Part shown: positions 1-64,000 of the stretch, in pieces
Numbering within the stretch: position 1 is the first letter of the stretch
Layout of the letters: each line of letters starts with the position of its first letter
DNA from: Synechococcus sp. AG-670-F04
GTDB taxonomy: Bacteria > Cyanobacteriota > Cyanobacteriia > PCC-6307 > Cyanobiaceae
Reading direction: 5' to 3'
DNA length: 64,000 bases
NCBI GenBank assembly: GCA_003211515.1
Contig: QCSN01000005.1
Location: 1-64,000, forward strand
Position numbers and translations under genes: made by a program
The notes under the pieces: generated by a model
Seen by the model: only the letters and a program-made list of their open reading frames with translations
The model's database searches: none
What the model was told of the DNA's origin: nothing

Positions 1-500
1 GCAGCCCGACCGGTCACAATGATTTCCATCCCGGCTGGACGGTTCGCCAACGTGCGGACGACGTCATTGACATCCAGCAGTCCGAGCTCGAGAACGGGGT
101 TGAGTTCATCAAGCACCACAACGGAATAAAGGGCACTGGCGATCGCCCCCTTGGCGATCACCCATCCCCGTTCCGCTTCTTCCCGGTCGAAGCGGGTGGC
201 CTCATCCGCTGTGAAGTGATCGGCACGACCTGTGCGGAGGTGGTCGATTAGGTGGGGGAAGCCCTGCTGGAGAGCTTCAATCGCCGCGTCCTCGTCGTAA
301 GCCCGACCAGGCCCTTTCAGAAAACGAAGCAGAAGGACCCGCGTGCGGCGTTGTTCGCAGATCCCCAAACCGATTGTTCGGAGCACAACTCCAAGGGCAG
401 CCTGGCTTTTGCCTTTTCCCTCACCGTCGTAGATGTGCAGCTGTCCATGACTGCGCTCGCGGCTGTCAGCCGCCGTGACGATGCCGATGCTTCGTGGCAT
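1..500 (-). CDS. cobO: Cob(I)alamin adenosyltransferase (CobO), 3' end outside window
   Basis: CobO transfers adenosyl from ATP to the corrinoid cobalt in adenosylcobalamin synthesis, in the cytoplasm. Reading down from the ATG at 498-500, the protein starts MPRSIGIVTAADS and carries a P-loop of the CobA/CobO type (DGEGKGKSQAA), then the family segment VVLDELNPVLELG and EIIVTGR close to the window edge. About 166 residues are visible; the family usually has about 180-230, so only a short tail is missing. It is divergent from larE, with about 50 bases between the starts. Confidence 0.88.
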   Translation of the reverse strand, partial: MPRSIGIVTAADSRERSHGQLHIYDGEGKGKSQAALGVVLRTIGLGICEQRRTRVLLLRFLKGPGRAYDEDAAIEALQQGFPHLIDHLRTGRADHFTADEATRFDREEAERGWVIAKGAIASALYSVVVLDELNPVLELGLLDVNDVVRTLANRPAGMEIIVTGRA

Positions 501-553
501 GAAGGCAGCTCTTACCGTTGGAGCCTAACTAGATCATTCCGTTTCACCCACCG

Positions 554-1381
554 ATGTTTCGGCTGCAGGAGGCGCTCACGCCAAAGGATGAGGATCTGCT
601 TCTCAGCCTGCGGCAGTTCATGGCTGCAAACCACCCCACATGCGTTGCTTATTCCGGTGGGGTAGACAGCACACTTGTGGCAGCGATTGCTTTTGAACAG
701 CAGGGTGATTGTGCTTTTGCAGTAACGGGTGTTTCACCAGCTCTTGCCCCTCATCTGCTGGAAGAAGCGCGAACACAGGCGCGTTGGATCGGAATCCCCC
801 ATCGGGAATGCGCGACCCGGGAACTTACCGACCCCGATTACACAAGCAACCCGAAGGACCGTTGTTACGCCTGTAAGCGAGAACTGCACACCCAGCTTTC
901 AGAAATTGTTCTCGAAGCCGGGGGTGCGCAGGTGATGGATGGCGTCAATCTCGATGATCTCGGTGATCACCGTCCAGGTATTAAGGCGGCTCAAGAGCGG
1001 GGAGTTCGATCACCGCTGGCGGAACTGAGGATCGGCAAAAACAGCATCCGTGCCCTTTCGCGGGCGTTGGGATTTCCTTGGTGGGACAAGCCTGCTCAGC
1101 CTTGTCTGGCATCTCGCTTCCCCTACGGTGAAGGAATCACTGCAGAGCGGCTTAGGCGTGTGGGGGCTGCGGAGGCCTGGTTGATCGCACGGGGTTTTGA
1201 GCGGGTGCGAGTTCGCTGCCAGGGGTTGGCGGCCCGGTTGGAGGTCCCGCAAGACCGGATCGGCGATCTGTTTGCCCTGGCAGAGAGGGAGCCGTTGGTG
1301 GACGAGATCCGTGCATTCGGCTTCACCTCGGTGAGCATGGACCTGGAGGGGTTGGTGAGTGGCAAGTTGAACCGCCCCTGA
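554..1381 (+). CDS. larE: LarE-type ATP-dependent sacrificial sulfur transferase
   Basis: This is a 275-residue PP-loop protein of the LarE family. LarE donates its cysteine sulfur to adenylated pyridinium dithiocarboxylate precursors when the nickel-pincer nucleotide cofactor is built. Visible features are the PP-loop SGGVDS near residue 36, the CYACKREL segment near residue 105, and PCLASRFPYG near residue 177, whose Cys is at the position of the sacrificial Cys in LarE. The start gives the normal family N-terminus. LarB and LarC are not in the window, so its partner pathway is unseen. It is divergent from cobO. Confidence 0.88.
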   Translation: MFRLQEALTPKDEDLLLSLRQFMAANHPTCVAYSGGVDSTLVAAIAFEQQGDCAFAVTGVSPALAPHLLEEARTQARWIGIPHRECATRELTDPDYTSNPKDRCYACKRELHTQLSEIVLEAGGAQVMDGVNLDDLGDHRPGIKAAQERGVRSPLAELRIGKNSIRALSRALGFPWWDKPAQPCLASRFPYGEGITAERLRRVGAAEAWLIARGFERVRVRCQGLAARLEVPQDRIGDLFALAEREPLVDEIRAFGFTSVSMDLEGLVSGKLNRP

Positions 1382-1402
1382 GACGACCCCTCCGGTCGTT
1401 CA
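1382..1402. terminator. Possible short hairpin between convergent larE and speD
   Basis: The 20 bases between the two stop codons hold an ACGACC...GGTCGT inverted repeat with a 5-base loop. No T-run follows on either strand, so it is only a weak candidate for a bidirectional terminator. Confidence 0.25.
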
Positions 1403-1888
1403 GATCGAAAGAGACAGTGGTGTTGGCGTTCGTGGTTCGCTGCCTACCGAGGCCGGTGTCTCCCGCAGGAAACTACGGAGTGCATGCCGGCCGGCCTGCA
1501 GCTCATCACGCATCACCTTGCAGGCCTGCTCAGGCATGGTGTGATCGCCACAGGTGAAAACATCCACTGCGGCATAGCCGTTTTCAGGCCAGGTGTGAAT
1601 CGAGATGTGGGACTCCGCGAGGAGTGCAAGACCGGTGACGCCTTGGGGTTCGAACCGATGGGTGATCAGGTTCAGAAGGGTTGCACCAGCACGTTTTGCA
1701 GCGTTTGTGATGGTGGTCCTGAGAAAAGCTTCGTCGTTCAGCTTGTTTGGATCGCAGTCGTAGAGCTCGAGGATGCAGTGCTTTCCCACCATGTCGGTGG
1801 CCGCGGTGGTCAAGTCTGAGTCGGGATGGCCGGATTCAGTGCCTCGCCATCCCGGGTTGGGATGCAAGTCAGTGAGGCTCTGCTTCAT
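1400..1888 (-). CDS. speD: S-adenosylmethionine decarboxylase proenzyme
   Basis: SpeD decarboxylates SAM to supply the aminopropyl group for spermidine. The proenzyme cleaves itself to form an N-terminal pyruvoyl group. The sequence has the bacterial motif [12 protein letters not shown], where cleavage occurs between Glu and Ser, and a following FTCGD segment with the catalytic Cys. I chose the Met at 1886-1888 ([11 protein letters not shown]), which leaves about 25 bases to the recF stop. The frame is open further upstream, but that would overlap recF. The length of 162 residues is a little above the usual 120-140, mainly from an N-terminal extension before MVGKHC. Confidence 0.9.
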
Positions 1889-1914
1889 CAACTGCGAAAA
1901 AAAGCCCATGCACC

Positions 1915-3012
1915 TTATCCGACATTCAATTCTGGACTCAGTTCTCTTGCACCCAGAATTTGGGCGTGCTGACGCCAACCGCCTTCAAATGCGTTGAGGT
2001 GGGTGGCGCTGATCAGGCACTGGTGAGAGTGCCCGACTGCCTCGAGAAGCAGCTGCTGGCGATCTGGGTCGAGCTCAGCCAGCACATCATCTAGCAGGAG
2101 CAACGGAGGATCGCTGCAGCGTTGGCTAACCAGCTCCAGTTCAGCCAGCTTCAGCGCTAGCACCAGTGTTCTCTGCTGACCTGCCGAACCAAACCTCCGG
2201 GCTGCACTTCCCCCGAGCAGGAAAGCAACCTCATCCCGATGCGGACCAACCCGGCAGCTACCGAGACGTTCTTCCTCGGGGCGTTGCTGTTTAAGTTGTT
2301 CTTCGATCGAGAGTCGCCAGGGTTCTTCGGCTTCGTTGGCGTCCAGTTTGCTGCCGGGTCTGTAGCTCAGCTCAAGCTTTTCGTGGCCGCGGCTCAGATG
2401 ACTCTGCCACCGCTGGGCGATCGGTTCGAGATGGTTGAGAGCACGCAGGCGCCGGCGATGAATTCGAGTGCTCACCAGCGCCATCTGCATGTCGAAGGCA
2501 TCGAGCAGGGAACCCCGCTCCTCGATCCCATAGTTGCCGAAACGGCGCCATATCTGACTTCGCTGTCGCAGCAGGCGGCCATAACGACTGATCAGATCGG
2601 AATAGACCGGTTCGAGCTGCAACACGACGCGATCAAGCCATTGCCTCCGGAGAGCCGGTTCGCCTCGCACCAGATCAAGGTCCAGTGCGCTGAATCCGAC
2701 ACACCGCAGTGGGCCGATGAGGTCATGCTGGCGTTCCAGCGCCTTCCCATTTCGACGGGCGAGTCGTCCTCCGGAACGGCGCAGTTCCAGTTCCAGCTGA
2801 TCACCGTCGCCGACTGAGGCACGGAGCATGGCCCGGTCGGCCTGCCACTGAATCAGATCACGATCATGGCTGCAACGATGGGACCGCAAGGTGCCCAGCA
2901 CTTCCACCGCTTCAAGCACATTCGACTTGCCGATGCCATTGGGGCCGATGACCAGAAGTCTCGGCTGGGTGATCGTCAGCGAAAGAAGGGTCTGATTCCG
3001 GAACCCCTGCAC
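1915..3012 (-). CDS. recF: DNA replication and repair protein RecF
   Basis: RecF is an SMC-like ATPase that helps load RecA at single-strand gaps. Visible are Walker A (GPNGIGKSN), the ABC-type signature region (FGSAGQQRT) and Walker B ([12 protein letters not shown]). The only standard start in frame is a GTG at 3012, giving VQGFRNQ. RecF proteins normally begin about seven residues earlier. The upstream frame continues as IQLQQLT and then meets a stop, with no ATG, GTG or TTG, so the true start is uncertain (see findings). It is followed closely by speD on the same strand. Confidence 0.9.
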
Positions 3013-3118
3013 AGTCAGCTGCTGAAGCTGGATGGGTCCTTGGGCGGCTTTTGGTTAAGGTACCTCTTGTGGGACGGCTGAGAAGCCGAACTTCCACTGC
3101 GGCTTCGAGCCGATCAGT

Positions 3119-3192
3119 GGGCATGTAGCTCAGTTGGATAGAGCATCAGATTCCGGTTCTGAGGGTCGGGGGTTCGAGTCCCTCCATGCTCG
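3119..3192 (+). tRNA. tRNA-Arg (anticodon CCG)
   Basis: A 74-base cloverleaf can be drawn. The acceptor stem is GGGCATG/CATGCTC (one G-U), the D-arm contains AGTTGGATAGAGC, and the anticodon stem TCAGA/TCTGA encloses the loop TTCCGGT with anticodon CCG at 3153-3155. The T-arm is GGGGG TTCGAGT CCCTC, and the discriminator is G. CCA is not encoded. Confidence 0.93.
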
Positions 3193-3196
3193 TGAC

Positions 3197-3670
3197 TCAC
3201 TCCGAGGTTTTGGGTGACTTGAGTTGAAGCCCCATCGCTCTGATTCCGCCTGGGTCGATCACGAAACCATTGGTTTCTAGAGCTGCAATGGCAATGCTTG
3301 GTGCTGAAACCGACAAGCTGCACCCCGGCAGGTCTCTCCTCAGAATGTGCAGGGCGCGATGGACGAGAACCGTAAACAGTTGTTGTTGATCCGGTCCGGG
3401 ACGGGCCGACAGATTCCAGAGGTTCGCATTCAGTGCGAGATCACTCGTGGCGCGGACGAATCCCACCAGTTCTCCGCTGGATTCCTCAATGATGCTGAGC
3501 TGCCAGAGGCTGGACTCGAGGGCACGTTCCCAATGCTGCTCTGGATGGGTGCTCTCCTCGCAGGATGCGAGCAGATGATTGAGGGCAGCAGCGGTTGGCA
3601 CTGCTGTTGTTTCAAGCACGTAACCACTCGGTAGACGCGGCACCACGGGTTGTTGGAAAAAGGGAAGCAA
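3197..3670 (-). CDS. GNAT-like N-acetyltransferase
   Basis: The 157-residue product looks like a GCN5-related acetyltransferase. The central part reads GELVGFVRATSD (beta strand of the acceptor side), a helix-rich segment follows where acetyl-CoA usually binds, and near the end is IAALETNGF, a typical GNAT C-terminal pattern. The classic Q/RxxGxG/A loop is not clear, so activity is unproven and the substrate unknown. It starts 7 bases after the ppc stop, so it is probably the last gene of the trpE-gshA-ppc run, and it ends just after the opposite-strand tRNA-Arg. Confidence 0.65.
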   Translation of the reverse strand: MLPFFQQPVVPRLPSGYVLETTAVPTAAALNHLLASCEESTHPEQHWERALESSLWQLSIIEESSGELVGFVRATSDLALNANLWNLSARPGPDQQQLFTVLVHRALHILRRDLPGCSLSVSAPSIAIAALETNGFVIDPGGIRAMGLQLKSPKTSE

Positions 3671-3677
3671 AGCGGTT

Positions 3678-6600
3678 TCAACCCGTGTTCCGCATGCCTG
3701 CCGCGATGCCGTTCAGGGTGAGCAAAGCTCCCCGCAGCAGTTCGCTGCGGCTGTAGGTGCGACGGTCCTCTTCCATCCCAGGTGTTTCGCTCATCGGGGG
3801 CTGTCGGTTCTGATCACGGAGCCGCAGCAGAAGAGCAACCTGCAGGAATCCAAGCGGAACAATCGTTCTGTTGCGTAGATCAACCGAAAGTTGAAGTGCC
3901 CGGTCGGCACCGAGGAGCCGTGATTGCCCGGTAATCGCCAGCACTAGAGAACGGGTCAATTCATATTCGTCTGCAATCGCGCCAAAAATGCGCTCGAACG
4001 CGTCTCGGTTCTGGGGTGAACCAAGGCTGATCGTGTAATGGTGGGCGAGCTCCAGATCAACCTTGGAGAGAGTCATCTCCACTTTGGAGATCAACATTCG
4101 GAAGAACGGCCAGCGCTGATGCAATCGCTTGAGCAGGTCAAGCTGTTCTGGATCAGCATTCACCTCCGAAGCCAGCGCGGTCCCCACTCCGAACCAGCTG
4201 GGAAGAAGAAACCGACTTTGAGTCCAACCAAAAACCCAGGGGATGGCCCGAAGGCTGGAGAGATCCTTCGCACCTGTTTTGCGTCTTGCAGGCCTGCTGG
4301 AAATCTGCAACTTGCTGATTTCTTCAATCGGTGTGACCTGCTGGAAGAACGCAACCAAGTCCGGGTTGTCGTGCACCAGGGCCCGGTAGTGCTCGCGGGA
4401 CCGGCTCGCCAGTCGGCTCATCAGCTGGTTCCAGCTCGGTGTCGCATCCAGTTGGTTGGTCACCAAGCTGTTCTGAACGACAGCTGTGGTCATGGTCTCC
4501 AGGTTGTAGAGCGCCAGTTCAGGCAAGCTGTATTTCGACGCCAGCACCTCACCCTGTTCCGTGATCTTGATCCGGCCAGACAAGGTACCGCTCGGCTGGG
4601 CCAGAATTGCCTGGTAGGCAGGACCGCCACCGCGACTGACGGATCCACCACGTCCGTGAAACAGGCGCAGAGCGATTTTGTGTCGGCTTGCCAGCTCCTG
4701 AAGCGCCATTTGAGCTTGATGAATTTCCCAGTTGCTGGATAGAAACCCAGAGTCCTTGTTGCTGTCGGAATAACCGAGCATGAGCTCTTGCAGTGGCTGG
4801 CGCTGACTGCCCACAACAGGGAGCAGCTTCCTGTACCTCTGGGACTGGAACAGCTCCTCCATCACCTCTGGAGCACGCTGCAGATCTTCAACGGTTTCGA
4901 ACAGTGGCACCACGAGGAGAGATGCATGCTCGGCAGTTGGGTCCACCAGGCCGGCGTCCTTCGCCAGTAAGAGAACCTCCAGCAGATCCGACACGGTGTG
5001 ACTCATCGAGATCACATAGGAGTTGCAGATGCGCTGCCCGAACTCCTGCTGCAGGCGCTGCAGCATCCGGAACACAGCCAAGGTCTGGGCGGTTGCGTCT
5101 GACCAGACCACTCCTGCAGGGATCAGAGGACGCTTCGTCTGCAACTCACGATGGAGCCATTGCACCCGTTCGGACTCATCCATGTCTCCATAGGGCCGTG
5201 GCAGTTCGAGATAACGACTCAGCTCATCAATGGCATCGCTGTGCCGGGTGCTCTCTTGTCGGATGTCCAGACTCGCCAATGAGAAGCCGAAGATGTGCAC
5301 CTGGTTCAGAAGGGTGTCCAGCTGCTCGCAGCTCAGCTCGGTGCTCACCAAGCTGTTGCGGATCAGTTCGAGATCGCTGCGGAATTCATCAATGGCGGCG
5401 TAGTGCAGTACCTCACCAACCGAAACCCGCTCTTGGTTCTGGGGAACAGCCTCCTGGGGCGTTTGCCAGCCGGCTTCGGAGAGTTGGTTGTTGCGTTGCA
5501 GTGTCCGCTCAAGTCGTTCGAGCACATAGCTCAGCTTCAAGCGGTATGGCTCCAGCCGATAGCGGGCCGCCCGTTCCTCATAAATTTCCGGGAAGCGAAG
5601 ACGATCCATTTCCAGCGACTCCAGCAACGCTGGAGCCACCTGGCTCCACTGCATGGAGATGCTCAGCTGGTTGCGAAGCCCCTGAACCGAACTGATGTAT
5701 CTCTCCAGCATGAGCTGGCGTTGAAAACATGCGGTTTGCCAGGTGATTTCGGGCGTAACAGAGGGATTGCCATCCCGATCGGAGCCAACCCATGATCCGA
5801 ACGTGCAGAACGCTGCCTGCGGAAAGCGCACATCGGGATAGTTGCGTTTCAGAGCCGAGGTCAGCCGGCGCCGCATCTGGGGCATGGCGTCGAACAGCAC
5901 CTGCTGGAAGTAATGCAGAGTTGAGTCCACCTCATCGAGCACCGTCGGCTTGAACTGATGGAGTTCATCGGTGCGCCACCACAGGCGGATCTCCTCCTGG
6001 AGCTGCAGGCGTAGATCGTCCTGTTCCGGTGCGGTCAGGGTTCGGTCCGACTGCAGCCTCTGGAGGAGATGGGCCACCCGCCTTTGCTTGTGTCGCACGG
6101 TGTGCCGCACGATCTCGGTTGGGTGGGCGGTGAAGACCAGACGGATATCGAGTTCCTGCAGAAGAGTTTCCACCTGGCCAGGGGGAACATTCAGTCGCCT
6201 CAACCGTTCAAAGAGTTCGCCGAATGTGGCGGGGTCGGTCTGGCTCGCTAAGGGTGGAGCGAAGGGATCGAATGTGCCGCTCTGTAGTGTCCCTTGCTCG
6301 AGATTCGGTACCAGACTCGCTAGATAGCCGTCCTCTTCAATTCTCTGTTCAAGGATGTTGATGAGTTGGAAATAGAGGGAGAAGGCACGGGCCGCTGCGA
6401 TGGCTTCAGCGAGATCCATCGCACGGATCAGCTCGATAATCGATTCGCTGACGGTATTTCTGTCGCTGTCTGGGCTTTGCAGTGCAACCGGGTCGGTGAG
6501 TTTTTTCAGCCGAAGAAGACGTTCGCTCTGCTCCGGTGGACATTCACTGCGTAGAACGTTTTGCCACAGCTCTTCAACCAGCTCCAGCCGCTGATGGAGG

Positions 6601-6713
6601 AGCCGTCCTGTGCCTGAGTCAGCACCACCTGCCATGGGCTGTTCGCCTTCGCGAACGTTGACGGTGGACTCGGGCATCGAGGCTCCGCTGGACTGATGTC
6701 TGGCCATGATCAT
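3678..6713 (-). CDS. ppc: Phosphoenolpyruvate carboxylase
   Basis: PEPC fixes bicarbonate onto PEP to give oxaloacetate, feeding the incomplete TCA cycle of cyanobacteria. Signatures seen in order are [13 protein letters not shown] (active-site His), [38 protein letters not shown] and the conserved C-terminal RNTG. The frame is open to 6824, inside gshA. The Met at 6711-6713 overlaps the gshA stop (ATGA) and gives 1011 residues, typical for the family. A second Met lies two codons later. It sits in a translationally coupled unit trpE-gshA-ppc. Confidence 0.96.
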
Positions 6714-7852
6714 CCCAAAGCGGCGCTCTTGTTCAAAGCAGCCACCTCTTCGTTCTCCATCGCGAGGGTCCCCGCAGCGAGCAAGGCACTGATCGTTTGC
6801 CCCTTGGCATAACTCTCGAGCCAACGCATGGCCTGGTTTCCGTTTTCAAGAAGCCCTTCAAGGGGCGAAAGCCGTTCCTCTACCTTCTGCGACTCAGCCA
6901 GAGCTTCAACCGACTGGATCAGTTCACGAATCCAGTCTCTGCAGGAGATCAATGCGCCGTCGGACCAGTGGTTCAACGTTGCATTGAGGCTGTCCGAAGC
7001 TGCTTTCTGGTCGTTCGAATCGGCCAGTCGTTGCAGTTCGCCCGCTGAAAGCTTGCTGGAGCGCAGGGGGTCGAATTGCTCCGGGTGCAACATCAGCAGT
7101 TGGACGCGCAGTTCGAGCAATGCGGTGATCGCGATCAGCTCTGCAGGATCGGTCACCAGATCACAGATGCGGAGTTCAAGACGGTTTAGGTTGTAAGGAC
7201 GATCCGGTCCGTTGGGACGAACTGAGGTCCAGAGGTGACGCTCATTGTGCATCGCACTGCTGGTGAGTTGCTCCTCAACCCAGTTGATGTAGTGCTGATG
7301 ATCGAGGAAGAGGGGCACCTCTTGGGGTGTCAAGGGAAACTGATGCCACCGCTGTGAATGGCGACCAGTTGTTTTGCCTGCCAGGAAGGGTGAACTGGCG
7401 CTCAGCGCCAGCAGTAAGGCGGCTTCACACCGCACAAGCCTCACGGCCGCGAAGAGAAGCTCGAGATCCTCAAGCCCAAGATTGATATGCACGCTTGCGG
7501 TCACCACGCTGGTTCCGTAGGTGTCTTCAATCAATTGGTGATAAGGGTTGTTGGGGTTCGAGCGTTCAAAGCATTCGGGGTTCCCCAAACTCAGCGTGCT
7601 GCCTGGCAACAACGTCAGGTCGCGGGCTGACAGCCAAGTACGCAGCTCACGTCGAGGCGTGAGAAGTGCATCTTCCAGTTGGTCGTAGGCGGCAAGTGGA
7701 GCCGTGATGTACTCGAGATTGCGTCGATCAGGTTCCGTCACAAAACCGGGAAGATCCCGGATGACTTCGCTGGAAACACCAACGTTTTCGCCAGAGGATC
7801 GACCGGTGAAAAGTTCAACCTCGAAGCCCTTGAGCAGCGGAGCGGTGCTCAT
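6710..7852 (-). CDS. gshA: Glutamate-cysteine ligase, cyanobacterial type
   Basis: It makes gamma-glutamylcysteine, the first step of glutathione synthesis. The 380-residue length and the segments FEVELFTG at the N-terminus, TASVHINLG near residue 120 and LELRICD near residue 230 fit the cyanobacterial GshA family, which differs from the E. coli type. The ATG overlaps the trpE stop by ATGA, and its own stop overlaps the ppc start, so the three genes are likely co-translated. Confidence 0.87.
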
Positions 7853-9369
7853 TGCTTTGATGAATTCAGGCAGGCCAGGGCAGTCAGCATGCCTCTTGCT
7901 TTGTTGAGTGTTTCTTCAAACTCTGCAGCGGGCTTGGAGTCGGCGACGATACCGGCACCAGCCTGCACCTTCACCGTCGACCCACCCCCGCTGTCGGGTT
8001 GAACCACCATGGTTCGGATCGTGATGGCTGTGTTTAGCGCGCCGGCGAGATCCACTGAGCCGTACACACCTGAGTAGGGCCCTCTGGCATCCGGCTCTAG
8101 ATCATGGATGAGCTGCATCGCCCTGATCTTGGGCGCACCACTCACGGTTCCGGCGGGAAAGGAGGCCTTCAGCAGGTCCCAGACATCGTGATCAGGCGTC
8201 AGCCGGCCTTCGACCTCGCTGACGATGTGCATCACGTGGGAGTACCTCTCAATCACCATCAGGTCCTTGACCTGAACACTTCCCGGCTGACAGACCCTGC
8301 CGAGGTCATTCCTTCCAAGATCAACAAGCATCACATGCTCGGCCCGTTCCTTTGGATCGGCCAAAAGGTCGGCTTCTAGCTCTCTGTCCTCCAAAGGGGT
8401 GCTTCCTCGCGGTCGTGTTCCCGCGATCGGCCTGAGACTAGCTCGGATGCCATCCGGAGCTGGTTCCGCATTCACCATCACCTCAGGGCTCGAACCGATC
8501 AGCTGCCAGTCACCGAAATCGAAGAAGGCCATGTAGGGAGATGGATTCACCATTCGCAGACTCCGGTAGAGCTCCAGCGGTTGCTGAGGAACCTGGGTCT
8601 GAAGTCGCTGACTGATGACAAGCTGAAACACATCACCGGCGGCGATGTGGTTTCTGGCCGTTTCAACGGAATGTTCGAATTCCGTACGGCTTCTATTACT
8701 GTTAACCGTCGTTAGTTCGCACGGTGTTGGGCTCCAAGGCAGAGGAGCGATGGGGGGGAGCGGTTCGTTCATGCGGTACCGCAATTCCGCGATCCGATCG
8801 CAGGCTGTGTCCCAGGAGTTCTGTTCACTGGCTCCACGCTCAAGGTCTGCATAGGCCACAGCTGTGATCACTCGCTTGACCTGATCAAAGATCAAGACGG
8901 CATCCATCAGCATCCAGATGCCGTCCGGCGGATCTGCGTGAGCGCGCGGATGGACCGGAACCGTGGGTTCAATCCAGCGGATTAATTCATAACTCCACAT
9001 TCCATAGAGCTGACCGAGCGGGGGAAGACCAGCAAGCTGAGAACAGCGATAGGAGCTGAGGTAACCCTTCAAGGCGTCGAATGGATTGCCTTCCGTGCTG
9101 TCTCGACGGCCATCCCTCCAGACCCGCTCAACAACCTCAACTCGCGCAGTTGCCGTCCAGAGAGGATCACATGCAATCACACTCCAACGACCGAGAGTCT
9201 CACCACCCTCGATGGATTCAAGGAGCACGCCGGGGGGATGGGACGCCCCAACCTTGATCCATGTGGTCAATGGGGTTTCAAGATCCGCTGGCCAGCTTTC
9301 GGCCAGCGGTATCAGATTGGAACCGTTTGTAGCTGCCTTGCTGAAGGCGGCCCGATCAAGTTTGAACAT
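7849..9369 (-). CDS. trpE: Anthranilate synthase component I
   Basis: TrpE converts chorismate to anthranilate with ammonia supplied by TrpG. Of 506 residues, the C-terminal two thirds form the chorismate-binding domain: GDVFQLVISQR, RPIAGTRPRG, ERAEHVMLVDLGRNDLG, FPAGTVSGAPKIRA and the closing GAGIVADS with EFEETLNKA. The feedback-site type N-terminal domain is present. It heads the trpE-gshA-ppc run and lies 68 bases downstream of psaD on the same strand. trpG is not nearby. Confidence 0.95.
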   Translation of the reverse strand: MFKLDRAAFSKAATNGSNLIPLAESWPADLETPLTTWIKVGASHPPGVLLESIEGGETLGRWSVIACDPLWTATARVEVVERVWRDGRRDSTEGNPFDALKGYLSSYRCSQLAGLPPLGQLYGMWSYELIRWIEPTVPVHPRAHADPPDGIWMLMDAVLIFDQVKRVITAVAYADLERGASEQNSWDTACDRIAELRYRMNEPLPPIAPLPWSPTPCELTTVNSNRSRTEFEHSVETARNHIAAGDVFQLVISQRLQTQVPQQPLELYRSLRMVNPSPYMAFFDFGDWQLIGSSPEVMVNAEPAPDGIRASLRPIAGTRPRGSTPLEDRELEADLLADPKERAEHVMLVDLGRNDLGRVCQPGSVQVKDLMVIERYSHVMHIVSEVEGRLTPDHDVWDLLKASFPAGTVSGAPKIRAMQLIHDLEPDARGPYSGVYGSVDLAGALNTAITIRTMVVQPDSGGGSTVKVQAGAGIVADSKPAAEFEETLNKARGMLTALACLNSSKQ

Positions 9370-9437
9370 GTCGGCATCCTGCCAGTCTCACAAGACGTTC
9401 GAGGGGAACGACGGTGATTCCGCAGGATGGACGCGAT

Positions 9438-9869
9438 TCAGGAGTCGAAGGTGTTGCGACCGGTGAACTTGATGTTGGCTGGATTGGTGTTCTGACCAAT
9501 CCGGCGGGCGTTGTGGCCGACAATCTCCCTGCCTTCATTCACCTTCTCAGGGAAGACGCCGTCTGCAGGATGGAGGTATTCGGTGTCGCCACCGGGGAAG
9601 ATCCGATAGATCTTGTAGTCCTCAATCCGGGGCTTGAACTTGGTGCGGAGCTGAGTGCCCAGGGCGAGGCACTGCTCCTTGCGGGCGAAATACATGATGT
9701 TTTCGCCGGAGTTCATCATCGCGGCGCCGCCTGTTGGCAGCTCAAAAGCCTGAGCTGACTTGCTGCTCCAGGTAATGGCGTATTTCTCTTCGGTTTCAGC
9801 GGAATTCAGCAAACCACCGGTGCTGCCGATGAACTGAGGAAGCTGACCGCTCAACGCCGATTCTGTCAT
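9438..9869 (-). CDS. psaD: Photosystem I subunit II (PsaD)
   Basis: PsaD is the stromal-side PSI subunit that docks ferredoxin and holds PsaC. The 143-residue protein has the conserved core AITWSSK...[11 protein letters not shown]-like region (here [25 protein letters not shown]), the basic stretch [18 protein letters not shown], and the C-terminal clamp with [13 protein letters not shown]. It is a single gene with about 90 bases upstream to the kinase stop. Confidence 0.97.
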
Positions 9870-9960
9870 TGCTGCAGGACTCCAGACGGGCCGTTATGGC
9901 TGGAAAGTAGCACCGTGACGTGGCCTTGTTTCACCTCCTCGTTACATCCGTCACACCCCT

Positions 9961-11325
9961 TCATTCTGGTTCGGAGGCCAGTGGAAAGAACACGGTGAGA
10001 TTGCGATCCCGCCGTTGTCGGTAACGGCCGCCAAGGCTTGCCAGCAGTTGACGCGTCGCCTGCTGGCTGAGTTGGAGACTGCCGGTGGTTGGATCCCAGC
10101 TGAGAACGGTTCCAACCTGGGCGTTTCGCTGTTGTTCTTCCTGTTGCTCATCGGCCTCATCGATGACCTGCCCAGGAAGTTTGACCAGGATCTGAAGCTT
10201 CAGCCTGGCTCCCGCCGCCCGCAGCAGCAGCAGCAGCCGACTGCCAGTGGGTAGGCCGCGGCAGGCACGATCAATTAGTCCGCCCAGCATGGGCTCTAAT
10301 CGGCGTGCATCACTGAGCACCTGGGGCAATGGTGTTTCCAGATCCAGATCCAGCACGATTCCACGACGCTCCAGTTGTTCAGTCCACCCCGTGGCAAGGG
10401 AGCGGAGAATCCGTTCGAGATCGGTACGCGCAAGGCTGGCCTCACCCGGCTCTCGCTGCAGCTCTGCCGCATGAAAGATCAGCCCAAAGCGATCGATCTG
10501 CTCGCTGCACTCCACATCGATTTGCTTTAAGCGCTTCATCACCACGGCAGGCAGGTCTTTACGACGAATCAATGATCTGATCAAGGTCCGAATCGTGGCG
10601 AGGGGAGTTCGGACTTCATGGGTGAGAGCCTCTAGCAGCCCGAGTTCATCGCGAACGGGAGCATTGCTTTTTGGTGGTCCTGCAGTGGTTTGAAATGTGA
10701 GGCTTGGAGCCGTGGTTGTCAGCCTCTCTGCCAGACGAGGCCAGAAGAGCTGCGGAAGGGTTGAATCGGTGTGGAGCGGCCCAAGCCGTTGCAACTCCTC
10801 CTGCAGTTGCGCAGCGAGATCTGGATGGTGTTGCTGCAGGCCACGCCCGATCAAGGCCAGAACATCTCCCAGCGTGGTCGGATCACACCGCATCAGCAGT
10901 TGCCTTTGCCCCTCTCGGCCCTGGAGGCCGATGACGAGCTGAATGGATGGCGTGATCACGATTAGAAACGGATCCTGGCTGTCCTCCGGGTCGAGAACCA
11001 GTCGGCGGTAACGCGCCTCGCTGCAGAGCGTGGCGTCATGGCTGCCGGTTCCGGGCAATGCGACGGCCGCTGGGGCCAGCCGTTCCAGATCTTCTGGTGC
11101 CCAAATCCACCCCTGCAAGGTGTCGAGCAGTTGGGGCTCGTACAGAGCTGGTAAGGGCGCCGCGAGCCAAAGCCCCTGTTCGTTTGGGCTGAGTACGTCC
11201 TGTTGCAGGGTTTCCAGTGCGGCCCACCACATCCGCCTCACCCCCGCTTCATCACAGTGGCCTGAGGGCATCCCTTCCGCCAGACGTTGACGCAGTTGAT
11301 CGAAACGGAAGCGTTTCTCGCTCAC
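9961..11325 (-). CDS. Sensor histidine kinase-like protein with degenerate ATPase domain
   Basis: Residues about 230-295 are a HisKA dimerisation domain with an intact H-box (HEVRTPLATIRTL). The N-terminal ~220 residues look like a soluble sensory region with no membrane helix. The C-terminal ATPase-like part is poor: no clear N-box Asn and no DxGxG G1 box are visible, though a final GGRYRQRRDRNLTVFFPL resembles the closing strand. It may be a weak or inactive kinase. Its ATG overlaps the rodA stop (ATGA), so it is the third gene of mrp-rodA-kinase. No response regulator is adjacent. Confidence 0.75.
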   Translation of the reverse strand: MSEKRFRFDQLRQRLAEGMPSGHCDEAGVRRMWWAALETLQQDVLSPNEQGLWLAAPLPALYEPQLLDTLQGWIWAPEDLERLAPAAVALPGTGSHDATLCSEARYRRLVLDPEDSQDPFLIVITPSIQLVIGLQGREGQRQLLMRCDPTTLGDVLALIGRGLQQHHPDLAAQLQEELQRLGPLHTDSTLPQLFWPRLAERLTTTAPSLTFQTTAGPPKSNAPVRDELGLLEALTHEVRTPLATIRTLIRSLIRRKDLPAVVMKRLKQIDVECSEQIDRFGLIFHAAELQREPGEASLARTDLERILRSLATGWTEQLERRGIVLDLDLETPLPQVLSDARRLEPMLGGLIDRACRGLPTGSRLLLLLRAAGARLKLQILVKLPGQVIDEADEQQEEQQRNAQVGTVLSWDPTTGSLQLSQQATRQLLASLGGRYRQRRDRNLTVFFPLASEPE

Positions 11326-12614
11326 CGACGTCCCGTGATCAGGCTGCGGCTCTGGCGCACCACGGAGAGACAGAGCCCCAATGAGATGAAGTTCACAATC
11401 ATGGCCGAGCGTCCGTAGCTCAGAAATGGGAGTGGGATCCCCGTCACGGGGCCGAGCCCGATCGTCATGAAGATGTTCACCACCACCTGGAACATCACCA
11501 TGGTGCCGATTCCGATCACAACCAGTGCTTCGAAGTCACTCCGCGCATTCCTGGCGACCTGGAGCAACCGGCCCATCAGCAGGGCAAAGCAGATCACAAC
11601 GAAAAGGCAGCCAATGAAGCCTGTTTCCTCCCCCAGGGCGCTGAAGATGAAATCAGTGTGCTGCTCCGGGATGAAACGGAGCTTGGTGAGTTGTCCCTGC
11701 AGCAGGCCTGTGCCGAACAAGCCCCCTGAACCGATTCCAACTGTGCTCTGCAGCAGGTGGTAACCACCACCGAGGGGGTCTTGGGAGGGATCCAGAAAAA
11801 GGACGAGCCGATCGCGCTGGTAATCCTTGAGGCCATGCAGCCACAGCCATGGTGTGACCAGGGCCATTCCTCCATGCACCAGAAGTGTGACGAAGGCTGC
11901 CAGGCGCTTCCACGGCAGAGATCGGTAGGCGATGACAGCCATCATCGGAATCCAGGCGGCCATTGCCCAAGGCAGAAGGCCTGAGAACAGCGCTGTCAGC
12001 AGAGGCGACAGCAACAAAACGACCCACTCGATTGGCATTCCAGACCAATAGAGCATCGTCAGCAGCAGAGCTCCGAAGACCAGAGATGTCCCAAGATCCG
12101 GCTGGATGAAGACAAGGAGCCAGGGAATCGAGATCACTCCGAGTGGCCGTAGAAGATCGATGGGACGCTCAGCTGGGTGGCGTGACAGAACCGCACCCAG
12201 CAGCAGGATGGCCGCTATTTTCGCGAACTCGGACGGCTGCACATGCACCCCGCCGATGCTGATCCACCGCTGTGCGCCAAGGGCCGTTGTGCCAATCAGT
12301 CGTACGGCGATGAGACTCACCACCGTTAGCCCATACACAGGAATTAGCAGAGGCCGCAGCCTGGTGAGCGGGATCCGTTGAAGAATCAGAGCGATGGCCA
12401 GCCCGACCACTCCCGTGAGCCAATGCATCGCGCCGAAGCCGGTGCGTTGCCAGAAGGTTCGGAGATCTCCGTTCTGCAGGTATGAGATCAGATTGGTATC
12501 GGCCTGACGTTCTGTACTTACAACAAGGACGCCCGACAGGGCCACCAGTGCGATCGGAACCCCCCAGAGCACCCACTCACGGGCTTGTCTGCGGCGGCCA
12601 CGACTGGCAAACAT
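11322..12614 (-). CDS. rodA: Rod-shape/peptidoglycan glycosyltransferase RodA (SEDS family)
   Basis: SEDS proteins polymerise lipid II glycan strands with a partner PBP2. The 430-residue protein has about ten hydrophobic helices, the HVQPSEFAK motif near residue 125, FIQPDLGTS near residue 170 and the C-terminal GIPLPFLSYGRSA signature. RodA is preferred over FtsW by the length, the short N-terminus and the TDFIFSALGEE segment. It begins 2 bases after the mrp stop and overlaps the kinase gene. Confidence 0.9.
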   Translation of the reverse strand: MFASRGRRRQAREWVLWGVPIALVALSGVLVVSTERQADTNLISYLQNGDLRTFWQRTGFGAMHWLTGVVGLAIALILQRIPLTRLRPLLIPVYGLTVVSLIAVRLIGTTALGAQRWISIGGVHVQPSEFAKIAAILLLGAVLSRHPAERPIDLLRPLGVISIPWLLVFIQPDLGTSLVFGALLLTMLYWSGMPIEWVVLLLSPLLTALFSGLLPWAMAAWIPMMAVIAYRSLPWKRLAAFVTLLVHGGMALVTPWLWLHGLKDYQRDRLVLFLDPSQDPLGGGYHLLQSTVGIGSGGLFGTGLLQGQLTKLRFIPEQHTDFIFSALGEETGFIGCLFVVICFALLMGRLLQVARNARSDFEALVVIGIGTMVMFQVVVNIFMTIGLGPVTGIPLPFLSYGRSAMIVNFISLGLCLSVVRQSRSLITGRR

Positions 12615-12616
12615 CT

Positions 12617-13693
12617 TCAGGTTGTCTGGGCGATCGTCTGGCTGAGAGTCTCAGCCAGGTTGCTGAACTCCGTGGCGCTCACCGAATCACGACGACTGAT
12701 CACAATCGGGCGTCCGGTGTCCCCCCCTTCTTGAACGGGCATCTCCATCGGGATCTGGGCAAGCAGAGGGACCTCGTAATCCTCGGCCAGGCGCGCGCCA
12801 CCGCCGCTACCGAAAAGCGCGTAACGACGATCGGGCAGGTCTGGAGGGATGAAGGAGCTCATGTTTTCCACGACACCGAGAATGGGGATTCCCATCTGGC
12901 GGAACATGGCCAAGCCTCGTCTGGCGTCTTGCAGTGAAACCTGCTGAGGTGTCGTCACGATGACAACGCCGGCCATGGGAACGGCCTGGGCTAGAGAAAG
13001 TTGGGCATCACCGGTTCCGGGAGGGAGATCCACCACCAGCACATCCCGCTCACCCCACTCAGCTTGGTAGAGGAACTGCCGAATAATGCCGTTCAGCATT
13101 GGGCCTCGCCAGATCACCGGCTGATGCTCGTCGATTAGCAGTCCCATCGACACCATGCCGATGCCGCAGGTCTCGATCGGGACGATCTGCTGCTGGTCAC
13201 CACTGCCGTGCACCTCCGGCGTTTGATCCGCCACACCAAGCATGGTGGGGGCATTCGGCCCGTAGATATCGGCATCGAGCAATCCAACCCGCAGGCCCTG
13301 CTGGGCCATGGCACAGGCCAGATTGACAGCCACCGTGCTCTTGCCAACCCCTCCTTTCCCGCTGCTGACGGCGATGACGTGTTTGACCCCCGCAATCGCC
13401 TGGCGTTCCGCAGGCTGGCCGTGGCCAGCCTGGCCAATACCCCCCTGACTGGCTGGTTGGCCCAGTTCGATCTGGATGTCATCGATGCTGTCCAGTTGGA
13501 TCAGTCGATCCCGCGCTTCCGTCGCGATTCGGTCGCGCTGATTCTGCGCAAACCCCGGCAGGGACAGGCGAAAAACCACACGCGGAGGTACGACGCGTAC
13601 CTGATCAATCCAGCCCAGCTCAATGACATTGCGTCCACTGCCGCTGTCCTTGACCTGTTCAAGGCAGCTGCGCGCTTGCTCCTCCGTGATCAT
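12617..13693 (-). CDS. mrp: Mrp/ApbC/NBP35-type iron-sulfur carrier ATPase
   Basis: This P-loop ATPase carries and delivers Fe-S clusters. An N-terminal MIP18-like (DUF59) domain covers residues 1-85. The ATPase has the deviant Walker A SSGKGGVGKSTVAVNLA and LDADIYGPNAPTMLG. The start at 13693 (MITEEQ) gives 358 residues; the longer open frame to 13789 would run into the divergent hemF promoter. The usual CxxC cluster site near the C-terminus is not seen (GVVENMSSFIPP stands where many homologues have a Cys pair). Confidence 0.92.
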   Translation of the reverse strand: MITEEQARSCLEQVKDSGSGRNVIELGWIDQVRVVPPRVVFRLSLPGFAQNQRDRIATEARDRLIQLDSIDDIQIELGQPASQGGIGQAGHGQPAERQAIAGVKHVIAVSSGKGGVGKSTVAVNLACAMAQQGLRVGLLDADIYGPNAPTMLGVADQTPEVHGSGDQQQIVPIETCGIGMVSMGLLIDEHQPVIWRGPMLNGIIRQFLYQAEWGERDVLVVDLPPGTGDAQLSLAQAVPMAGVVIVTTPQQVSLQDARRGLAMFRQMGIPILGVVENMSSFIPPDLPDRRYALFGSGGGARLAEDYEVPLLAQIPMEMPVQEGGDTGRPIVISRRDSVSATEFSNLAETLSQTIAQTT

Positions 13694-13809
13694 GTCAAGG
13701 GCTGATGCGAGCCGGATTTTAGAGGTGGCCTCCCGTGACAGTCCCTGACGGGATCTTGTCTGTGTCTCACCTGACCTGTTTAGGTTCACAAGTCATCGTC
13801 TGCAGCTTC

Positions 13810-14907
13810 ATGGTTCGCACCCTGCTTCAACAGGTTCTTGGTCGCTCCGGGAAGCAGGCGGCCAAAGCTGCTAACGCCCCCCTCGAATTACCCCCAAGCG
13901 GATCTCGCGAACGGGCCCGATCGATGGTGATGGGTTTGCAGGATGAGATCTGTTCAGGACTGGAAGCCCTTGATGGACAAGGTCGTTTTGCCGAGGAGAG
14001 TTGGGAACGTCCTGAGGGGGGTGGTGGCCGGTCGCGCGTCATGCGCGAGGGGCGCGTCTTTGAGCAAGGCGGTGTGAATTTCTCGGAGGTGCAGGGAGAG
14101 GAACTTCCCCCTTCGATTCTCAAACAGCGGCCAGAAGCCAAGGGGCATCCCTGGTTTGCAACCGGTACCTCGATGGTCTTGCATCCTCGGAATCCCTACA
14201 TCCCAACGGTCCATCTCAATTACCGATATTTCGAAGCAGGGCCGGTTTGGTGGTTCGGAGGTGGTGCTGATCTAACGCCCTATTACCCGTTTCTTGAGGA
14301 TGCACGGCACTTTCATCGGACCCACCAAGCTGCCTGTGACTCCGTTCATCCAGATCTGCACAAGGTGTTCAAGCCCTGGTGTGACGAATATTTCTATTTG
14401 AAGCATCGCGGTGAAACCCGCGGCGTTGGAGGCATTTTCTATGACTATCAGGATTCGAACGGCGTCCTGTACAAAGGGCAGGATCCGAAGGGTTTGGCGG
14501 CCCAGACCTCCAGCCAATTAGGGGCCAGGCCCCTCGGTTGGGAACAGTTGTTTGCGCTCGGTCAGGCGAATGGAAGGGCGTTTCTGCCGGCCTATCTGCC
14601 CATCATCGAGAAGCGGCATCCGATCAGCTACGGAGATCGCGAACGCGATTTTCAGCTGTATCGCCGCGGCCGTTATGTCGAATTTAATCTTGTTTGGGAC
14701 CGTGGAACCATCTTCGGATTGCAGACCAATGGCCGAACGGAATCCATCCTGATGTCGCTGCCTCCTCTCGTGCGCTGGGAATACGGCTACAAAGCTGAGC
14801 CTGGATCACGGGAAGAACTGTTGACTGATCTGTTCACCAAGCCTCAGGACTGGCTGAGTGATGCATCGCTTGAGGACCGTTGTCGTCCTCACAATGCGGT
14901 CAATTGA
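13810..14907 (+). CDS. hemF: Oxygen-dependent coproporphyrinogen III oxidase
   Basis: HemF converts coproporphyrinogen III to protoporphyrinogen IX with O2 on the way to chlorophyll, heme and bilins. Conserved blocks are [52 protein letters not shown] (as ETRGVGG) and [13 protein letters not shown]. Start at the Met of MVRTLLQQ gives 365 residues, normal for cyanobacterial HemF. It is divergent from mrp. Confidence 0.96.
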
Positions 14908-14951
14908 CTGATGTCCTGAATTGATTCGGCATGGGCGGCCTGCGTTGGCCC

Positions 14952-15803
14952 TTACGCAGTCTTGATCCCTCGTTCCAGGGCATTCACGACGCGTTCGGCA
15001 AGGCATGTCACGGTGGCATCGCTTGCTACTGGATCGCGGAGCCGTTTCTCAAGTTCGCCCTGGAGCATGCCGATCTCCAGAATTCCGATTCCGCGGCGTG
15101 GTCCGCCAAGACCACCCCGAAAGTTTCGCGGGAAGCGTCCAAAAGCCTGGGCCAGGCTCTCATCCACGCGGTTCAGGCGACGGTTGATCGCCGGGATCAG
15201 ACCTGATCCGAACCCATAGGGGCTGTAGGCATCGAAGTGGATTTCCAGCACGTACTCTCCACGTTCAGAGCGGCGTTTGGCCTGAGACCAGTTAGTGCGT
15301 GGATCGTTGTGGTTATGAATCGTCAGGGCTGACGGGGTGTATGCGGTGATGTTCAGCCCGCGTTCCAGCCCGAGGCGAACCACTTCCTGTTGCACTTTGA
15401 AGTTCCAGAAGAGTTCATCCCGCATGCTGGAGTCCATCGGCTTTTCGTTGCGCACGTCAACGGCGTATCCCGGCGTCCCCGAGCCGTCCATGTTCTGTGA
15501 ATCGGCATGGCCGGCCATCACGACGATTGGCAGGTTTGCGGAGACCGGATCGAGTCCCTTCCAGTTGCCGGGAAGTCTGGTCCTGGGCCCCATCAGTGGG
15601 TCAGGATTCCGGATGGTCGGGCAGGACTCCGTCTTCGGCTTCGGTGCTGGTGGTTCAGTAGGGATGAGCCAATTTCTCCCGGCCAGGGTGTAGTTGAGAG
15701 GGGATTCGGCGGCATTGGCCAGGACAAGCGCCAGCACCGACAACAGGCCGATCGATGCCGGAACCGTGATCCGACGACGGCACATCCAATCTGGCAGGGG
15801 CAT
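14952..15803 (-). CDS. N-acetylmuramoyl-L-alanine amidase-like protein (amidase_3 fold), exported
   Basis: A hydrophobic segment at residues 12-32 looks like a signal peptide or anchor. The mature part has the zinc-amidase pattern: VVMAGHADSQN (metal His), EYVLEIHFDAY (His-x-Asp motif) and GILEIG (catalytic Glu region) near the C-terminus. It would cut the amide between MurNAc and the stem peptide in the periplasm. Dehydrated loop lengths differ from E. coli AmiC, so the exact substrate is uncertain. It starts 6 bases after the neighbouring membrane-protein stop. Confidence 0.75.
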   Translation of the reverse strand: MPLPDWMCRRRITVPASIGLLSVLALVLANAAESPLNYTLAGRNWLIPTEPPAPKPKTESCPTIRNPDPLMGPRTRLPGNWKGLDPVSANLPIVVMAGHADSQNMDGSGTPGYAVDVRNEKPMDSSMRDELFWNFKVQQEVVRLGLERGLNITAYTPSALTIHNHNDPRTNWSQAKRRSERGEYVLEIHFDAYSPYGFGSGLIPAINRRLNRVDESLAQAFGRFPRNFRGGLGGPRRGIGILEIGMLQGELEKRLRDPVASDATVTCLAERVVNALERGIKTA

Positions 15804-15809
15804 GGGTGT

Positions 15810-16376
15810 TCAGATTGGTGAGGTGAGCAGGGAGCCGTTGCTGGATAGCTGAAGTGACTGGCCTAGATCAAGTTCGATAGCGATCAGTTCGTCCCTGTGG
15901 GCGCGAAGTCGAAGAGCGCTGCCTTCGGAATGTTCGGTCTCCAAGAGTTGGAGTTCCAGCTCCTCGCTGCGTGCTGCGCGCCTGGTGTAAAACCAGCCAG
16001 CGACGGGTCCGAGGTTGATCATTAGAAGCGGCCACCAATGCAGTTCTGGGATCAGCTGCCGTAGAACCAGCCCGAAACAGCTGCCCCCGATCGCGGCTAG
16101 CAACGAGAGGAGCACCGCCAGGGGGCGGCTGGCCGAAACCTGCCCCCTGAACCGCAGCACCTTTCTGTCGGCGTCTCCGCCTTGGCGTGTCCAGCCCCGA
16201 GCCTGCAGCCATTGGGTTAGTCCCTCGAGAACCTCCAAGGGCGGACGGGGGGAATGGACATCCACAACCGTTGTGCGGTCTTTGCTGGCGGCCCTGAGGA
16301 AAAACATCAGGCCAATGGCCAGCAAGACCGTCAGCAGCAAGGTGGACTGAAAGCCCGCAGGCATGAGCTCAAACAT
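15810..16376 (-). CDS. Membrane protein, possibly cofactor-assembly-of-complex-C (CCB) type
   Basis: The 188-residue protein has one N-terminal hydrophobic helix (about residues 10-28), a soluble part with LEGLTQWLQARGWTR, then two hydrophobic helices (about 80-120) and a soluble tail. This layout and the WLQARGW pattern recall cyanobacterial proteins named as complex-C cofactor assembly subunit B, which help attach heme ci to cytochrome b6. I am not certain of the family. It lies just upstream of the amidase gene in the same direction. Confidence 0.5.
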   Translation of the reverse strand: MFELMPAGFQSTLLLTVLLAIGLMFFLRAASKDRTTVVDVHSPRPPLEVLEGLTQWLQARGWTRQGGDADRKVLRFRGQVSASRPLAVLLSLLAAIGGSCFGLVLRQLIPELHWWPLLMINLGPVAGWFYTRRAARSEELELQLLETEHSEGSALRLRAHRDELIAIELDLGQSLQLSSNGSLLTSPI

Positions 16377-16418
16377 GCGCTGGCAGAACCTATCGAAGTC
16401 CTGTGGTGTTGTCGTCGC

Positions 16419-16889
16419 TTAAGACAGGACCAATCGATGGGAATTCAGCCAGCTGTGCCATGGCGTCATCAGGCGCTCCGCTTCCCCTCGGGCGGTCGGG
16501 AGCAGGTGAAGCATCCGTCGGGGCCTGCCACGACTGGGGCACCGCTGGGTGTAAGTGGTGATTGACCCCTGCTCCTCCAGAAAATCGAGGGCCTGCTGCA
16601 GCACGGTTTCCGAGAGGCGCAGCTGCGGCTCCTCTCGCATCAGTTTCTGAAGAAGGCCGGAGGGGTAACTGTCGTCCTTGAGCAGGCACTCAAGGACCCA
16701 GCACACGGCCAGTTCCAAGTCCAGAAACTGTGGTGGCGGCTGGCGAAAGTACTGTTCGATGTCGGCAAGACATGTGCGCGAGGGCTTTCGTCGGGAGAAC
16801 ACAGCGGCGGTGACGCTATCTCCATGAAAAGCGATCTCATTTTGAGATTCAAGAGGGAATGTTGGTTCAGTTGTGCGTCTGAGGTTCAC
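16419..16889 (-). CDS. Winged-helix (PadR-like) transcriptional regulator
   Basis: Residues about 55-140 give a winged-helix pattern: FLDLELAVCWVLECLL, a recognition-helix segment ending VLQQALDFLEEQGSI, and a basic wing SRGRPRRMLHLLPTARG. That is the PadR-type arrangement. The N-terminal 50 residues are less conserved in look, so translation may begin further in. It is divergent from rnd with about 36 bases between the starts. No target is visible. Confidence 0.6.
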   Translation of the reverse strand: MNLRRTTEPTFPLESQNEIAFHGDSVTAAVFSRRKPSRTCLADIEQYFRQPPPQFLDLELAVCWVLECLLKDDSYPSGLLQKLMREEPQLRLSETVLQQALDFLEEQGSITTYTQRCPSRGRPRRMLHLLPTARGEAERLMTPWHSWLNSHRLVLS

Positions 16890-16925
16890 ACTGGCGTTGC
16901 TGGCCTGTTTCCCGTCTTCCCCTGT

Positions 16926-17570
16926 ATGGCTGAATCGCCCTCATCCCCCCGCGAATTCGCTGTTTTTGATGGTGATCTGGATGGCGCATGGGTTGAGCGC
17001 TACCTCGGAATGCCCGCCTTGGCCGTTGATACCGAGGCGATGGGTCTCGTGCATGGTCGCGATCGTCTCTGTCTCGTTCAGATCGCTGATGCGGAGGATC
17101 GAGTCGCCTGCGTGCGCATCGGCCTCGGTCAGTCTGCGGCGCCAGGGCTGAAGCGTCTGTTCGAAGCGGATCGGGTGGAGAAGGTGTTCCACTACGCCCG
17201 CTTTGACGTTGCCGCTCTGGCGAGTGGACTCTCGATCGAGGTTCGCCCCGTGTTCTGCACCAAGGTCGGTAGCCGATTGGCCCGCACCTACACCCCGCGC
17301 CATGGACTGAAGGACTTGGTCATGGAACTGGTCGGAGTTGAGCTTGATAAGGGTGCCCAGAGCAGTGATTGGGGGCGTGTTGAAGAGCTGTCCGACACGC
17401 AGCTCGCCTACGCTGCTAATGATGTTCGCTATCTGCTTCCGGCTCGGCGACGGCTGGAGCAGATGCTCCGACGCGAAGGACGCTGGGATCTTGCTGAGCG
17501 TTGCTTCCGTTGCATCCCTGTGATGGCTGAACTCGATCGTCTGCGCTTTGCGCAAACGTTCGAGCACTGA
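16926..17570 (+). CDS. rnd: Ribonuclease D (DEDDy 3'-5' exonuclease)
   Basis: It is a 214-residue single-domain RNase D-like exonuclease. Metal-binding acidic motifs are visible: AVDTEAMGL (exo I), HYARFDVAAL (exo II) and LAYAANDVRYLL (exo III, Tyr-type). The C-terminal HRDC domain of E. coli RNase D is absent, as is common in cyanobacteria. I chose the Met at 16926 (MAESPSSPRE) over the upstream frame, which runs back into the divergent regulator. Confidence 0.88.
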   Translation: MAESPSSPREFAVFDGDLDGAWVERYLGMPALAVDTEAMGLVHGRDRLCLVQIADAEDRVACVRIGLGQSAAPGLKRLFEADRVEKVFHYARFDVAALASGLSIEVRPVFCTKVGSRLARTYTPRHGLKDLVMELVGVELDKGAQSSDWGRVEELSDTQLAYAANDVRYLLPARRRLEQMLRREGRWDLAERCFRCIPVMAELDRLRFAQTFEH

Positions 17571-17594
17571 TTTCAGGGATGGATGGATGCTTGT

Positions 17595-17849
17595 TCAGTC
17601 CTCGAGAAGGAAGTTCCCGTCGCCTTCTGTGCTGCTCAGCAGTTCATCGAGGCGTTCACTGGTGTCGGAATCCCGACTGGCCTCATCAAGCATCTGCTGG
17701 GCGAGTTCTCGGCGTCTGATCGGATCCCTGGTTCCTTCTTTGGCTGCGGTCTGATCCACGCGACGACGTGCACTGGCCAGGCTGATGCCCAGCAGACTGG
17801 CCAGTTCGGCGCAGATTTTCACGTAGGCGTGATCCTGGATCGCGGCCAT
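17595..17849 (-). CDS. Small conserved-looking hypothetical protein (84 aa)
   Basis: The product is acidic at the C-terminus and helical. It has a possible helix-turn-helix-like segment (ELASLLGISLASARRRVDQ), followed by a charged helix. I do not recognise a family. The reading frame is clean, lies between convergent rnd and the next minus-strand gene with about 25-30 base gaps, and has the codon style of its neighbours, so I take it as real. Confidence 0.6.
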   Translation of the reverse strand: MAAIQDHAYVKICAELASLLGISLASARRRVDQTAAKEGTRDPIRRRELAQQMLDEASRDSDTSERLDELLSSTEGDGNFLLED

Positions 17850-17878
17850 TCGAATCGATTTGCTCAGGGGCTGAAGGA

Positions 17879-19099
17879 TCAGTATCCGCTTCCACGCAGT
17901 CGATCCAGCACCAGACGGGCCAATCGATCACTTCCACCCGCCGGGCCCATTCGAGCTTTTCCGAGTCGACCAAGGCGATCCCGCAGCTGGGGGTTCTGTA
18001 GGAGGTCCTGCAATTTTTGGCGAAGTTCGGCTGAATCCCTGCAGGGTTGGACAGCTCCACCCAGAAGCCTGCTCTGGCGTCGCGCGAAGCTCCATTTGAA
18101 CTGGGGGCCTGGGCCGGGCAGGGACAGGGCGGGAATGCCCAGGCCCACGAGTTGTTCAGTGGCTGTTCCTGCGGTGGCCAGTCCGACGTGCACCCAGCCA
18201 GCCCAGCGGGAGAAGCAGCGCCTACCAATTAAAACGAGCAGGGGCCCTCGAACCCAGCAGGCTTCCGCACCGAGCTGATCTGAGGGTGAAAGGCTGCGAC
18301 GAAACCCACGGGTTTCGAGGGTCTGTTCGAGATCAGTCAGCGGAGGTTGTTGGCCTACCGCGACCAGCAGTGCCATGGGCTGTGTACTGTCCATTTGGAC
18401 TGGCCCTTCCATCAGCCGCCTGAAGTTTCGCGCCGCCTCAGGCATCCGACTCCCACAGAGAACCAGGACCCTGTGACATCGCTCGAGGGCTGCTGGTACA
18501 GCCCCACGTGTCAATCCATCCATCATTGGATTGCCTGGCGAAAGGGCAGGAACTCCATGGCGGCGTAGTCCGCGTGCGGTGATGTTGTCGCGCATCGCCA
18601 CCAGCTGGCAGCGTCGGGACCGCATCAACATCCATTCCCAGGGATCCCATTCACTGCCTTTGAATCGGTGATAAGCATCGCTGAGGTTGCGCCCAGGTCC
18701 ACTGCGCCAGGTGTAGTCGCTCTTCGGGGTGCCGACGAAACCGAACCGGGCGCCGCTGCTGCAGGCCATGAGCAGTGGCAGCAGATCTCCTACTGCAATG
18801 AGAACGCGTCCTTGCCTGGCTAGTCGTTTCAATACTCTCCACTGCCTCCAGCTCAGAAGGGGCAGTCCGGCTAGGAGATCGCGTAGTAAGCCCCGCAGGC
18901 TCTGGTTGCTGAACCCCCCGCTCGGAAGCGCTGCTGGTGGGCCCACACGACGCAGCCATCCCTCCTGAACCGCCTGCTGGAAGGCTCCTCCTTGTCCCAC
19001 CAGAGGGAGCACTTCGCAGGTCTGTAGAGGGTCCTGTCGATGGATTGCCTCAAGAATCTTTAAAGCGATCAGATCTTCTCCATGGCCGTTGGAGAGCAC
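17879..19099 (-). CDS. Lipid-A-disaccharide synthase-related glycosyltransferase-like protein
   Basis: This matches a cyanobacterial family related to LpxB/MurG-type GT-B proteins: VLSNGHGEDL at the N-terminus, LIAVGDLLPLLMACSS, FGFVGTPKSDYTW, and later VLCGSRMPEA and a C-terminal TATEQLVGLGIPALSLPGPGPQ that resembles the sugar-nucleotide site. The frame stays open to 19246 but that runs through tRNA-Cys. The first in-frame standard start after the tRNA is GTG at 19099. An ATC at 19126 with AAAGGA four bases upstream would keep the first beta strand (see findings). Confidence 0.78.
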   Translation of the reverse strand: MLSNGHGEDLIALKILEAIHRQDPLQTCEVLPLVGQGGAFQQAVQEGWLRRVGPPAALPSGGFSNQSLRGLLRDLLAGLPLLSWRQWRVLKRLARQGRVLIAVGDLLPLLMACSSGARFGFVGTPKSDYTWRSGPGRNLSDAYHRFKGSEWDPWEWMLMRSRRCQLVAMRDNITARGLRRHGVPALSPGNPMMDGLTRGAVPAALERCHRVLVLCGSRMPEAARNFRRLMEGPVQMDSTQPMALLVAVGQQPPLTDLEQTLETRGFRRSLSPSDQLGAEACWVRGPLLVLIGRRCFSRWAGWVHVGLATAGTATEQLVGLGIPALSLPGPGPQFKWSFARRQSRLLGGAVQPCRDSAELRQKLQDLLQNPQLRDRLGRLGKARMGPAGGSDRLARLVLDRLRGSGY

Positions 19100-19159
19100 C
19101 AGCAGGGTGCTTTCGCGACGACTGATACCATCCTTTCGAGGGCGAGGATCGTCCCCTCT

Positions 19160-19230
19160 GGCGGCATGGCCAAGTGGTAAGGCAGAGGATTGCAAATCCT
19201 TTATCCCCAGTTCGAATCTGGGTGCCGCCT
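19160..19230 (+). tRNA. tRNA-Cys (anticodon GCA)
   Basis: A 71-base cloverleaf fits: acceptor GGCGGCA/TGCCGCC, D-arm GCC AAGTGGTAA GGC, anticodon stem GAGGA/TCCTT around TTGCAAA with GCA at 19192-19194, T-arm CCCAG TTCGAAT CTGGG, and discriminator U, the identity base for tRNA-Cys. CCA is not encoded. Confidence 0.93.
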
Positions 19231-20047
19231 TCGAGAGACTCCCCAAGACATCAGATCGAGGCTGATGTGTACGCGATGCATTGCGGAAGGCCAGTGGCGT
19301 GCATGAGGAAGTTGAATCAGATCAATTGAATTGGTGTTGAGGAGTCTCCCAGATTCACGTCTTGTCGAGAGGCAGAAAGGTCTCTCTCGAGAATCGTGGC
19401 CATCGATCTGTGCTCGTGAGCGTCCAGGTTTCGAAGCAGTGCGCCAAGTCATGCTCCGCAGCCTCGTTGTATTCCTCGGAGATCATCTAAGCCAGGCTCC
19501 CATGATGCTCTTGGGATGGAGAACAATGATGCCAGGATTGTTAGTGATTCTCATCCAGTACTGCAGGCTTAGAAAGATAAAGGGAGCAGCATCCTTTCGG
19601 ATTTGGCAAAGTCCTTTTCAGCAATGTACATAGTTTCTTGGACTACACTTCTTGATTTTTCCACTTGAATACAAGGAGCTTGGTGCCAAGCATTTGCAAA
19701 CCTTTTTGAATGCATTTGAATCGTTCGGCACCTCTCTGACTGCCGTCTGAATAAGCCGAAACAGAAATCCTCAGAGGCTATTGATCAGTTCAGGCGTTTT
19801 TCCATCGTGTCATTCGGCGACTCGCCCATTCGTCAGTATGGCGATCAAGGCGATTCATTTGTCGATTCTTTGACTTTGCATGGCTGTCTCTTGTCTCAAG
19901 AGCGATGGAGACCCCTTGAAGAACAATCATATTGGACAGTAGAAACCAGACTCCCTCGGCGAACACATTGGTGCGGTGTCTTAGTTCCTTTTGAGGAGCA
20001 TTCGCTTGCACTGCAACGTTGAGTGCCGCATTGTCCCTAAGTGGCCA
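19231..20047. other. Long stretch without a clear gene
   Basis: About 800 bases after tRNA-Cys hold only weak open frames (for example 19331-19633 on + and overlapping opposite frames at 19790-20022) with no recognisable protein, no ribosome site and no convincing codon pattern. I see no RNA structure that I can name. Confidence 0.5.
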
Positions 20048-20113
20048 TCAGCCGAAATAGCATGACATCCCCATGCCGTAGATGGTTGCAAGAATGCCGA
20101 TCGTTTTTCTCAT
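20048..20113 (-). CDS. Possible 21-residue hydrophobic peptide
   Basis: Directly downstream of the 159-residue secreted protein an ATG at 20113 opens MRKTIGILATIYGMGMSCYFG and stops. The preceding gene ends in AAGGGGTGA, about 11 bases before this ATG, which could serve as a ribosome site. It would be one membrane-inserting helix. Only size, polarity and spacing support it. Confidence 0.25.
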   Translation of the reverse strand: MRKTIGILATIYGMGMSCYFG

Positions 20114-20124
20114 TACGATTTCAA

Positions 20125-20604
20125 TCACCCCTTCATGATCCTCCCGCCAAGGCAGGAGTCTGAAATTGCCCAAAATCCTGCTGCAGCCTTGAGAAGGTCG
20201 CGGTTCCCCCTAAAGATCCCTGGCTGGTCAGGATGGCTCCAGGACCAGAGTTTCGATGCCAGGCCAACAAACAGCATCCTGTTCGTTTCTGAAGGCCGCG
20301 GCTGACGGCGGAGAGGATTCCAGTGCTGAGCATCCTTGAACAGCACGGAAATACCTTTGCTGCTTTCGTGCCGGTCATTAAATGACCACCAAACCTCCAC
20401 ATATCCCTTCGTTTGGCCTGTCTGGAATGTGCCAAGTCGTTGCCCGTCTTGTGTCAGTTCACCTCTCAGTGACAAGGCTGTGCGCTCGTTCAGAAGTACC
20501 TCAATCCCTGGACTCTCCTCGCTTTGCAACCTGCAAATCATTGGCAGCGGAATCGCTGTCGTCTGCCCATTGGCAGCGAGAAGGACGGAAAGGAACGGAT
20601 TCAT
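20125..20604 (-). CDS. Hypothetical protein with N-terminal hydrophobic segment
   Basis: The 159-residue product starts MNPFLSVLLAANGQTTAIPL, which could be a short signal peptide. The rest mixes beta-type segments (IEVLLNERTALSLRGELTQDG) with charged stretches and two Trp-rich parts. I do not recognise it. It stands alone on the minus strand between two poorly coding regions. Confidence 0.45.
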   Translation of the reverse strand: MNPFLSVLLAANGQTTAIPLPMICRLQSEESPGIEVLLNERTALSLRGELTQDGQRLGTFQTGQTKGYVEVWWSFNDRHESSKGISVLFKDAQHWNPLRRQPRPSETNRMLFVGLASKLWSWSHPDQPGIFRGNRDLLKAAAGFWAISDSCLGGRIMKG

Positions 20605-20943
20605 GGGCGTACATCGTTGTTGCTCGGAACCGTCATCGTGTTGATCGAAGTGTGATCACATGCTGTTGATCCCAGATCTGCGCGAACGTGTCTGAGACCG
20701 CATGATTCAACCGTGGCTGCGGAATGCTGATGTGTCGAGTCGCATCGCTTTAGACGTAGGAAAGCTCTGTGAACCCGGTGACGACGAATGACGGAATCAA
20801 CATTGGAGGAATAGATGGTTCTCAAAGTATTTCTATCTGACCCTTTACTGAGCGGATGCCTGGCCCGATAGCGAGAATTGAATCTTAGAAAGGCTCCATT
20901 TTTTCATCCCAATCATCCATGCGATGTGAGTGTCAGATCGCTT
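20605..20943. other. Intergenic stretch, no gene seen
   Basis: The roughly 340 bases between two minus-strand hypothetical genes contain only short frames (such as 20601-20825 on minus) without a family resemblance. It must contain the promoter of the 20125-20604 gene, but no clear -35/-10 pair was picked out. Confidence 0.45.
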
Positions 20944-21459
20944 TCAAAGGTCTGCTTCTGCGTTGAGTGTCTGCCCAGATCTCGTGCGGCTGCTGCAGCG
21001 GATTTGTTGATCGGCCAACTGGCAATCTCCCTGCATTGCTCGGGCCTGGGGCAGCTGTACCGGTAGCCCCCTCGCATCGAAGTGAGCAGTGGATGCACTG
21101 ATCACCTCGGCGATCCATGGGTGGCCGAGCAGCTGGCAATCTCCCTGATCACATTTGAGAGGGCGGATGGTTTGGGGATGTCTGGTGATGAATGTGTATC
21201 GAATCGTTGTATCCGGTTCTTGGCCTGCTCCCGTAAAACGAATGCGGAGCCCTGTGTCTCCTCGCTGGGCGAGCTGAAGAACGTTGCATGTTCTGAGCGT
21301 GCCGTTCTGTTCGAGCCTGCATCGACGCACCGAGGTTTCGAAGCTGCCGTAATTCAAGTCTTGGTCTGCAGATCGTCGCGCTTCGTTGGCGTTCGTGGCC
21401 GATTGGCTGATCCAGAGCAGCGCCGATCCCAAGACAGTAAGCAGAAGCGATGGGTGCAT
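20944..21459 (-). CDS. Secreted hypothetical protein (171 aa)
   Basis: Starting at the Met at 21459, the protein has a clear signal peptide (MHPSLLLTVLGSALLWISQS, cut probably after ATNA). The mature part has six or more Cys in pairs (CRLEQNGTLRTC, CDQGDCQ, CQLADQQIRC), suggesting disulfides in the periplasm. No known family is recognised. Its ATG overlaps the stop of the upstream small Cys-rich gene (TGATG), which argues for co-translation. Confidence 0.62.
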   Translation of the reverse strand: MHPSLLLTVLGSALLWISQSATNANEARRSADQDLNYGSFETSVRRCRLEQNGTLRTCNVLQLAQRGDTGLRIRFTGAGQEPDTTIRYTFITRHPQTIRPLKCDQGDCQLLGHPWIAEVISASTAHFDARGLPVQLPQARAMQGDCQLADQQIRCSSRTRSGQTLNAEADL

Positions 21460-21614
21460 CAGTAGTCGCTGTCTGCAACGCACATGCCCAAACAACGGAT
21501 GCCGTTTGAGGCAGTGCGGCGACAGTGCTGACACAGAACGCGTTCGTTCTCCCCACCCTGCAGAGGGACCCGGGATGGGGAATCTTCAGTCGCTCTTGGT
21601 GGATCGCCTGGCAT
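21459..21614 (-). CDS. Small Cys-rich protein, probable zinc-binding
   Basis: From the Met at 21614 the 51-residue product ends with two Cys pairs, CQHC and CLGMC, separated by RRTASNGIR, as in a small zinc ribbon. The stop codon overlaps the start of the secreted protein gene in TGATG. The frame is open to 21674 with other Met choices at 21641 and 21674, but these would overlap the divergent aldo/keto reductase start. The Cys pattern and the coupling are the support. Confidence 0.55.
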   Translation of the reverse strand: MPGDPPRATEDSPSRVPLQGGENERVLCQHCRRTASNGIRCLGMCVADSDY

Positions 21615-21639
21615 GGCTTGAGTCGGAGGTGGCACGATC

Positions 21640-22623
21640 ATGGCTTGCAGCGGCGTCATCCGGTTGAGCGGCATCGGTTTTGGTACCTGGGCCTGGGGGA
21701 ATCAATTGGTTTGGGGCTACGACTCCAGCCGGGACGATCCGGGATTGGCCAGGACATTTCATCGCGCTATTGAAGCGGGGCTGACCCTGATCGATACAGC
21801 CGACTCCTACGGGACGGGGCGGCTCAATGGTCGTAGCGAAGCACTACTTGGGGCGTTCATCGAGGATTTGCCGCCACCATTGCGATCCCGTCCCAGTGTT
21901 GCGACGAAACTGGCACCTTTCCCATGGCGGATTGGGCGGCGAGGGATGGATCGTGCCTTCAACGCCAGCCAAATGCGGCTGAAGGGTCATATGCAGCGGG
22001 TCCAATTGCACTGGAGTACGGCCCGTTACGCGCCCTGGCAGGAGGATGCCTTGCTGGATGGTTTGGCGGATCTGGTGCTTGCTGGCCGTGTTCTGGAGCT
22101 CGGTGTCTCCAACGTCGGACCTCAGAACCTGACTCGCATGCACAAGAGGCTGATCCAACGGGGGGTGCGCCTGAGCAGTGTGCAGATTCAGTTTTCTTTG
22201 CTGGCTCCAGGCGATTCACGGCTGCGTCAACTCTTGGCTCAAGCACGAGAGCTTGAGGTTCAGGTTTTGGCCTATAGCCCATTGGCTTTTGGGATTCTCT
22301 GCGCCGCTCCAGATGCAGGCCTGTCATCAACCACGCGGCTGCGCAGACGACTGAATCGTCGGCTTCTGCCCGCTAGTAGGGAGCTGCGGGAAGGTGTTCA
22401 GGCCATTGCGATGGACCGCGGTGTTTCAGCTGTCCAGGTGGCGTTGAATTGGTGTCGATCCCACGGAACGACTCCGATACCTGGGATCAGGACCCCTGAA
22501 CAGGCGACGGATGTGGCTGGGGCACTGGGTTGGTGTCTCTCTAACCACGAACGTGATTGCCTTGATCGGTTGAGGAGCGAATGCAACGAGCGAATGCCAA
22601 ACAACCCATTTCAGAGTGCCTGA
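21640..22623 (+). CDS. Aldo/keto reductase
   Basis: A 327-residue NAD(P)H-dependent oxidoreductase with the (beta/alpha)8 pattern. Seen are GIGFGTWAWGN at the start, GLTLIDTADSYG with the catalytic Asp and Tyr, the Lys in SVATKLAPFPW, a His in QLHWST, and ELGVSNVGP later. The C-terminal nucleotide site includes TTPIPGIRTPEQ. The substrate cannot be read. It is divergent from the small Cys-rich gene. Confidence 0.88.
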   Translation: MACSGVIRLSGIGFGTWAWGNQLVWGYDSSRDDPGLARTFHRAIEAGLTLIDTADSYGTGRLNGRSEALLGAFIEDLPPPLRSRPSVATKLAPFPWRIGRRGMDRAFNASQMRLKGHMQRVQLHWSTARYAPWQEDALLDGLADLVLAGRVLELGVSNVGPQNLTRMHKRLIQRGVRLSSVQIQFSLLAPGDSRLRQLLAQARELEVQVLAYSPLAFGILCAAPDAGLSSTTRLRRRLNRRLLPASRELREGVQAIAMDRGVSAVQVALNWCRSHGTTPIPGIRTPEQATDVAGALGWCLSNHERDCLDRLRSECNERMPNNPFQSA

Positions 22624-22632
22624 TCCCTTGAT

Positions 22633-23253
22633 TCAAGCTCCAGCCGCGTTCTCCTCAGGGTCGGGACTCACAACGACGGGAAGACTCGCGTTGTCTTGAC
22701 GAAGTGGAACAACCTTGTCGGGCTTCGGCTCCTCTTTGGGTGGTGCCTGCCGTTGTTCGCAGGCGGTCAAAGCCTCTTGAAGAAGCGAGTCGAATGTGGC
22801 TCCTGGCAGCCGATGACGGGCAACTTCGAGAAATGTTCGAGGCAGAGATTCGCCCGCTGCGTCTCGTAGGGCAGGGTTGTTTCTCCGTTGTTCCTGTTCC
22901 TCCTGGATCGCGCGGATGAATCGCCGGGTGACATCCCGTTTTGTTGTGGCCTTGATCAGTGTGTCTCGATCTTGAATGGAGGGTCCCGTCTCCTGCTCTA
23001 ACTCTGTGATTCTGCGCTCAAGACTGACGAAAACTTCCTCCGCTTCCTTGCCGATATGGGCGAGCTGACCGTCAGAAAGATAGGGCATGTCTGCCACGAA
23101 AACCTTGCCGTGATCCCTCAGAGTTAAAAAGGTTGGCCGTGGCCCCTGCCGGTGACCGGATGGTCCATGGCCAGGATTGAGGGGCCGTCGAGGCGGAGTG
23201 GGACCCGCAGACGAGCGACGTCGAGTGGTGCGTTGATTTTTATCAAAAGGCAT
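22633..23253 (-). CDS. Hypothetical protein, basic N-terminus and helical core
   Basis: The 206-residue protein has an Arg/Pro-rich first 40 residues, then a core with VADMPYLSDGQLAHIGKEAEEVFVSLERRITELEQ, likely a coiled coil, and an acidic Pro-rich tail. It resembles conserved cyanobacterial hypotheticals but I cannot name a family. It ends 10 bases after the convergent aldo/keto reductase. Confidence 0.65.
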   Translation of the reverse strand: MPFDKNQRTTRRRSSAGPTPPRRPLNPGHGPSGHRQGPRPTFLTLRDHGKVFVADMPYLSDGQLAHIGKEAEEVFVSLERRITELEQETGPSIQDRDTLIKATTKRDVTRRFIRAIQEEQEQRRNNPALRDAAGESLPRTFLEVARHRLPGATFDSLLQEALTACEQRQAPPKEEPKPDKVVPLRQDNASLPVVVSPDPEENAAGA

Positions 23254-23374
23254 CGGAATAAACCGGATGTATCGGCGCTGCTATCGGAGACGTGCCCCGA
23301 TGTGCTGGTCAAATCTTAAGTGACGCCTTGTTAGGTCGTTCTCCGAACAAGAGTTTTGTTGAAATCCGATGCAT

Positions 23375-24412
23375 TCAGGTTGGGACTCCGAGCAGGGTCG
23401 GGCTCGATGCATCCTGCTTCGCGAAGATTTCTCCGATCACCCAGGCTTGGTATCCCGTCTGACTGCAGATATCCAGTGTGATCTGCTTCTGCTCTTCAGG
23501 CACAACAATGCAGAAGCCGATGCCGAGGTTGAAGGTGTGCCACATGTCCCTTTCCGGGATCGCCCCATGATGCTGCAGCCAATTGAACAGTTCTGGTCGG
23601 CTCCAGCTTTCGCTTCTGATGGAGGCACCCACATCTGAAGGGAAGCAGCGGGGGAGGTTCTCTGGCAATCCTCCACCAGTGATATGGGCCATCCCGTGAA
23701 TCGCGACCGCTTGCTTCTGCAGGGATTGCACTAGGGACGGGTAGAGCCTTGTCGGCGCAAGAAGATCCTGGAGCAAAGGGCGGCTGTCGGGCCCATAGGT
23801 CGTCGTTTCATCCGCGTTCGCTGCGTTCAAGACGCGTCTCACAAGGCTGTAACCGTTGCTGTGCACCCCAGTGCTGGCGATGCCGAGAATCTGGTCGCCG
23901 GCCTGGATTTGTCGACCATCGATCAGGTCGGGTTCGTCCACCACTGCGACGCAGAAGCCAGCCAGGTCATAGCGGCCCTTCGGATAGAACCCTGGCATTT
24001 CCGCGGTTTCTCCGCCCAGCAATGTGCACCCGCTGTCGCGACATCCCGCAGCAATCCCTTCAACCACCTCAGCCATGGCTTCCGGCGTCAGTGATCCGGT
24101 GGCCATGTAGTCCAGAAAAAACAGCGGCGCTGCGCCGGATGTGATCACGTCGTTCACGCACATCGCCACGAGATCAATGCCAACGCCGTGGTGCTGCCGT
24201 TGATCCTGGGCGAGTTCCAGCTTTGTGCCAACGCCATCCGTGCCGGAGATCAATAGGGGCTGGCGTAAACCCTTTGGGAGCCGCATGATGCCACCAAAGC
24301 CGCCGAGGCCTCCCACGACTTCCGGCCGGTGGGTTGACTCCACAGAACTGCGGATGCGTTCGACAAACGCTCTTCCGGCTTCCACGTCAACGCCCGCAGT
24401 CTTGTAGTCCAT
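23375..24412 (-). CDS. purM: Phosphoribosylformylglycinamidine cyclo-ligase (AIR synthetase)
   Basis: PurM closes the imidazole ring in purine synthesis using ATP. The 345-residue protein shows [12 protein letters not shown] at the start, [52 protein letters not shown] and [13 protein letters not shown], all family signatures. The length is normal. Confidence 0.96.
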
Positions 24413-24726
24413 AAACCTTCCCAGTGATTCGATCCTGCATCGGCACCGTGAACGTGCCGGTTGTTCGAGCGTCTCGCCCTTGATTAGCGAGGCTTTTCGC
24501 AGATATCAGCCCCGCTGATTTTGATGATCTGCGTCTATTCCCTTCAGATCTCTGTGGTGAATTACGGAATGGAGAGTCGGAGATCGTTCAGTGTGCTGAG
24601 TTCAAGCTCGTAGTGGGTGAACTTGGCAGGTTTGCATTCCGTAGTTTCCGAATGTCTTTGAAACGTTGAAGCCAACCCGTCTGTCAGATCGCATTCCACG
24701 AACTAACAGCGGCTTGGCTGCCTGTT
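24413..24726. other. Divergent promoter region between purM and rlpA
   Basis: These 314 bases separate two divergently transcribed genes and hold no reading frame that I believe. Promoters for both should be here, but none was identified with confidence. Confidence 0.45.
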
Positions 24727-25314
24727 GTGCCGAGTCTTTTTTCTCTGTTGAGCCTCCCTGGTCTTGCTGCAGCCGGCCTGGTGTTGATTCCTGTTGTTGC
24801 TTCAGATTTCGACGCTCGTGACACAACGGATCCATTGGATCCAATGGTTTATGCCACGACCTCAGTGGACCGATTGGAACCGCCATCCACGGAAAACGCA
24901 TTCCCATCTCCAACGCAGCCTCAGACATCCAAAGCCACACCCCTACCTTCGACAGATCAGCAGACACTGCATGCTCTTCCTAACCCGCCAAAAGCCAAGC
25001 GAAACGAAACACCTCAAGTGATTCGTGTCGTTACAGGCGAAGCCAGTTGGTATGGCCCCGGCTTCTATGGAAATCGCACCGCCAGTGGCGAGGTTTACCG
25101 TCCCGGAACCATGACTGCTGCTCACCGCAGCCTTCCCTTTGGAACCCAAGTTCGGGTCACCAACCTCTGGAACGGTCGTTCGGCCGTGATCAGGATCAAC
25201 GATCGCGGTCCGTTTGTTGACCATCGCATCATTGACCTCGGTCACGGTGCGGCCAATTCCCTTGGATTGACGTCTTCAGGAATTGCCAAGGTCCGCATGG
25301 AGATTCTGCGCTGA
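24727..25314 (+). CDS. rlpA: RlpA-like septal ring lytic transglycosylase/lipoprotein
   Basis: A double-psi beta-barrel (DPBB) domain covers about residues 105-195: GEASWYGPGFYGNRTASGE, MTAAHRSLPFGTQVRVTN, IRINDRGPFVDHRIIDL. The catalytic Asp/Glu equivalents of RlpA are present. The N-terminus is a signal peptide (LLSLPGLAAAGLVLIPVVA) without a lipobox. The start is GTG. The linker is rich in Pro and Thr. It acts on peptidoglycan in the periplasm. panC-cmk starts 11 bases later. Confidence 0.85.
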   Translation: MPSLFSLLSLPGLAAAGLVLIPVVASDFDARDTTDPLDPMVYATTSVDRLEPPSTENAFPSPTQPQTSKATPLPSTDQQTLHALPNPPKAKRNETPQVIRVVTGEASWYGPGFYGNRTASGEVYRPGTMTAAHRSLPFGTQVRVTNLWNGRSAVIRINDRGPFVDHRIIDLGHGAANSLGLTSSGIAKVRMEILR

Positions 25315-25325
25315 CACTTTCTGTT

Positions 25326-26831
25326 TTGAAGACGAATTCAGAGCTCCGGGCCTGGTGCAGCAATGCATCAGGCCCTCTGCATTTCGTCCCAACGATGGGC
25401 AGCCTCCATGAGGGACATGCCCAGCTGATGCACGCAGCTCGCTCCGCTGATTCCGCTTCAGTTCTCGTCAGTATTTTCGTCAATCCGCTGCAGTTCGGGC
25501 CCGGCGAGGACTTCGATCGCTACCCGAGATCTCTGAATGCCGATCTTGCACTGGCTGAATCCTGCGGTGTTGGAGCCGTCTGGGTTCCTGATGTCGATGC
25601 GCTGTATCCCAATGGATTTCGCAATGTGTTTCGCCTTCAGGTACCCGACGCCTTGCAACGACATCTCTGCGGTTCGCAACGTCCTGGCCATTTCGATGGC
25701 GTGGCCACCGTTGTGTCGCGACTCCTGGCCCTGGTTCAACCCGATTGCCTTTTCCTTGGCGAAAAAGATTGGCAGCAGCTGGTGATTCTCCGCTCCATGG
25801 TCCAGAGCATGGGGCTCCCAATCTCCGTCCAGGCTGTCCCAACCGTGCGCGAGTCGGATGGTTTGGCGATGAGTTCCAGAAATCGTTACCTCTCGAGGGC
25901 TGAGCGTCAACGGGCCGTTGCACTCCCCCAGCTACTCAGCAGGATGGCCGCCGAATCCGTTGATGCGGTTCGCACGGACCTGGGCTTTGCCGGCTTTGAG
26001 GTTGAGTATGTAGAAAGAGTCGACCCTGTCAGCCTGCAGCCCTGCGGTCTGGACAGTGCGATTTCGCTTCTGGCCGCGGCAGTGCGATGTGGCTCGACCC
26101 GCTTGATTGACCATGTTTTTCTGATGTCCCGCAAGCCCCTTGTCGCCATTGATGGTCCAGCCGGAGCCGGTAAGAGCACGGTGACCCGGGCATTCGCTGA
26201 GCGGATGGGACTGATTTATCTCGATACCGGTGCCATGTACCGCTCGGTGACATGGCTCGTACAGAACAGGGGTGTAGACCCCGCTGAAGCCGCCGCCATC
26301 GAGCCTCTTCTCACCGATCTGGATGTGCAGCTTTGCTCTTTGCCGGGAGGGGAGCAGCAAGTCCTTGTCAATGGGGAGGATGTCAGCAAGGCGATTCGTT
26401 CACCGGACGTCACCGGCTGTGTGTCAGTGGTCGCCGCCCATCGTTGTGTGCGGCAAGCGCTCACCCGTCAGCAGAAGGCGATGGGACAGCAGGGTGGGTT
26501 GGTGGCGGAAGGTCGCGACATCGGAACGGCTGTTTTCCCAGACGCAGATTTGAAGGTTTTTCTCACGGCTTCGGTGGCTGAAAGGGCCAGACGCCGTGCC
26601 CTTGATCTGCAGCAGCGGGGATTTCCAGTGCCTGATCATCAAGTCCTGGAGAAGCAGATTGCTGAACGCGATCATCTCGATAGCACCCGCGTGGAGGCAC
26701 CCTTGGTTCAGGCTGAGGATGCGATGCAGCTTGTTACCGATGGAATGAGTATTGAAGCGGTGATTCAAGCTCTTGTGGAACAGTTCCGCATGCGTGTTGC
26801 CGAGGAAGCCTGGCCTACGCCGACGGGCTGA
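25326..26831 (+). CDS. panC/cmk: Bifunctional pantoate-beta-alanine ligase / cytidylate kinase fusion
   Basis: Residues 1-270 are PanC (FVPTMGSLHEGH, LFLGEKDWQQL, RESDGLAMSSRN), which makes pantothenate. Residues about 275-500 are Cmk (AIDGPAGAGKSTV, YLDTGAMYRS, GRDIGTAVFPDA), which phosphorylates CMP. This fusion is typical of cyanobacteria. The start is TTG at 25326 and gives a short first beta strand; no ATG or GTG lies upstream in frame before the rlpA stop. The 3' end overlaps the convergent phosphatase gene by 17 bases. Confidence 0.95.
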   Translation: MKTNSELRAWCSNASGPLHFVPTMGSLHEGHAQLMHAARSADSASVLVSIFVNPLQFGPGEDFDRYPRSLNADLALAESCGVGAVWVPDVDALYPNGFRNVFRLQVPDALQRHLCGSQRPGHFDGVATVVSRLLALVQPDCLFLGEKDWQQLVILRSMVQSMGLPISVQAVPTVRESDGLAMSSRNRYLSRAERQRAVALPQLLSRMAAESVDAVRTDLGFAGFEVEYVERVDPVSLQPCGLDSAISLLAAAVRCGSTRLIDHVFLMSRKPLVAIDGPAGAGKSTVTRAFAERMGLIYLDTGAMYRSVTWLVQNRGVDPAEAAAIEPLLTDLDVQLCSLPGGEQQVLVNGEDVSKAIRSPDVTGCVSVVAAHRCVRQALTRQQKAMGQQGGLVAEGRDIGTAVFPDADLKVFLTASVAERARRRALDLQQRGFPVPDHQVLEKQIAERDHLDSTRVEAPLVQAEDAMQLVTDGMSIEAVIQALVEQFRMRVAEEAWPTPTG

Positions 26832-27288
26832 GTTCGTTGAGGAGGTTGCAGCAGGCGTCCTCCAGCAAATCGATTACATGTTCAAAACCGGCGTCTCCTC
26901 CGTAGTACGGATCAGGGACCTCGGTTTCACTGAAGCGGGTTGCGTAGCTCAGGATTGATTGAATGTTGGCTTTGGACCGGCTTCCGGCTTCTCGTGCCAG
27001 CCCTTTCACCGCCGCGAGATTGTCGGAGTCCATCGTGAGGATCAGGTCGAAATCATGAAGGTCATCGAGGCTGATCTGGCGGGCACGGCTGGGCAGTTGG
27101 ATCCCGCGGCGGTTTGCTGCCGCCTGCATGCGCCGGTCGGCAGGGTTGCCGACATGCCAGCCTCCCGTCCCTGCTGAATCCACGACGAATTGATCAGCGA
27201 GGTTGCGTTCCTCAAGAAGGTGAAGGAAAACTCCCTCGGCAGCAGGAGAGCGGCAAATGTTGCCAAGGCAGACGAACAGCACCTTCAT
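26815..27288 (-). CDS. Low-molecular-weight protein tyrosine phosphatase
   Basis: The catalytic P-loop CLGNICRS sits at residues 7-14 and the general-acid Asp in VPDPYYGG near residue 123, with 157 residues in all, a classic LMW-PTP. In marine Synechococcus a gene of this type (often called ptpA) marks one edge of the phycobilisome rod region. It overlaps the end of panC-cmk convergently and is followed by rpcG upstream on the same strand. Confidence 0.93.
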   Translation of the reverse strand: MKVLFVCLGNICRSPAAEGVFLHLLEERNLADQFVVDSAGTGGWHVGNPADRRMQAAANRRGIQLPSRARQISLDDLHDFDLILTMDSDNLAAVKGLAREAGSRSKANIQSILSYATRFSETEVPDPYYGGDAGFEHVIDLLEDACCNLLNELSPSA

Positions 27289-27326
27289 CGCTTAACCGGA
27301 CGTTTTTTGTTGCTTTGGAGGTGAGG

Positions 27327-28685
27327 TTAGGTGGTGCTGGTTGTTGTGCTCAATGCTCGACGCATCCTTGTTCTGACGACTAAATCCATTTCGCTTTCTT
27401 CTGCAAGCATCAGAATATTTCTAACAGCTGAGGTCTGGAGATCTTCTAGGGCCAAGACTGCGCTGTATCTCAAGCCCCAGTCATCAGGGTACTGCAGGGT
27501 CCATTTCAATTTCTCAAAGATGCTGTCTTGGATCTTGGATGGATTGTGTTCAGATCGGCCAATGAAACCCAGAGCTCGGGCTGCAACGCGTCTGATATTT
27601 CCCTGGCAATGGTTGCCAATTTCAACTCCGATCGCATCGATTAGAGCAGGTAAGAATTTGCTGTGAGCGGACGCTGCCATGGCTTTGATCAACCCCATCT
27701 TGATGTCCTGATCGGATTCAGCGAAATAAAGTTCGGCGAGATCTGTGGATTGGACATGTTGACTAAGTCCCTTAATTCCCGCCTCACGAGCTTGCAGTGA
27801 TGGACTTTTAAGCAATTGAAAAAGGTCGATTAACGTCGTATTTTCTTGTACGTTATTGCTTGGTACATTTCTATTTTCTTGAGTTTTGCTTTGATCTAAG
27901 AGGAGATTTCCAGAAAAGTTTTCCTCTACCAGTTGATCAAGCTTGTTGAATAGTTGTTTTTTTTGGTGTGTGCAGTTGTTGCTGTCCTGTTCGCTTGCGC
28001 TTTCAAGTGAAGTGTTAAGAATGGATTTAATGGCAAACATTTTGATGTTGTTTGGGATGTTTGCATTGAGCAACTCGTTGGTGCATTCAATTGTGGCAAT
28101 TCTTGCAAGGTCAAAGGCTGCTGATTGTCGGACGAACCGATTTTCGTGTTGGAGCAGTTGGAAGACCGTGATAAGAAACTTTTGTTTGCCTGTGTAGGCG
28201 TAAAAGTAAGCAGACGTAGCGCTCACAATTCGTTCTGAGGGGGAATTTAGAAAGGGCCTGAGTTTCTCGCATACTCCCCAGTTTTTGTACGATGTGAACG
28301 CTTCGATTAATGCTTCAATTGGCTTGTCTTGAATGTCTCTATCAAGGTAATTGGTTAGTGCTTCAAGGCAAGGAGCTGTTTTCATTTGGATCAGCGATCG
28401 AATTGCTGCCTCATGCAATTGGATATCATCTGTTTTAAGAGTTTCTAGTAGATCTGATGTGCAACTCAGGTCTCCGATCATTCCTAGTGAGCGAGCCGCT
28501 TGACGTCTCAACGGATAGCCACCTGCTGAAGTCCTATCGCGGTGATCCTGGAGGCATGCAATTAAGTGTGGGACGGCAGAACTGACTCTGTTTTTGCCAA
28601 GCCACCATGCGGCATGGTACCGAACTCCAGCATCCTGGTGATCGAGGGCATCGAGAGCTGTTTGCGCAGAATTGATCAGGCTCAA
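27327..28685 (-). CDS. rpcG: RpcG, phycourobilin lyase-isomerase for alpha-phycocyanin (PecE-PecF-type fusion)
   Basis: A 452-residue HEAT-repeat protein of the E/F lyase clan. The N-terminal half has the PecE-like RYHAAWWLGKNR; the C-terminal half (from about residue 285) resembles PecF and carries the isomerase motif NHCQGN. The two halves are joined by a low-complexity Asn/Gln-rich linker. RpcG of marine Synechococcus attaches phycoerythrobilin to Cys-84 of RpcA and isomerises it to phycourobilin (established for strain WH8102). It lies downstream of rpcB-rpcA-cpcT on the same strand. The NHCQGN motif separates it from CpeY/MpeY. Confidence 0.9.
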   Translation of the reverse strand: MSLINSAQTALDALDHQDAGVRYHAAWWLGKNRVSSAVPHLIACLQDHRDRTSAGGYPLRRQAARSLGMIGDLSCTSDLLETLKTDDIQLHEAAIRSLIQMKTAPCLEALTNYLDRDIQDKPIEALIEAFTSYKNWGVCEKLRPFLNSPSERIVSATSAYFYAYTGKQKFLITVFQLLQHENRFVRQSAAFDLARIATIECTNELLNANIPNNIKMFAIKSILNTSLESASEQDSNNCTHQKKQLFNKLDQLVEENFSGNLLLDQSKTQENRNVPSNNVQENTTLIDLFQLLKSPSLQAREAGIKGLSQHVQSTDLAELYFAESDQDIKMGLIKAMAASAHSKFLPALIDAIGVEIGNHCQGNIRRVAARALGFIGRSEHNPSKIQDSIFEKLKWTLQYPDDWGLRYSAVLALEDLQTSAVRNILMLAEESEMDLVVRTRMRRALSTTTSTT

Positions 28686-28886
28686 GGTCGTGATCGTCGC
28701 ATGGAGATCGTCCTCTCTAGATTAAAGGATTGATTCTTCAGGTTGTTTGACCCCTCACTCCAAATCAGGTGGGCAAGCTTTTCTTTCATGGCTATGGGGA
28801 GCAATTGTTACTTAGTTGAAAATATTAGAGCTGATCTTTTTGAATCAACAAAGTTTGCTTTGTGGTGTGGGTTGGATTGGATTTGT

Positions 28887-29477
28887 TCAGCTCCAACTTG
28901 CTGGGAGTTCTGAGCCCCAGTCAGCAGTCCGAAGAAAGCGGAATTCTCCGGCGATGGAACCCCAGCAACGTTCATGGGTGACCGGATCGTGTCCACGGTC
29001 CAAGGTTAATAGCGTGTCTCCCTGGAGATGAAACGAACTGACGAGATAAGTTTTCTTCCCATCTCGTTCCACAATGCATCGGCAGCCTGGTTCTAGTTTG
29101 CCCTGATAACCATTGGCTTGTTCCTTGACTTGGTAGTGGCAGTGATCCATGCAGATCAGATCATTGTCTTGAATCTCGAGTCGTCGTTCTGGATCAAATG
29201 TTGCTGTGTAGAACTGATCAGGATTGCGAAAGCTGTGGTTCCAGAGCTTGATCACTCCTGGTTTCAGTTCCTCGGCTCTGATCATGCGAAGCCGATAAGG
29301 ATGTTTAGGGTCAAGGGCATAGGTTTGTTCTAGTAAAATCGAACCAGATTGTAAATGTTCGATCGGTCGATAACGGAGAAAAATATGGGCATAAAAAGGA
29401 GGATTGTCCAAGGCCTGCTTCTGGTTGCTGTATTCGCCACAGAGAAGCTTGAGAAAACGCTGAACAGAGGGTTTCAT
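28887..29477 (-). CDS. cpcT: CpcT-type phycobiliprotein lyase for beta-phycocyanin
   Basis: T-type lyases attach a bilin to Cys-153 of beta-phycocyanin. The product has the CpcT/CpeT fold pattern: FLKLLCGEYSNQKQA, YAHIFLRYRPIEHL, RCIVERDGKKTYLVSSFHL and TLDRGHDPVTHERCWGS near the end. The frame opens at 29498, but the Met at 29477 (MKPSVQRF) lies clear of the terminator hairpin behind rpcA, so I prefer it (196 residues). Position next to rpcA-rpcB fits CpcT rather than CpeT. Confidence 0.88.
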   Translation of the reverse strand: MKPSVQRFLKLLCGEYSNQKQALDNPPFYAHIFLRYRPIEHLQSGSILLEQTYALDPKHPYRLRMIRAEELKPGVIKLWNHSFRNPDQFYTATFDPERRLEIQDNDLICMDHCHYQVKEQANGYQGKLEPGCRCIVERDGKKTYLVSSFHLQGDTLLTLDRGHDPVTHERCWGSIAGEFRFLRTADWGSELPASWS

Positions 29478-29499
29478 CGAAGGGCCTTTGATGAACATG

Positions 29500-29525
29500 A
29501 AAAAGCCCCCCCATGGGGGGGCTTC
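29500..29525 (-). terminator. Terminator/attenuator behind rpcA
   Basis: On the minus strand a GC stem GCCCCCCC/GGGGGGGC with an AAG/CTT extension is followed by a T-run. It lies 27 bases past the rpcA stop and directly before cpcT, so it likely ends most rpcBA transcripts and lets a minority through to cpcT-rpcG. Confidence 0.85.
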
Positions 29526-29552
29526 TGGGCTGATAGAACGCTCCTGTTTGAA

Positions 29553-30041
29553 TCAGGTGAGGGCGTTGATGGCGTAGTCGATGTAGCTGTTGGCTTCCGA
29601 AGCTGCATCACCAGACAAACCATGGCTGGATTTGATGTGCTTCAGAGCTTCCACATACCAAGAAGGGGACAGCTCAAATGTGCGGTTGATTTCTGCCAAA
29701 CCAGCGATCAAATAATCATCCATGGGGCCTGTACCGCCGGACACCAAGCAGTAGGTGATCATGCGGAGGTAGTAGCTGATATCACGAGCACATTTCTCTT
29801 TGCCGCGTGAATCCGCTGCATAGTTAGCACCCTCCATTTGCGTCGTGAAGGGGTACTTCGTGTAAACAGCAGATGCTGCTCCGGAGACGAGACTGTCGGC
29901 CTTGCTGGTGAGAGCCTTGGCAGCTTCGAGGCTGGCCTTGGCACGACCAAAGCGACCAGAAGCAGCCTGAACTTCGGTGTTGCTTAGAAAGCGACCCTGG
30001 GAATCAGCTGCTGCAATTGCCTCGGTGAGGGGGGTTTTCAT
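29553..30041 (-). CDS. rpcA: R-phycocyanin alpha subunit
   Basis: The 162-residue phycobiliprotein alpha chain forms the PC disc at the core-proximal end of the rod. The bilin site Cys-84 is in [15 protein letters not shown], with the conserved Asp that contacts the bilin three residues later. [21 protein letters not shown] and [11 protein letters not shown] are alpha-PC signatures. It follows rpcB by 46 bases. With RpcG present, Cys-84 probably carries phycourobilin. Confidence 0.96.
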
Positions 30042-30087
30042 GATCAGAAAAGAAATGTTTGTGACGGTTAGAGCTTCTGCCTAGTGA

Positions 30088-30609
30088 TCAGGCAACTGAA
30101 GCGGCAGCTCTGTCGAAGTAGATGCCGATTTCGTTGGCGATGTTGGTGCAGTCGCCAGAACTGCAATACGTGCCTGCTTCGAGCACCATGGCCAGGGCAG
30201 CTTCCTTCATCAGGTTGACGCCGGCGGCGACGGAGGCACCGGGTGTGCCCAGGGCGAGGTAGGTCTCACGCAGGCCATTCAGGCAGCGGTCCTCCATCAC
30301 GGAGGCGTCACCGGTGAACACAGAGTAAGTGACGTAGCGCAGGATGATCTCCATATCACGCAGGCAGGCAGCCATGCGGCGCGAGGTGTAAGCATTTCCG
30401 CCAGGTGCAATCAGAGCAGGCTGTTGAGCGAAGAGCTCACGAGCTGCGTTGGCAACGATTGCAGAGGCGTTGCTGGAGATGCGGTTAACAGCGTCCAGAC
30501 GCTTATTGCTGTCGGATACAACGGCGGCGAGAGCATCAATCTCGCTGGTGCTGATGAACTGTCCCCGGGCATCAGCCTGGGCGACAACCTTGGTGAAGGC
30601 GTCGAACAT
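30088..30609 (-). CDS. rpcB: R-phycocyanin beta subunit
   Basis: A 173-residue beta chain with bilin Cys-82 in [15 protein letters not shown] and Cys-153 in [12 protein letters not shown]. Asn-72, which is methylated in beta chains, is likely the Asn in [27 protein letters not shown] is the normal beta-PC start. AAGGAG lies 6 bases before the ATG. It is the first gene of rpcB-rpcA with cpcT and rpcG behind the terminator. Confidence 0.96.
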
Positions 30610-30794
30610 TTGGAACTCCTTTTGGCAGCGTCGAGTTGGGTGTCACAGACACCAGAAGGGACATCGTAAGCAAGGTCCCGTCAGGGTCCGCAAGATTCTC
30701 GCGAAGTGCTCAGAGGCCTCCCGAAAGCTGTTCATAATGCTTAACTCCATCTGCTGGCAGGGGATTTGATGGTGTGGCGACCGGTTTTTACCGA

Positions 30795-32892
<2,098 letters not shown>

Positions 32893-32953
32893 TGACTAGG
32901 GATTGATGTATTGAGGGATTTCATCACTCGATTCACAACAAAAGGGATTAAAA

Positions 32954-33187
32954 TTAGGCAGATTGTGAATTTCTTTGGGCAACTAATTGGGTCATTATCT
33001 CGTCTAGGCGTTGCAATTCTGGGTGCTCTGCAACAGTGGCGTCTATTTTTTTCTGGGAGAGGCGAAGTTTTTTACCCAAACCTATGACGTCTTTATAGAG
33101 GCGATCTCTGTAGGCAGCGAGTTCATCGATGGAATCTTGCAGTTCCTGAGCTGTTGGGACGTCAGAAGCTGGAGTTTGGTCTGCCAT
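32954..33187 (-). CDS. Small helical protein (77 aa) of the phycobilisome region
   Basis: From the Met at 33187 the product MADQTPASDVPTAQ... is almost entirely helical, with a likely coiled coil (LQDSIDELAAYRDRLYKDVIGLGKKLRLSQKKID). Function unknown. It is the first gene of the minus-strand run to the S-type lyase and pebAB (61 bases apart) and faces divergent cpeB. Confidence 0.65.
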   Translation of the reverse strand: MADQTPASDVPTAQELQDSIDELAAYRDRLYKDVIGLGKKLRLSQKKIDATVAEHPELQRLDEIMTQLVAQRNSQSA

Positions 33188-33366
33188 CTGATTCAAATCA
33201 ATTTTTTGATCTTAGACCGCGCTCTTGCCTGGGTAGATCATCGGGATTGCTTTGTTCAAAGGCATGGTTTCTTACCTCACGAGGCCCGCCTGGCTTGTGT
33301 AGGTGACAAACTCTTGCGTGATCCTCCCTATTTCAGGAGTCCTTCAAGAACCTGGGCTTAGCTTGA

Positions 33367-34014
<648 letters not shown>

Positions 34015-34062
34015 GCGGTATCTCCGTCTTCATTTTTTCATTATCAGCACCACTATTTCTAA

Positions 34063-34566
<504 letters not shown>

Positions 34567-34593
34567 TCACGTTGATTCAAGGAATGAATTAAT

Positions 34594-34618
34594 GGAGGGG
34601 CTGAGGCCCCTCTTTTTT
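34594..34618 (+). terminator. Rho-independent terminator of cpeBA
   Basis: GAGGGGC and GCCCCTC form a 7-bp stem with a 4-base loop followed by a T6 run, 27 bases after the cpeA stop. Confidence 0.9.
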
Positions 34619-34755
34619 GTTGGTAACGCGTTGATGTCAAAACTCTGTTGAAGCTATCGACAACAATTCTGGACGTCGCGAAAGGGGGCTCTAGGTCTAT
34701 TGCTCTCGCAGAACCCGCTCAAACTCGCCTAAGCTTCGAAGGAATGCTCTGCACA

Positions 34756-35181
34756 ATGACAACGTTTGTTTTGTCTCACAATCTTCAAGTGCAATCTGAG
34801 ATTGTTCCCACCTTTAATTTGAATGCCTTGGCAGATGGTCTCAAAAAACATAGTCAACTTATTAACAATGTAGGGGTCCTGCAACATCCACATTGGATCT
34901 TGTTGCTTGAGGCAACTTGCACCCCCACGGAAATGGCATTCGATTTAATTCATGCCTGGAAGTCTTTAAGAAGCGAACTAGGCCACGACACAAGTCATGT
35001 TGTGTTGGCTTTGGGAGGTCGAAAAGATACCGCAGGTTTACCTGGGTCACCACTGCAGGAAGGTTATTGGGGAGTTGATCTGGTTGAAACGCCAGATTCC
35101 ACAGAGTTTCTTGCTGCGATTAATTGGGCTGAACTCAAAAAAGGTCGCCCAGTTGATGGAGTTTTTGAATTATCAACCTAA
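34756..35181 (+). CDS. Hypothetical protein of the rod region (possibly DUF2656-like)
   Basis: Starting at MTTFVLSHNLQV (ATG at 34756, AAGGA 12 bases upstream) the protein has 141 residues. It looks like a compact alpha/beta fold: HPHWILLLEATC, SHVVLALGGRKDT and GYWGVDLVETPD. It recalls cyanobacterial DUF2656 proteins, but I am not sure. Other starts are 34744 and 34648. It lies behind the cpeBA terminator and ends 3 bases before a convergent basic-tail gene. Confidence 0.6.
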   Translation: MTTFVLSHNLQVQSEIVPTFNLNALADGLKKHSQLINNVGVLQHPHWILLLEATCTPTEMAFDLIHAWKSLRSELGHDTSHVVLALGGRKDTAGLPGSPLQEGYWGVDLVETPDSTEFLAAINWAELKKGRPVDGVFELST

Positions 35182-35184
35182 ATT

Positions 35185-35679
35185 CTATTGATTTTTGTTT
35201 GATTTCCGTCGTGCTCGTCGCTGATTGCGTTTTGAGTTTTTCTCTTGGTCGTTACCATTCTTGAGTTGTTCATTATTGTTGACTTTCAAGCTGTTTGATT
35301 TTTGCCGACGGTTCTGATTGCCTGGACTTGCTACCTCGATGTGTTTTTTGTCTGCCTCCATACTCATTTTTTTGTCAACTGGACCAAGGGATCCAGATTC
35401 AATTATTGGTTCTAATGATACATCGTCATGCGTACTATTTATTTTGTATGATTGATGATTTTTTACGCTTTTGATTTTGATTCCGCTGCATACATTTGTA
35501 TGCATCCATCGATTGAATTGATTAAGGGGAATTTTAGTTGTTCTTGTCGTTGAAGGTTTTGGACTTCTCTCTAAGTCAATGGTAATCGAAAGCATTCGTT
35601 CTGAGAACGGTCCCATCGCCTCTTTCTTGTGACTGTATATATATTGCCTTGAAATGATTCTTTTGAACCATGCAAACAT
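35185..35679 (-). CDS. Hypothetical protein with strongly basic C-terminal tail
   Basis: Start at the Met at 35679 (MFAWFKRIISRQ) gives 164 residues. The first 70 residues contain beta-type stretches (MLSITIDLE) and NRWMHTNVCSG; the last 40 are rich in Lys, Arg, Asn and Gln, ending RRARRKSNKNQ, and probably disordered. The gene is AT-rich, unlike cpeBA. Function unknown. It is divergent from cpeY with about 85 bases between them. Confidence 0.5.
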   Translation of the reverse strand: MFAWFKRIISRQYIYSHKKEAMGPFSERMLSITIDLERSPKPSTTRTTKIPLNQFNRWMHTNVCSGIKIKSVKNHQSYKINSTHDDVSLEPIIESGSLGPVDKKMSMEADKKHIEVASPGNQNRRQKSNSLKVNNNEQLKNGNDQEKNSKRNQRRARRKSNKNQ

Positions 35680-35763
35680 TTTTCTTATTGCCAATTGATT
35701 CAATTGTTACGCTTTATGGTGCTGTGCTACGCTTTAAGAAATATAGATATGTATGGTGTCTAG

Positions 35764-37095
35764 ATGAAGGGTTTGTTTGACAATATCCATCCTGAGCTTA
35801 GCCAGGATAATGCTATCGAAATCCTTTCAAGAAATCCAGAAGATCTTTCTTGTGCAAGTGATTATTATATGGCCGTATCGCGCCTGATTAATTATCCCGG
35901 AGAAAGAACTGAGCTTGCTTTGATTGAGTTTTTGAGCAGTTCCTCCATTGAAGACTCAATTCTTTTGGCAAAAAGAAAAGCTGTTGAGATTCTTGGCCGC
36001 ATGAAAGCTTTTACTGCAGAATTGGAAATTGGTAAATGCTTGAATAGTAATGATATTTATATGGTGGAAAATGCGGCCTGGTCATTGTCTCAATTGAGTT
36101 GCAAGGATGAGGGCCTACACCAATTAATGCTGAAACTTTTGAGTGATCCCAGGCAGAATCAGAGGGTCTTAATTCAAAGTCTTTCGCAACTTAAGGTTCA
36201 ATCTGCTCTGCCAATGATTACTCAATTGCAAAGTAGTGAACGACCGGGTGTTAAGGGTGCCGCAATTGCGGCATTGGTTCACTTGACTGGTCAGAATGAA
36301 AAAATTGATGTTTTAGGAGATCATTTATTCCTTTCTAATCAAATGGATCGGCAGTCGTCGATTCAAGACATTATAGATTGCCAGGCATCTCAATTATTGC
36401 CGCAAATTATTGTTTCTCCTGTTTCACCGGTTTTTCGAATGCGTGCAATTAGGTTATTGCTTGACCCTCTCAATATGAATGATTTGCATTGCGATTTCAT
36501 GTCTATGATTGAACAAACCCTTAGTGATGATCCTAGAAAAATAAAAGTTTTGCATCACTGCGACGCATCTTTGCAAACAAATGATTTGGTTCTTGGTTTA
36601 TATCATCCAGATTTTAGTCGCTGCTATCTTTCAATGCAGTTGCTCTTGATGTGTGACCCGGTTGATTTGTGGAGTTCTCTTGAGCACAACTGGCATACCA
36701 AGGCACACAATGATTATGGTGCTCATTATTTTTTTATGCGCCTGTTTGGTTTGATTGACGGTTGGGAGGAATCTGCAATTTTTTCGATCCAAGAAATATT
36801 AAAGCATGCGATTGAGGATCAGCGTCCACAATTCAAGAAATCTGGACCAGCTGCTATTCTTTCATTGGCCAGATTATCCCCTGATGCTATAAGACATTAT
36901 CTTAAAAGTCTGCTTTCCTATGAAATTACTCCGTTCTGGGAAAAGCGTTATGCGGCACTTATTGCCATGGATTGTTACCTATCTGCAGATCAAAGGATGC
37001 TATATCAAAAACAAATTGAGGATGTAGCCAAAATTGATCCTGATAAAATTATTCAACTTAAAGCTAAGTCAGTTGCGGCTGCAATGATTCGCTGA
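35764..37095 (+). CDS. cpeY: CpeY, phycoerythrobilin lyase for alpha-PE Cys-82
   Basis: A 443-residue E/F-clan lyase built from HEAT-type helical repeats (AKRKAVEILGRMKA, MVENAAWSLSQLS, GVKGAAIAALVHLTG). CpeY is known to attach phycoerythrobilin to CpeA Cys-82, helped by CpeZ. It has no NHCQGN isomerase motif, so a plain lyase is expected. It is followed by cpeZ 107 bases later, the usual pair. The gene is visibly richer in A and T than cpeBA. Confidence 0.9.
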   Translation: MKGLFDNIHPELSQDNAIEILSRNPEDLSCASDYYMAVSRLINYPGERTELALIEFLSSSSIEDSILLAKRKAVEILGRMKAFTAELEIGKCLNSNDIYMVENAAWSLSQLSCKDEGLHQLMLKLLSDPRQNQRVLIQSLSQLKVQSALPMITQLQSSERPGVKGAAIAALVHLTGQNEKIDVLGDHLFLSNQMDRQSSIQDIIDCQASQLLPQIIVSPVSPVFRMRAIRLLLDPLNMNDLHCDFMSMIEQTLSDDPRKIKVLHHCDASLQTNDLVLGLYHPDFSRCYLSMQLLLMCDPVDLWSSLEHNWHTKAHNDYGAHYFFMRLFGLIDGWEESAIFSIQEILKHAIEDQRPQFKKSGPAAILSLARLSPDAIRHYLKSLLSYEITPFWEKRYAALIAMDCYLSADQRMLYQKQIEDVAKIDPDKIIQLKAKSVAAAMIR

Positions 37096-37202
37096 TCTGC
37101 ACTTTTCCACTATTGGTTGCCAAAGCAGCCGATCAATGACTATTTTCTTCATTTCGCGGGTTCGGTGCTAAGCTAAAAAAGCTTAGGCATTTATAAACAA
37201 CT

Positions 37203-37847
37203 ATGGATGAAACGAAGGGCGCATCTCTGGACGATTTGTTTCAGGATTTAATGCATCCTAATCCTAAAATACAGGAAGCTGCGTGTTTCACAATGGCAGA
37301 AAAATTTCCTGATGAAGCAATGCCTAAGTTGTTAGAGCTTTTTGAACATAATGATCCCAAGGTGTATCGTGCTGCTGTTAAAGGTATTGGCTTTTTTGGT
37401 TATCCAGCATATGGGAAAGTGCTTGAGATTTTTGCAACGACTGAGAATCAGACTGCCAGGAGATGTTGTCCTAAGGCATTTGTTCAGTTGTTCAAAAATT
37501 TTCCAAATCAACCTTTCCCGGATGAAGTGATGATGATGCTAGAGGAGTCTATTGATGATCAAGATACTGTTGTTGTACAGGGAGCCTTAATGTGTTTGGG
37601 GCAAATTGGCAAACAAGACTTAGGTGGAGAGGATGCCGTCAGGATTTTGGCTCAATCATTGAAGAGTGAAAATATTGCCCTGGTTTACAGTGCGGCTCAA
37701 GCTTTGGCTGATGTTGATCATCCTAAGGCGGAAATAGTTTTAAAGGATCTTGCCACTGGTTCGGACGATCCTCTGATCACTGAAGCGGCTGAATCTGCTT
37801 TGGCGCGCTATCAAACTCTCACAGCATCAAAAAAACAAAGTCAGTGA
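37203..37847 (+). CDS. cpeZ: CpeZ, lyase partner/chaperone-like HEAT-repeat protein
   Basis: A 214-residue protein of five to six HEAT-like repeats (DLMHPNPKIQEAACFTMAEKFP, LFEHNDPKVYRAAVKGIGFFG). CpeZ supports CpeY and acts as a chaperone-like factor for phycoerythrin subunits. The order cpeY-cpeZ and the short length fit. It converges on a minus-strand Nif11-like gene. Confidence 0.9.
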   Translation: MDETKGASLDDLFQDLMHPNPKIQEAACFTMAEKFPDEAMPKLLELFEHNDPKVYRAAVKGIGFFGYPAYGKVLEIFATTENQTARRCCPKAFVQLFKNFPNQPFPDEVMMMLEESIDDQDTVVVQGALMCLGQIGKQDLGGEDAVRILAQSLKSENIALVYSAAQALADVDHPKAEIVLKDLATGSDDPLITEAAESALARYQTLTASKKQSQ

Positions 37848-37899
37848 CGATGAGCAATGATGCTGATTATATTTCAAATGTTGATGCTCTAGATCGATG

Positions 37900-38241
37900 T
37901 CATGAAACAGGACTCAAGCCTGCATAATAACCACCTTCGCGGAAATTATAACGTTCGACCTTATCCTCTTTGCTACACGTAGTCTGTGAATAATGAAGAA
38001 GAGTTGTATATCCTTCAGGGACAAGTTTTGGACATAAGCGGCCAATATCATTTGCATAGGGACAGAAGTACACGCCAGCCCAACGGTTGAGGAAACGGCC
38101 TTGAATTTCTTCCGAAAAATCAAAACCATGCAGTTTTGCGAGTCGTAGAATTTCTTCGGGCTGTGCTTCTGCGAATAAACTTCTGAAGCTTGTGTCCTCC
38201 TCCAGAACGCCAATGAAGCGGATGAATTCGGCTCTTGACAT
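37900..38241 (-). CDS. Nif11-domain protein with Cys-containing C-terminal extension
   Basis: From the Met at 38241, residues 1-48 match the Nif11 pattern (MSRAEFIRFIGVLEEDTSFRSLF, PEEILRLAKLHGFDFSEE). The next 65 residues are an extension with three Cys (YFCPYAND, RLCPKLVP, TTCSKEDK) and no double-Gly leader cleavage site. Nif11 domains are found in peptide-precursor leaders and in free-standing small proteins; the latter fits here. It has 113 residues. It lies between cpeZ and mpeU. Confidence 0.7.
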   Translation of the reverse strand: MSRAEFIRFIGVLEEDTSFRSLFAEAQPEEILRLAKLHGFDFSEEIQGRFLNRWAGVYFCPYANDIGRLCPKLVPEGYTTLLHYSQTTCSKEDKVERYNFREGGYYAGLSPVS

Positions 38242-38842
38242 CAATGTAGTTAGATCTATCAATATCCTATCAATCAACCATCGTGATTGATCCACTAATC
38301 GTCTTATTTTTTATCAGAGCGTCTTGTCGTTTTGTGTTGATGCCGTGTCAGCGGGGGAAGAGCAAGGTTAAGTATTTTTGACTAATTGTTCCGCTGGCTT
38401 TTCCTTGACTTGATGAAGCTTTTGCGAGGTTTGATTCTATGGATTGATTACACTTCATATCTTCTAGGAAAAATATTTTTTGTGTTTTAATAGTTTTTGG
38501 CAGTCGGCGAATTTAAGTTAGCCGCACTAAAACTGAACTGCTCTCAGGCTGTTCAGTCTCTCCAGTCAGTGAAGAGTGTATGGCTTAGTACGTGTATTCT
38601 TCGCCATGAGAAGCTTAGGTATTGTTGTTCTTCGTCAGGTCTTTCTCGCTTGATTTGAGTTGATGCTTGATGGAGCATTAATGGCTTGGCTCGGTTTTTG
38701 AACTGCGAGTTTGTCTTGTGATTGTTAATCTGGTTATTGTGTCCATGTCATATGCAAAAGCATTTGAATTTTACTGATTTTTTGATGCAGTCTCTACTTG
38801 CTTAGGGGTTGGTGTTTTTGTACATCTTTTTTGTGGTTGGCT
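38242..38842. other. AT-rich 600-base stretch without a gene
   Basis: Only very short frames are present on either strand. It is the region upstream of the minus-strand Nif11-like gene and downstream of mpeU. T-rich tracts are common. It may be remnant DNA or carry the Nif11 gene promoter; no structure was identified with confidence. Confidence 0.45.
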
Positions 38843-39739
38843 TTAGATTTTGTTTTTGAGTATTTTAATGGCTGCACTGATGACTGCTTTAACGTCTGGA
38901 TCGCTTTCATCTTTTTCGGCAATCAAAAGTTCTTCTATTGTTTCGGTTGCGTCAAGCTTCATCAATGACATTGCTATATTTTTTCTAACTTGCACGTTGT
39001 TGTCGCGAATTTTTGCGATAAGTAAGTCTTGCACGTCTTCTGCATCGCACGATTTCCCAATTAGAGTAGCTGCTTCTGCCCTAACATCGGAACTGTCGTC
39101 GTCTAAAGCTTGAAAGACCCTCGCTTGTGCTTTTTGATCTCCGAGGGATTGGATTTGATCACCTAGAGCGGCAACGGCAGCAACTCTTACCTCAGAACAT
39201 TCAGAATCTGCGGCTTTGAGAAGTGCCTCAGGTGCTTTTGCTCCAATGAAACTAAGAGCGAGATTGATTAAGCCAACTTGAAAGGGTGAGCAATCAGGAT
39301 TCACCAAGATTCCAAGTAACGACTCCATGGCATCTGGTCCGATGGTCGCCATCGCACCGGCAGATGATCCTAGGACGACTGGATCATCATCCTCAAGAAA
39401 TGCTTCTAAGAGATCGGGAAGGGCCTCTTTGCTCCCAATCAGATTAAGCGTTTTAGCTGAAGCTCTGCGAACAACGACATTATTGTGATGTCGAAGTGCA
39501 TCGCAAAGAATAGGGATTGCTGCTTCTCCTACAGCTCCAAGACTTTTGGCAAAAGTTAGACGCAGAGCTCCCCTTTGATCTCCGAGTCCTGCCACCATAC
39601 GTTTGATTGATTCGGCATCCGTTCCTGGAATCTCTCCTTCGTTTAATTTCAGGGTTAGCTCGTTAGCAAGATGAAGCGCTTCTTCGTCAGTGAGCTTGCT
39701 ATCTCTGAGTGATGATTCGTCAAGGGATTCTTGGATCAC
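38843..39739 (-). CDS. mpeU: MpeU, phycoerythrobilin lyase-isomerase family
   Basis: A 298-residue E/F-clan HEAT-repeat protein: LRLTFAKSLGAVGEAAIPILCDALRHHNNVVVRRASAKTLNLIG, then repeated AAVAALGD and AATLIGKS units. MpeU-type enzymes are needed for full phycourobilin content in blue light (shown in strain RS9916). The length and position beside mpeC fit mpeU. The close paralogue mpeV has a similar size and cannot be excluded without a tree. Confidence 0.8.
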   Translation of the reverse strand: MIQESLDESSLRDSKLTDEEALHLANELTLKLNEGEIPGTDAESIKRMVAGLGDQRGALRLTFAKSLGAVGEAAIPILCDALRHHNNVVVRRASAKTLNLIGSKEALPDLLEAFLEDDDPVVLGSSAGAMATIGPDAMESLLGILVNPDCSPFQVGLINLALSFIGAKAPEALLKAADSECSEVRVAAVAALGDQIQSLGDQKAQARVFQALDDDSSDVRAEAATLIGKSCDAEDVQDLLIAKIRDNNVQVRKNIAMSLMKLDATETIEELLIAEKDESDPDVKAVISAAIKILKNKI

Positions 39740-39890
39740 TGTCCGAGCTAGATATGCCGTCTCTTAATCTAATGGATGCCTGGCGTGTGATGGTCCTCAC
39801 TCAGCAGGTTCGTGGAGAATATTGCAACGCGAGGCCGTTGTTATTACATGCTCAATGGCAGCGCGGATGACAACCGCATTTTTGAGAACA

Positions 39891-39920
39891 TAAAAAACTC
39901 CCGTTTCACAACGGGAGTAA
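39891..39920 (-). terminator. Rho-independent terminator of mpeC
   Basis: ACTCCCGT and ACGGGAGT form an 8-bp stem with a 6-base loop; the minus strand then reads a run of six Ts. It lies about 50 bases after the mpeC stop. Confidence 0.88.
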
Positions 39921-39972
39921 ATAAATCAAGAAAATTTCCTTGCAGGGCGATCTTCTTGAAAATTTTAGTTGA

Positions 39973-40854
39973 TCAGAAATGAATGCCGAAGGGGCGGAAA
40001 GGAACATAATCGGTCACTTTAGGAGGATTATGACCGGTGTACTTCTGCTCGGGGAGTTTGGGCATAATCCTCGCTGTGGCAATATACGTGAAGCTGACTG
40101 GCTTCATGGCTGTTGCAGCTGCTGTCGCCAGTGGGTAGACAGTTCTACTCTTCTTTCCTTGAGCATTGTCACTAATGGAGACTTTGGTACCGCCTAATTC
40201 CCTCATTAAATTGAAGGATAAGGTCACCATGCCAGCATAGGAATCAGTGGTTCTATTGTATGGAACAATATCCGAGCCAAAGACTTCTGTGTACTCTGCA
40301 CAATCAGTCAGGCTATCGATCAGTGCATCAAATCCTTCCTCAGCTTGCAGCTTGATGCTTTTTTGAACTTCTGCTTGATCAAGAGGTGCACGTCCGAGCA
40401 GATGCTTGAAATTCAACTCAATTCCACGCTGAGGCGCTACAGAATGGAAAAAATTGTCCTTGTAGAACGGAGACTTAGCCAGGCCATTGACGAAGTCACG
40501 CACAGTAATCTCACCATTCATCAGCCTCGCCTCGAGTGATGTGCAGCGCTCGTTTTCTGTCGGCGGAAGATTGCCGAAGACCTGGCGATAGGCAGCAATG
40601 ATGGTGCGCTCTAAGGCTTCGCTACTTCCAGGGTGATACTCGTCGGAGGTCACCGCAAAGGGGCATTCGCTGTAGAGACGGGGACCAATTCCGATGCCCA
40701 TCGAAGCACATGTATTGCGCTTGAAATCAGCAATGGCACCAGGCACGGTGCGGTGAACAGTATTTTTGCCAGCTTTGTTGGAAGTGGAATACGAAGCAGG
40801 CTTCGTGCGGTTGGCAGCCGCTAGACCTTCTGGACTCGTTTGCGTACTGAGCAT
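39973..40854 (-). CDS. mpeC: MpeC, PE-II-associated gamma-type linker
   Basis: Choosing the Met at 40854 gives 293 residues and places the N-terminal Cys of KRNTCASMGIGIG exactly at residue 49, the known phycourobilin site of the marine Synechococcus PE-II gamma subunit. A rod-linker domain (Pfam PBS_linker_poly type) covers about residues 60-215 (AAYRQVFGNLPPTE, LNFKHLLGRAPLDQ, VFGSDIVPYNR). No CpcD domain follows, as expected of a distal gamma linker. A terminator follows it. Confidence 0.93.
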   Translation of the reverse strand: MLSTQTSPEGLAAANRTKPASYSTSNKAGKNTVHRTVPGAIADFKRNTCASMGIGIGPRLYSECPFAVTSDEYHPGSSEALERTIIAAYRQVFGNLPPTENERCTSLEARLMNGEITVRDFVNGLAKSPFYKDNFFHSVAPQRGIELNFKHLLGRAPLDQAEVQKSIKLQAEEGFDALIDSLTDCAEYTEVFGSDIVPYNRTTDSYAGMVTLSFNLMRELGGTKVSISDNAQGKKSRTVYPLATAAATAMKPVSFTYIATARIMPKLPEQKYTGHNPPKVTDYVPFRPFGIHF

Positions 40855-41157
40855 GATGAGGAGTTGGGTAGAGTTTGACAAAATTGTTCCCTCCCAAACA
40901 TGCTGGCCAGGTCATGAATTGATTCGGCGCCTTTTAGCTTGTTGGAGAGGAGGGTGACAATGGAGATAGTTGATCAATTCGTGATCTATAAAGGATTGAT
41001 AGACCACTGTTCCCATACGTTATCTTCAACGGTCAGTACAGTCACCAACGCATTGGTAAGACGATGGATATTTTCGAATGATGCAGAACCAATCTTTTAC
41101 TCAATAATCAATTCGTTCAGTAGGACTGAAAAGAGCAAAGGTGATGTGGGATTGATT
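40855..41157. other. Upstream region of mpeC
   Basis: About 300 bases separate the mpeC start from the mpeBA terminator. No gene is seen. The mpeC promoter must be here; a clear -35/-10 pair was not identified. Confidence 0.5.
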
Positions 41158-41185
41158 AAAAAAAAGGGTGGGCATCGCCCACCCC
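41158..41185 (-). terminator. Rho-independent terminator of mpeBA
   Basis: GGGTGGGC and GCCCACCC form an 8-bp stem with an ATC loop; the minus strand continues into a run of eight Ts. It lies about 40 bases past the mpeA stop. Confidence 0.92.
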
Positions 41186-41227
41186 CCCTGCTATCAATTC
41201 GAGTGTATCAATCAATCTTGAGCTGGA

Positions 41228-41728
<501 letters not shown>

Positions 41729-41772
41729 TTAGAAGAAGGGTGTTCAGGTGTGCTGAAAAATGAATCGATGGT

Positions 41773-42345
<573 letters not shown>

Positions 42346-42470
42346 TCACGGATGACAGTAACCCTGCTTTCTCTGGTCAAATCGACAAGCAGCCTGTCAA
42401 GACACACAAGTTGACATATGGATAGGAAGTATCCGGTTCAGTTCGTTTCCCCAACCACAAACAAGTCTTT

Positions 42471-43667
42471 TCATGACAACTGTTTAAGGACTTGTTGGCA
42501 TGTCCATTTCAATGGTATCCATTGGGCTTTTTCAGAAAGCTCTTTGAGTAAGGGAATCTGATCATTTAGGCCCAATCCAACACAGCCCCATGCGGCTGCA
42601 ATCCTTGACTTGGTGTATTGCGGAATAGTTTCTGCCAATGCGAGACGAATCAGGTCACTTCGTTCGTCTAATGCTTGAAGACTCACGACAACCGTGAGGT
42701 AGTAGTGGATGACGTAATCACTCCATAACTTTTGTTTAATTTGATCGATCAGATCCAATTTTTCCGGTATTTGCATCCTCATGAGGGCTACCGCACCCCC
42801 GTATTGTCGCGCTTCATCGCGATGTTGAAGGTTGTTTTCGATATGCTCTGGTTCGCTGGGACATATCCATTCAGGCCTCAGTTTCAGATTCTGAGGATGA
42901 TCTTGAAGCAATTGTTTCACTAACGTTTCGTGCTCTTGCGGAACGCAGCATGTTTTGTCGGGGTCGACCAGTTGGAAGGCGCTTTTCGCTCTTAGGGACA
43001 TTGAGGCAGGTGCGGTGACAAGTGCCTCCAGTCGTGACACATCCCCTGCGTCGCCAAGATCGATCACAGCTGATTGTCTGCGACCTGCTATGGGGTCTGC
43101 CAGCTGAGGAATAAGCAGGTCAAGCCCTTTTTTCTGATTGTGAACTCGAGCTAAGTAGGCTCTTGCTGCTCCAGCCACAAGAGGATTGCTGTCGTTTTGT
43201 AAGAGACTGATCTCAGGCTTGGCTGTTTCGATACCTAATCGAGTGTGAGCTTGAATCACTGCACGCTTTTGAATGTCCTCTCCGTCAAGCACTCGTAAAA
43301 GTTGTTTTTGATCAGAACCACTGAGTGGACTCCCAATCCTTGTAATGGCATCAATGGCATTGATGACTGCAGGTTGATCCGAACAGTTGAGAGAACGAAA
43401 GAGTGCTGGAAGAGCCTTTGAACTCTTTCGGCGTCCTAGGGCGTCAATTGCTTTTCTACGAGTGATGCGATCAAACAAATTCTCAGGGTTTAATTCTGCG
43501 GCTTGGATGAGAATATTTAGGCTTTTGTCGGAGTTGCTTACCCCGAGGCGTGTCGCGGCCATATATTTGTCAACGGGACGCTCAAGCGTGTCTGGGTCTG
43601 CAAGAATCACTGCCATGGCATGCTCTTCCGATAAACCTTCGACCAGATTGTCAAATCGTTCGGCCAT
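42471..43667 (-). CDS. mpeY: MpeY/MpeQ-type lyase for MpeA Cys-83
   Basis: A 398-residue E/F-clan HEAT-repeat protein from the Met at 43667 ([18 protein letters not shown]). It resembles CpeY in the start and repeats ([18 protein letters not shown]). The gene before mpeBA is mpeY (phycoerythrobilin lyase) in green-light types, and the allele mpeQ (phycourobilin lyase-isomerase) in blue-light types. RpcG in this cluster favours the mpeQ form, but only a tree would decide. The symbol is given for the locus. Confidence 0.85.
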
Positions 43668-43983
43668 GGTTGATTTGTCGATCAGCGTGTTGTGGCATTC
43701 TCGCATTCCAAACTACAAGCTGGCTTCGGATTGCGCTGGGTTGAGTTCTTCAGCAGAGTTTGATGCATGTACAATTTTATTCTTCATTGGCTTTATTAGG
43801 TCGAACCCCTATCCTTGCAAGCGTCTCAGTCGTGTTCCTGTTCATTCAACAGTGCATTGAATGATCGCTGATAAGTAAGAATCGATAGAGCTTCCATTCA
43901 CAATGGTAAGTTACTAAGATTCTTCGAAACAATATTAAGAGTCGTCATGCCTGATAGACTTTGTTGAGTACTTCCCTGGTGTG
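43668..43983. other. Divergent intergenic region between mpeY and Nif11-like genes
   Basis: These 316 bases separate two divergent units and hold no gene that I accept. They are A/T-rich near 43860-43960, where a promoter for the plus-strand small genes is likely. Confidence 0.5.
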
Positions 43984-44304
43984 ATGCCTGTTTCAGCTGA
44001 GCTCGAGCAAGCTCTTCCGCGATTTGTTGAATATGTCAAAGGAAGCACAGAAGTTCAAAATCGGTTGCATGCTGTGACTGAAATTGATCAACTAAAGGGA
44101 ATTGTCAATGGTATTGATCCAGTGTTAACTGGATCTGCTTTAATTCCCTATGAGCAAGCTACAAGTCCGCCAAAGATTACAATTGATTCAGGCATTCTTT
44201 CAGAAAACATACCGTGGAGATTGCTGCGTTGCCCCGGTGGACCACTTGTTTTGCAGATGATTTGTAAGCAAGTTAATTTTGCTCTATGGATTGAAAGCTG
44301 CTAA
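43984..44304 (+). CDS. Nif11-like small protein 1 (106 aa)
   Basis: From the ATG at 43984 the first 50 residues (MPVSAELEQALPRFVEYVKGS, LHAVTEIDQLKGIVNGI) follow the Nif11 helical pattern. The tail has two Cys (LLRCPGG, MICKQV) and no double-Gly processing motif of a typical leader peptide. The stop overlaps the next ATG as TAATG, so the two are translationally coupled. Confidence 0.55.
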   Translation: MPVSAELEQALPRFVEYVKGSTEVQNRLHAVTEIDQLKGIVNGIDPVLTGSALIPYEQATSPPKITIDSGILSENIPWRLLRCPGGPLVLQMICKQVNFALWIESC

Positions 44305-44588
44305 TGACGTCTGAATCCCCCCTTGATCAATTTGTTCAAGCAGTTGTTTACGATCACACGACTGCAACAGGCTTAAAGAAATGTACGAATCATGTTGAAA
44401 TAGTTGAGTTCGCATCTTCAATTGATTATTATTTCACAATGTCGGAATGGCAGGATTATTTTAGAAATGATCTTGCTGATTTGACACCAGCTCAGCAAGA
44501 GTCAATACGATCGTTCGATCCACAGCATTGGTCTTGGGCTTTTCGGCAGATTTCGTCTTGGCGAGCCATGCTTATGGAAGGGGCTTAG
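44304..44588 (+). CDS. Nif11-like small protein 2 (94 aa)
   Basis: The product MTSESPLDQFVQAVVYD... has helices matching a Nif11 core, including IVEFASSIDYYFTMSEWQDYF, then an acidic and Trp-rich tail (HWSWAFRQISSW). Its ATG overlaps the stop of the previous gene. No peptide-precursor core region is visible. Confidence 0.6.
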   Translation: MTSESPLDQFVQAVVYDHTTATGLKKCTNHVEIVEFASSIDYYFTMSEWQDYFRNDLADLTPAQQESIRSFDPQHWSWAFRQISSWRAMLMEGA

Positions 44589-44646
44589 TTTTTGTCTGTG
44601 TTGCTATTGTTTCGCTATAATCAAGGAACTAGGATTTAGTTTGGCC

Positions 44647-44880
44647 ATGTCCAACTCAGCTGCTGATGTAGAAAAAGATTCTATCCTTGAATCTTTTATT
44701 TCATTAGCACGTCAGGATGAAACTCTAAAGGATGAAATTAAAGCTGCTTTAAATCAAGATCAAGTCATAGCTATAGCTGCTGCACGTGGTTATGTATTTG
44801 ACTCTTTAACAATTTTGAGAAGGTGGAGTAAGCATAATGATTTTACGCAAGATACTTGGCTGGGTTGGTTTTCTGAGTGA
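44647..44880 (+). CDS. Nif11-like small protein 3 (77 aa)
   Basis: A 77-residue product (ATG at 44647) with the Nif11 helices LESFISLARQDETLKDEIKAAL and VIAIAAARGYVFDSL. The tail is short (RRWSKHNDFTQDTWLGWFSE). It lies 58 bases after the second gene, with a possible separate ribosome site, and converges with cpeR. Confidence 0.65.
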   Translation: MSNSAADVEKDSILESFISLARQDETLKDEIKAALNQDQVIAIAAARGYVFDSLTILRRWSKHNDFTQDTWLGWFSE

Positions 44881-44886
44881 ATTTGA

Positions 44887-45192
44887 TCAGGTGTTTATTT
44901 CCGCATATCTTGTCTCCTTTCCTCCTTTTTTAGCCCAATAAGTGACAAGACTTTCGCCGCCAGGTCTTGGAACCGAAGCGACTGCTTGCAATATTTTGAA
45001 CGAACGCCTTGGGCCCATGGGCCAATTGCCAATAGCTTTTACAGACCTTATCCTGCCTCCGATTGATTGGATGCAGGAATCAAATTTATCGAGCTGAGTT
45101 TGATCAACGGTTTCAAAAATAAAATCACTCCCTTCACAGATTAGGTGGTGTGAGCGAATCCATGCTTTCATCTGTTTTTCACTGTCAAGCAT
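44887..45192 (-). CDS. cpeR: CpeR-type phycoerythrin activator
   Basis: A 101-residue protein with the CpeR pattern MKAWIRSHHLICEGSDFIFETVDQTQLDKFDSCI. CpeR activates phycoerythrin operon expression in filamentous cyanobacteria; its action in marine Synechococcus is inferred. It begins 3 bases after the cpeT stop, so it ends the cpeS-cpeT-cpeR unit. Confidence 0.88.
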   Translation of the reverse strand: MLDSEKQMKAWIRSHHLICEGSDFIFETVDQTQLDKFDSCIQSIGGRIRSVKAIGNWPMGPRRSFKILQAVASVPRPGGESLVTYWAKKGGKETRYAEINT

Positions 45193-45195
45193 TCT

Positions 45196-45810
45196 TCAGT
45201 TGAGTTGTTGAATCCACTCTGAGTTAATAAGATCTGAAAGATGGCTCACTCTTTTAAATCTGAGTTGGCCATGCTCTGAGCCCCAGAGTTGTTCATCGGT
45301 TTCTGGATCAAAGCCTCTGTCACGACTGATCCAAATCTCTTCGTTCACTTCTACTTCACTCACCAGATACGTTAATTTTCCATCACGTGGTACTAGACAA
45401 TTCTTGCCGGGTTCTACTGAGCCAATGTAATGTCCTGCCCGCTTTGTTTTGAAATGCATCGCACAACCACATCTTGGCTGAATTCTATGAACATCGATGG
45501 CTTTCAAGATCTCTGGATTTTTACCTGCTCCAGCTAGCCTTGAGCTATTGTTAAATCCGTAGTTTTCCATAATAAAAAGACCATCTTTTTTCTTTAATTG
45601 ATGAAGACCTTGACGATAGGGTTCCCATGGAGCGTAATCATAGCATTGTTCAGAATAAAAGCCTGGACCATGGAATATAGTCCATGGTAAAGGTCTGAAA
45701 AAAATATTGATGCGGGCAAAATCTTTGGGATTTCCTTGTGATTGATCATAGTTATCATATACACCTGCGAGTGTATTTGCGAAGAGAATAAGATCTTCTT
45801 GGCTGTTCAT
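45196..45810 (-). CDS. cpeT: CpeT, T-type lyase for beta-phycoerythrin
   Basis: A 204-residue T-type lyase from the Met at 45810 (MNSQEDLILFANTLAGVYDN). Family patterns are INIFFRPLPWTIF, CLVPRDGKLTYLVSEVEV and SRDRGFDPETDEQLWGSEHG. CpeT attaches phycoerythrobilin at Cys-165 of beta-PE. The frame is open back into cpeS, so the start is chosen by homology; it leaves 13 bases to the cpeS stop. Confidence 0.9.
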   Translation of the reverse strand: MNSQEDLILFANTLAGVYDNYDQSQGNPKDFARINIFFRPLPWTIFHGPGFYSEQCYDYAPWEPYRQGLHQLKKKDGLFIMENYGFNNSSRLAGAGKNPEILKAIDVHRIQPRCGCAMHFKTKRAGHYIGSVEPGKNCLVPRDGKLTYLVSEVEVNEEIWISRDRGFDPETDEQLWGSEHGQLRFKRVSHLSDLINSEWIQQLN

Positions 45811-45823
45811 TGTTGTCAATGTA

Positions 45824-46357
45824 TTATGTGCTGACGCGACGCACTTCTGAGGCGAAAGATGTCTGTAGGATTCCAGAGCCGGCTGATGTTTTAAGTACGG
45901 AAGATCTGCAGCGTACATTCTCCGAGACAAACCATATTCTTTCTTCTGCAATAGACTGCTCATAGGAGGTGGTTAGTGTAAATGTCCCATCACTGAGAAA
46001 TCGATAGCTTGACTCGGCCGATTCGGATTCTGCGTAACCTACACTTCGAAATAACTTGCCAGAATTATCGGTCTCTTTGATGGGAATTATGATGCAAGAG
46101 CCACTGGAAACTTCGTTGGGATCATCGGGCTCCCAGTCACTTTCGGCGCACCATTCCATCTTAAAAGGTGCAACAATTTGAGATTTAGCAGATGGCAAGG
46201 AGTTGATGATTTTGTTTAAATCGGGATGATCTTTGTCTATCTTTTCTATAGTTATCTCGCTTAAAACATCTTCAAATTGCTGGAAGGCGAGAGAATGGCC
46301 AGATCTCATGGAGCGCCATTCGCCCTCACTTTGAGCAACAAATTGCTCAATGTTCAT
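45824..46357 (-). CDS. cpeS: CpeS, S-type lyase for beta-phycoerythrin Cys-82
   Basis: A 177-residue S-type lyase: VAQSEGEWRSMRSGHSLAFQ, LFRSVGYAESESAESSYRFL, DGTFTLTTSYEQSIAEERIWFV and LQTSFASEVR. CpeS is the general Cys-82 lyase of beta-PE. Grouping with cpeT and cpeR supports cpeS over cpcS. Its start overlaps the stop of the small gene upstream (ATGA). Confidence 0.88.
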   Translation of the reverse strand: MNIEQFVAQSEGEWRSMRSGHSLAFQQFEDVLSEITIEKIDKDHPDLNKIINSLPSAKSQIVAPFKMEWCAESDWEPDDPNEVSSGSCIIIPIKETDNSGKLFRSVGYAESESAESSYRFLSDGTFTLTTSYEQSIAEERIWFVSENVRCRSSVLKTSAGSGILQTSFASEVRRVST

Positions 46358-46539
46358 TTCTGATCAGAATAGAACGAAGAGTCTAGTTGCTGATCGTCCA
46401 GTTTGGGGCGATTGCTTTGCAGCATATTTACCATGGAATCGATCATCATCGACATAGCCATAGGCGTTGCAGCCACAGATTGCTGAAAGGCGTTATTCGA
46501 ATCGTTTTGGTTGCTGGAAGTTGGGCGAAGAATCGGCAT
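46354..46539 (-). CDS. Small protein coupled to cpeS (61 aa)
   Basis: The product MPILRPTSSNQNDSNNAFQQS... is Asn/Gln/Met-rich with a central helix (MAMSMMIDSMVNMLQ). The stop overlaps the cpeS ATG in ATGA, the same coupling style as its neighbours. Function unknown. Confidence 0.55.
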   Translation of the reverse strand: MPILRPTSSNQNDSNNAFQQSVAATPMAMSMMIDSMVNMLQSNRPKLDDQQLDSSFYSDQK

Positions 46540-46659
46540 GATCGCTAATTTTGATCAGACGTGGTGTCTAAGAAAAAATCTATGCATGATTGATCCCTGA
46601 TTTCCCACGAATCAATCATGCCTTAGATCGTTGGTTGTAAGCCGTGAACGACAGAATGA

Positions 46660-47394
46660 TTAAGCCTTTGCAATAGAGAGGATTTTTCCGCCTTGAGCCT
46701 GGATGCTTTGGATGGTCGCTGACATCGAACGTTGAGTCACAACAGACTTTTGCACCACTCTTCTGTTGGCTCCAATCTGACGCCTTGACGTCCAGTTGAT
46801 GGTCAGGGCTGAGGCATTGCCGACGCTCTTTCTTTCTAATATGTTAGGAGTCTTTCCAGTGGTCAGGCTGTCGAGGAGTCTTGAGTTCCGTTCGGCACCA
46901 TCAAAACCTGCATAACCACTCTCAACCGCATTGGATCGAGTGTAGTTAATTGTGCGACCTCCGGTAATACTCTCAAGGGAGCGATTGTAGGGGACTTGGT
47001 CTACACCAAATGCGGATAAATATTCTGCACTATATGTATAACTAGCGATTTCAGCTTCGAAACCTTCGTCTTGAAGAAGGCGCACGTGTGATAACAACTC
47101 GGTTTGATCATGTGGTGGCCTGCCGAGTAAATGTTTGAAATTTAGCTCTACAAAACGATAAGGGCTATTGCAATCAAAAAAGAGCTTTTTGTAGGTATCA
47201 GATTGGGCTAATGCAGTAACGAGACCTTGAACAGTTAGATCTCCGTTCATGAACAATGCCTCAAGCGATGTGTTGACATCCAGCTCCATCAAATGGCGAT
47301 TACCGAAGACCTGGCGGTAAGTCTGCTTGATCACGACAGCAGCGTGACTAGTATCAACATTTGGTTGTGCTGAAAGAATCGTGGTCTCAGGCAT
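46660..47394 (-). CDS. Phycobilisome rod linker (PE-associated) with CpcD domain
   Basis: A 244-residue linker: residues 20-150 form the rod-linker domain (QTYRQVFGNRHLMELD, LNFKHLLGRPPHDQ, AFGVDQVPYNR), and the last 55 residues resemble a CpcD capping domain (GANRRVVQKS..., GGKILSIAKA). The N-terminus lacks a gamma-type Cys. Its place beside cpeC suggests mpeE or a second PE-I linker; I could not decide which. Confidence 0.85.
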   Translation of the reverse strand: MPETTILSAQPNVDTSHAAVVIKQTYRQVFGNRHLMELDVNTSLEALFMNGDLTVQGLVTALAQSDTYKKLFFDCNSPYRFVELNFKHLLGRPPHDQTELLSHVRLLQDEGFEAEIASYTYSAEYLSAFGVDQVPYNRSLESITGGRTINYTRSNAVESGYAGFDGAERNSRLLDSLTTGKTPNILERKSVGNASALTINWTSRRQIGANRRVVQKSVVTQRSMSATIQSIQAQGGKILSIAKA

Positions 47395-47487
47395 GGTTCT
47401 GGGAGTTTTTTGTTGGATGCAGGGAATGATTTGCCTCCTCAACGACAGTCGATCAGGAGGCTTTGGTTCATAGTCAGATGACTTCCG

Positions 47488-49134
47488 TTACATCACTTCA
47501 GTGATGGAAACGATTTTGCCTCCACGGGAGTGGATGTACTTCATCTGGCTTGACATGTCTTTGCCTGAGACCAAATAGGTGCTGCCAGCTGTGCGTTGGC
47601 GTGAACGAGCTGTTTGTGCGGCCACCACGATTCGGAAGCGCTTCTTGGTGGGATCAGGGGCACCTGACTGGGTACCAGTGCGGTTGATGCGGGTGGTAGT
47701 TGCGCTCCAGCCACTTGGAACCATTCCCGTGGCAACGGAGGTCACCAGTGAAGAACTACTTAGAACGGTGTCACTAGCTGCGAAACCTTCGGCCAGGCTC
47801 AGATGACGGTTAAAAGCGACTTGTGAACGTCCGTTTTCGGTGAGGATCCGAGCAAAGGGAACCGTATCTTCACCAAAGGTTGTTTGATACTCCTCACTAT
47901 CGACGTAACTGCAAATCTCTGCTTCATAGCCACCTTCAGCAAGGATTTTCGTGTGTTCACTGATTTCAGCCTGGGATTGCGGGGCACGACCGAGGAAGTG
48001 CTTGAAATTGAGTTCAATGAAGCGGTAAGGAGCGCTGGTTTCAAAGAACCGGCGCTTGTATTCGGCTGACAAACCAACAGCACGGACGAATTCACGGGTG
48101 CTCAGGTAACCATCAATGAACTTGCTTTCAGCTGAAAGAGCACGTTCAAATTCCATCATGTGGGGGTTGCCCATCACCTGCTTATAGGTTGCGCGGATGA
48201 GAGCATTGAGTTGGTCAGCGGTATCGCCGGGGCAACGTTGATAGGTCTCTTGTTCCCGCTGACCCAGTCCAAAGGTCACGTAGGCATCGCCCCGCATTGG
48301 AGCTGAATCTCGGCCACTCGTGACCCCTGGCTCCCGGCTGCTGAAACGACCCGTGGTGAAACTGGCGCTTGGTCGAACACCAACGACTTGACTTGGAACG
48401 CTGATCCGCGGAGCGATTCCAGTGGCCAGGCTGCGCGTTAAAGCAGCGCCGCCCCCGCGGGCACTGTCGCTACCAGCGAAGCTCTTTTGGAGTGCTGCCA
48501 ACAAGGGGAAGGCAGCGGTTGAGAGGTCTGCTGGTGAACTCCAAGAACGAGCGTATGGAACGTTGTCGCTGCCAAAAACTTCCAGATATTCAGCTGAATC
48601 AACAATGCTGTCGATCAACGCATCTTGACCATGCTCAGCCAGCATGGAGATCTTGGCTGAGATCTCTCCCTGGGAGTGAGGAGCACGACCAAGAAGGTGC
48701 TTGATGTTCAGCTCAATGCCACGCTGGGGGCCGACTGCGTTGAAGAAGCGACTCTTATAGAAGCTGGATTTTGCCAGTCCTCGAATGAAATCACGGACAG
48801 ATAGGCGTCCATCTTTGAGCTGTACTTCTAATTCGGTGCAACGCTCGAAATCCATTACATGAGCATTGCCAAAAACTTGGCGATAAGCCGCTGCGATCAC
48901 CTCATCAAGTGCAGCCGCATCGTCTGGGCTGTAACACTCAGTGGTGACGCGATGGGGGCAATCTTCATGACTGCGGGGTCCCACCCCAATGGCCATTTGA
49001 TCGCAGGATTGCTTGAGGAACTCACCAATTGTGAGTGCTGCTTTTTGGCTTGATTGACCTTTGCGCTGGAAACCGACGGGATCGCTCCACTTAGACGTTG
49101 CGCCGAAACCGAGTGAAGAAGATGTGCTGGCCAT
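47488..49134 (-). CDS. cpeC: CpeC, PE-I linker with two rod-linker domains and CpcD domain
   Basis: A 548-residue linker. First part: an N-terminal extension with Cys-44 in KQSCDQMAIGVGPR, matching the gamma-type bilin site of MpeC, and linker domain 1 (residues ~70-210, AAYRQVFGNAHVMD, LNIKHLLGRAPHSQ). Second part: linker domain 2 (~305-430, ATYKQVMGNPHMME, LNFKHFLGRAPQSQ), then a CpcD domain at ~480-545 ending GGKIVSITEV. A single linker with two such domains is unusual outside marine Synechococcus. The symbol follows the name used there; mpeD-type naming is possible. Confidence 0.88.
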   Translation of the reverse strand: MASTSSSLGFGATSKWSDPVGFQRKGQSSQKAALTIGEFLKQSCDQMAIGVGPRSHEDCPHRVTTECYSPDDAAALDEVIAAAYRQVFGNAHVMDFERCTELEVQLKDGRLSVRDFIRGLAKSSFYKSRFFNAVGPQRGIELNIKHLLGRAPHSQGEISAKISMLAEHGQDALIDSIVDSAEYLEVFGSDNVPYARSWSSPADLSTAAFPLLAALQKSFAGSDSARGGGAALTRSLATGIAPRISVPSQVVGVRPSASFTTGRFSSREPGVTSGRDSAPMRGDAYVTFGLGQREQETYQRCPGDTADQLNALIRATYKQVMGNPHMMEFERALSAESKFIDGYLSTREFVRAVGLSAEYKRRFFETSAPYRFIELNFKHFLGRAPQSQAEISEHTKILAEGGYEAEICSYVDSEEYQTTFGEDTVPFARILTENGRSQVAFNRHLSLAEGFAASDTVLSSSSLVTSVATGMVPSGWSATTTRINRTGTQSGAPDPTKKRFRIVVAAQTARSRQRTAGSTYLVSGKDMSSQMKYIHSRGGKIVSITEVM

Positions 49135-49201
49135 TGGTCTGTTCGAGTGGGAGAGGTTGGAGGTTTAAGACTTCAAATTCGATTGCTTGTCCTGAATGAA
49201 T

Positions 49202-50113
49202 TCAGGTCACCGGCGTGATGCTGGCGATCTTCCCTCCTTCGCGGTGAATCCGCTTGAACTGCTCAGAGAGCTTGTCGAATGGAACGTAATACACACGGTT
49301 ACTGCGTGTATAACGAGAGATCCGACGAAGATTGTTGGCGCTGTAGGCGGTGACCTCTACGCGGTAGGTCATCCCTTGGTCGCCGGCACCGACACCAAGC
49401 CGGGTTGGTGCATTCTGAAGATTAGGAGCCGGACGGAAACTCCAGCCTGTTGCTTCGAGAGAGGAGGGCGGAACAACCGCAATGGGTCGGTTCTGATATG
49501 CCGCACCTCCAAGCTTGCTGCTGTTTCCAGCCAAATCGCCTTTGAGGCTGCTGCTGCTATTGCCTCTCAGAAGTTGGAAGCACCAGGTGAACTCCTGCAT
49601 GGTGCCGCAGCTTTCGGTTTTCCAACCCCGTTGGTAGGGAACCGTCCACTCGCCAAAGGTATTTTGATAATCATTGGAGTCTAAAAAGCTGTCGATATCT
49701 GCGTTGTAGCCCTTGCTGTCCAGACGCTCGGCGTGGTCACGCATCTCATTGAAATCGACAGGCGCACGACCCAGAAGGTGCCGGAAAGCGAGTTCGATGA
49801 AGCGGTAGCGAGCACAGTTATCGAAGAAGCGAGTGCGGTACAGGTCGCTCTTGGCAATTCTGCGAACCAGCTCGCGCACGCTGATCTCGCCAAGCTTGAA
49901 CTGGGATTCAGCAATGACTTGGCGCTCGCTGTCCATGACGTACGCATTGCCAAGCACCTGCTTGTACACAGCGCGAATCATCTGTTCCTTTTTGGTGTCG
50001 TCGTCACCAGGGATCAGCTCGAGCGGTGCTTCACTCTCTTCTGCGAAGCGTTCGACCCCGAGAAGCGAGGCAGGACCGAAGGGCATGAATGTTCTCGCGT
50101 TTTCGCCATGCAA
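49202..50113 (-). CDS. cpeE: Phycobilisome rod linker (CpcC/CpeC type) with CpcD domain
   Basis: A 303-residue linker: a linker domain at ~35-170 (AVYKQVLGNAYVMDSER, LAFRHLLGRAPVDFNEM, TFGEWTVPYQRGWK), then a CpcD domain from ~245 (YRVEVTAYSANNLRRISRYTRS) ending GGKIASITPV. The N-terminus (MPFGPASLLGVERF, 10 residues in) is like CpcC/CpeC-type linkers. The ORF begins 9 residues before that Met, so the true start may be 50086. It probably joins PE-I to PC. The symbol is tentative. Confidence 0.82.
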   Translation of the reverse strand: MHGENARTFMPFGPASLLGVERFAEESEAPLELIPGDDDTKKEQMIRAVYKQVLGNAYVMDSERQVIAESQFKLGEISVRELVRRIAKSDLYRTRFFDNCARYRFIELAFRHLLGRAPVDFNEMRDHAERLDSKGYNADIDSFLDSNDYQNTFGEWTVPYQRGWKTESCGTMQEFTWCFQLLRGNSSSSLKGDLAGNSSKLGGAAYQNRPIAVVPPSSLEATGWSFRPAPNLQNAPTRLGVGAGDQGMTYRVEVTAYSANNLRRISRYTRSNRVYYVPFDKLSEQFKRIHREGGKIASITPVT

Positions 50114-50240
50114 TAGTCAGTCAGAAAGGATGTTGAGGAGCGGGTTCTTTATAAACCTCAATCAATATGTCCAAATGTTGCGTGGAATGGCCATTTCTGG
50201 AGGTCGGGAACGTGGCTGAACGCCATGGGGGCATCGGCCT

Positions 50241-50954
50241 CTATGAGTTGCTGGCTGGTGTTCTCAGCGATTCCAGGCTGTGTCTGGTGGTGCTGCGGGT
50301 GAGTGGGTTCCAGCAATCCAATTCTGTGATTGGTCGAGTAAGCAAAGACGACAGTTGATCCTCCAGGCCAACGCAAAGCGAGAAATCAGCGCCCTTGATC
50401 GATTGCACCGAATCGAGGGCGGCGTCGTGGAGATCTGCCCCTCGTAGATCAGCCATGTCGAGTTCGCTTGTTCCGAAGCGCGCCCCGCGGCACATGGCGC
50501 CGCGTAAGACGGCTGATCGCATGTCTGAACCAGCCAGAGACACTCCATCCAGTCGTGCGCCACTTAAATCTGTACCGCTGAGATAAGCGCCCATCAGGAC
50601 TGCGCCACGCAGATCGATTCCGCGTAGGTCGGCGTTGTTTAAAAATGCGCCATTGAGCTTGGCACCTGGTCCGATGGCGCCACTGGTCCTCAAATCAAAG
50701 TCATCAGGAGCTTTTGTCTGGGTGTCGTAAATCGCTAGGCGAAGATCAGCCTCTTGGAGCTGGCATTGCCTCAGATCACTGCCGCGTAGATCAACCCGAC
50801 AGAGTTTGGCTTGACGTAGATCAAGGCTTCCCAGAACCTCACCACTCCAGTTGGCACCTCGGGCATCGATCGGTGCTGCTTCAGAGATCTGGCTTGGCAG
50901 GAGGGCTTCCGGAGCAGACCAATTGCCCAAATTCAAGGATCCGGAGCTCGCCAT
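50241..50954 (-). CDS. Pentapeptide-repeat protein
   Basis: A 237-residue protein with about 20 A(D/N)LXX-type repeats (LDLRQAKLCRVDLRGSDLR, NADLRGIDLRGAVL, ADLRGADLHDAALD), forming a quadrilateral beta-helix. Its position between linker genes and cpcG is typical of the rod region, and it starts 7 bases after the cpcG stop, but its role is not known. Confidence 0.85.
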   Translation of the reverse strand: MASSGSLNLGNWSAPEALLPSQISEAAPIDARGANWSGEVLGSLDLRQAKLCRVDLRGSDLRQCQLQEADLRLAIYDTQTKAPDDFDLRTSGAIGPGAKLNGAFLNNADLRGIDLRGAVLMGAYLSGTDLSGARLDGVSLAGSDMRSAVLRGAMCRGARFGTSELDMADLRGADLHDAALDSVQSIKGADFSLCVGLEDQLSSLLTRPITELDCWNPLTRSTTRHSLESLRTPASNS

Positions 50955-50961
50955 TAACGCT

Positions 50962-51720
50962 TTACGTGCCCAACATCAACACAGCGATCGTAAGGATGAC
51001 GCGCACGATCTCAAAACCGCCGATCGCAAAGACACCAAGGAATAAATAGAGGCTCCAACGGGGAGGCCGTTCGTTCGACCATGCAGTCGATGCTTGCAGC
51101 ACGCTTGTTTGCGTCATGTCCCTCACGCAACCCCTTTGAATTAGGGCATTGCGCCAGTCCGCTCCGTAGCGGGGAAAACGTTGATAGATGGGCATTTCGC
51201 CGATGTCACGTCCAGGAACGACTCTTCCCCTTTGAACAGGAGGGAGGTCATAGCCGAAGTTGGCCATGTATTCGTCGGAATTGAGCAACGCATCAATAAA
51301 GGTGTTGAAGCCTTTTTCTCCGATCACAATCGACCAGGCCAGGCGTTCAGCCTCTCCGTGCACTGGGCGACCCAGAACACGCCCCACGACCTGATCAACC
51401 ATCCGGTAATTGGAGCTGCACTGGTAGTACCCCTGTTGGAAGCGTTCAGAAAGCAGCAGACCGCGTATAAAGTCACGCATGGTGATGTTGCCACTCCTCA
51501 GCTGGGATTCGAGAAATGAATCCCGATCGCACTGCATGGCGTGAAAGAAGATCTGCCGGTATGCCTGTTCGATCATTTCGTCGATATCAGCCCTGTAAGT
51601 CGAATCAGCGGAACTAATCGAGCCTGTGAACTGAATGCGAATGGTATCCACGTCGCCTGCAAGGTTGCTAACCCGGTTGTTCTGACTGGTAAGTGGATAC
51701 GTCTGTAGAGGGATCGCCAT
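50962..51720 (-). CDS. cpcG2: Rod-core linker CpcG with C-terminal membrane helix (CpcL-like)
   Basis: A 252-residue linker: a CpcG rod-core domain (IEQAYRQIFFHAMQCDRD, VVGRVLGRPVHGEAERL, NFGYDLPPVQRG) at ~45-190 and a C-terminal hydrophobic helix (WSLYLFLGVFAIGGFEIVRVI). A helix like this defines CpcL (CpcG2) of other cyanobacteria, which anchors rod-type phycobilisomes to membranes and photosystem I. No second cpcG is in the window. It is followed closely by the pentapeptide-repeat gene. Confidence 0.88.
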   Translation of the reverse strand: MAIPLQTYPLTSQNNRVSNLAGDVDTIRIQFTGSISSADSTYRADIDEMIEQAYRQIFFHAMQCDRDSFLESQLRSGNITMRDFIRGLLLSERFQQGYYQCSSNYRMVDQVVGRVLGRPVHGEAERLAWSIVIGEKGFNTFIDALLNSDEYMANFGYDLPPVQRGRVVPGRDIGEMPIYQRFPRYGADWRNALIQRGCVRDMTQTSVLQASTAWSNERPPRWSLYLFLGVFAIGGFEIVRVILTIAVLMLGT

Positions 51721-51791
51721 CGCGCGTTTTTAAGTAGAAATACCTTGATGACGATCATCCCTTAAGTGGATGAGCCGGTTGATCTTCCTTA

Positions 51792-52385
51792 TCAGCTCTT
51801 AACCGCAGAATTGTTGAGGTTGTCCAGCAGGTGGTCGAAACAGGCACGAACCAAGGCTTGTTCACTGGAGGATGGAGTGGTGGCAATGCAGAGCTCCTGC
51901 AACGTCTGCAAGGCAATCCGCATTGCCTTGATCGGAACGTCCATTCGGATGTAAAGCTCCCGCAAGGCCACCATCCCCTCAAAATCTGTGAACTGACTCT
52001 GCCCAGCTGCGATCGCGTAGAGCACAACCCTCAGAAAATTCCAGCAATCCCGCCAGCAGGCGTCAGCGCGATCTTGTGGATGCAGCTCCCCGCCTGGTTG
52101 GCAGAGATCCGGGAACTGACGGTTCAGTTCTGCGCGTGCTTGCGCAACGAGGGAATCAGCCTTTCTTTGAAGCTCAAGCGGCAGCCCAATCCCGATGCCT
52201 GACGCACGGCAAATCATTCTGAGTTCCTCAGCTGTCAGAGGACGTTTTGCTTGATCTGCCTGTTGGATGAGGTTGCGTGTCTGGTTTGGCAGATCGGCCT
52301 GGTCGCCGAGTCCACACACTCTCGAGAGCGCGATCAATTGGTTGAGATCGAGTTGGTTGAGATCGAGTGCGTCAACCGAATTCAT
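51792..52385 (-). CDS. Divergent phycobiliprotein-like protein
   Basis: The 197-residue product (start 52385 by overlap with the upstream gene) has a globin-type phycobiliprotein domain at about residues 45-190. The bilin-site segment RADACWRDCWNFLRVVLYAIAAG aligns with [22 protein letters not shown] of beta chains: the Cys-82-equivalent, Arg and Asp are kept. ALRELYIRMDVP matches [13 protein letters not shown] 40-residue N-terminal extension is extra. It is neither CpcA/B, CpeA/B, MpeA/B nor an obvious Apc protein. Its ATG overlaps the stop of 52382-52873 (ATGA). Confidence 0.75.
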   Translation of the reverse strand: MNSVDALDLNQLDLNQLIALSRVCGLGDQADLPNQTRNLIQQADQAKRPLTAEELRMICRASGIGIGLPLELQRKADSLVAQARAELNRQFPDLCQPGGELHPQDRADACWRDCWNFLRVVLYAIAAGQSQFTDFEGMVALRELYIRMDVPIKAMRIALQTLQELCIATTPSSSEQALVRACFDHLLDNLNNSAVKS

Positions 52386-52873
52386 TGACAGGCCACAGGT
52401 GACGCGGTCAACCATCCATGTCTTTCAAGATAAAAAGCCCAGATCACTCCATCCCCGAGGCCAAAACAGTGCTCTCTGGCTGCTGCAGCCAATGCTTGCG
52501 GGACCTTCAGTTGTTGGAGGAGATGCTCCACATTCGCCTGACCTGTGACCTCGACAGCGCGAATTGCTGAACCCACGACCCAGGTCAATGACGTGTCATG
52601 CAACGGGCCATCACTTCTCTCGCAAGCCAGCAGCAGAGTGCAAGGGGACTCTTGGCGGTCGAGGGTGTCTTGCCAAAGCTCGATATTGTCTGGCTTCAAG
52701 TCGATTCTGAATTGCCCTTCGTCCAAGGGCATGCATAGCTCACCGCTGCTCCCGGCACGGGTCATCAGCGACTGAATTCTTGGATCCTTGAGTCGATCCA
52801 TAGGGTGATGCCGTTGAAACGCAATGTACGTCCGCTTTCCAGCTGAAAAATCTGTAACCAGACAACTGTTCAC
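52382..52873 (-). CDS. Unknown protein coupled to the phycobiliprotein-like gene
   Basis: A 163-residue protein not recognised as an S-, T- or E/F-type lyase. It shows a beta-rich middle (FRIDLKPDNIELWQD, TLLLACERSD, TWVVGSAIRAVEVTG) and a helical end (ALAAAAREHCFGLGDGVIWAFYLER). Its stop overlaps the start of the downstream phycobiliprotein-like gene, so the two are probably translated together and may work together. Confidence 0.7.
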   Translation of the reverse strand: MNSCLVTDFSAGKRTYIAFQRHHPMDRLKDPRIQSLMTRAGSSGELCMPLDEGQFRIDLKPDNIELWQDTLDRQESPCTLLLACERSDGPLHDTSLTWVVGSAIRAVEVTGQANVEHLLQQLKVPQALAAAAREHCFGLGDGVIWAFYLERHGWLTASPVACQ

Positions 52874-53013
52874 GGATGCTGTTCTGAAGCCAGATGCGCT
52901 CGATCACTGGAGATGCAGTGCTTCTGATCTGATCGAGAAGATTGGAGCAGATCCTGAAATGTTGTGTCTTCATCCCATTGGCTTCAGTCTCACTGGGCTT
53001 GGATGCCAAGAAT

Positions 53014-53658
53014 TCAATCGCATTTTGAATGGTGAGATTTTCTCTTTAACAATCCGGTCATTGTCGCCAAGGCAAACATGGCAAGTAGGGCAATACCCAG
53101 CATTAAACCCGCTCCCTGGGTTACCCCAGCACCAACAGCAACGATGATCGAGTCGCTGATCAAAACACTGATTAACAGAGCAGGCGCAAAGATCCTCCAA
53201 TGGGTACGGCTGATGCCAATGGCGTAACTCAGAAAGTCAAAGAGGCCGGTCATTAATAATCCTGTCATCAGGAAAAAATTCCCCTCCAGCTGGTTTTGAC
53301 TGAAACCATCGATCCGACGCATCGCAGATTGACCGACGAGGCGACTCACGGGCTCACGACCCCACTTCCGAGCAATCAAAAATGCTCCGCTGCAGAACAG
53401 AAGATCAGACAGGACAATCGTTGTGTATCCGGTTTTAAAACCAAGCAGTGATCCTGCGAGAAGCGAATAGATCGAACTAGGTAAGGCTGGCAGGATGATG
53501 CTGACTCCGCGGAGTAAAAAGAGCCCAAACGGAGCCCAAAATCCCATCTGTTTGACGACTTCCTGAAGCGGCTGTATATATTTATGCAAGAAGAAGCAGA
53601 TGAGCACAAAGGCAACAACTGCCACAATTATTTTTAACCACTTTCCGTAGCCCGGCAT
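53014..53658 (-). CDS. TVP38/TMEM64 (DedA-like) membrane protein
   Basis: A 214-residue multi-helix membrane protein. The SNARE-associated/DedA-like signature is FLLRGVSIILPALPSSIYSLLAGSLLGF at ~45-75, followed by hydrophobic helices and a basic tail. The ATG at 53658 is used; a TTG two codons upstream is the other choice. Proteins of this family are found beside phycobilisome genes in several Synechococcus, without a known role. Confidence 0.8.
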   Translation of the reverse strand: MPGYGKWLKIIVAVVAFVLICFFLHKYIQPLQEVVKQMGFWAPFGLFLLRGVSIILPALPSSIYSLLAGSLLGFKTGYTTIVLSDLLFCSGAFLIARKWGREPVSRLVGQSAMRRIDGFSQNQLEGNFFLMTGLLMTGLFDFLSYAIGISRTHWRIFAPALLISVLISDSIIVAVGAGVTQGAGLMLGIALLAMFALATMTGLLKRKSHHSKCD

Positions 53659-53853
53659 TGACAAATTTTGAATTTTGCTCGAATAGTTTAGATCAGTGTG
53701 GCGTCGAGAATGCGATTCTGTGACATGTCACATAGAGCGGTTGTCTCAGCAGGTCTGACCGTGGTGACAGGACTGCAATCCCTTTGCTGTGGAAAATTTT
53801 CCCAGGACAGATAGCATTGGTCAAAATGTTCTGAAAAGGTCAGATTTTTGAAC

Positions 53854-54063
53854 ATGATGCCCTCGCGGCCCGTCACCCTCGAACGTCCTTATGCTTGTGT
53901 TACCAGCTGCTGTGAACTAGCGGGGATCATTGCTGATCGATGTTCTGTTTTAGAGGAACGTTTGGATCAATTGGAGCAGTGCTCCCATCGACACCTGATC
54001 ATTGGGGCAGCGCCTGATCGATCCAACAGCAACTCGATCCTTGAACAGCACAAGGAACGTTGA
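53854..54063 (+). CDS. Possible small protein (69 aa)
   Basis: The frame MMPSRPVTLERPYACVTSCCELAG... has a fair codon pattern and a helical core (ERLDQLEQCSHRH) with several Cys, but no clear ribosome site and no family. It lies in a roughly 450-base gap between two minus-strand genes, where nothing else was found. Confidence 0.3.
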   Translation: MMPSRPVTLERPYACVTSCCELAGIIADRCSVLEERLDQLEQCSHRHLIIGAAPDRSNSNSILEQHKER

Positions 54064-54118
54064 TTCATCATGGGATCATCTTGCTTTCCTTCACCATCTG
54101 AAGCCGTGGTCTGACAGC

Positions 54119-54358
54119 TCAATTGAGCTCAAGAAGGCGGATCCTGAAGGTCGCAACCTGTCTGGCCATGTCAGGCGAACTAATCAGGAACGGATGGTCA
54201 GAGAGTTTGGCAAGAACGGCCTCAAGATGCTCATCTCGGTTGGCGGGAGACTCGCCTCCAGCTCGCAGATGTTTCCAGGTTCGATCAAAGACCATTGCAA
54301 AGCTGTCCGCGTTGTTGAAAACGCGGTCAGTCTCTGCATCAGGAGAGACGAAAGACAC
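54119..54358 (-). CDS. Small hypothetical protein (79 aa)
   Basis: The product (MSFVSPDAETDRVFNNADSFAMVFDRTWKHLRAGG...) is mixed helix/charged and looks like a small cyanobacterial conserved protein, but I do not recognise it. It lies 22 bases from the tRNA-Phe gene on the same strand. Confidence 0.5.
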   Translation of the reverse strand: MSFVSPDAETDRVFNNADSFAMVFDRTWKHLRAGGESPANRDEHLEAVLAKLSDHPFLISSPDMARQVATFRIRLLELN

Positions 54359-54380
54359 AGAAAAATAGACATCAAAGAGA

Positions 54381-54453
54381 TGCCAGGACCCAGATTTGAA
54401 CTGGGGACACGGCGATTTTCAGTCGCCTGCTCTACCAACTGAGCTATCCCGGC
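54381..54453 (-). tRNA. tRNA-Phe (anticodon GAA)
   Basis: On the minus strand a 73-base cloverleaf: acceptor GCCGGGA/TCCTGGC (one G-U), D-arm GCTC AGTTGGTA GAGC, anticodon stem GGCGA/TCGCC around CTGAAAA with anticodon GAA, T-arm CCCAG TTCAAAT CTGGG, discriminator A. CCA is not encoded. Confidence 0.93.
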
Positions 54454-54483
54454 GTGCCGCTTCAGCGACCCCTGAATCTTAAA

Positions 54484-55122
54484 TCACCGCCTGTGGTTGG
54501 GGGTGCGAGCCAGGCAGATCAGCCCGGCAACCCGATGTCCCGCTTCCTTGAGCGCTGCACTGGCGGAGAGGGCTGTTGCTCCCGTAGTGAGGATATCGTC
54601 CACCAACCACAGCAGAGGCCTTGGACTGCTTTTCGCTTGGGCAGGCTTCGCACGAAAGGTCCCTTTCAAATTCTTAAGCCGTTGATCACGTCTCAGGTGA
54701 TGTTGTCCCGCGGATGCACGGCAACGGTGCAGTAATGGTCGGACGGGTTGTTGGAGGTTGGAACAGATCCGCTGCGGCCAAGGGTTGGCATGACGCTGTT
54801 TCCAGCTCGGTATTGGGACCAGCTCGATGTTGTCGTCCTCCGGCATGATTTCGCTCAACAACTGGATCAGGCTCTGCACGCTCCTTTGATCGGGGCGACT
54901 CCGCAGTTTGAGAAGAAGCGCTCGGAACTCGTTGCAGTAGGGGCCGAGCGCTTTCCAGGGAAGAGGGTGTTCACCGCTCATGCCTTGGATCGGAAGATCA
55001 AGCTTTGTTCTGCAAGACAAACAAGGCAGTTCTCTGAAGTCCCCATCATTCGGTTGTCGACAAAGTGGGCAGCTGGGTTCGATCAGAAGGATCCGTCCCG
55101 CTTTGATCAAGGACTGCAGCAC
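54484..55122 (-). CDS. comF: ComF family phosphoribosyltransferase-like protein
   Basis: A 212-residue ComF-type protein: an N-terminal zinc-ribbon-like Cys set (CPLCRQ, CLSC) and a C-terminal PRPP-binding loop (LLWLVDDILTTGAT). In competent bacteria ComF takes part in DNA uptake; in cyanobacteria it is widespread. It lies 30 bases upstream of tRNA-Phe on the same strand. Confidence 0.88.
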   Translation of the reverse strand: MLQSLIKAGRILLIEPSCPLCRQPNDGDFRELPCLSCRTKLDLPIQGMSGEHPLPWKALGPYCNEFRALLLKLRSRPDQRSVQSLIQLLSEIMPEDDNIELVPIPSWKQRHANPWPQRICSNLQQPVRPLLHRCRASAGQHHLRRDQRLKNLKGTFRAKPAQAKSSPRPLLWLVDDILTTGATALSASAALKEAGHRVAGLICLARTPNHRR

Positions 55123-55153
55123 TCCATTGAGCCGGCTGTTTTGAGCATTCCCC

Positions 55154-55429
55154 TCAGGAAGCGTTCCGAGGCATCGCTCGGAGCATGGCTACGAGTGTTT
55201 TGTGGGCATCTTCGCTGTCCGTCAACGCGTGGTCAAAAGGGATCTGAATGGACTGGCCATCGACCTCCAGTTCCATCGCCTCGGCTGTCACGGCAAGCAT
55301 GCGTGCTGCGGATGGGGTTGCGACCCCTCCGTAATGGCAGGCGTAAGCCAGAACGGCGTCAGCGTGGTCGTCATTCATGTGGGCGCAGATACGAGCGCTC
55401 ACATCTGGAGTGAGGGGGTCTGCCGCCAT
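55154..55429 (-). CDS. DUF2470-domain protein
   Basis: From the Met at 55429 the 91-residue product is one DUF2470 domain (LTPDVSARICAHMNDDHADAVLAYACHYGG, MELEVDG). This domain is the C-terminal part of HugZ-type heme proteins and some chloroplast pigment proteins, so a tetrapyrrole-related job is possible but not shown. It is preceded by the small membrane protein on the same strand. Confidence 0.8.
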   Translation of the reverse strand: MAADPLTPDVSARICAHMNDDHADAVLAYACHYGGVATPSAARMLAVTAEAMELEVDGQSIQIPFDHALTDSEDAHKTLVAMLRAMPRNAS

Positions 55430-55472
55430 GGTGTCGAAGGTGGTAAGGGGATCTCGAGGGAGCTGGCTTGGT

Positions 55473-55586
55473 TCAGCCGAAACGTTGCCAAAGCAATGTT
55501 CCAAGCCTCACCGCGCTGAACGCCACATAGCAGGAGAGGGCCACGAAAAGAAGAAGTGAAAGCACTTCTTGTGGTTTTGTGGGCAT
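55473..55586 (-). CDS. Small single-helix membrane protein (37 aa)
   Basis: An ATG at 55586 opens MPTKPQEVLSLLLFVALSC... with a stretch of about 20 hydrophobic residues (residues 8-26) and a short charged end (RLGTLLWQRFG). The length and shape match the small single-helix proteins of photosynthetic complexes, but it is not one I can name. It overlaps the upstream frame of the DUF2470 gene and lies in the same direction. Confidence 0.45.
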   Translation of the reverse strand: MPTKPQEVLSLLLFVALSCYVAFSAVRLGTLLWQRFG

Positions 55587-55616
55587 CACTGGACTGCGGT
55601 AGTAGGTGGGTGGGCA

Positions 55617-55655
55617 AAAAAAAAGCATCCGACAAGCAATGTCGCGATGCTTTTC
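55617..55655 (-). terminator. Terminator of mpeD
   Basis: AAAAGCATC/GATGCTTTT with an inner CGACA/TGTCG pair makes a 14-bp stem with one bulge, and on the minus strand a long T-run follows. It lies about 57 bases past the mpeD stop. Confidence 0.88.
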
Positions 55656-55711
55656 AAAAATGGTAGTCGCTGGCTCCAGAGCGGAGGAGCCAGCTGTTCT
55701 GGCTGGAAAAA

Positions 55712-56545
55712 TCAGGCCCAGGTTTTGGCAGTCTTGGGTTGGAACATCCGTTTGAATGCCGCCGAATTGGGATCCTTGACCGCACTGGAGTACTTGAAGC
55801 CGGAGACATCGAATCCAGTGGCCGCACTGATGTTGCGTGCGTTGCTGAATTCCATGACCAACTGGCTTCTGCCTTCAATGGTTGTGTCGGAAGCCGCGTT
55901 GGCGGGTGTGACACGGCCGAGGTTGACGAAGGTCGAGCAGTAAGCCCCTGCGGCTGATGTCCAGGCGCGCAAGTAGGGAACAGTGTCGGTGCCGAACACT
56001 TCAAGGTATTCACCTGAGCTTGTGACGCTGTCAACCATTGCATCGAAACCCTGCTGGGCGATCAAGGCGATGTATTGGCTCACCTCAGCTTGGTTGATCG
56101 GAGGACGTCCGAGCAGATGCTTCAGGTTGAGTTCGATGCCTCGGATCGGAGACACCTTTGAAAAATAGTTCGCTTTATAGAGATCTGATTTCGCCAACCC
56201 AGCCACAAAATCTCGAACGGAGATCTCACCGTTGCTGAGCTTCGATTCCAGCTCTGTGCAGCGTTGGCTGTCGGTCGGACCCAGGTTGCCGAAAACGTGT
56301 TTGTAGGCTGCTGAGATTGTTGTTTCGAGAGCATCGCTGCCGGTGGCGGCATACTCGTCGGCAGTCACAGCGAATGGACATTCGCTGTGAAGCCGCTGGC
56401 CAATACCAATTCCCATGTCAGAGCACAGGTTTTCCTTGTACTGGTGAATGGTCAGCGCCGCACCACGAGGGGAAGGGCCATTGGATGCGGTGTAGGACAG
56501 ACGATTCAGGCTTGTGAAATCACGCGTCGGCTTGATAACGACCAT
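55712..56545 (-). CDS. mpeD: MpeD, gamma-type phycoerythrin linker
   Basis: A 277-residue linker closely built like MpeC: N-terminal Cys-41 in KENLCSDMGIGIG (bilin-site pattern), then ECPFAVTADEY and a rod-linker domain (AAYKHVFGNLGPTD, LNLKHLLGRPPINQ, VFGTDTVPYLR). There is no CpcD domain. It is the last linker of the rod region, separated from the others by tRNA-Phe and comF. The symbol follows its likeness to MpeC; mpeE is an alternative. Confidence 0.8.
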   Translation of the reverse strand: MVVIKPTRDFTSLNRLSYTASNGPSPRGAALTIHQYKENLCSDMGIGIGQRLHSECPFAVTADEYAATGSDALETTISAAYKHVFGNLGPTDSQRCTELESKLSNGEISVRDFVAGLAKSDLYKANYFSKVSPIRGIELNLKHLLGRPPINQAEVSQYIALIAQQGFDAMVDSVTSSGEYLEVFGTDTVPYLRAWTSAAGAYCSTFVNLGRVTPANAASDTTIEGRSQLVMEFSNARNISAATGFDVSGFKYSSAVKDPNSAAFKRMFQPKTAKTWA

Positions 56546-56715
56546 TTCTGATCCAGGAAAGGATTCTGGACGCTGAGACTAAATGGATGTTTTTATTTCC
56601 TCGCTGCTGTTGTCGGCCTTGCAACAAAATTTTTGAGTGCATTGAAATTGATAAGGAAATTGAAAACCTTTTCGAAAGGGTTGTCGTGAGTCTGTCATCA
56701 ACTTCGCAAGCATTC

Positions 56716-57963
56716 TTAATGGCTTGATTGGTGCTCCATCAGCCCCTGGCGGGCCAGTTGCGCTACCCCTGCTGCGGGCGGCATGTTGCAGCTCAAGACC
56801 GGGCATCCGAGCCTTCGCTCTCGCATCCTTCGCCATTGCGGGTTGCGGGCTCCGCCTCCCAGACTGATGACGCGACTAGGGGTGGGCGCCCCTAGTTCTC
56901 TCAGTCGTTCCCAGCCAAGGGCTTCGATCTCCGTCAGGCCTTCCAGCAGGCCGTGCAGATAAAGCGCATCGCTGACTGGCCGAGGCTCCAGCACTGGCTG
57001 AAGATTGGGATCATCCACTGGAAAGCGTTCGCCGATGCTGTTGAGGGGCCGCAACACCAAGCCACTGCTTGTGTCTGGATCGATCTGCCGACTGAGCTCC
57101 TTCAGCTCCTCATCCGTGAAGAACCGGCGCAGCACCCCTGCTCCCGCATTGGAGGCTCCACCGCAGAGCCAGCGTCCACCCACCCTGTGTCGCGTGATAC
57201 CGGTTGCGGTGATTGGAATATCGGTGAACCGCTTGATCACTAGGGTTGTCCCCAGCACAGTGATGCCGTCTCCTGGCTCCAGGTTGACGGCGAGCACGGA
57301 GGCATTCGAATCCGTCGTCCCTGCTATCACTTTCATGTTGATGGGAAGGCCAAGCTGATCGGCTCTTTCTGCAGTGATTACTCCGAGGAATGCACCACTG
57401 GCACGGATCGTTGGAAGCGCATCGAACCAGTGAAGAGCTTCAACCGCGGGGTGCCATCGATTCAGGTCAAGATCCCATCCCATGCGGAGATTGTTACCTT
57501 CTTCTCCCCAGCGCCAGTCAGATAGCAGCCAGCCGCTGATCCAGTCCGCCTGATGTCGTAACAGGCTGTTCGGGCCATGGCGCTGAATCAAATGCATCGC
57601 TCTGGCCAGGCTGCCGCTGCTGCTCGAGGCCGAGCCACCCTCTGGAATCAGCTCCTTGAGGTTGGCTGCAAATTCCGGAAAAGCGACGTTGTAGAGCAGT
57701 GCGTCTCCTAAGGGACGGCCGACTGAATCGCAGGCAAGCAGGGTTCCTGAGGTGCCATCCACCGCAACAGCTCCGAGCTGGTTGCGAATCTGATCGGGGA
57801 TGGCTCGGATCAGAGTCCGGACTGCCTGGAGCCAGCTCTCTGGATTGTTCGGCCTGGAGTTGTAACCGATGGACGTGTTGTGCATCAGACGCCCCTCGGA
57901 ATCCAGCACAGCGACGCGAACGCCGCTTGTGCCCAAGTCGATGCCGAGAACAGGCGATGGCAT
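56716..57963 (-). CDS. FGGY-family carbohydrate kinase
   Basis: A 415-residue sugar kinase: GIDLGTSGVRVAVLD at the start (phosphate 1), VDGTSGTLLACD (sugar region), and GITVLGTTLVIK and GGGARNPQWRRMRE (adenosine motif). It resembles cyanobacterial proteins annotated as ribulokinase or xylulokinase; the sugar is not certain. It starts 7 bases after the metK stop. Confidence 0.88.
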   Translation of the reverse strand: MPSPVLGIDLGTSGVRVAVLDSEGRLMHNTSIGYNSRPNNPESWLQAVRTLIRAIPDQIRNQLGAVAVDGTSGTLLACDSVGRPLGDALLYNVAFPEFAANLKELIPEGGSASSSSGSLARAMHLIQRHGPNSLLRHQADWISGWLLSDWRWGEEGNNLRMGWDLDLNRWHPAVEALHWFDALPTIRASGAFLGVITAERADQLGLPINMKVIAGTTDSNASVLAVNLEPGDGITVLGTTLVIKRFTDIPITATGITRHRVGGRWLCGGASNAGAGVLRRFFTDEELKELSRQIDPDTSSGLVLRPLNSIGERFPVDDPNLQPVLEPRPVSDALYLHGLLEGLTEIEALGWERLRELGAPTPSRVISLGGGARNPQWRRMRERRLGCPVLSCNMPPAAGVAQLARQGLMEHQSSH

Positions 57964-57970
57964 CTCTTGA

Positions 57971-59197
57971 TCAGGCTTTTCTCAGCTCCTCAGCCTTGGC
58001 GTCGACGTCTTCCCAGGGAGCCTTCAGATCAGTACGACCAAAATGGCCATAGGCCGCAGTGTCTTGATAAAAGCGGCCTCCACGCTGCTGAGGCAGGTTG
58101 CGTAGACCGAATATTTCGATGATTGCGCCTGGACGCAGATCGAAGTGGTTTTGCACAAGGGAGGTGAGGTCATCATTTGATAGATCACTGGTGCCAAATG
58201 ACTCCACCAAGATCGACACCGGCTTGGCAACACCGATCGCATAGCTCAACTGCACTTCAGCCCGTTCCGCAAGCCCTGCAGCCACGAGAGATTTGGCGAC
58301 GTACCTAGCGGCGTAGGCGGCAGAGCGGTCCACCTTCGTGGGGTCTTTGCCAGAGAAGGCTCCACCACCATGACGGGCATACCCCCCGTAGGTATCAACA
58401 ATGATCTTGCGCCCCGTTAGTCCGGCGTCCCCTTGAGGGCCGCCCACCACGAACTTTCCGGTTGGGTTGACCAGATATTTGGTAGCTTCTCGACTTGGTT
58501 TCAAAGCCAGATCGGCTGTCGCCGGTTCCACAACGTGGGTCCAGAGGTCCTTGGTGATACGTTCACGGATCCCCTGCTCGTCGTCGATACCGGCCACCTC
58601 GGCGGTGTGTTGCGTCGAGATCAGGATGGTGTCGATCGCGACAGGTTTGTCGTTCTCGTAGACCACGCTCACCTGGGTCTTGCCATCGGGCAGGAGGTAG
58701 TCAAGGGTGCCGTTGTGCCTCACTTCGGACAGGCGCCGTGCGAGTCGGTGGGCCAGGCTGATCGGTAACGGCATCAGCTCGGGTGTCTCGTTGCAGGCGT
58801 ACCCGAACATGATTCCCTGATCCCCCGCACCCACAAGATCGAGGGGATCGCCGGCATGGTCATCGGCTTCATTCACCCCCTGGGCAATGTCTGGAGACTG
58901 CTGATCGAGAGCCACAAGGACCGCACAGCTGTTGGCATCAAATCCACCGGCCCGGGCTCCGCTGTAACCGATCTCCTTGATGACATTGCGCACCAAGTGA
59001 ATGAAATCCACCTGCGCTTTGGAGGTCACCTCCCCTGTAATCATGCAAAGCCCAGTGTTGACGACTGTCTCGCAGGCCACTCGGCTCGCTGGATCCTGAT
59101 GAAGGAGAGCATCCAGCACAGCATCACTCACCTGATCACATATTTTGTCCGGATGCCCCTCCGTGACGGATTCTGAGGTGAAAACGTATCGACTCAT
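57971..59197 (-). CDS. metK: S-adenosylmethionine synthetase
   Basis: MetK makes SAM from methionine and ATP. Signatures include [62 protein letters not shown] and [23 protein letters not shown]. 408 residues is normal. It follows the HAD hydrolase by 28 bases. Confidence 0.97.
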
Positions 59198-59225
59198 GTA
59201 GTGGGCATTGTGTTTGCGGCGGACT

Positions 59226-60005
59226 TTAAGTGCCGACTTGGATCGAGAGCTCGTTCCAGTCGTCGATTAGCAGAGCGGCGGACGGTAGATGAGGTTTGCT
59301 GGTCCACCCACCGGTGTAACCAATCACGAGTCCAATGCCTGATGCTGCAGCCATTTGTAGGTCCGTTTCCGCATCGCCGATCAGGGCACACACTTTGGGG
59401 TCTAAATCAAGCTTGTTGCAGAGCTGAGCCACAGCTTCAGGATTCGGTTTGGCTGGAAAGTGTTCTGCACTCCAGCAGGTTTGAAAGCTCTGGCACAAGC
59501 CGTGACCCTCTAGGAACCGTTGGATGCCTTGCTCTGTGTCGTTACTGATCACAGCGAGTTTGATCCCAGTGGTGAACAGCTGCTGAATGAGTGAGGCCGA
59601 ACCAGGAAGCAGAGGATTAATGATGGCTGGTGCTTGCGTAAGGGCCCGATCAACCCTGTTGAAGCTGTCTGTCGCCATTTGATGCGCCGCCGGCCAGCTG
59701 CATTCCATCAGGCAAAAAACTGTGGCCATCGACGTGAGGTTGTCGTGCCTTGAAGCAACAGCCAAGGTGCCTGCTGGATCAAGACCGTTCGGCATAACAC
59801 CGAAGGCTCGCTTCAGATTTTCGCGGAGCGGTGGACACACTGATTCGGGCCGACCCCCTGCAACCCAAAGCTCAATTGCTGAATTGATGCGGGCCTCAGC
59901 CAGGTTTAGCAGGTGAGGTTCACTGTGGGAAAGGGTGCCGTCCTTATCAAACAGCACCCCTTCAATCGCACCGATGGGATCTCCTTTAAAGAGCAGATCG
60001 ACCAT
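59226..60005 (-). CDS. HAD-superfamily hydrolase
   Basis: A 259-residue HAD phosphatase-like protein with all four motifs: [11 protein letters not shown] (nucleophile Asp), LAVISND (motif II), [10 protein letters not shown] (motif III Lys) and [12 protein letters not shown] (motif IV). The cap is inserted after motif I, as in phosphoglycolate phosphatase-like enzymes; the substrate is not readable. It lies 12 bases after rpsA. Confidence 0.85.
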
Positions 60006-60017
60006 TCCAGCGATGGG

Positions 60018-61118
60018 TCAAACCATCATCACGCCGAGTTCTTCACCTTCTTCAGCCTGCTCAAGCAGCATTTGCTTGTAACGGGCTGCCATCTCCTCGG
60101 CCTTGTCGAACACCTTCTGTGGATCGGTCAACATGTCACCGGGCTCCGGTTCCAGTGCCTTCGTTGACAGGGAAATCCTGCCTCGCTCAGCGTCGAGGTC
60201 GATGATCATCACCTTCATTTGGTCATTCACATTCAGGACCGAGTGCGGAGTCTCGATGTGCTCATGGCTGATTTCTGAGATGTGCAGCAGTCCGCTGACA
60301 CCACCGATATCAATGAAGGCGCCATAAGGCTTGATGCCACGAACCGTTCCGACGACAACCTCGCCCACTTCAAGACGATTCATCTTGCGCTCAACAAGAG
60401 CACGGCGATGGCTAAGCACAAGTCTGTTGCGCTCTTCGTCCACTTCGAGAAACTTCAGAGGCAGGAAATCGGCAACCAGTTCTTCCTTGGGCTTACGCGT
60501 GCTGATATGCGAGCCAGGGATGAAGCCCCGCAGGCCTTCGACCCGCACGAGCGCACCACCGCGGTTCGTAGCGAAAACCTCGGAATAAATCGTTGCGTCT
60601 TCCTTTTGCAGCTGGCGAACGCGTTCCCAGGCCCGCTGATACTCGATCCGACGGACAGATAGAGCTAACTGACCATCCTCGTTTTCTTCACTCATGATGA
60701 AGAACTCGCGGATTTCTCCAGGCTGGAGCACATCGCCCAGTCCTTCCACCCTGTTGATCGACACCTCTTGTAGAGGCATGAAAGCGGCGGTTTTTGCTCC
60801 AATATCGATCATCGCTCCCTTGGACTCAAGGGCGAACACAGTGCCGTTAACGATGTCGCCGGGCTTGAAGTTGTAATCGTATTTGCTGAGCAGAGCAGCG
60901 AATTCATCCAGCGTGAAGCCGGCATCATCAAGATTGCGGGGGTTGGCCCTGCTGCTCGGGTCGTCCGCGCTGGGAACATCCTCAGGGATGCTCAGGTCTT
61001 CCTCTGCGAAAGCCTGCTCGCCATCTTCAACGGTCGATGAAGTCGCTTCGGCGGCTGCTTCTTCGGTTGCGCCTGTGCTGACTTCTTGAACCTGCTCTTC
61101 CGTGGGGGTTGCGGACAT
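60018..61118 (-). CDS. rpsA: 30S ribosomal protein S1
   Basis: A 366-residue S1 with three OB-fold S1 domains (GTVFALESKGAMIDIG, EVFATNRGGALVRVEG and GTVRGIKPYGAFIDIGG), typical of cyanobacterial S1. The acidic N-terminus is Glu/Ala-rich. The start at 61118 (MSATPTEEQ) is preferred over 61163. It begins the rpsA-HAD-metK-kinase run. Confidence 0.95.
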   Translation of the reverse strand: MSATPTEEQVQEVSTGATEEAAAEATSSTVEDGEQAFAEEDLSIPEDVPSADDPSSRANPRNLDDAGFTLDEFAALLSKYDYNFKPGDIVNGTVFALESKGAMIDIGAKTAAFMPLQEVSINRVEGLGDVLQPGEIREFFIMSEENEDGQLALSVRRIEYQRAWERVRQLQKEDATIYSEVFATNRGGALVRVEGLRGFIPGSHISTRKPKEELVADFLPLKFLEVDEERNRLVLSHRRALVERKMNRLEVGEVVVGTVRGIKPYGAFIDIGGVSGLLHISEISHEHIETPHSVLNVNDQMKVMIIDLDAERGRISLSTKALEPEPGDMLTDPQKVFDKAEEMAARYKQMLLEQAEEGEELGVMMV

Positions 61119-61216
61119 GGGCTGTTGGCGGTCTACCTCATGTGGGTAGTTCGAATGAGTCACGCAACGTGCCCGCCGACACGCTGCGGAGAATCATCAA
61201 CTTTACAGAGCAGCCT

Positions 61217-61693
61217 TCAGCTAACGGCTGCGAGGTGTTCCTGCTCCCGATTCATGGTCTCCAGGGTTGAGACGAAGTCGTCAATCCCGCGAAATTGGCG
61301 GTACACAGACGCAAAACGGATGTAGGCGACTTCACTGACGTCTTTGAGCTGGGTGAGCACGAGCTCGCCGATCTCAGCGCTGCTCACTTCCCGGGCACTC
61401 CGCTGTTGCAGCTGAAGCTCTAGTGCCTCGATCATTTTTTCCAGACGCGAGGTGTCGAGCCCGGTCTTTTCACAGGCACGATTCATCCCATGCAGCAATT
61501 TGCTGCGATTGAAGATCTCGCGATTGCCATTCCGCTTGATCACTGTGATTGGGACCGTTTCGACCCTTTCGTATGTGGTGAAGCGGAACTCACAGTTCAG
61601 GCATTCCCTTCGACGTCGGACGCTGCGCCCTCCATCAGCTGCTCTCGATTCGAGAACACGACTATCAGTGTTTTGGCAGGAGGGGCACTGCAC
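61217..61693 (-). CDS. nrdR: NrdR transcriptional repressor of ribonucleotide reductase genes
   Basis: A 158-residue protein from a GTG start at 61693 (VQCPSCQ). The N-terminal zinc ribbon has CPSC and CLNC; an ATP-cone follows ([28 protein letters not shown]). This start is the usual family start; the ATG frame from 61720 adds nine extra residues. It lies between rpsA and psbT on the same strand. Confidence 0.93.
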
Positions 61694-61872
61694 GCCCAAA
61701 TTTTCTCGGAAGTGCACCAACTTTAGACAGTGATATGAGTCTTGAGAAGGGTGTGCACGACATCAGTCTCATCTCTGATCCCCTCTGATCCCTTTCGCAG
61801 CGGTGAGACTGCCTGATTGTTGGTGCGCTGGTGAGACCCATCTGCGACCTTGGGGAAGAGAGCTTTGGCAAC

Positions 61873-61896
61873 AAAAAACCCCGCCGAAGCGGGGTT
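61873..61896 (-). terminator. Rho-independent terminator of psbB-psbT
   Basis: AACCCCGC and GCGGGGTT form an 8-bp stem around CGAA, with a T-run on the minus strand, 16 bases past the psbT stop. Confidence 0.9.
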
Positions 61897-61911
61897 TGAA
61901 CTGCTATGAGG

Positions 61912-62007
61912 TCATTTGCCGATCTTTGGCGGATCGCGGAAGGCAATTGCGAAAAAGAGAGTTGCAATCGCGAGGGTGAGAATGAGGATGTAAGCAAGGC
62001 TATCCAT
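61912..62007 (-). CDS. psbT: Photosystem II protein T
   Basis: A 31-residue single-helix protein: [19 protein letters not shown] followed by [12 protein letters not shown], matching PsbT in full. PsbT sits at the dimer interface of PSII. It lies 21 bases after psbB, the usual psbB-psbT order. It was too short for a length-filtered gene list. Confidence 0.96.
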
Positions 62008-62028
62008 CAGAAGTCTCCAAGAGAGCGA

Positions 62029-63588
62029 TTATTTGAGGGGAGAGCCTGCAGGAGGCACGTAGCCATCCGGCAAGCGACGGGTCGACTTGTCGCCGAGTTT
62101 GGCGAACAGGCCGAATTCCACTTGGTCGCCGAGATCGGGATCGATACCAGCGAACACATCTCTGTACAAGGTACGTGCACCGTGCCAGATGTGGCCGAAG
62201 AAGAATAGAAGGGCAAAGGTTGCGTGTCCGAAGGTGAACCAACCACGCGGGGAGCTGCGGAACACGCCATCAGAGTCGTAGGTCTCACGGTCAAAGTCGA
62301 ACGCTTCTCCAAGCTGAGACTTACGAGCGAGTCGTTTGACGTCAGCTGGATCAGTGAAGGTCTTACCGTCGAGAGCACCTCCGAAGACTTGGGCCTTCAC
62401 ACCTTGCTGCTCAAAGGAGTATTTGGCTTCGGCACGGCGGAAAGGAATGTCTGCGCGAACAATGCCTTGCTCATCTTCAAGAACCACTGGGAAGTTCTCA
62501 AAGAAGTTCGGAAGTCGGCGAACTTGAAGTTCACGGCCTTCACGATCAGAGAAGACGATATGGCCAAGCCAGGAGGTGGGTAAACCATCTCCGTTCACCA
62601 TCGGTCCAACACGGAACAGGCCACCTTTTGCAGGACTGTTGCCGACGTAGTCATAGAAGGCAAGCTTTTCGGGAATAGCGGCATAAGCCTCATCACGAGT
62701 CTTGCCGTCATCCATCGCCGTTTGTACGCGACGATTGATTTCGGTTTTGAAGTAACTCTGATCCCACTGATAACGGGTCGGTCCGAACAGTTCGATCGGG
62801 GTTGCAGCTGCTCCGTACCACATCGTTCCAGCAACGATGAAGGCTGCGAAAAACACAGCTGCGATCGCACTTGCCAGAACTGTTTCGATGTTGCCCATTC
62901 GGAGTGCCTTATACAGCCGTTCCGGTGGACGCGTGGTGATGTGGAAGATGCCGGCAATGATTCCGACAATTCCAGCCGCGATGTGGTGGGCGACGATGCC
63001 GCCGGGGTTGAACGGGTTAAAACCCTCTGGTCCCCAGGAGGGTTGAACGGGCTCCAGGTGACCTGTGATTCCGTAGGCGTCTGAGATCCACATTCCCGGG
63101 CCAAACACCCCTGTGAGGTGGAAAGCTCCAAAACCGAAGCAGCCGAGGCCGGCAAGAAGCAGGTGGATCCCGAAAATTTTAGGGAGATCCAGAGCTGGTT
63201 CACCAGTTCTTGGGTCTTGCCAGATTTCGAGGTCCCAGAAGGTCCAATGCCAGATGGCGGCGAGCATCAAAAGGCCGCTGAAGATGATGTGGGCTGCTGC
63301 CACACCTTCAAAGCTCCAGAAACCGGGATCAACTCCCGTTTCGCCGGTGATGCTCCATCCACCCCAGCTGCCGGTGACTCCAAGGCGAGCCATGAATGGC
63401 ATGACGAACATGCCCTGACGCCACATCGGGTTCAGGACCGGATCGGAGGGGTCGAAGATGGCTAGTTCATAGAGGGCCATGGAGCCGGCCCAGCCGGCAA
63501 CAAGGGCTGTATGCATGAGGTGCACAGCCAAAAGGCGGCCCGGGTCATTAATGACAACGGTGTGCACCCGATACCAGGGCAATCCCAT
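62029..63588 (-). CDS. psbB: Photosystem II chlorophyll-binding protein CP47
   Basis: A 519-residue six-helix core antenna: [29 protein letters not shown] at the start with paired His, [16 protein letters not shown], the large lumenal loop at about residues 260-450, and [20 protein letters not shown] near the end. It precedes psbT and is divergent from the ferredoxin gene. Confidence 0.98.
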
Positions 63589-63769
63589 GGGTCAGGTTCG
63601 GGGAACAGGGCTGCCAATGCAGCCAGACCTCGCGATCGTAAAGGTTGTCACTGGAATGCCGGCGCCGGAGCATCAGGGTTGCAACGTGCAGTGACACGAT
63701 TCTTTGGTACGAGCTGTTCACAAAACGCAACTCTGGATCCCATAGTGACGTGTCCCTGAGGCAACCCCC

Positions 63770-64000
63770 ATGCCGGTAATCCGTTTTGTTCGCGAAGGTC
63801 GGGACGTGGAGTGTTTCCCAGGAGAGAACCTCAGGGAGGTCGCGATGCGAGAGGGCATTCAGCTGTACGGACTGAAGGGGCAACTTGGGAATTGTGGAGG
63901 TTGCGGTCAGTGCGTCACCTGCTTTGTCGCCGTCGTCGCCGACGAAGGATCCCAATCCCTGTCTGTTCGTACGCCCGTCGAGGAAGCCAAGCTTCGGCGG
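63770..64000 (+). CDS. 2Fe-2S ferredoxin, 3' end outside window
   Basis: Starting at the ATG at 63770 (MPVIRFVREGRDVECFPGEN) the 77 visible residues contain GNCGGCGQCVTC, the plant-type [2Fe-2S] ligand cluster in a variant spacing; the last Cys would be past the window end. It resembles the ferredoxin found upstream of psbB in cyanobacteria. It is divergent from psbB with about 180 bases between. Confidence 0.85.
   Translation, partial: MPVIRFVREGRDVECFPGENLREVAMREGIQLYGLKGQLGNCGGCGQCVTCFVAVVADEGSQSLSVRTPVEEAKLRR

Follow-up and report, generated by a model that had tools for sequence, protein, structure and literature searches.

The picocyanobacterial aplA-unk4 gene pair and the association of aplA with phycoerythrin across cyanobacteria

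AplA of Fremyella diplosiphon is reportedly an allophycocyanin-like protein with a bound chromophore, in which the bilin-binding residues are kept and the N-terminus is about 28 residues longer than in allophycocyanin. It is also said to be absent from phycobilisomes. The protein analyzed here resembles this description in its likeness to allophycocyanin, in the extension and in the kept bilin-binding residues. The same gene has been described in marine Synechococcus, where aplA and unk4 were named in 2007 within the gene order unk3-unk4-aplA-cpcGII-unk5, unk3 encoding a membrane protein and unk5 a pentapeptide-repeat protein (Six et al. 2007, PMC2246261). In that study aplA was tied to the PEII strains of marine Synechococcus, whereas we find it tied to phycoerythrin generally, across cyanobacteria. 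Two further groups of proteins are close enough to be compared: the allophycocyanin alpha and alpha-B chains, ApcA and ApcD, and the HEAT-repeat proteins NblB, CpcE/F and CpeY/Z.

In the window, by which we mean the whole analyzed stretch of 64,000 nucleotides, the gene order is identical to that of marine Synechococcus. All five genes lie on the (-) strand. The upstream neighbour unk3 (53014-53664) encodes a VTT-domain membrane protein (PF09335, 3.7e-10) and is followed by unk4 (52382-52801) and aplA (51792-52385). Next downstream of aplA are the rod-core linker gene cpcGII (50962-51720; PF00427, 4.4e-36; CpcG models, 6.6e-47) and the pentapeptide-repeat gene unk5 (50241-50954; PF00805, 6.2e-25), the latter in the position given by Six et al. 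2007 (PMC2246261). The order unk4-aplA-cpcGII-unk5 of the rod region is also found in other named genomes, among them WH7803 (L153) and RCC307 (L127). Since the same order is shared by the window, WH7803 and RCC307, and since unk4 adjoins aplA in 37 of the 38 loci recovered by aplA, the pair in the window is, judged from sequence and gene order, the aplA-unk4 pair of marine Synechococcus. Both its identity and the pairing were thus already known. The gene had originally been taken for an orphan. This is ruled out, because orthologues occur in many picocyanobacteria, RCC307 and WH7803 included, and AplA was described in 2004 and 2007. Among IMG/VR cyanophage sequences, no copy of aplA or unk4 was confirmed.

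Some features of the surroundings may be recorded here. Likely orthologues of unk5, with 45-52% identity, are present in the phycoerythrin clusters of many other families, where they are often divergent from cpeS-pebA-pebB. A Nif11-like leader peptide protein is encoded at 37900-38295, within the phycoerythrin region of the window. The assembly of the source genome (G000) is 68% complete and has only nine PF00502 genes; the ones that were identified include neither apcA nor apcB, and the C1 copy falls with ApcD in the tree.

The aplA gene starts at the ATG at 52385 and its open reading frame encodes 197 residues. The product matched PF00502 over the whole profile (E 1.6e-32), and an AlphaFold model was obtained with a mean pLDDT of 92. 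Comparison of this model with the phycobiliprotein core gave a Z of 15.7 and 2.1 Å over 129 residues; profile and predicted model both agree with the globin-like helical core and two N-terminal helices of the phycobiliprotein superfamily. The original prediction had expected such a core. The full-length superposition by Foldseek was looser (rmsd about 8 Å). The N-terminal helices of AplA may therefore sit differently, or this may be an artefact of the prediction. Compared with allophycocyanin alpha, the product has an N-terminal extension of 32 residues (52290-52385, (-) strand), which contains a predicted helix at residues 14-20. An extra N-terminus had been correctly noticed, although its length was overestimated at about 40 residues. 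Across 43 Apl proteins the extension before ApcA residue 1 is 23-66 residues long, with a median of 28.

The bilin attachment site was analyzed by comparison of the 43 Apl proteins with 38 antenna subunits. Its codons, for Cys110-Trp111-Arg112-Asp113, are located at 52047-52058 on the (-) strand. In ApcA, the aligned counterparts of Cys110, Arg112 and Asp113 are Cys81, Arg83 and Asp84. The Cys with Arg and Asp two and three residues on, as had been noted beforehand, is kept in all 43 Apl proteins as well as in all 38 antenna subunits; the Trp is invariant among the Apl proteins only. In the numbering of ApcA, Cys81, Arg83, Asp84, Arg90 and Tyr94 are present in 43 of 43 Apl proteins and Asp12 in 38. 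The Asp/Arg pair at the subunit interface is also largely kept (the D44 equivalent in 38/43, R119 in 43/43). In contrast, Apl has not kept Gly99, Gly111, Arg36, Glu114 and Asp154, positions at which the antenna subunits show little or no variation.

The highest profile and PDB scores of the product were to allophycocyanins, and its best PDB sequence matches were allophycocyanin alpha-type chains (7.8e-14). AplA shares with ApcA and ApcD the core of the fold and the Cys-x-Arg-Asp motif, but differs from them in its N-terminal extension, in the loss of several antenna-invariant residues and in its separate clade. It fell far under the cut-offs of all NCBIfam antenna-subunit models (best 57.7 bits against 270). 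In an unrooted tree of 81 sequences, with Apl rows from the own family (Cyanobiaceae) and many other cyanobacterial families, all 43 Apl proteins fell into a single clade (branch support 100/100); a branch of length 1.73 lies between it and the rows of ApcA/B/D/F, CpcA/B, CpeA/B and MpeA/B. AplA thus lies inside no clade of a named rod or core subunit, in agreement with what had been anticipated, and a divergent copy of such a subunit is ruled out by the profile cut-offs and the tree.

The upstream gene had been assigned to 52382-52873. Its start is most likely the ATG at 52801, giving a protein of 139 residues, and not the GTG at 52873, which would give 163 residues, because the relatives begin at the former position. 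The stop of unk4 and the start of aplA overlap by ATGA at 52382-52385, as originally reported, and a 4-nt NTGA overlap is found in 19 of 24 loci. The predicted model of Unk4 (pLDDT 92) is alpha/beta. The upstream gene of the window has no match in Pfam, and a Pfam search with 22 Unk4 members found no family of note. In the PDB, no fold was matched by the model at a useful score (Foldseek best E 0.15; VIA best Z 3.5), and a profile search of the PDB returned nothing in support of a known lyase or fold; for viral models the best E was 0.19. In particular, Pfam, Foldseek and VIA-align gave no match to HEAT-repeat (E/F) or lipocalin (S/T) lyases. The earlier statement that the upstream gene is not a recognised lyase is consistent with these searches. 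Unk4 may yet be a lyase. A known lyase or other known fold is unsupported for Unk4, which does not in itself prove a new fold.

The distribution of unk4 was analyzed next to that of aplA. Among 390 genomes of the class, unk4 is limited to Cyanobiaceae. In a sample of 201 genomes of this family, 46 carried both genes, 22 carried unk4 alone and 10 carried aplA alone. The genomes with unk4 alone include small Prochlorococcus-like ones with CpeB, some of them with a broken unk4, and also G081, which has unk4 and phycoerythrin without aplA. The same combination, unk4 and phycoerythrin present with aplA absent, is known from WH7805 (Six et al. 2007, PMC2246261). Broken copies of unk4 were seen in the Prochlorococcus-like genomes G029 and G058 (L062-L065), and also in G020 and G055. 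CpeB is present in 65 of the 68 genomes with unk4. Since 22 of these 68 genomes are without aplA, unk4 would not be the dedicated partner of AplA that had been suggested; it follows phycoerythrin. The coupling of aplA and unk4 is real but local to Cyanobiaceae.

To relate aplA to phycoerythrin, an Apl profile and a CpeB model, the latter as the phycoerythrin marker, were run over the same 390 genomes. Outside the own family, aplA was present in 73 of 82 genomes with CpeB and in only 12 of the 163 listed genomes without CpeB, 151 of which had no aplA (Fisher p 6e-39). When genomes with a listed family were stratified by family, the Mantel-Haenszel odds ratio was 110. The link therefore holds within families as well. 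Genomes holding both genes belong to 19 families, and in 32 of 70 pairs the two are within 20 kb of each other. Within the own family, CpeB is present in 53 of 56 genomes with aplA. Among the 12 exceptions are several genomes in fragmented assemblies, with aplA beside pebA, cpeS and phycoerythrin linkers (L194-L196), and several of the nine phycoerythrin genomes without aplA are incomplete or reduced. The nine genomes, together with the few that have aplA and lack phycoerythrin, indicate that aplA is neither strictly needed for phycoerythrin nor exclusive to it. The gene is also absent from the Prochlorococcus-like genomes in which CpeB and unk4 are retained, which suggests that it goes with phycobilisomes and not with phycoerythrin alone. 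This analysis shows that aplA is found almost only where phycoerythrin is made, across cyanobacteria. In a literature search outside which most subscription journals fell, we found passing mentions of aplA and no published statement of this link. To the extent of that search, the general association with phycoerythrin and the lineage-swapped neighbours of aplA are new.

These neighbours were examined in 40 loci outside the unk4 lineage (L158-L197). In most of them aplA lies among pebA, pebB, cpeS, cpeT, cpeBA, cpeYZ, cpeF-like and phycoerythrin linker genes. In L181 it shares a 4-nt overlap with pebB, and in L180 one of the same length with a cpeF-like gene. In 21 of the 40 loci a gene for an NblB-like HEAT-repeat protein of the bilin-lyase clan is no more than 400 bp away from aplA, and an ankyrin-repeat gene lies directly 3' of aplA in six. 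Unk4 differs from NblB, CpcE/F and CpeY/Z in that it is predicted to be alpha/beta, not HEAT, and adjoins aplA in Cyanobiaceae only. A small protein with the motif EVIAELEQYRxRL, about 75-110 residues long, is encoded 5' of the cpeF-like or aplA genes in several of 16 loci (e.g. L180:4830-5114); it has no convincing match in Pfam or NCBIfam.

Across picocyanobacteria, the identity of aplA to the copy in the window is 34-55%, whereas that of the neighbouring phycoerythrin linkers is mostly 70-88%; no other gene of the neighbourhood evolves as fast as aplA. For aplA, close pairs gave dN/dS values of 0.15-0.83, and for unk4 values of 0.07-0.31, both from small counts. By these estimates aplA and unk4 are under purifying selection and both are maintained, the constraint on aplA being looser than that on antenna genes.

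AplA belongs to the Apl family, has a predicted phycobiliprotein fold and an intact bilin site, and is very tightly tied, in the genomes of about 20 cyanobacterial families, to the genes for phycoerythrin and for the synthesis of phycoerythrobilin. The original prediction of a candidate bilin-binding phycobiliprotein that is none of the named rod or core subunits is supported, and the gene has a genomic tie to phycoerythrin rods. We consider it rather probable that AplA is a non-antenna allophycocyanin-like protein which carries a bilin covalently on Cys110 and serves phycoerythrin-containing phycobilisomes. Because the bilin contacts are intact, a chromophore would be attached to Cys110 in vivo, and holo-AplA would act beside the antenna in these phycobilisomes. 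Unk4 would then help the phycoerythrin system as a factor specific to its lineage, its translation in picocyanobacteria being coupled to that of AplA; in other lineages an NblB-like HEAT-repeat, ankyrin-repeat, pebB or cpeF-like gene stands beside aplA in its place. That AplA is more specifically a bilin-loaded factor for making, checking or tuning phycoerythrin rods has, in our estimate, a little less than an even chance. The fast divergence of aplA speaks against it, since this is unusual for an essential assembly factor, and the co-location of aplA with phycoerythrin genes does not show function. The broader proposal, a general accessory biliprotein for assembly or sensing in phycoerythrin-containing phycobilisomes, with partners swapped between lineages (Unk4; NblB-like HEAT or ankyrin proteins), is possible but we regard it as rather doubtful. 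The loss of aplA with phycobilisomes, and not with phycoerythrin, in the Prochlorococcus-like genomes argues against a requirement for it in making or attaching bilins per se.

There are other possible interpretations. AplA may be a free biliprotein that acts as a light sensor, the bilin reporting light colour or intensity and the partner (Unk4, HEAT or ankyrin protein) signalling to the expression or assembly of phycoerythrin. According to Six et al. 2007 (PMC2246261), Montgomery et al. 2004 proposed that AplA is one of a class of photosensors that are not part of the phycobilisome, and the swapped neighbours of aplA are of kinds that make protein-protein interactions. AplA, however, has no output domain, a regulator regularly adjoining aplA was not found in the loci compared, and aplA occurs in many lineages of differing light ecology; we think a sensor rather unlikely. 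A minor structural subunit or cap, placed in phycoerythrin rods or at a CpcGII-type rod-core junction, would explain the kept inter-subunit Asp/Arg pair, the position of aplA next to cpcGII and phycoerythrin linkers, and its loss along with phycobilisomes. The long Apl branch and the loss of several Gly, Arg and Asp positions that are near-invariant in the antenna subunits make it doubtful that AplA is a regular part of the antenna, and the F. diplosiphon protein is, as mentioned, reportedly not in phycobilisomes. We consider such a subunit improbable. The least probable explanation, by a small step further, is the originally suggested dedicated two-component pair for bilin assembly or storage in which Unk4 would be a new lyase or chaperone for AplA. 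The 4-nt overlap and the adjacency of unk4 in nearly all aplA loci could be read in this way, but unk4 occurs without aplA in 22 genomes, Prochlorococcus-like ones and G081 among them, and aplA stands without unk4 in every other family sampled as well as in 10 Cyanobiaceae genomes.

The question of what AplA does dates from 2004. With the gene named as aplA, a pair of genes found repeatedly in the rod regions of picocyanobacteria that contain phycoerythrin is accounted for. AplA would seem to be a bilin-binding globin apparently freed by evolution from the packing of the antenna. If aplA accompanies phycoerythrin in almost all lineages, its function could be looked for, in genetically tractable strains, in how phycoerythrin rods are made or tuned and not in general light sensing.
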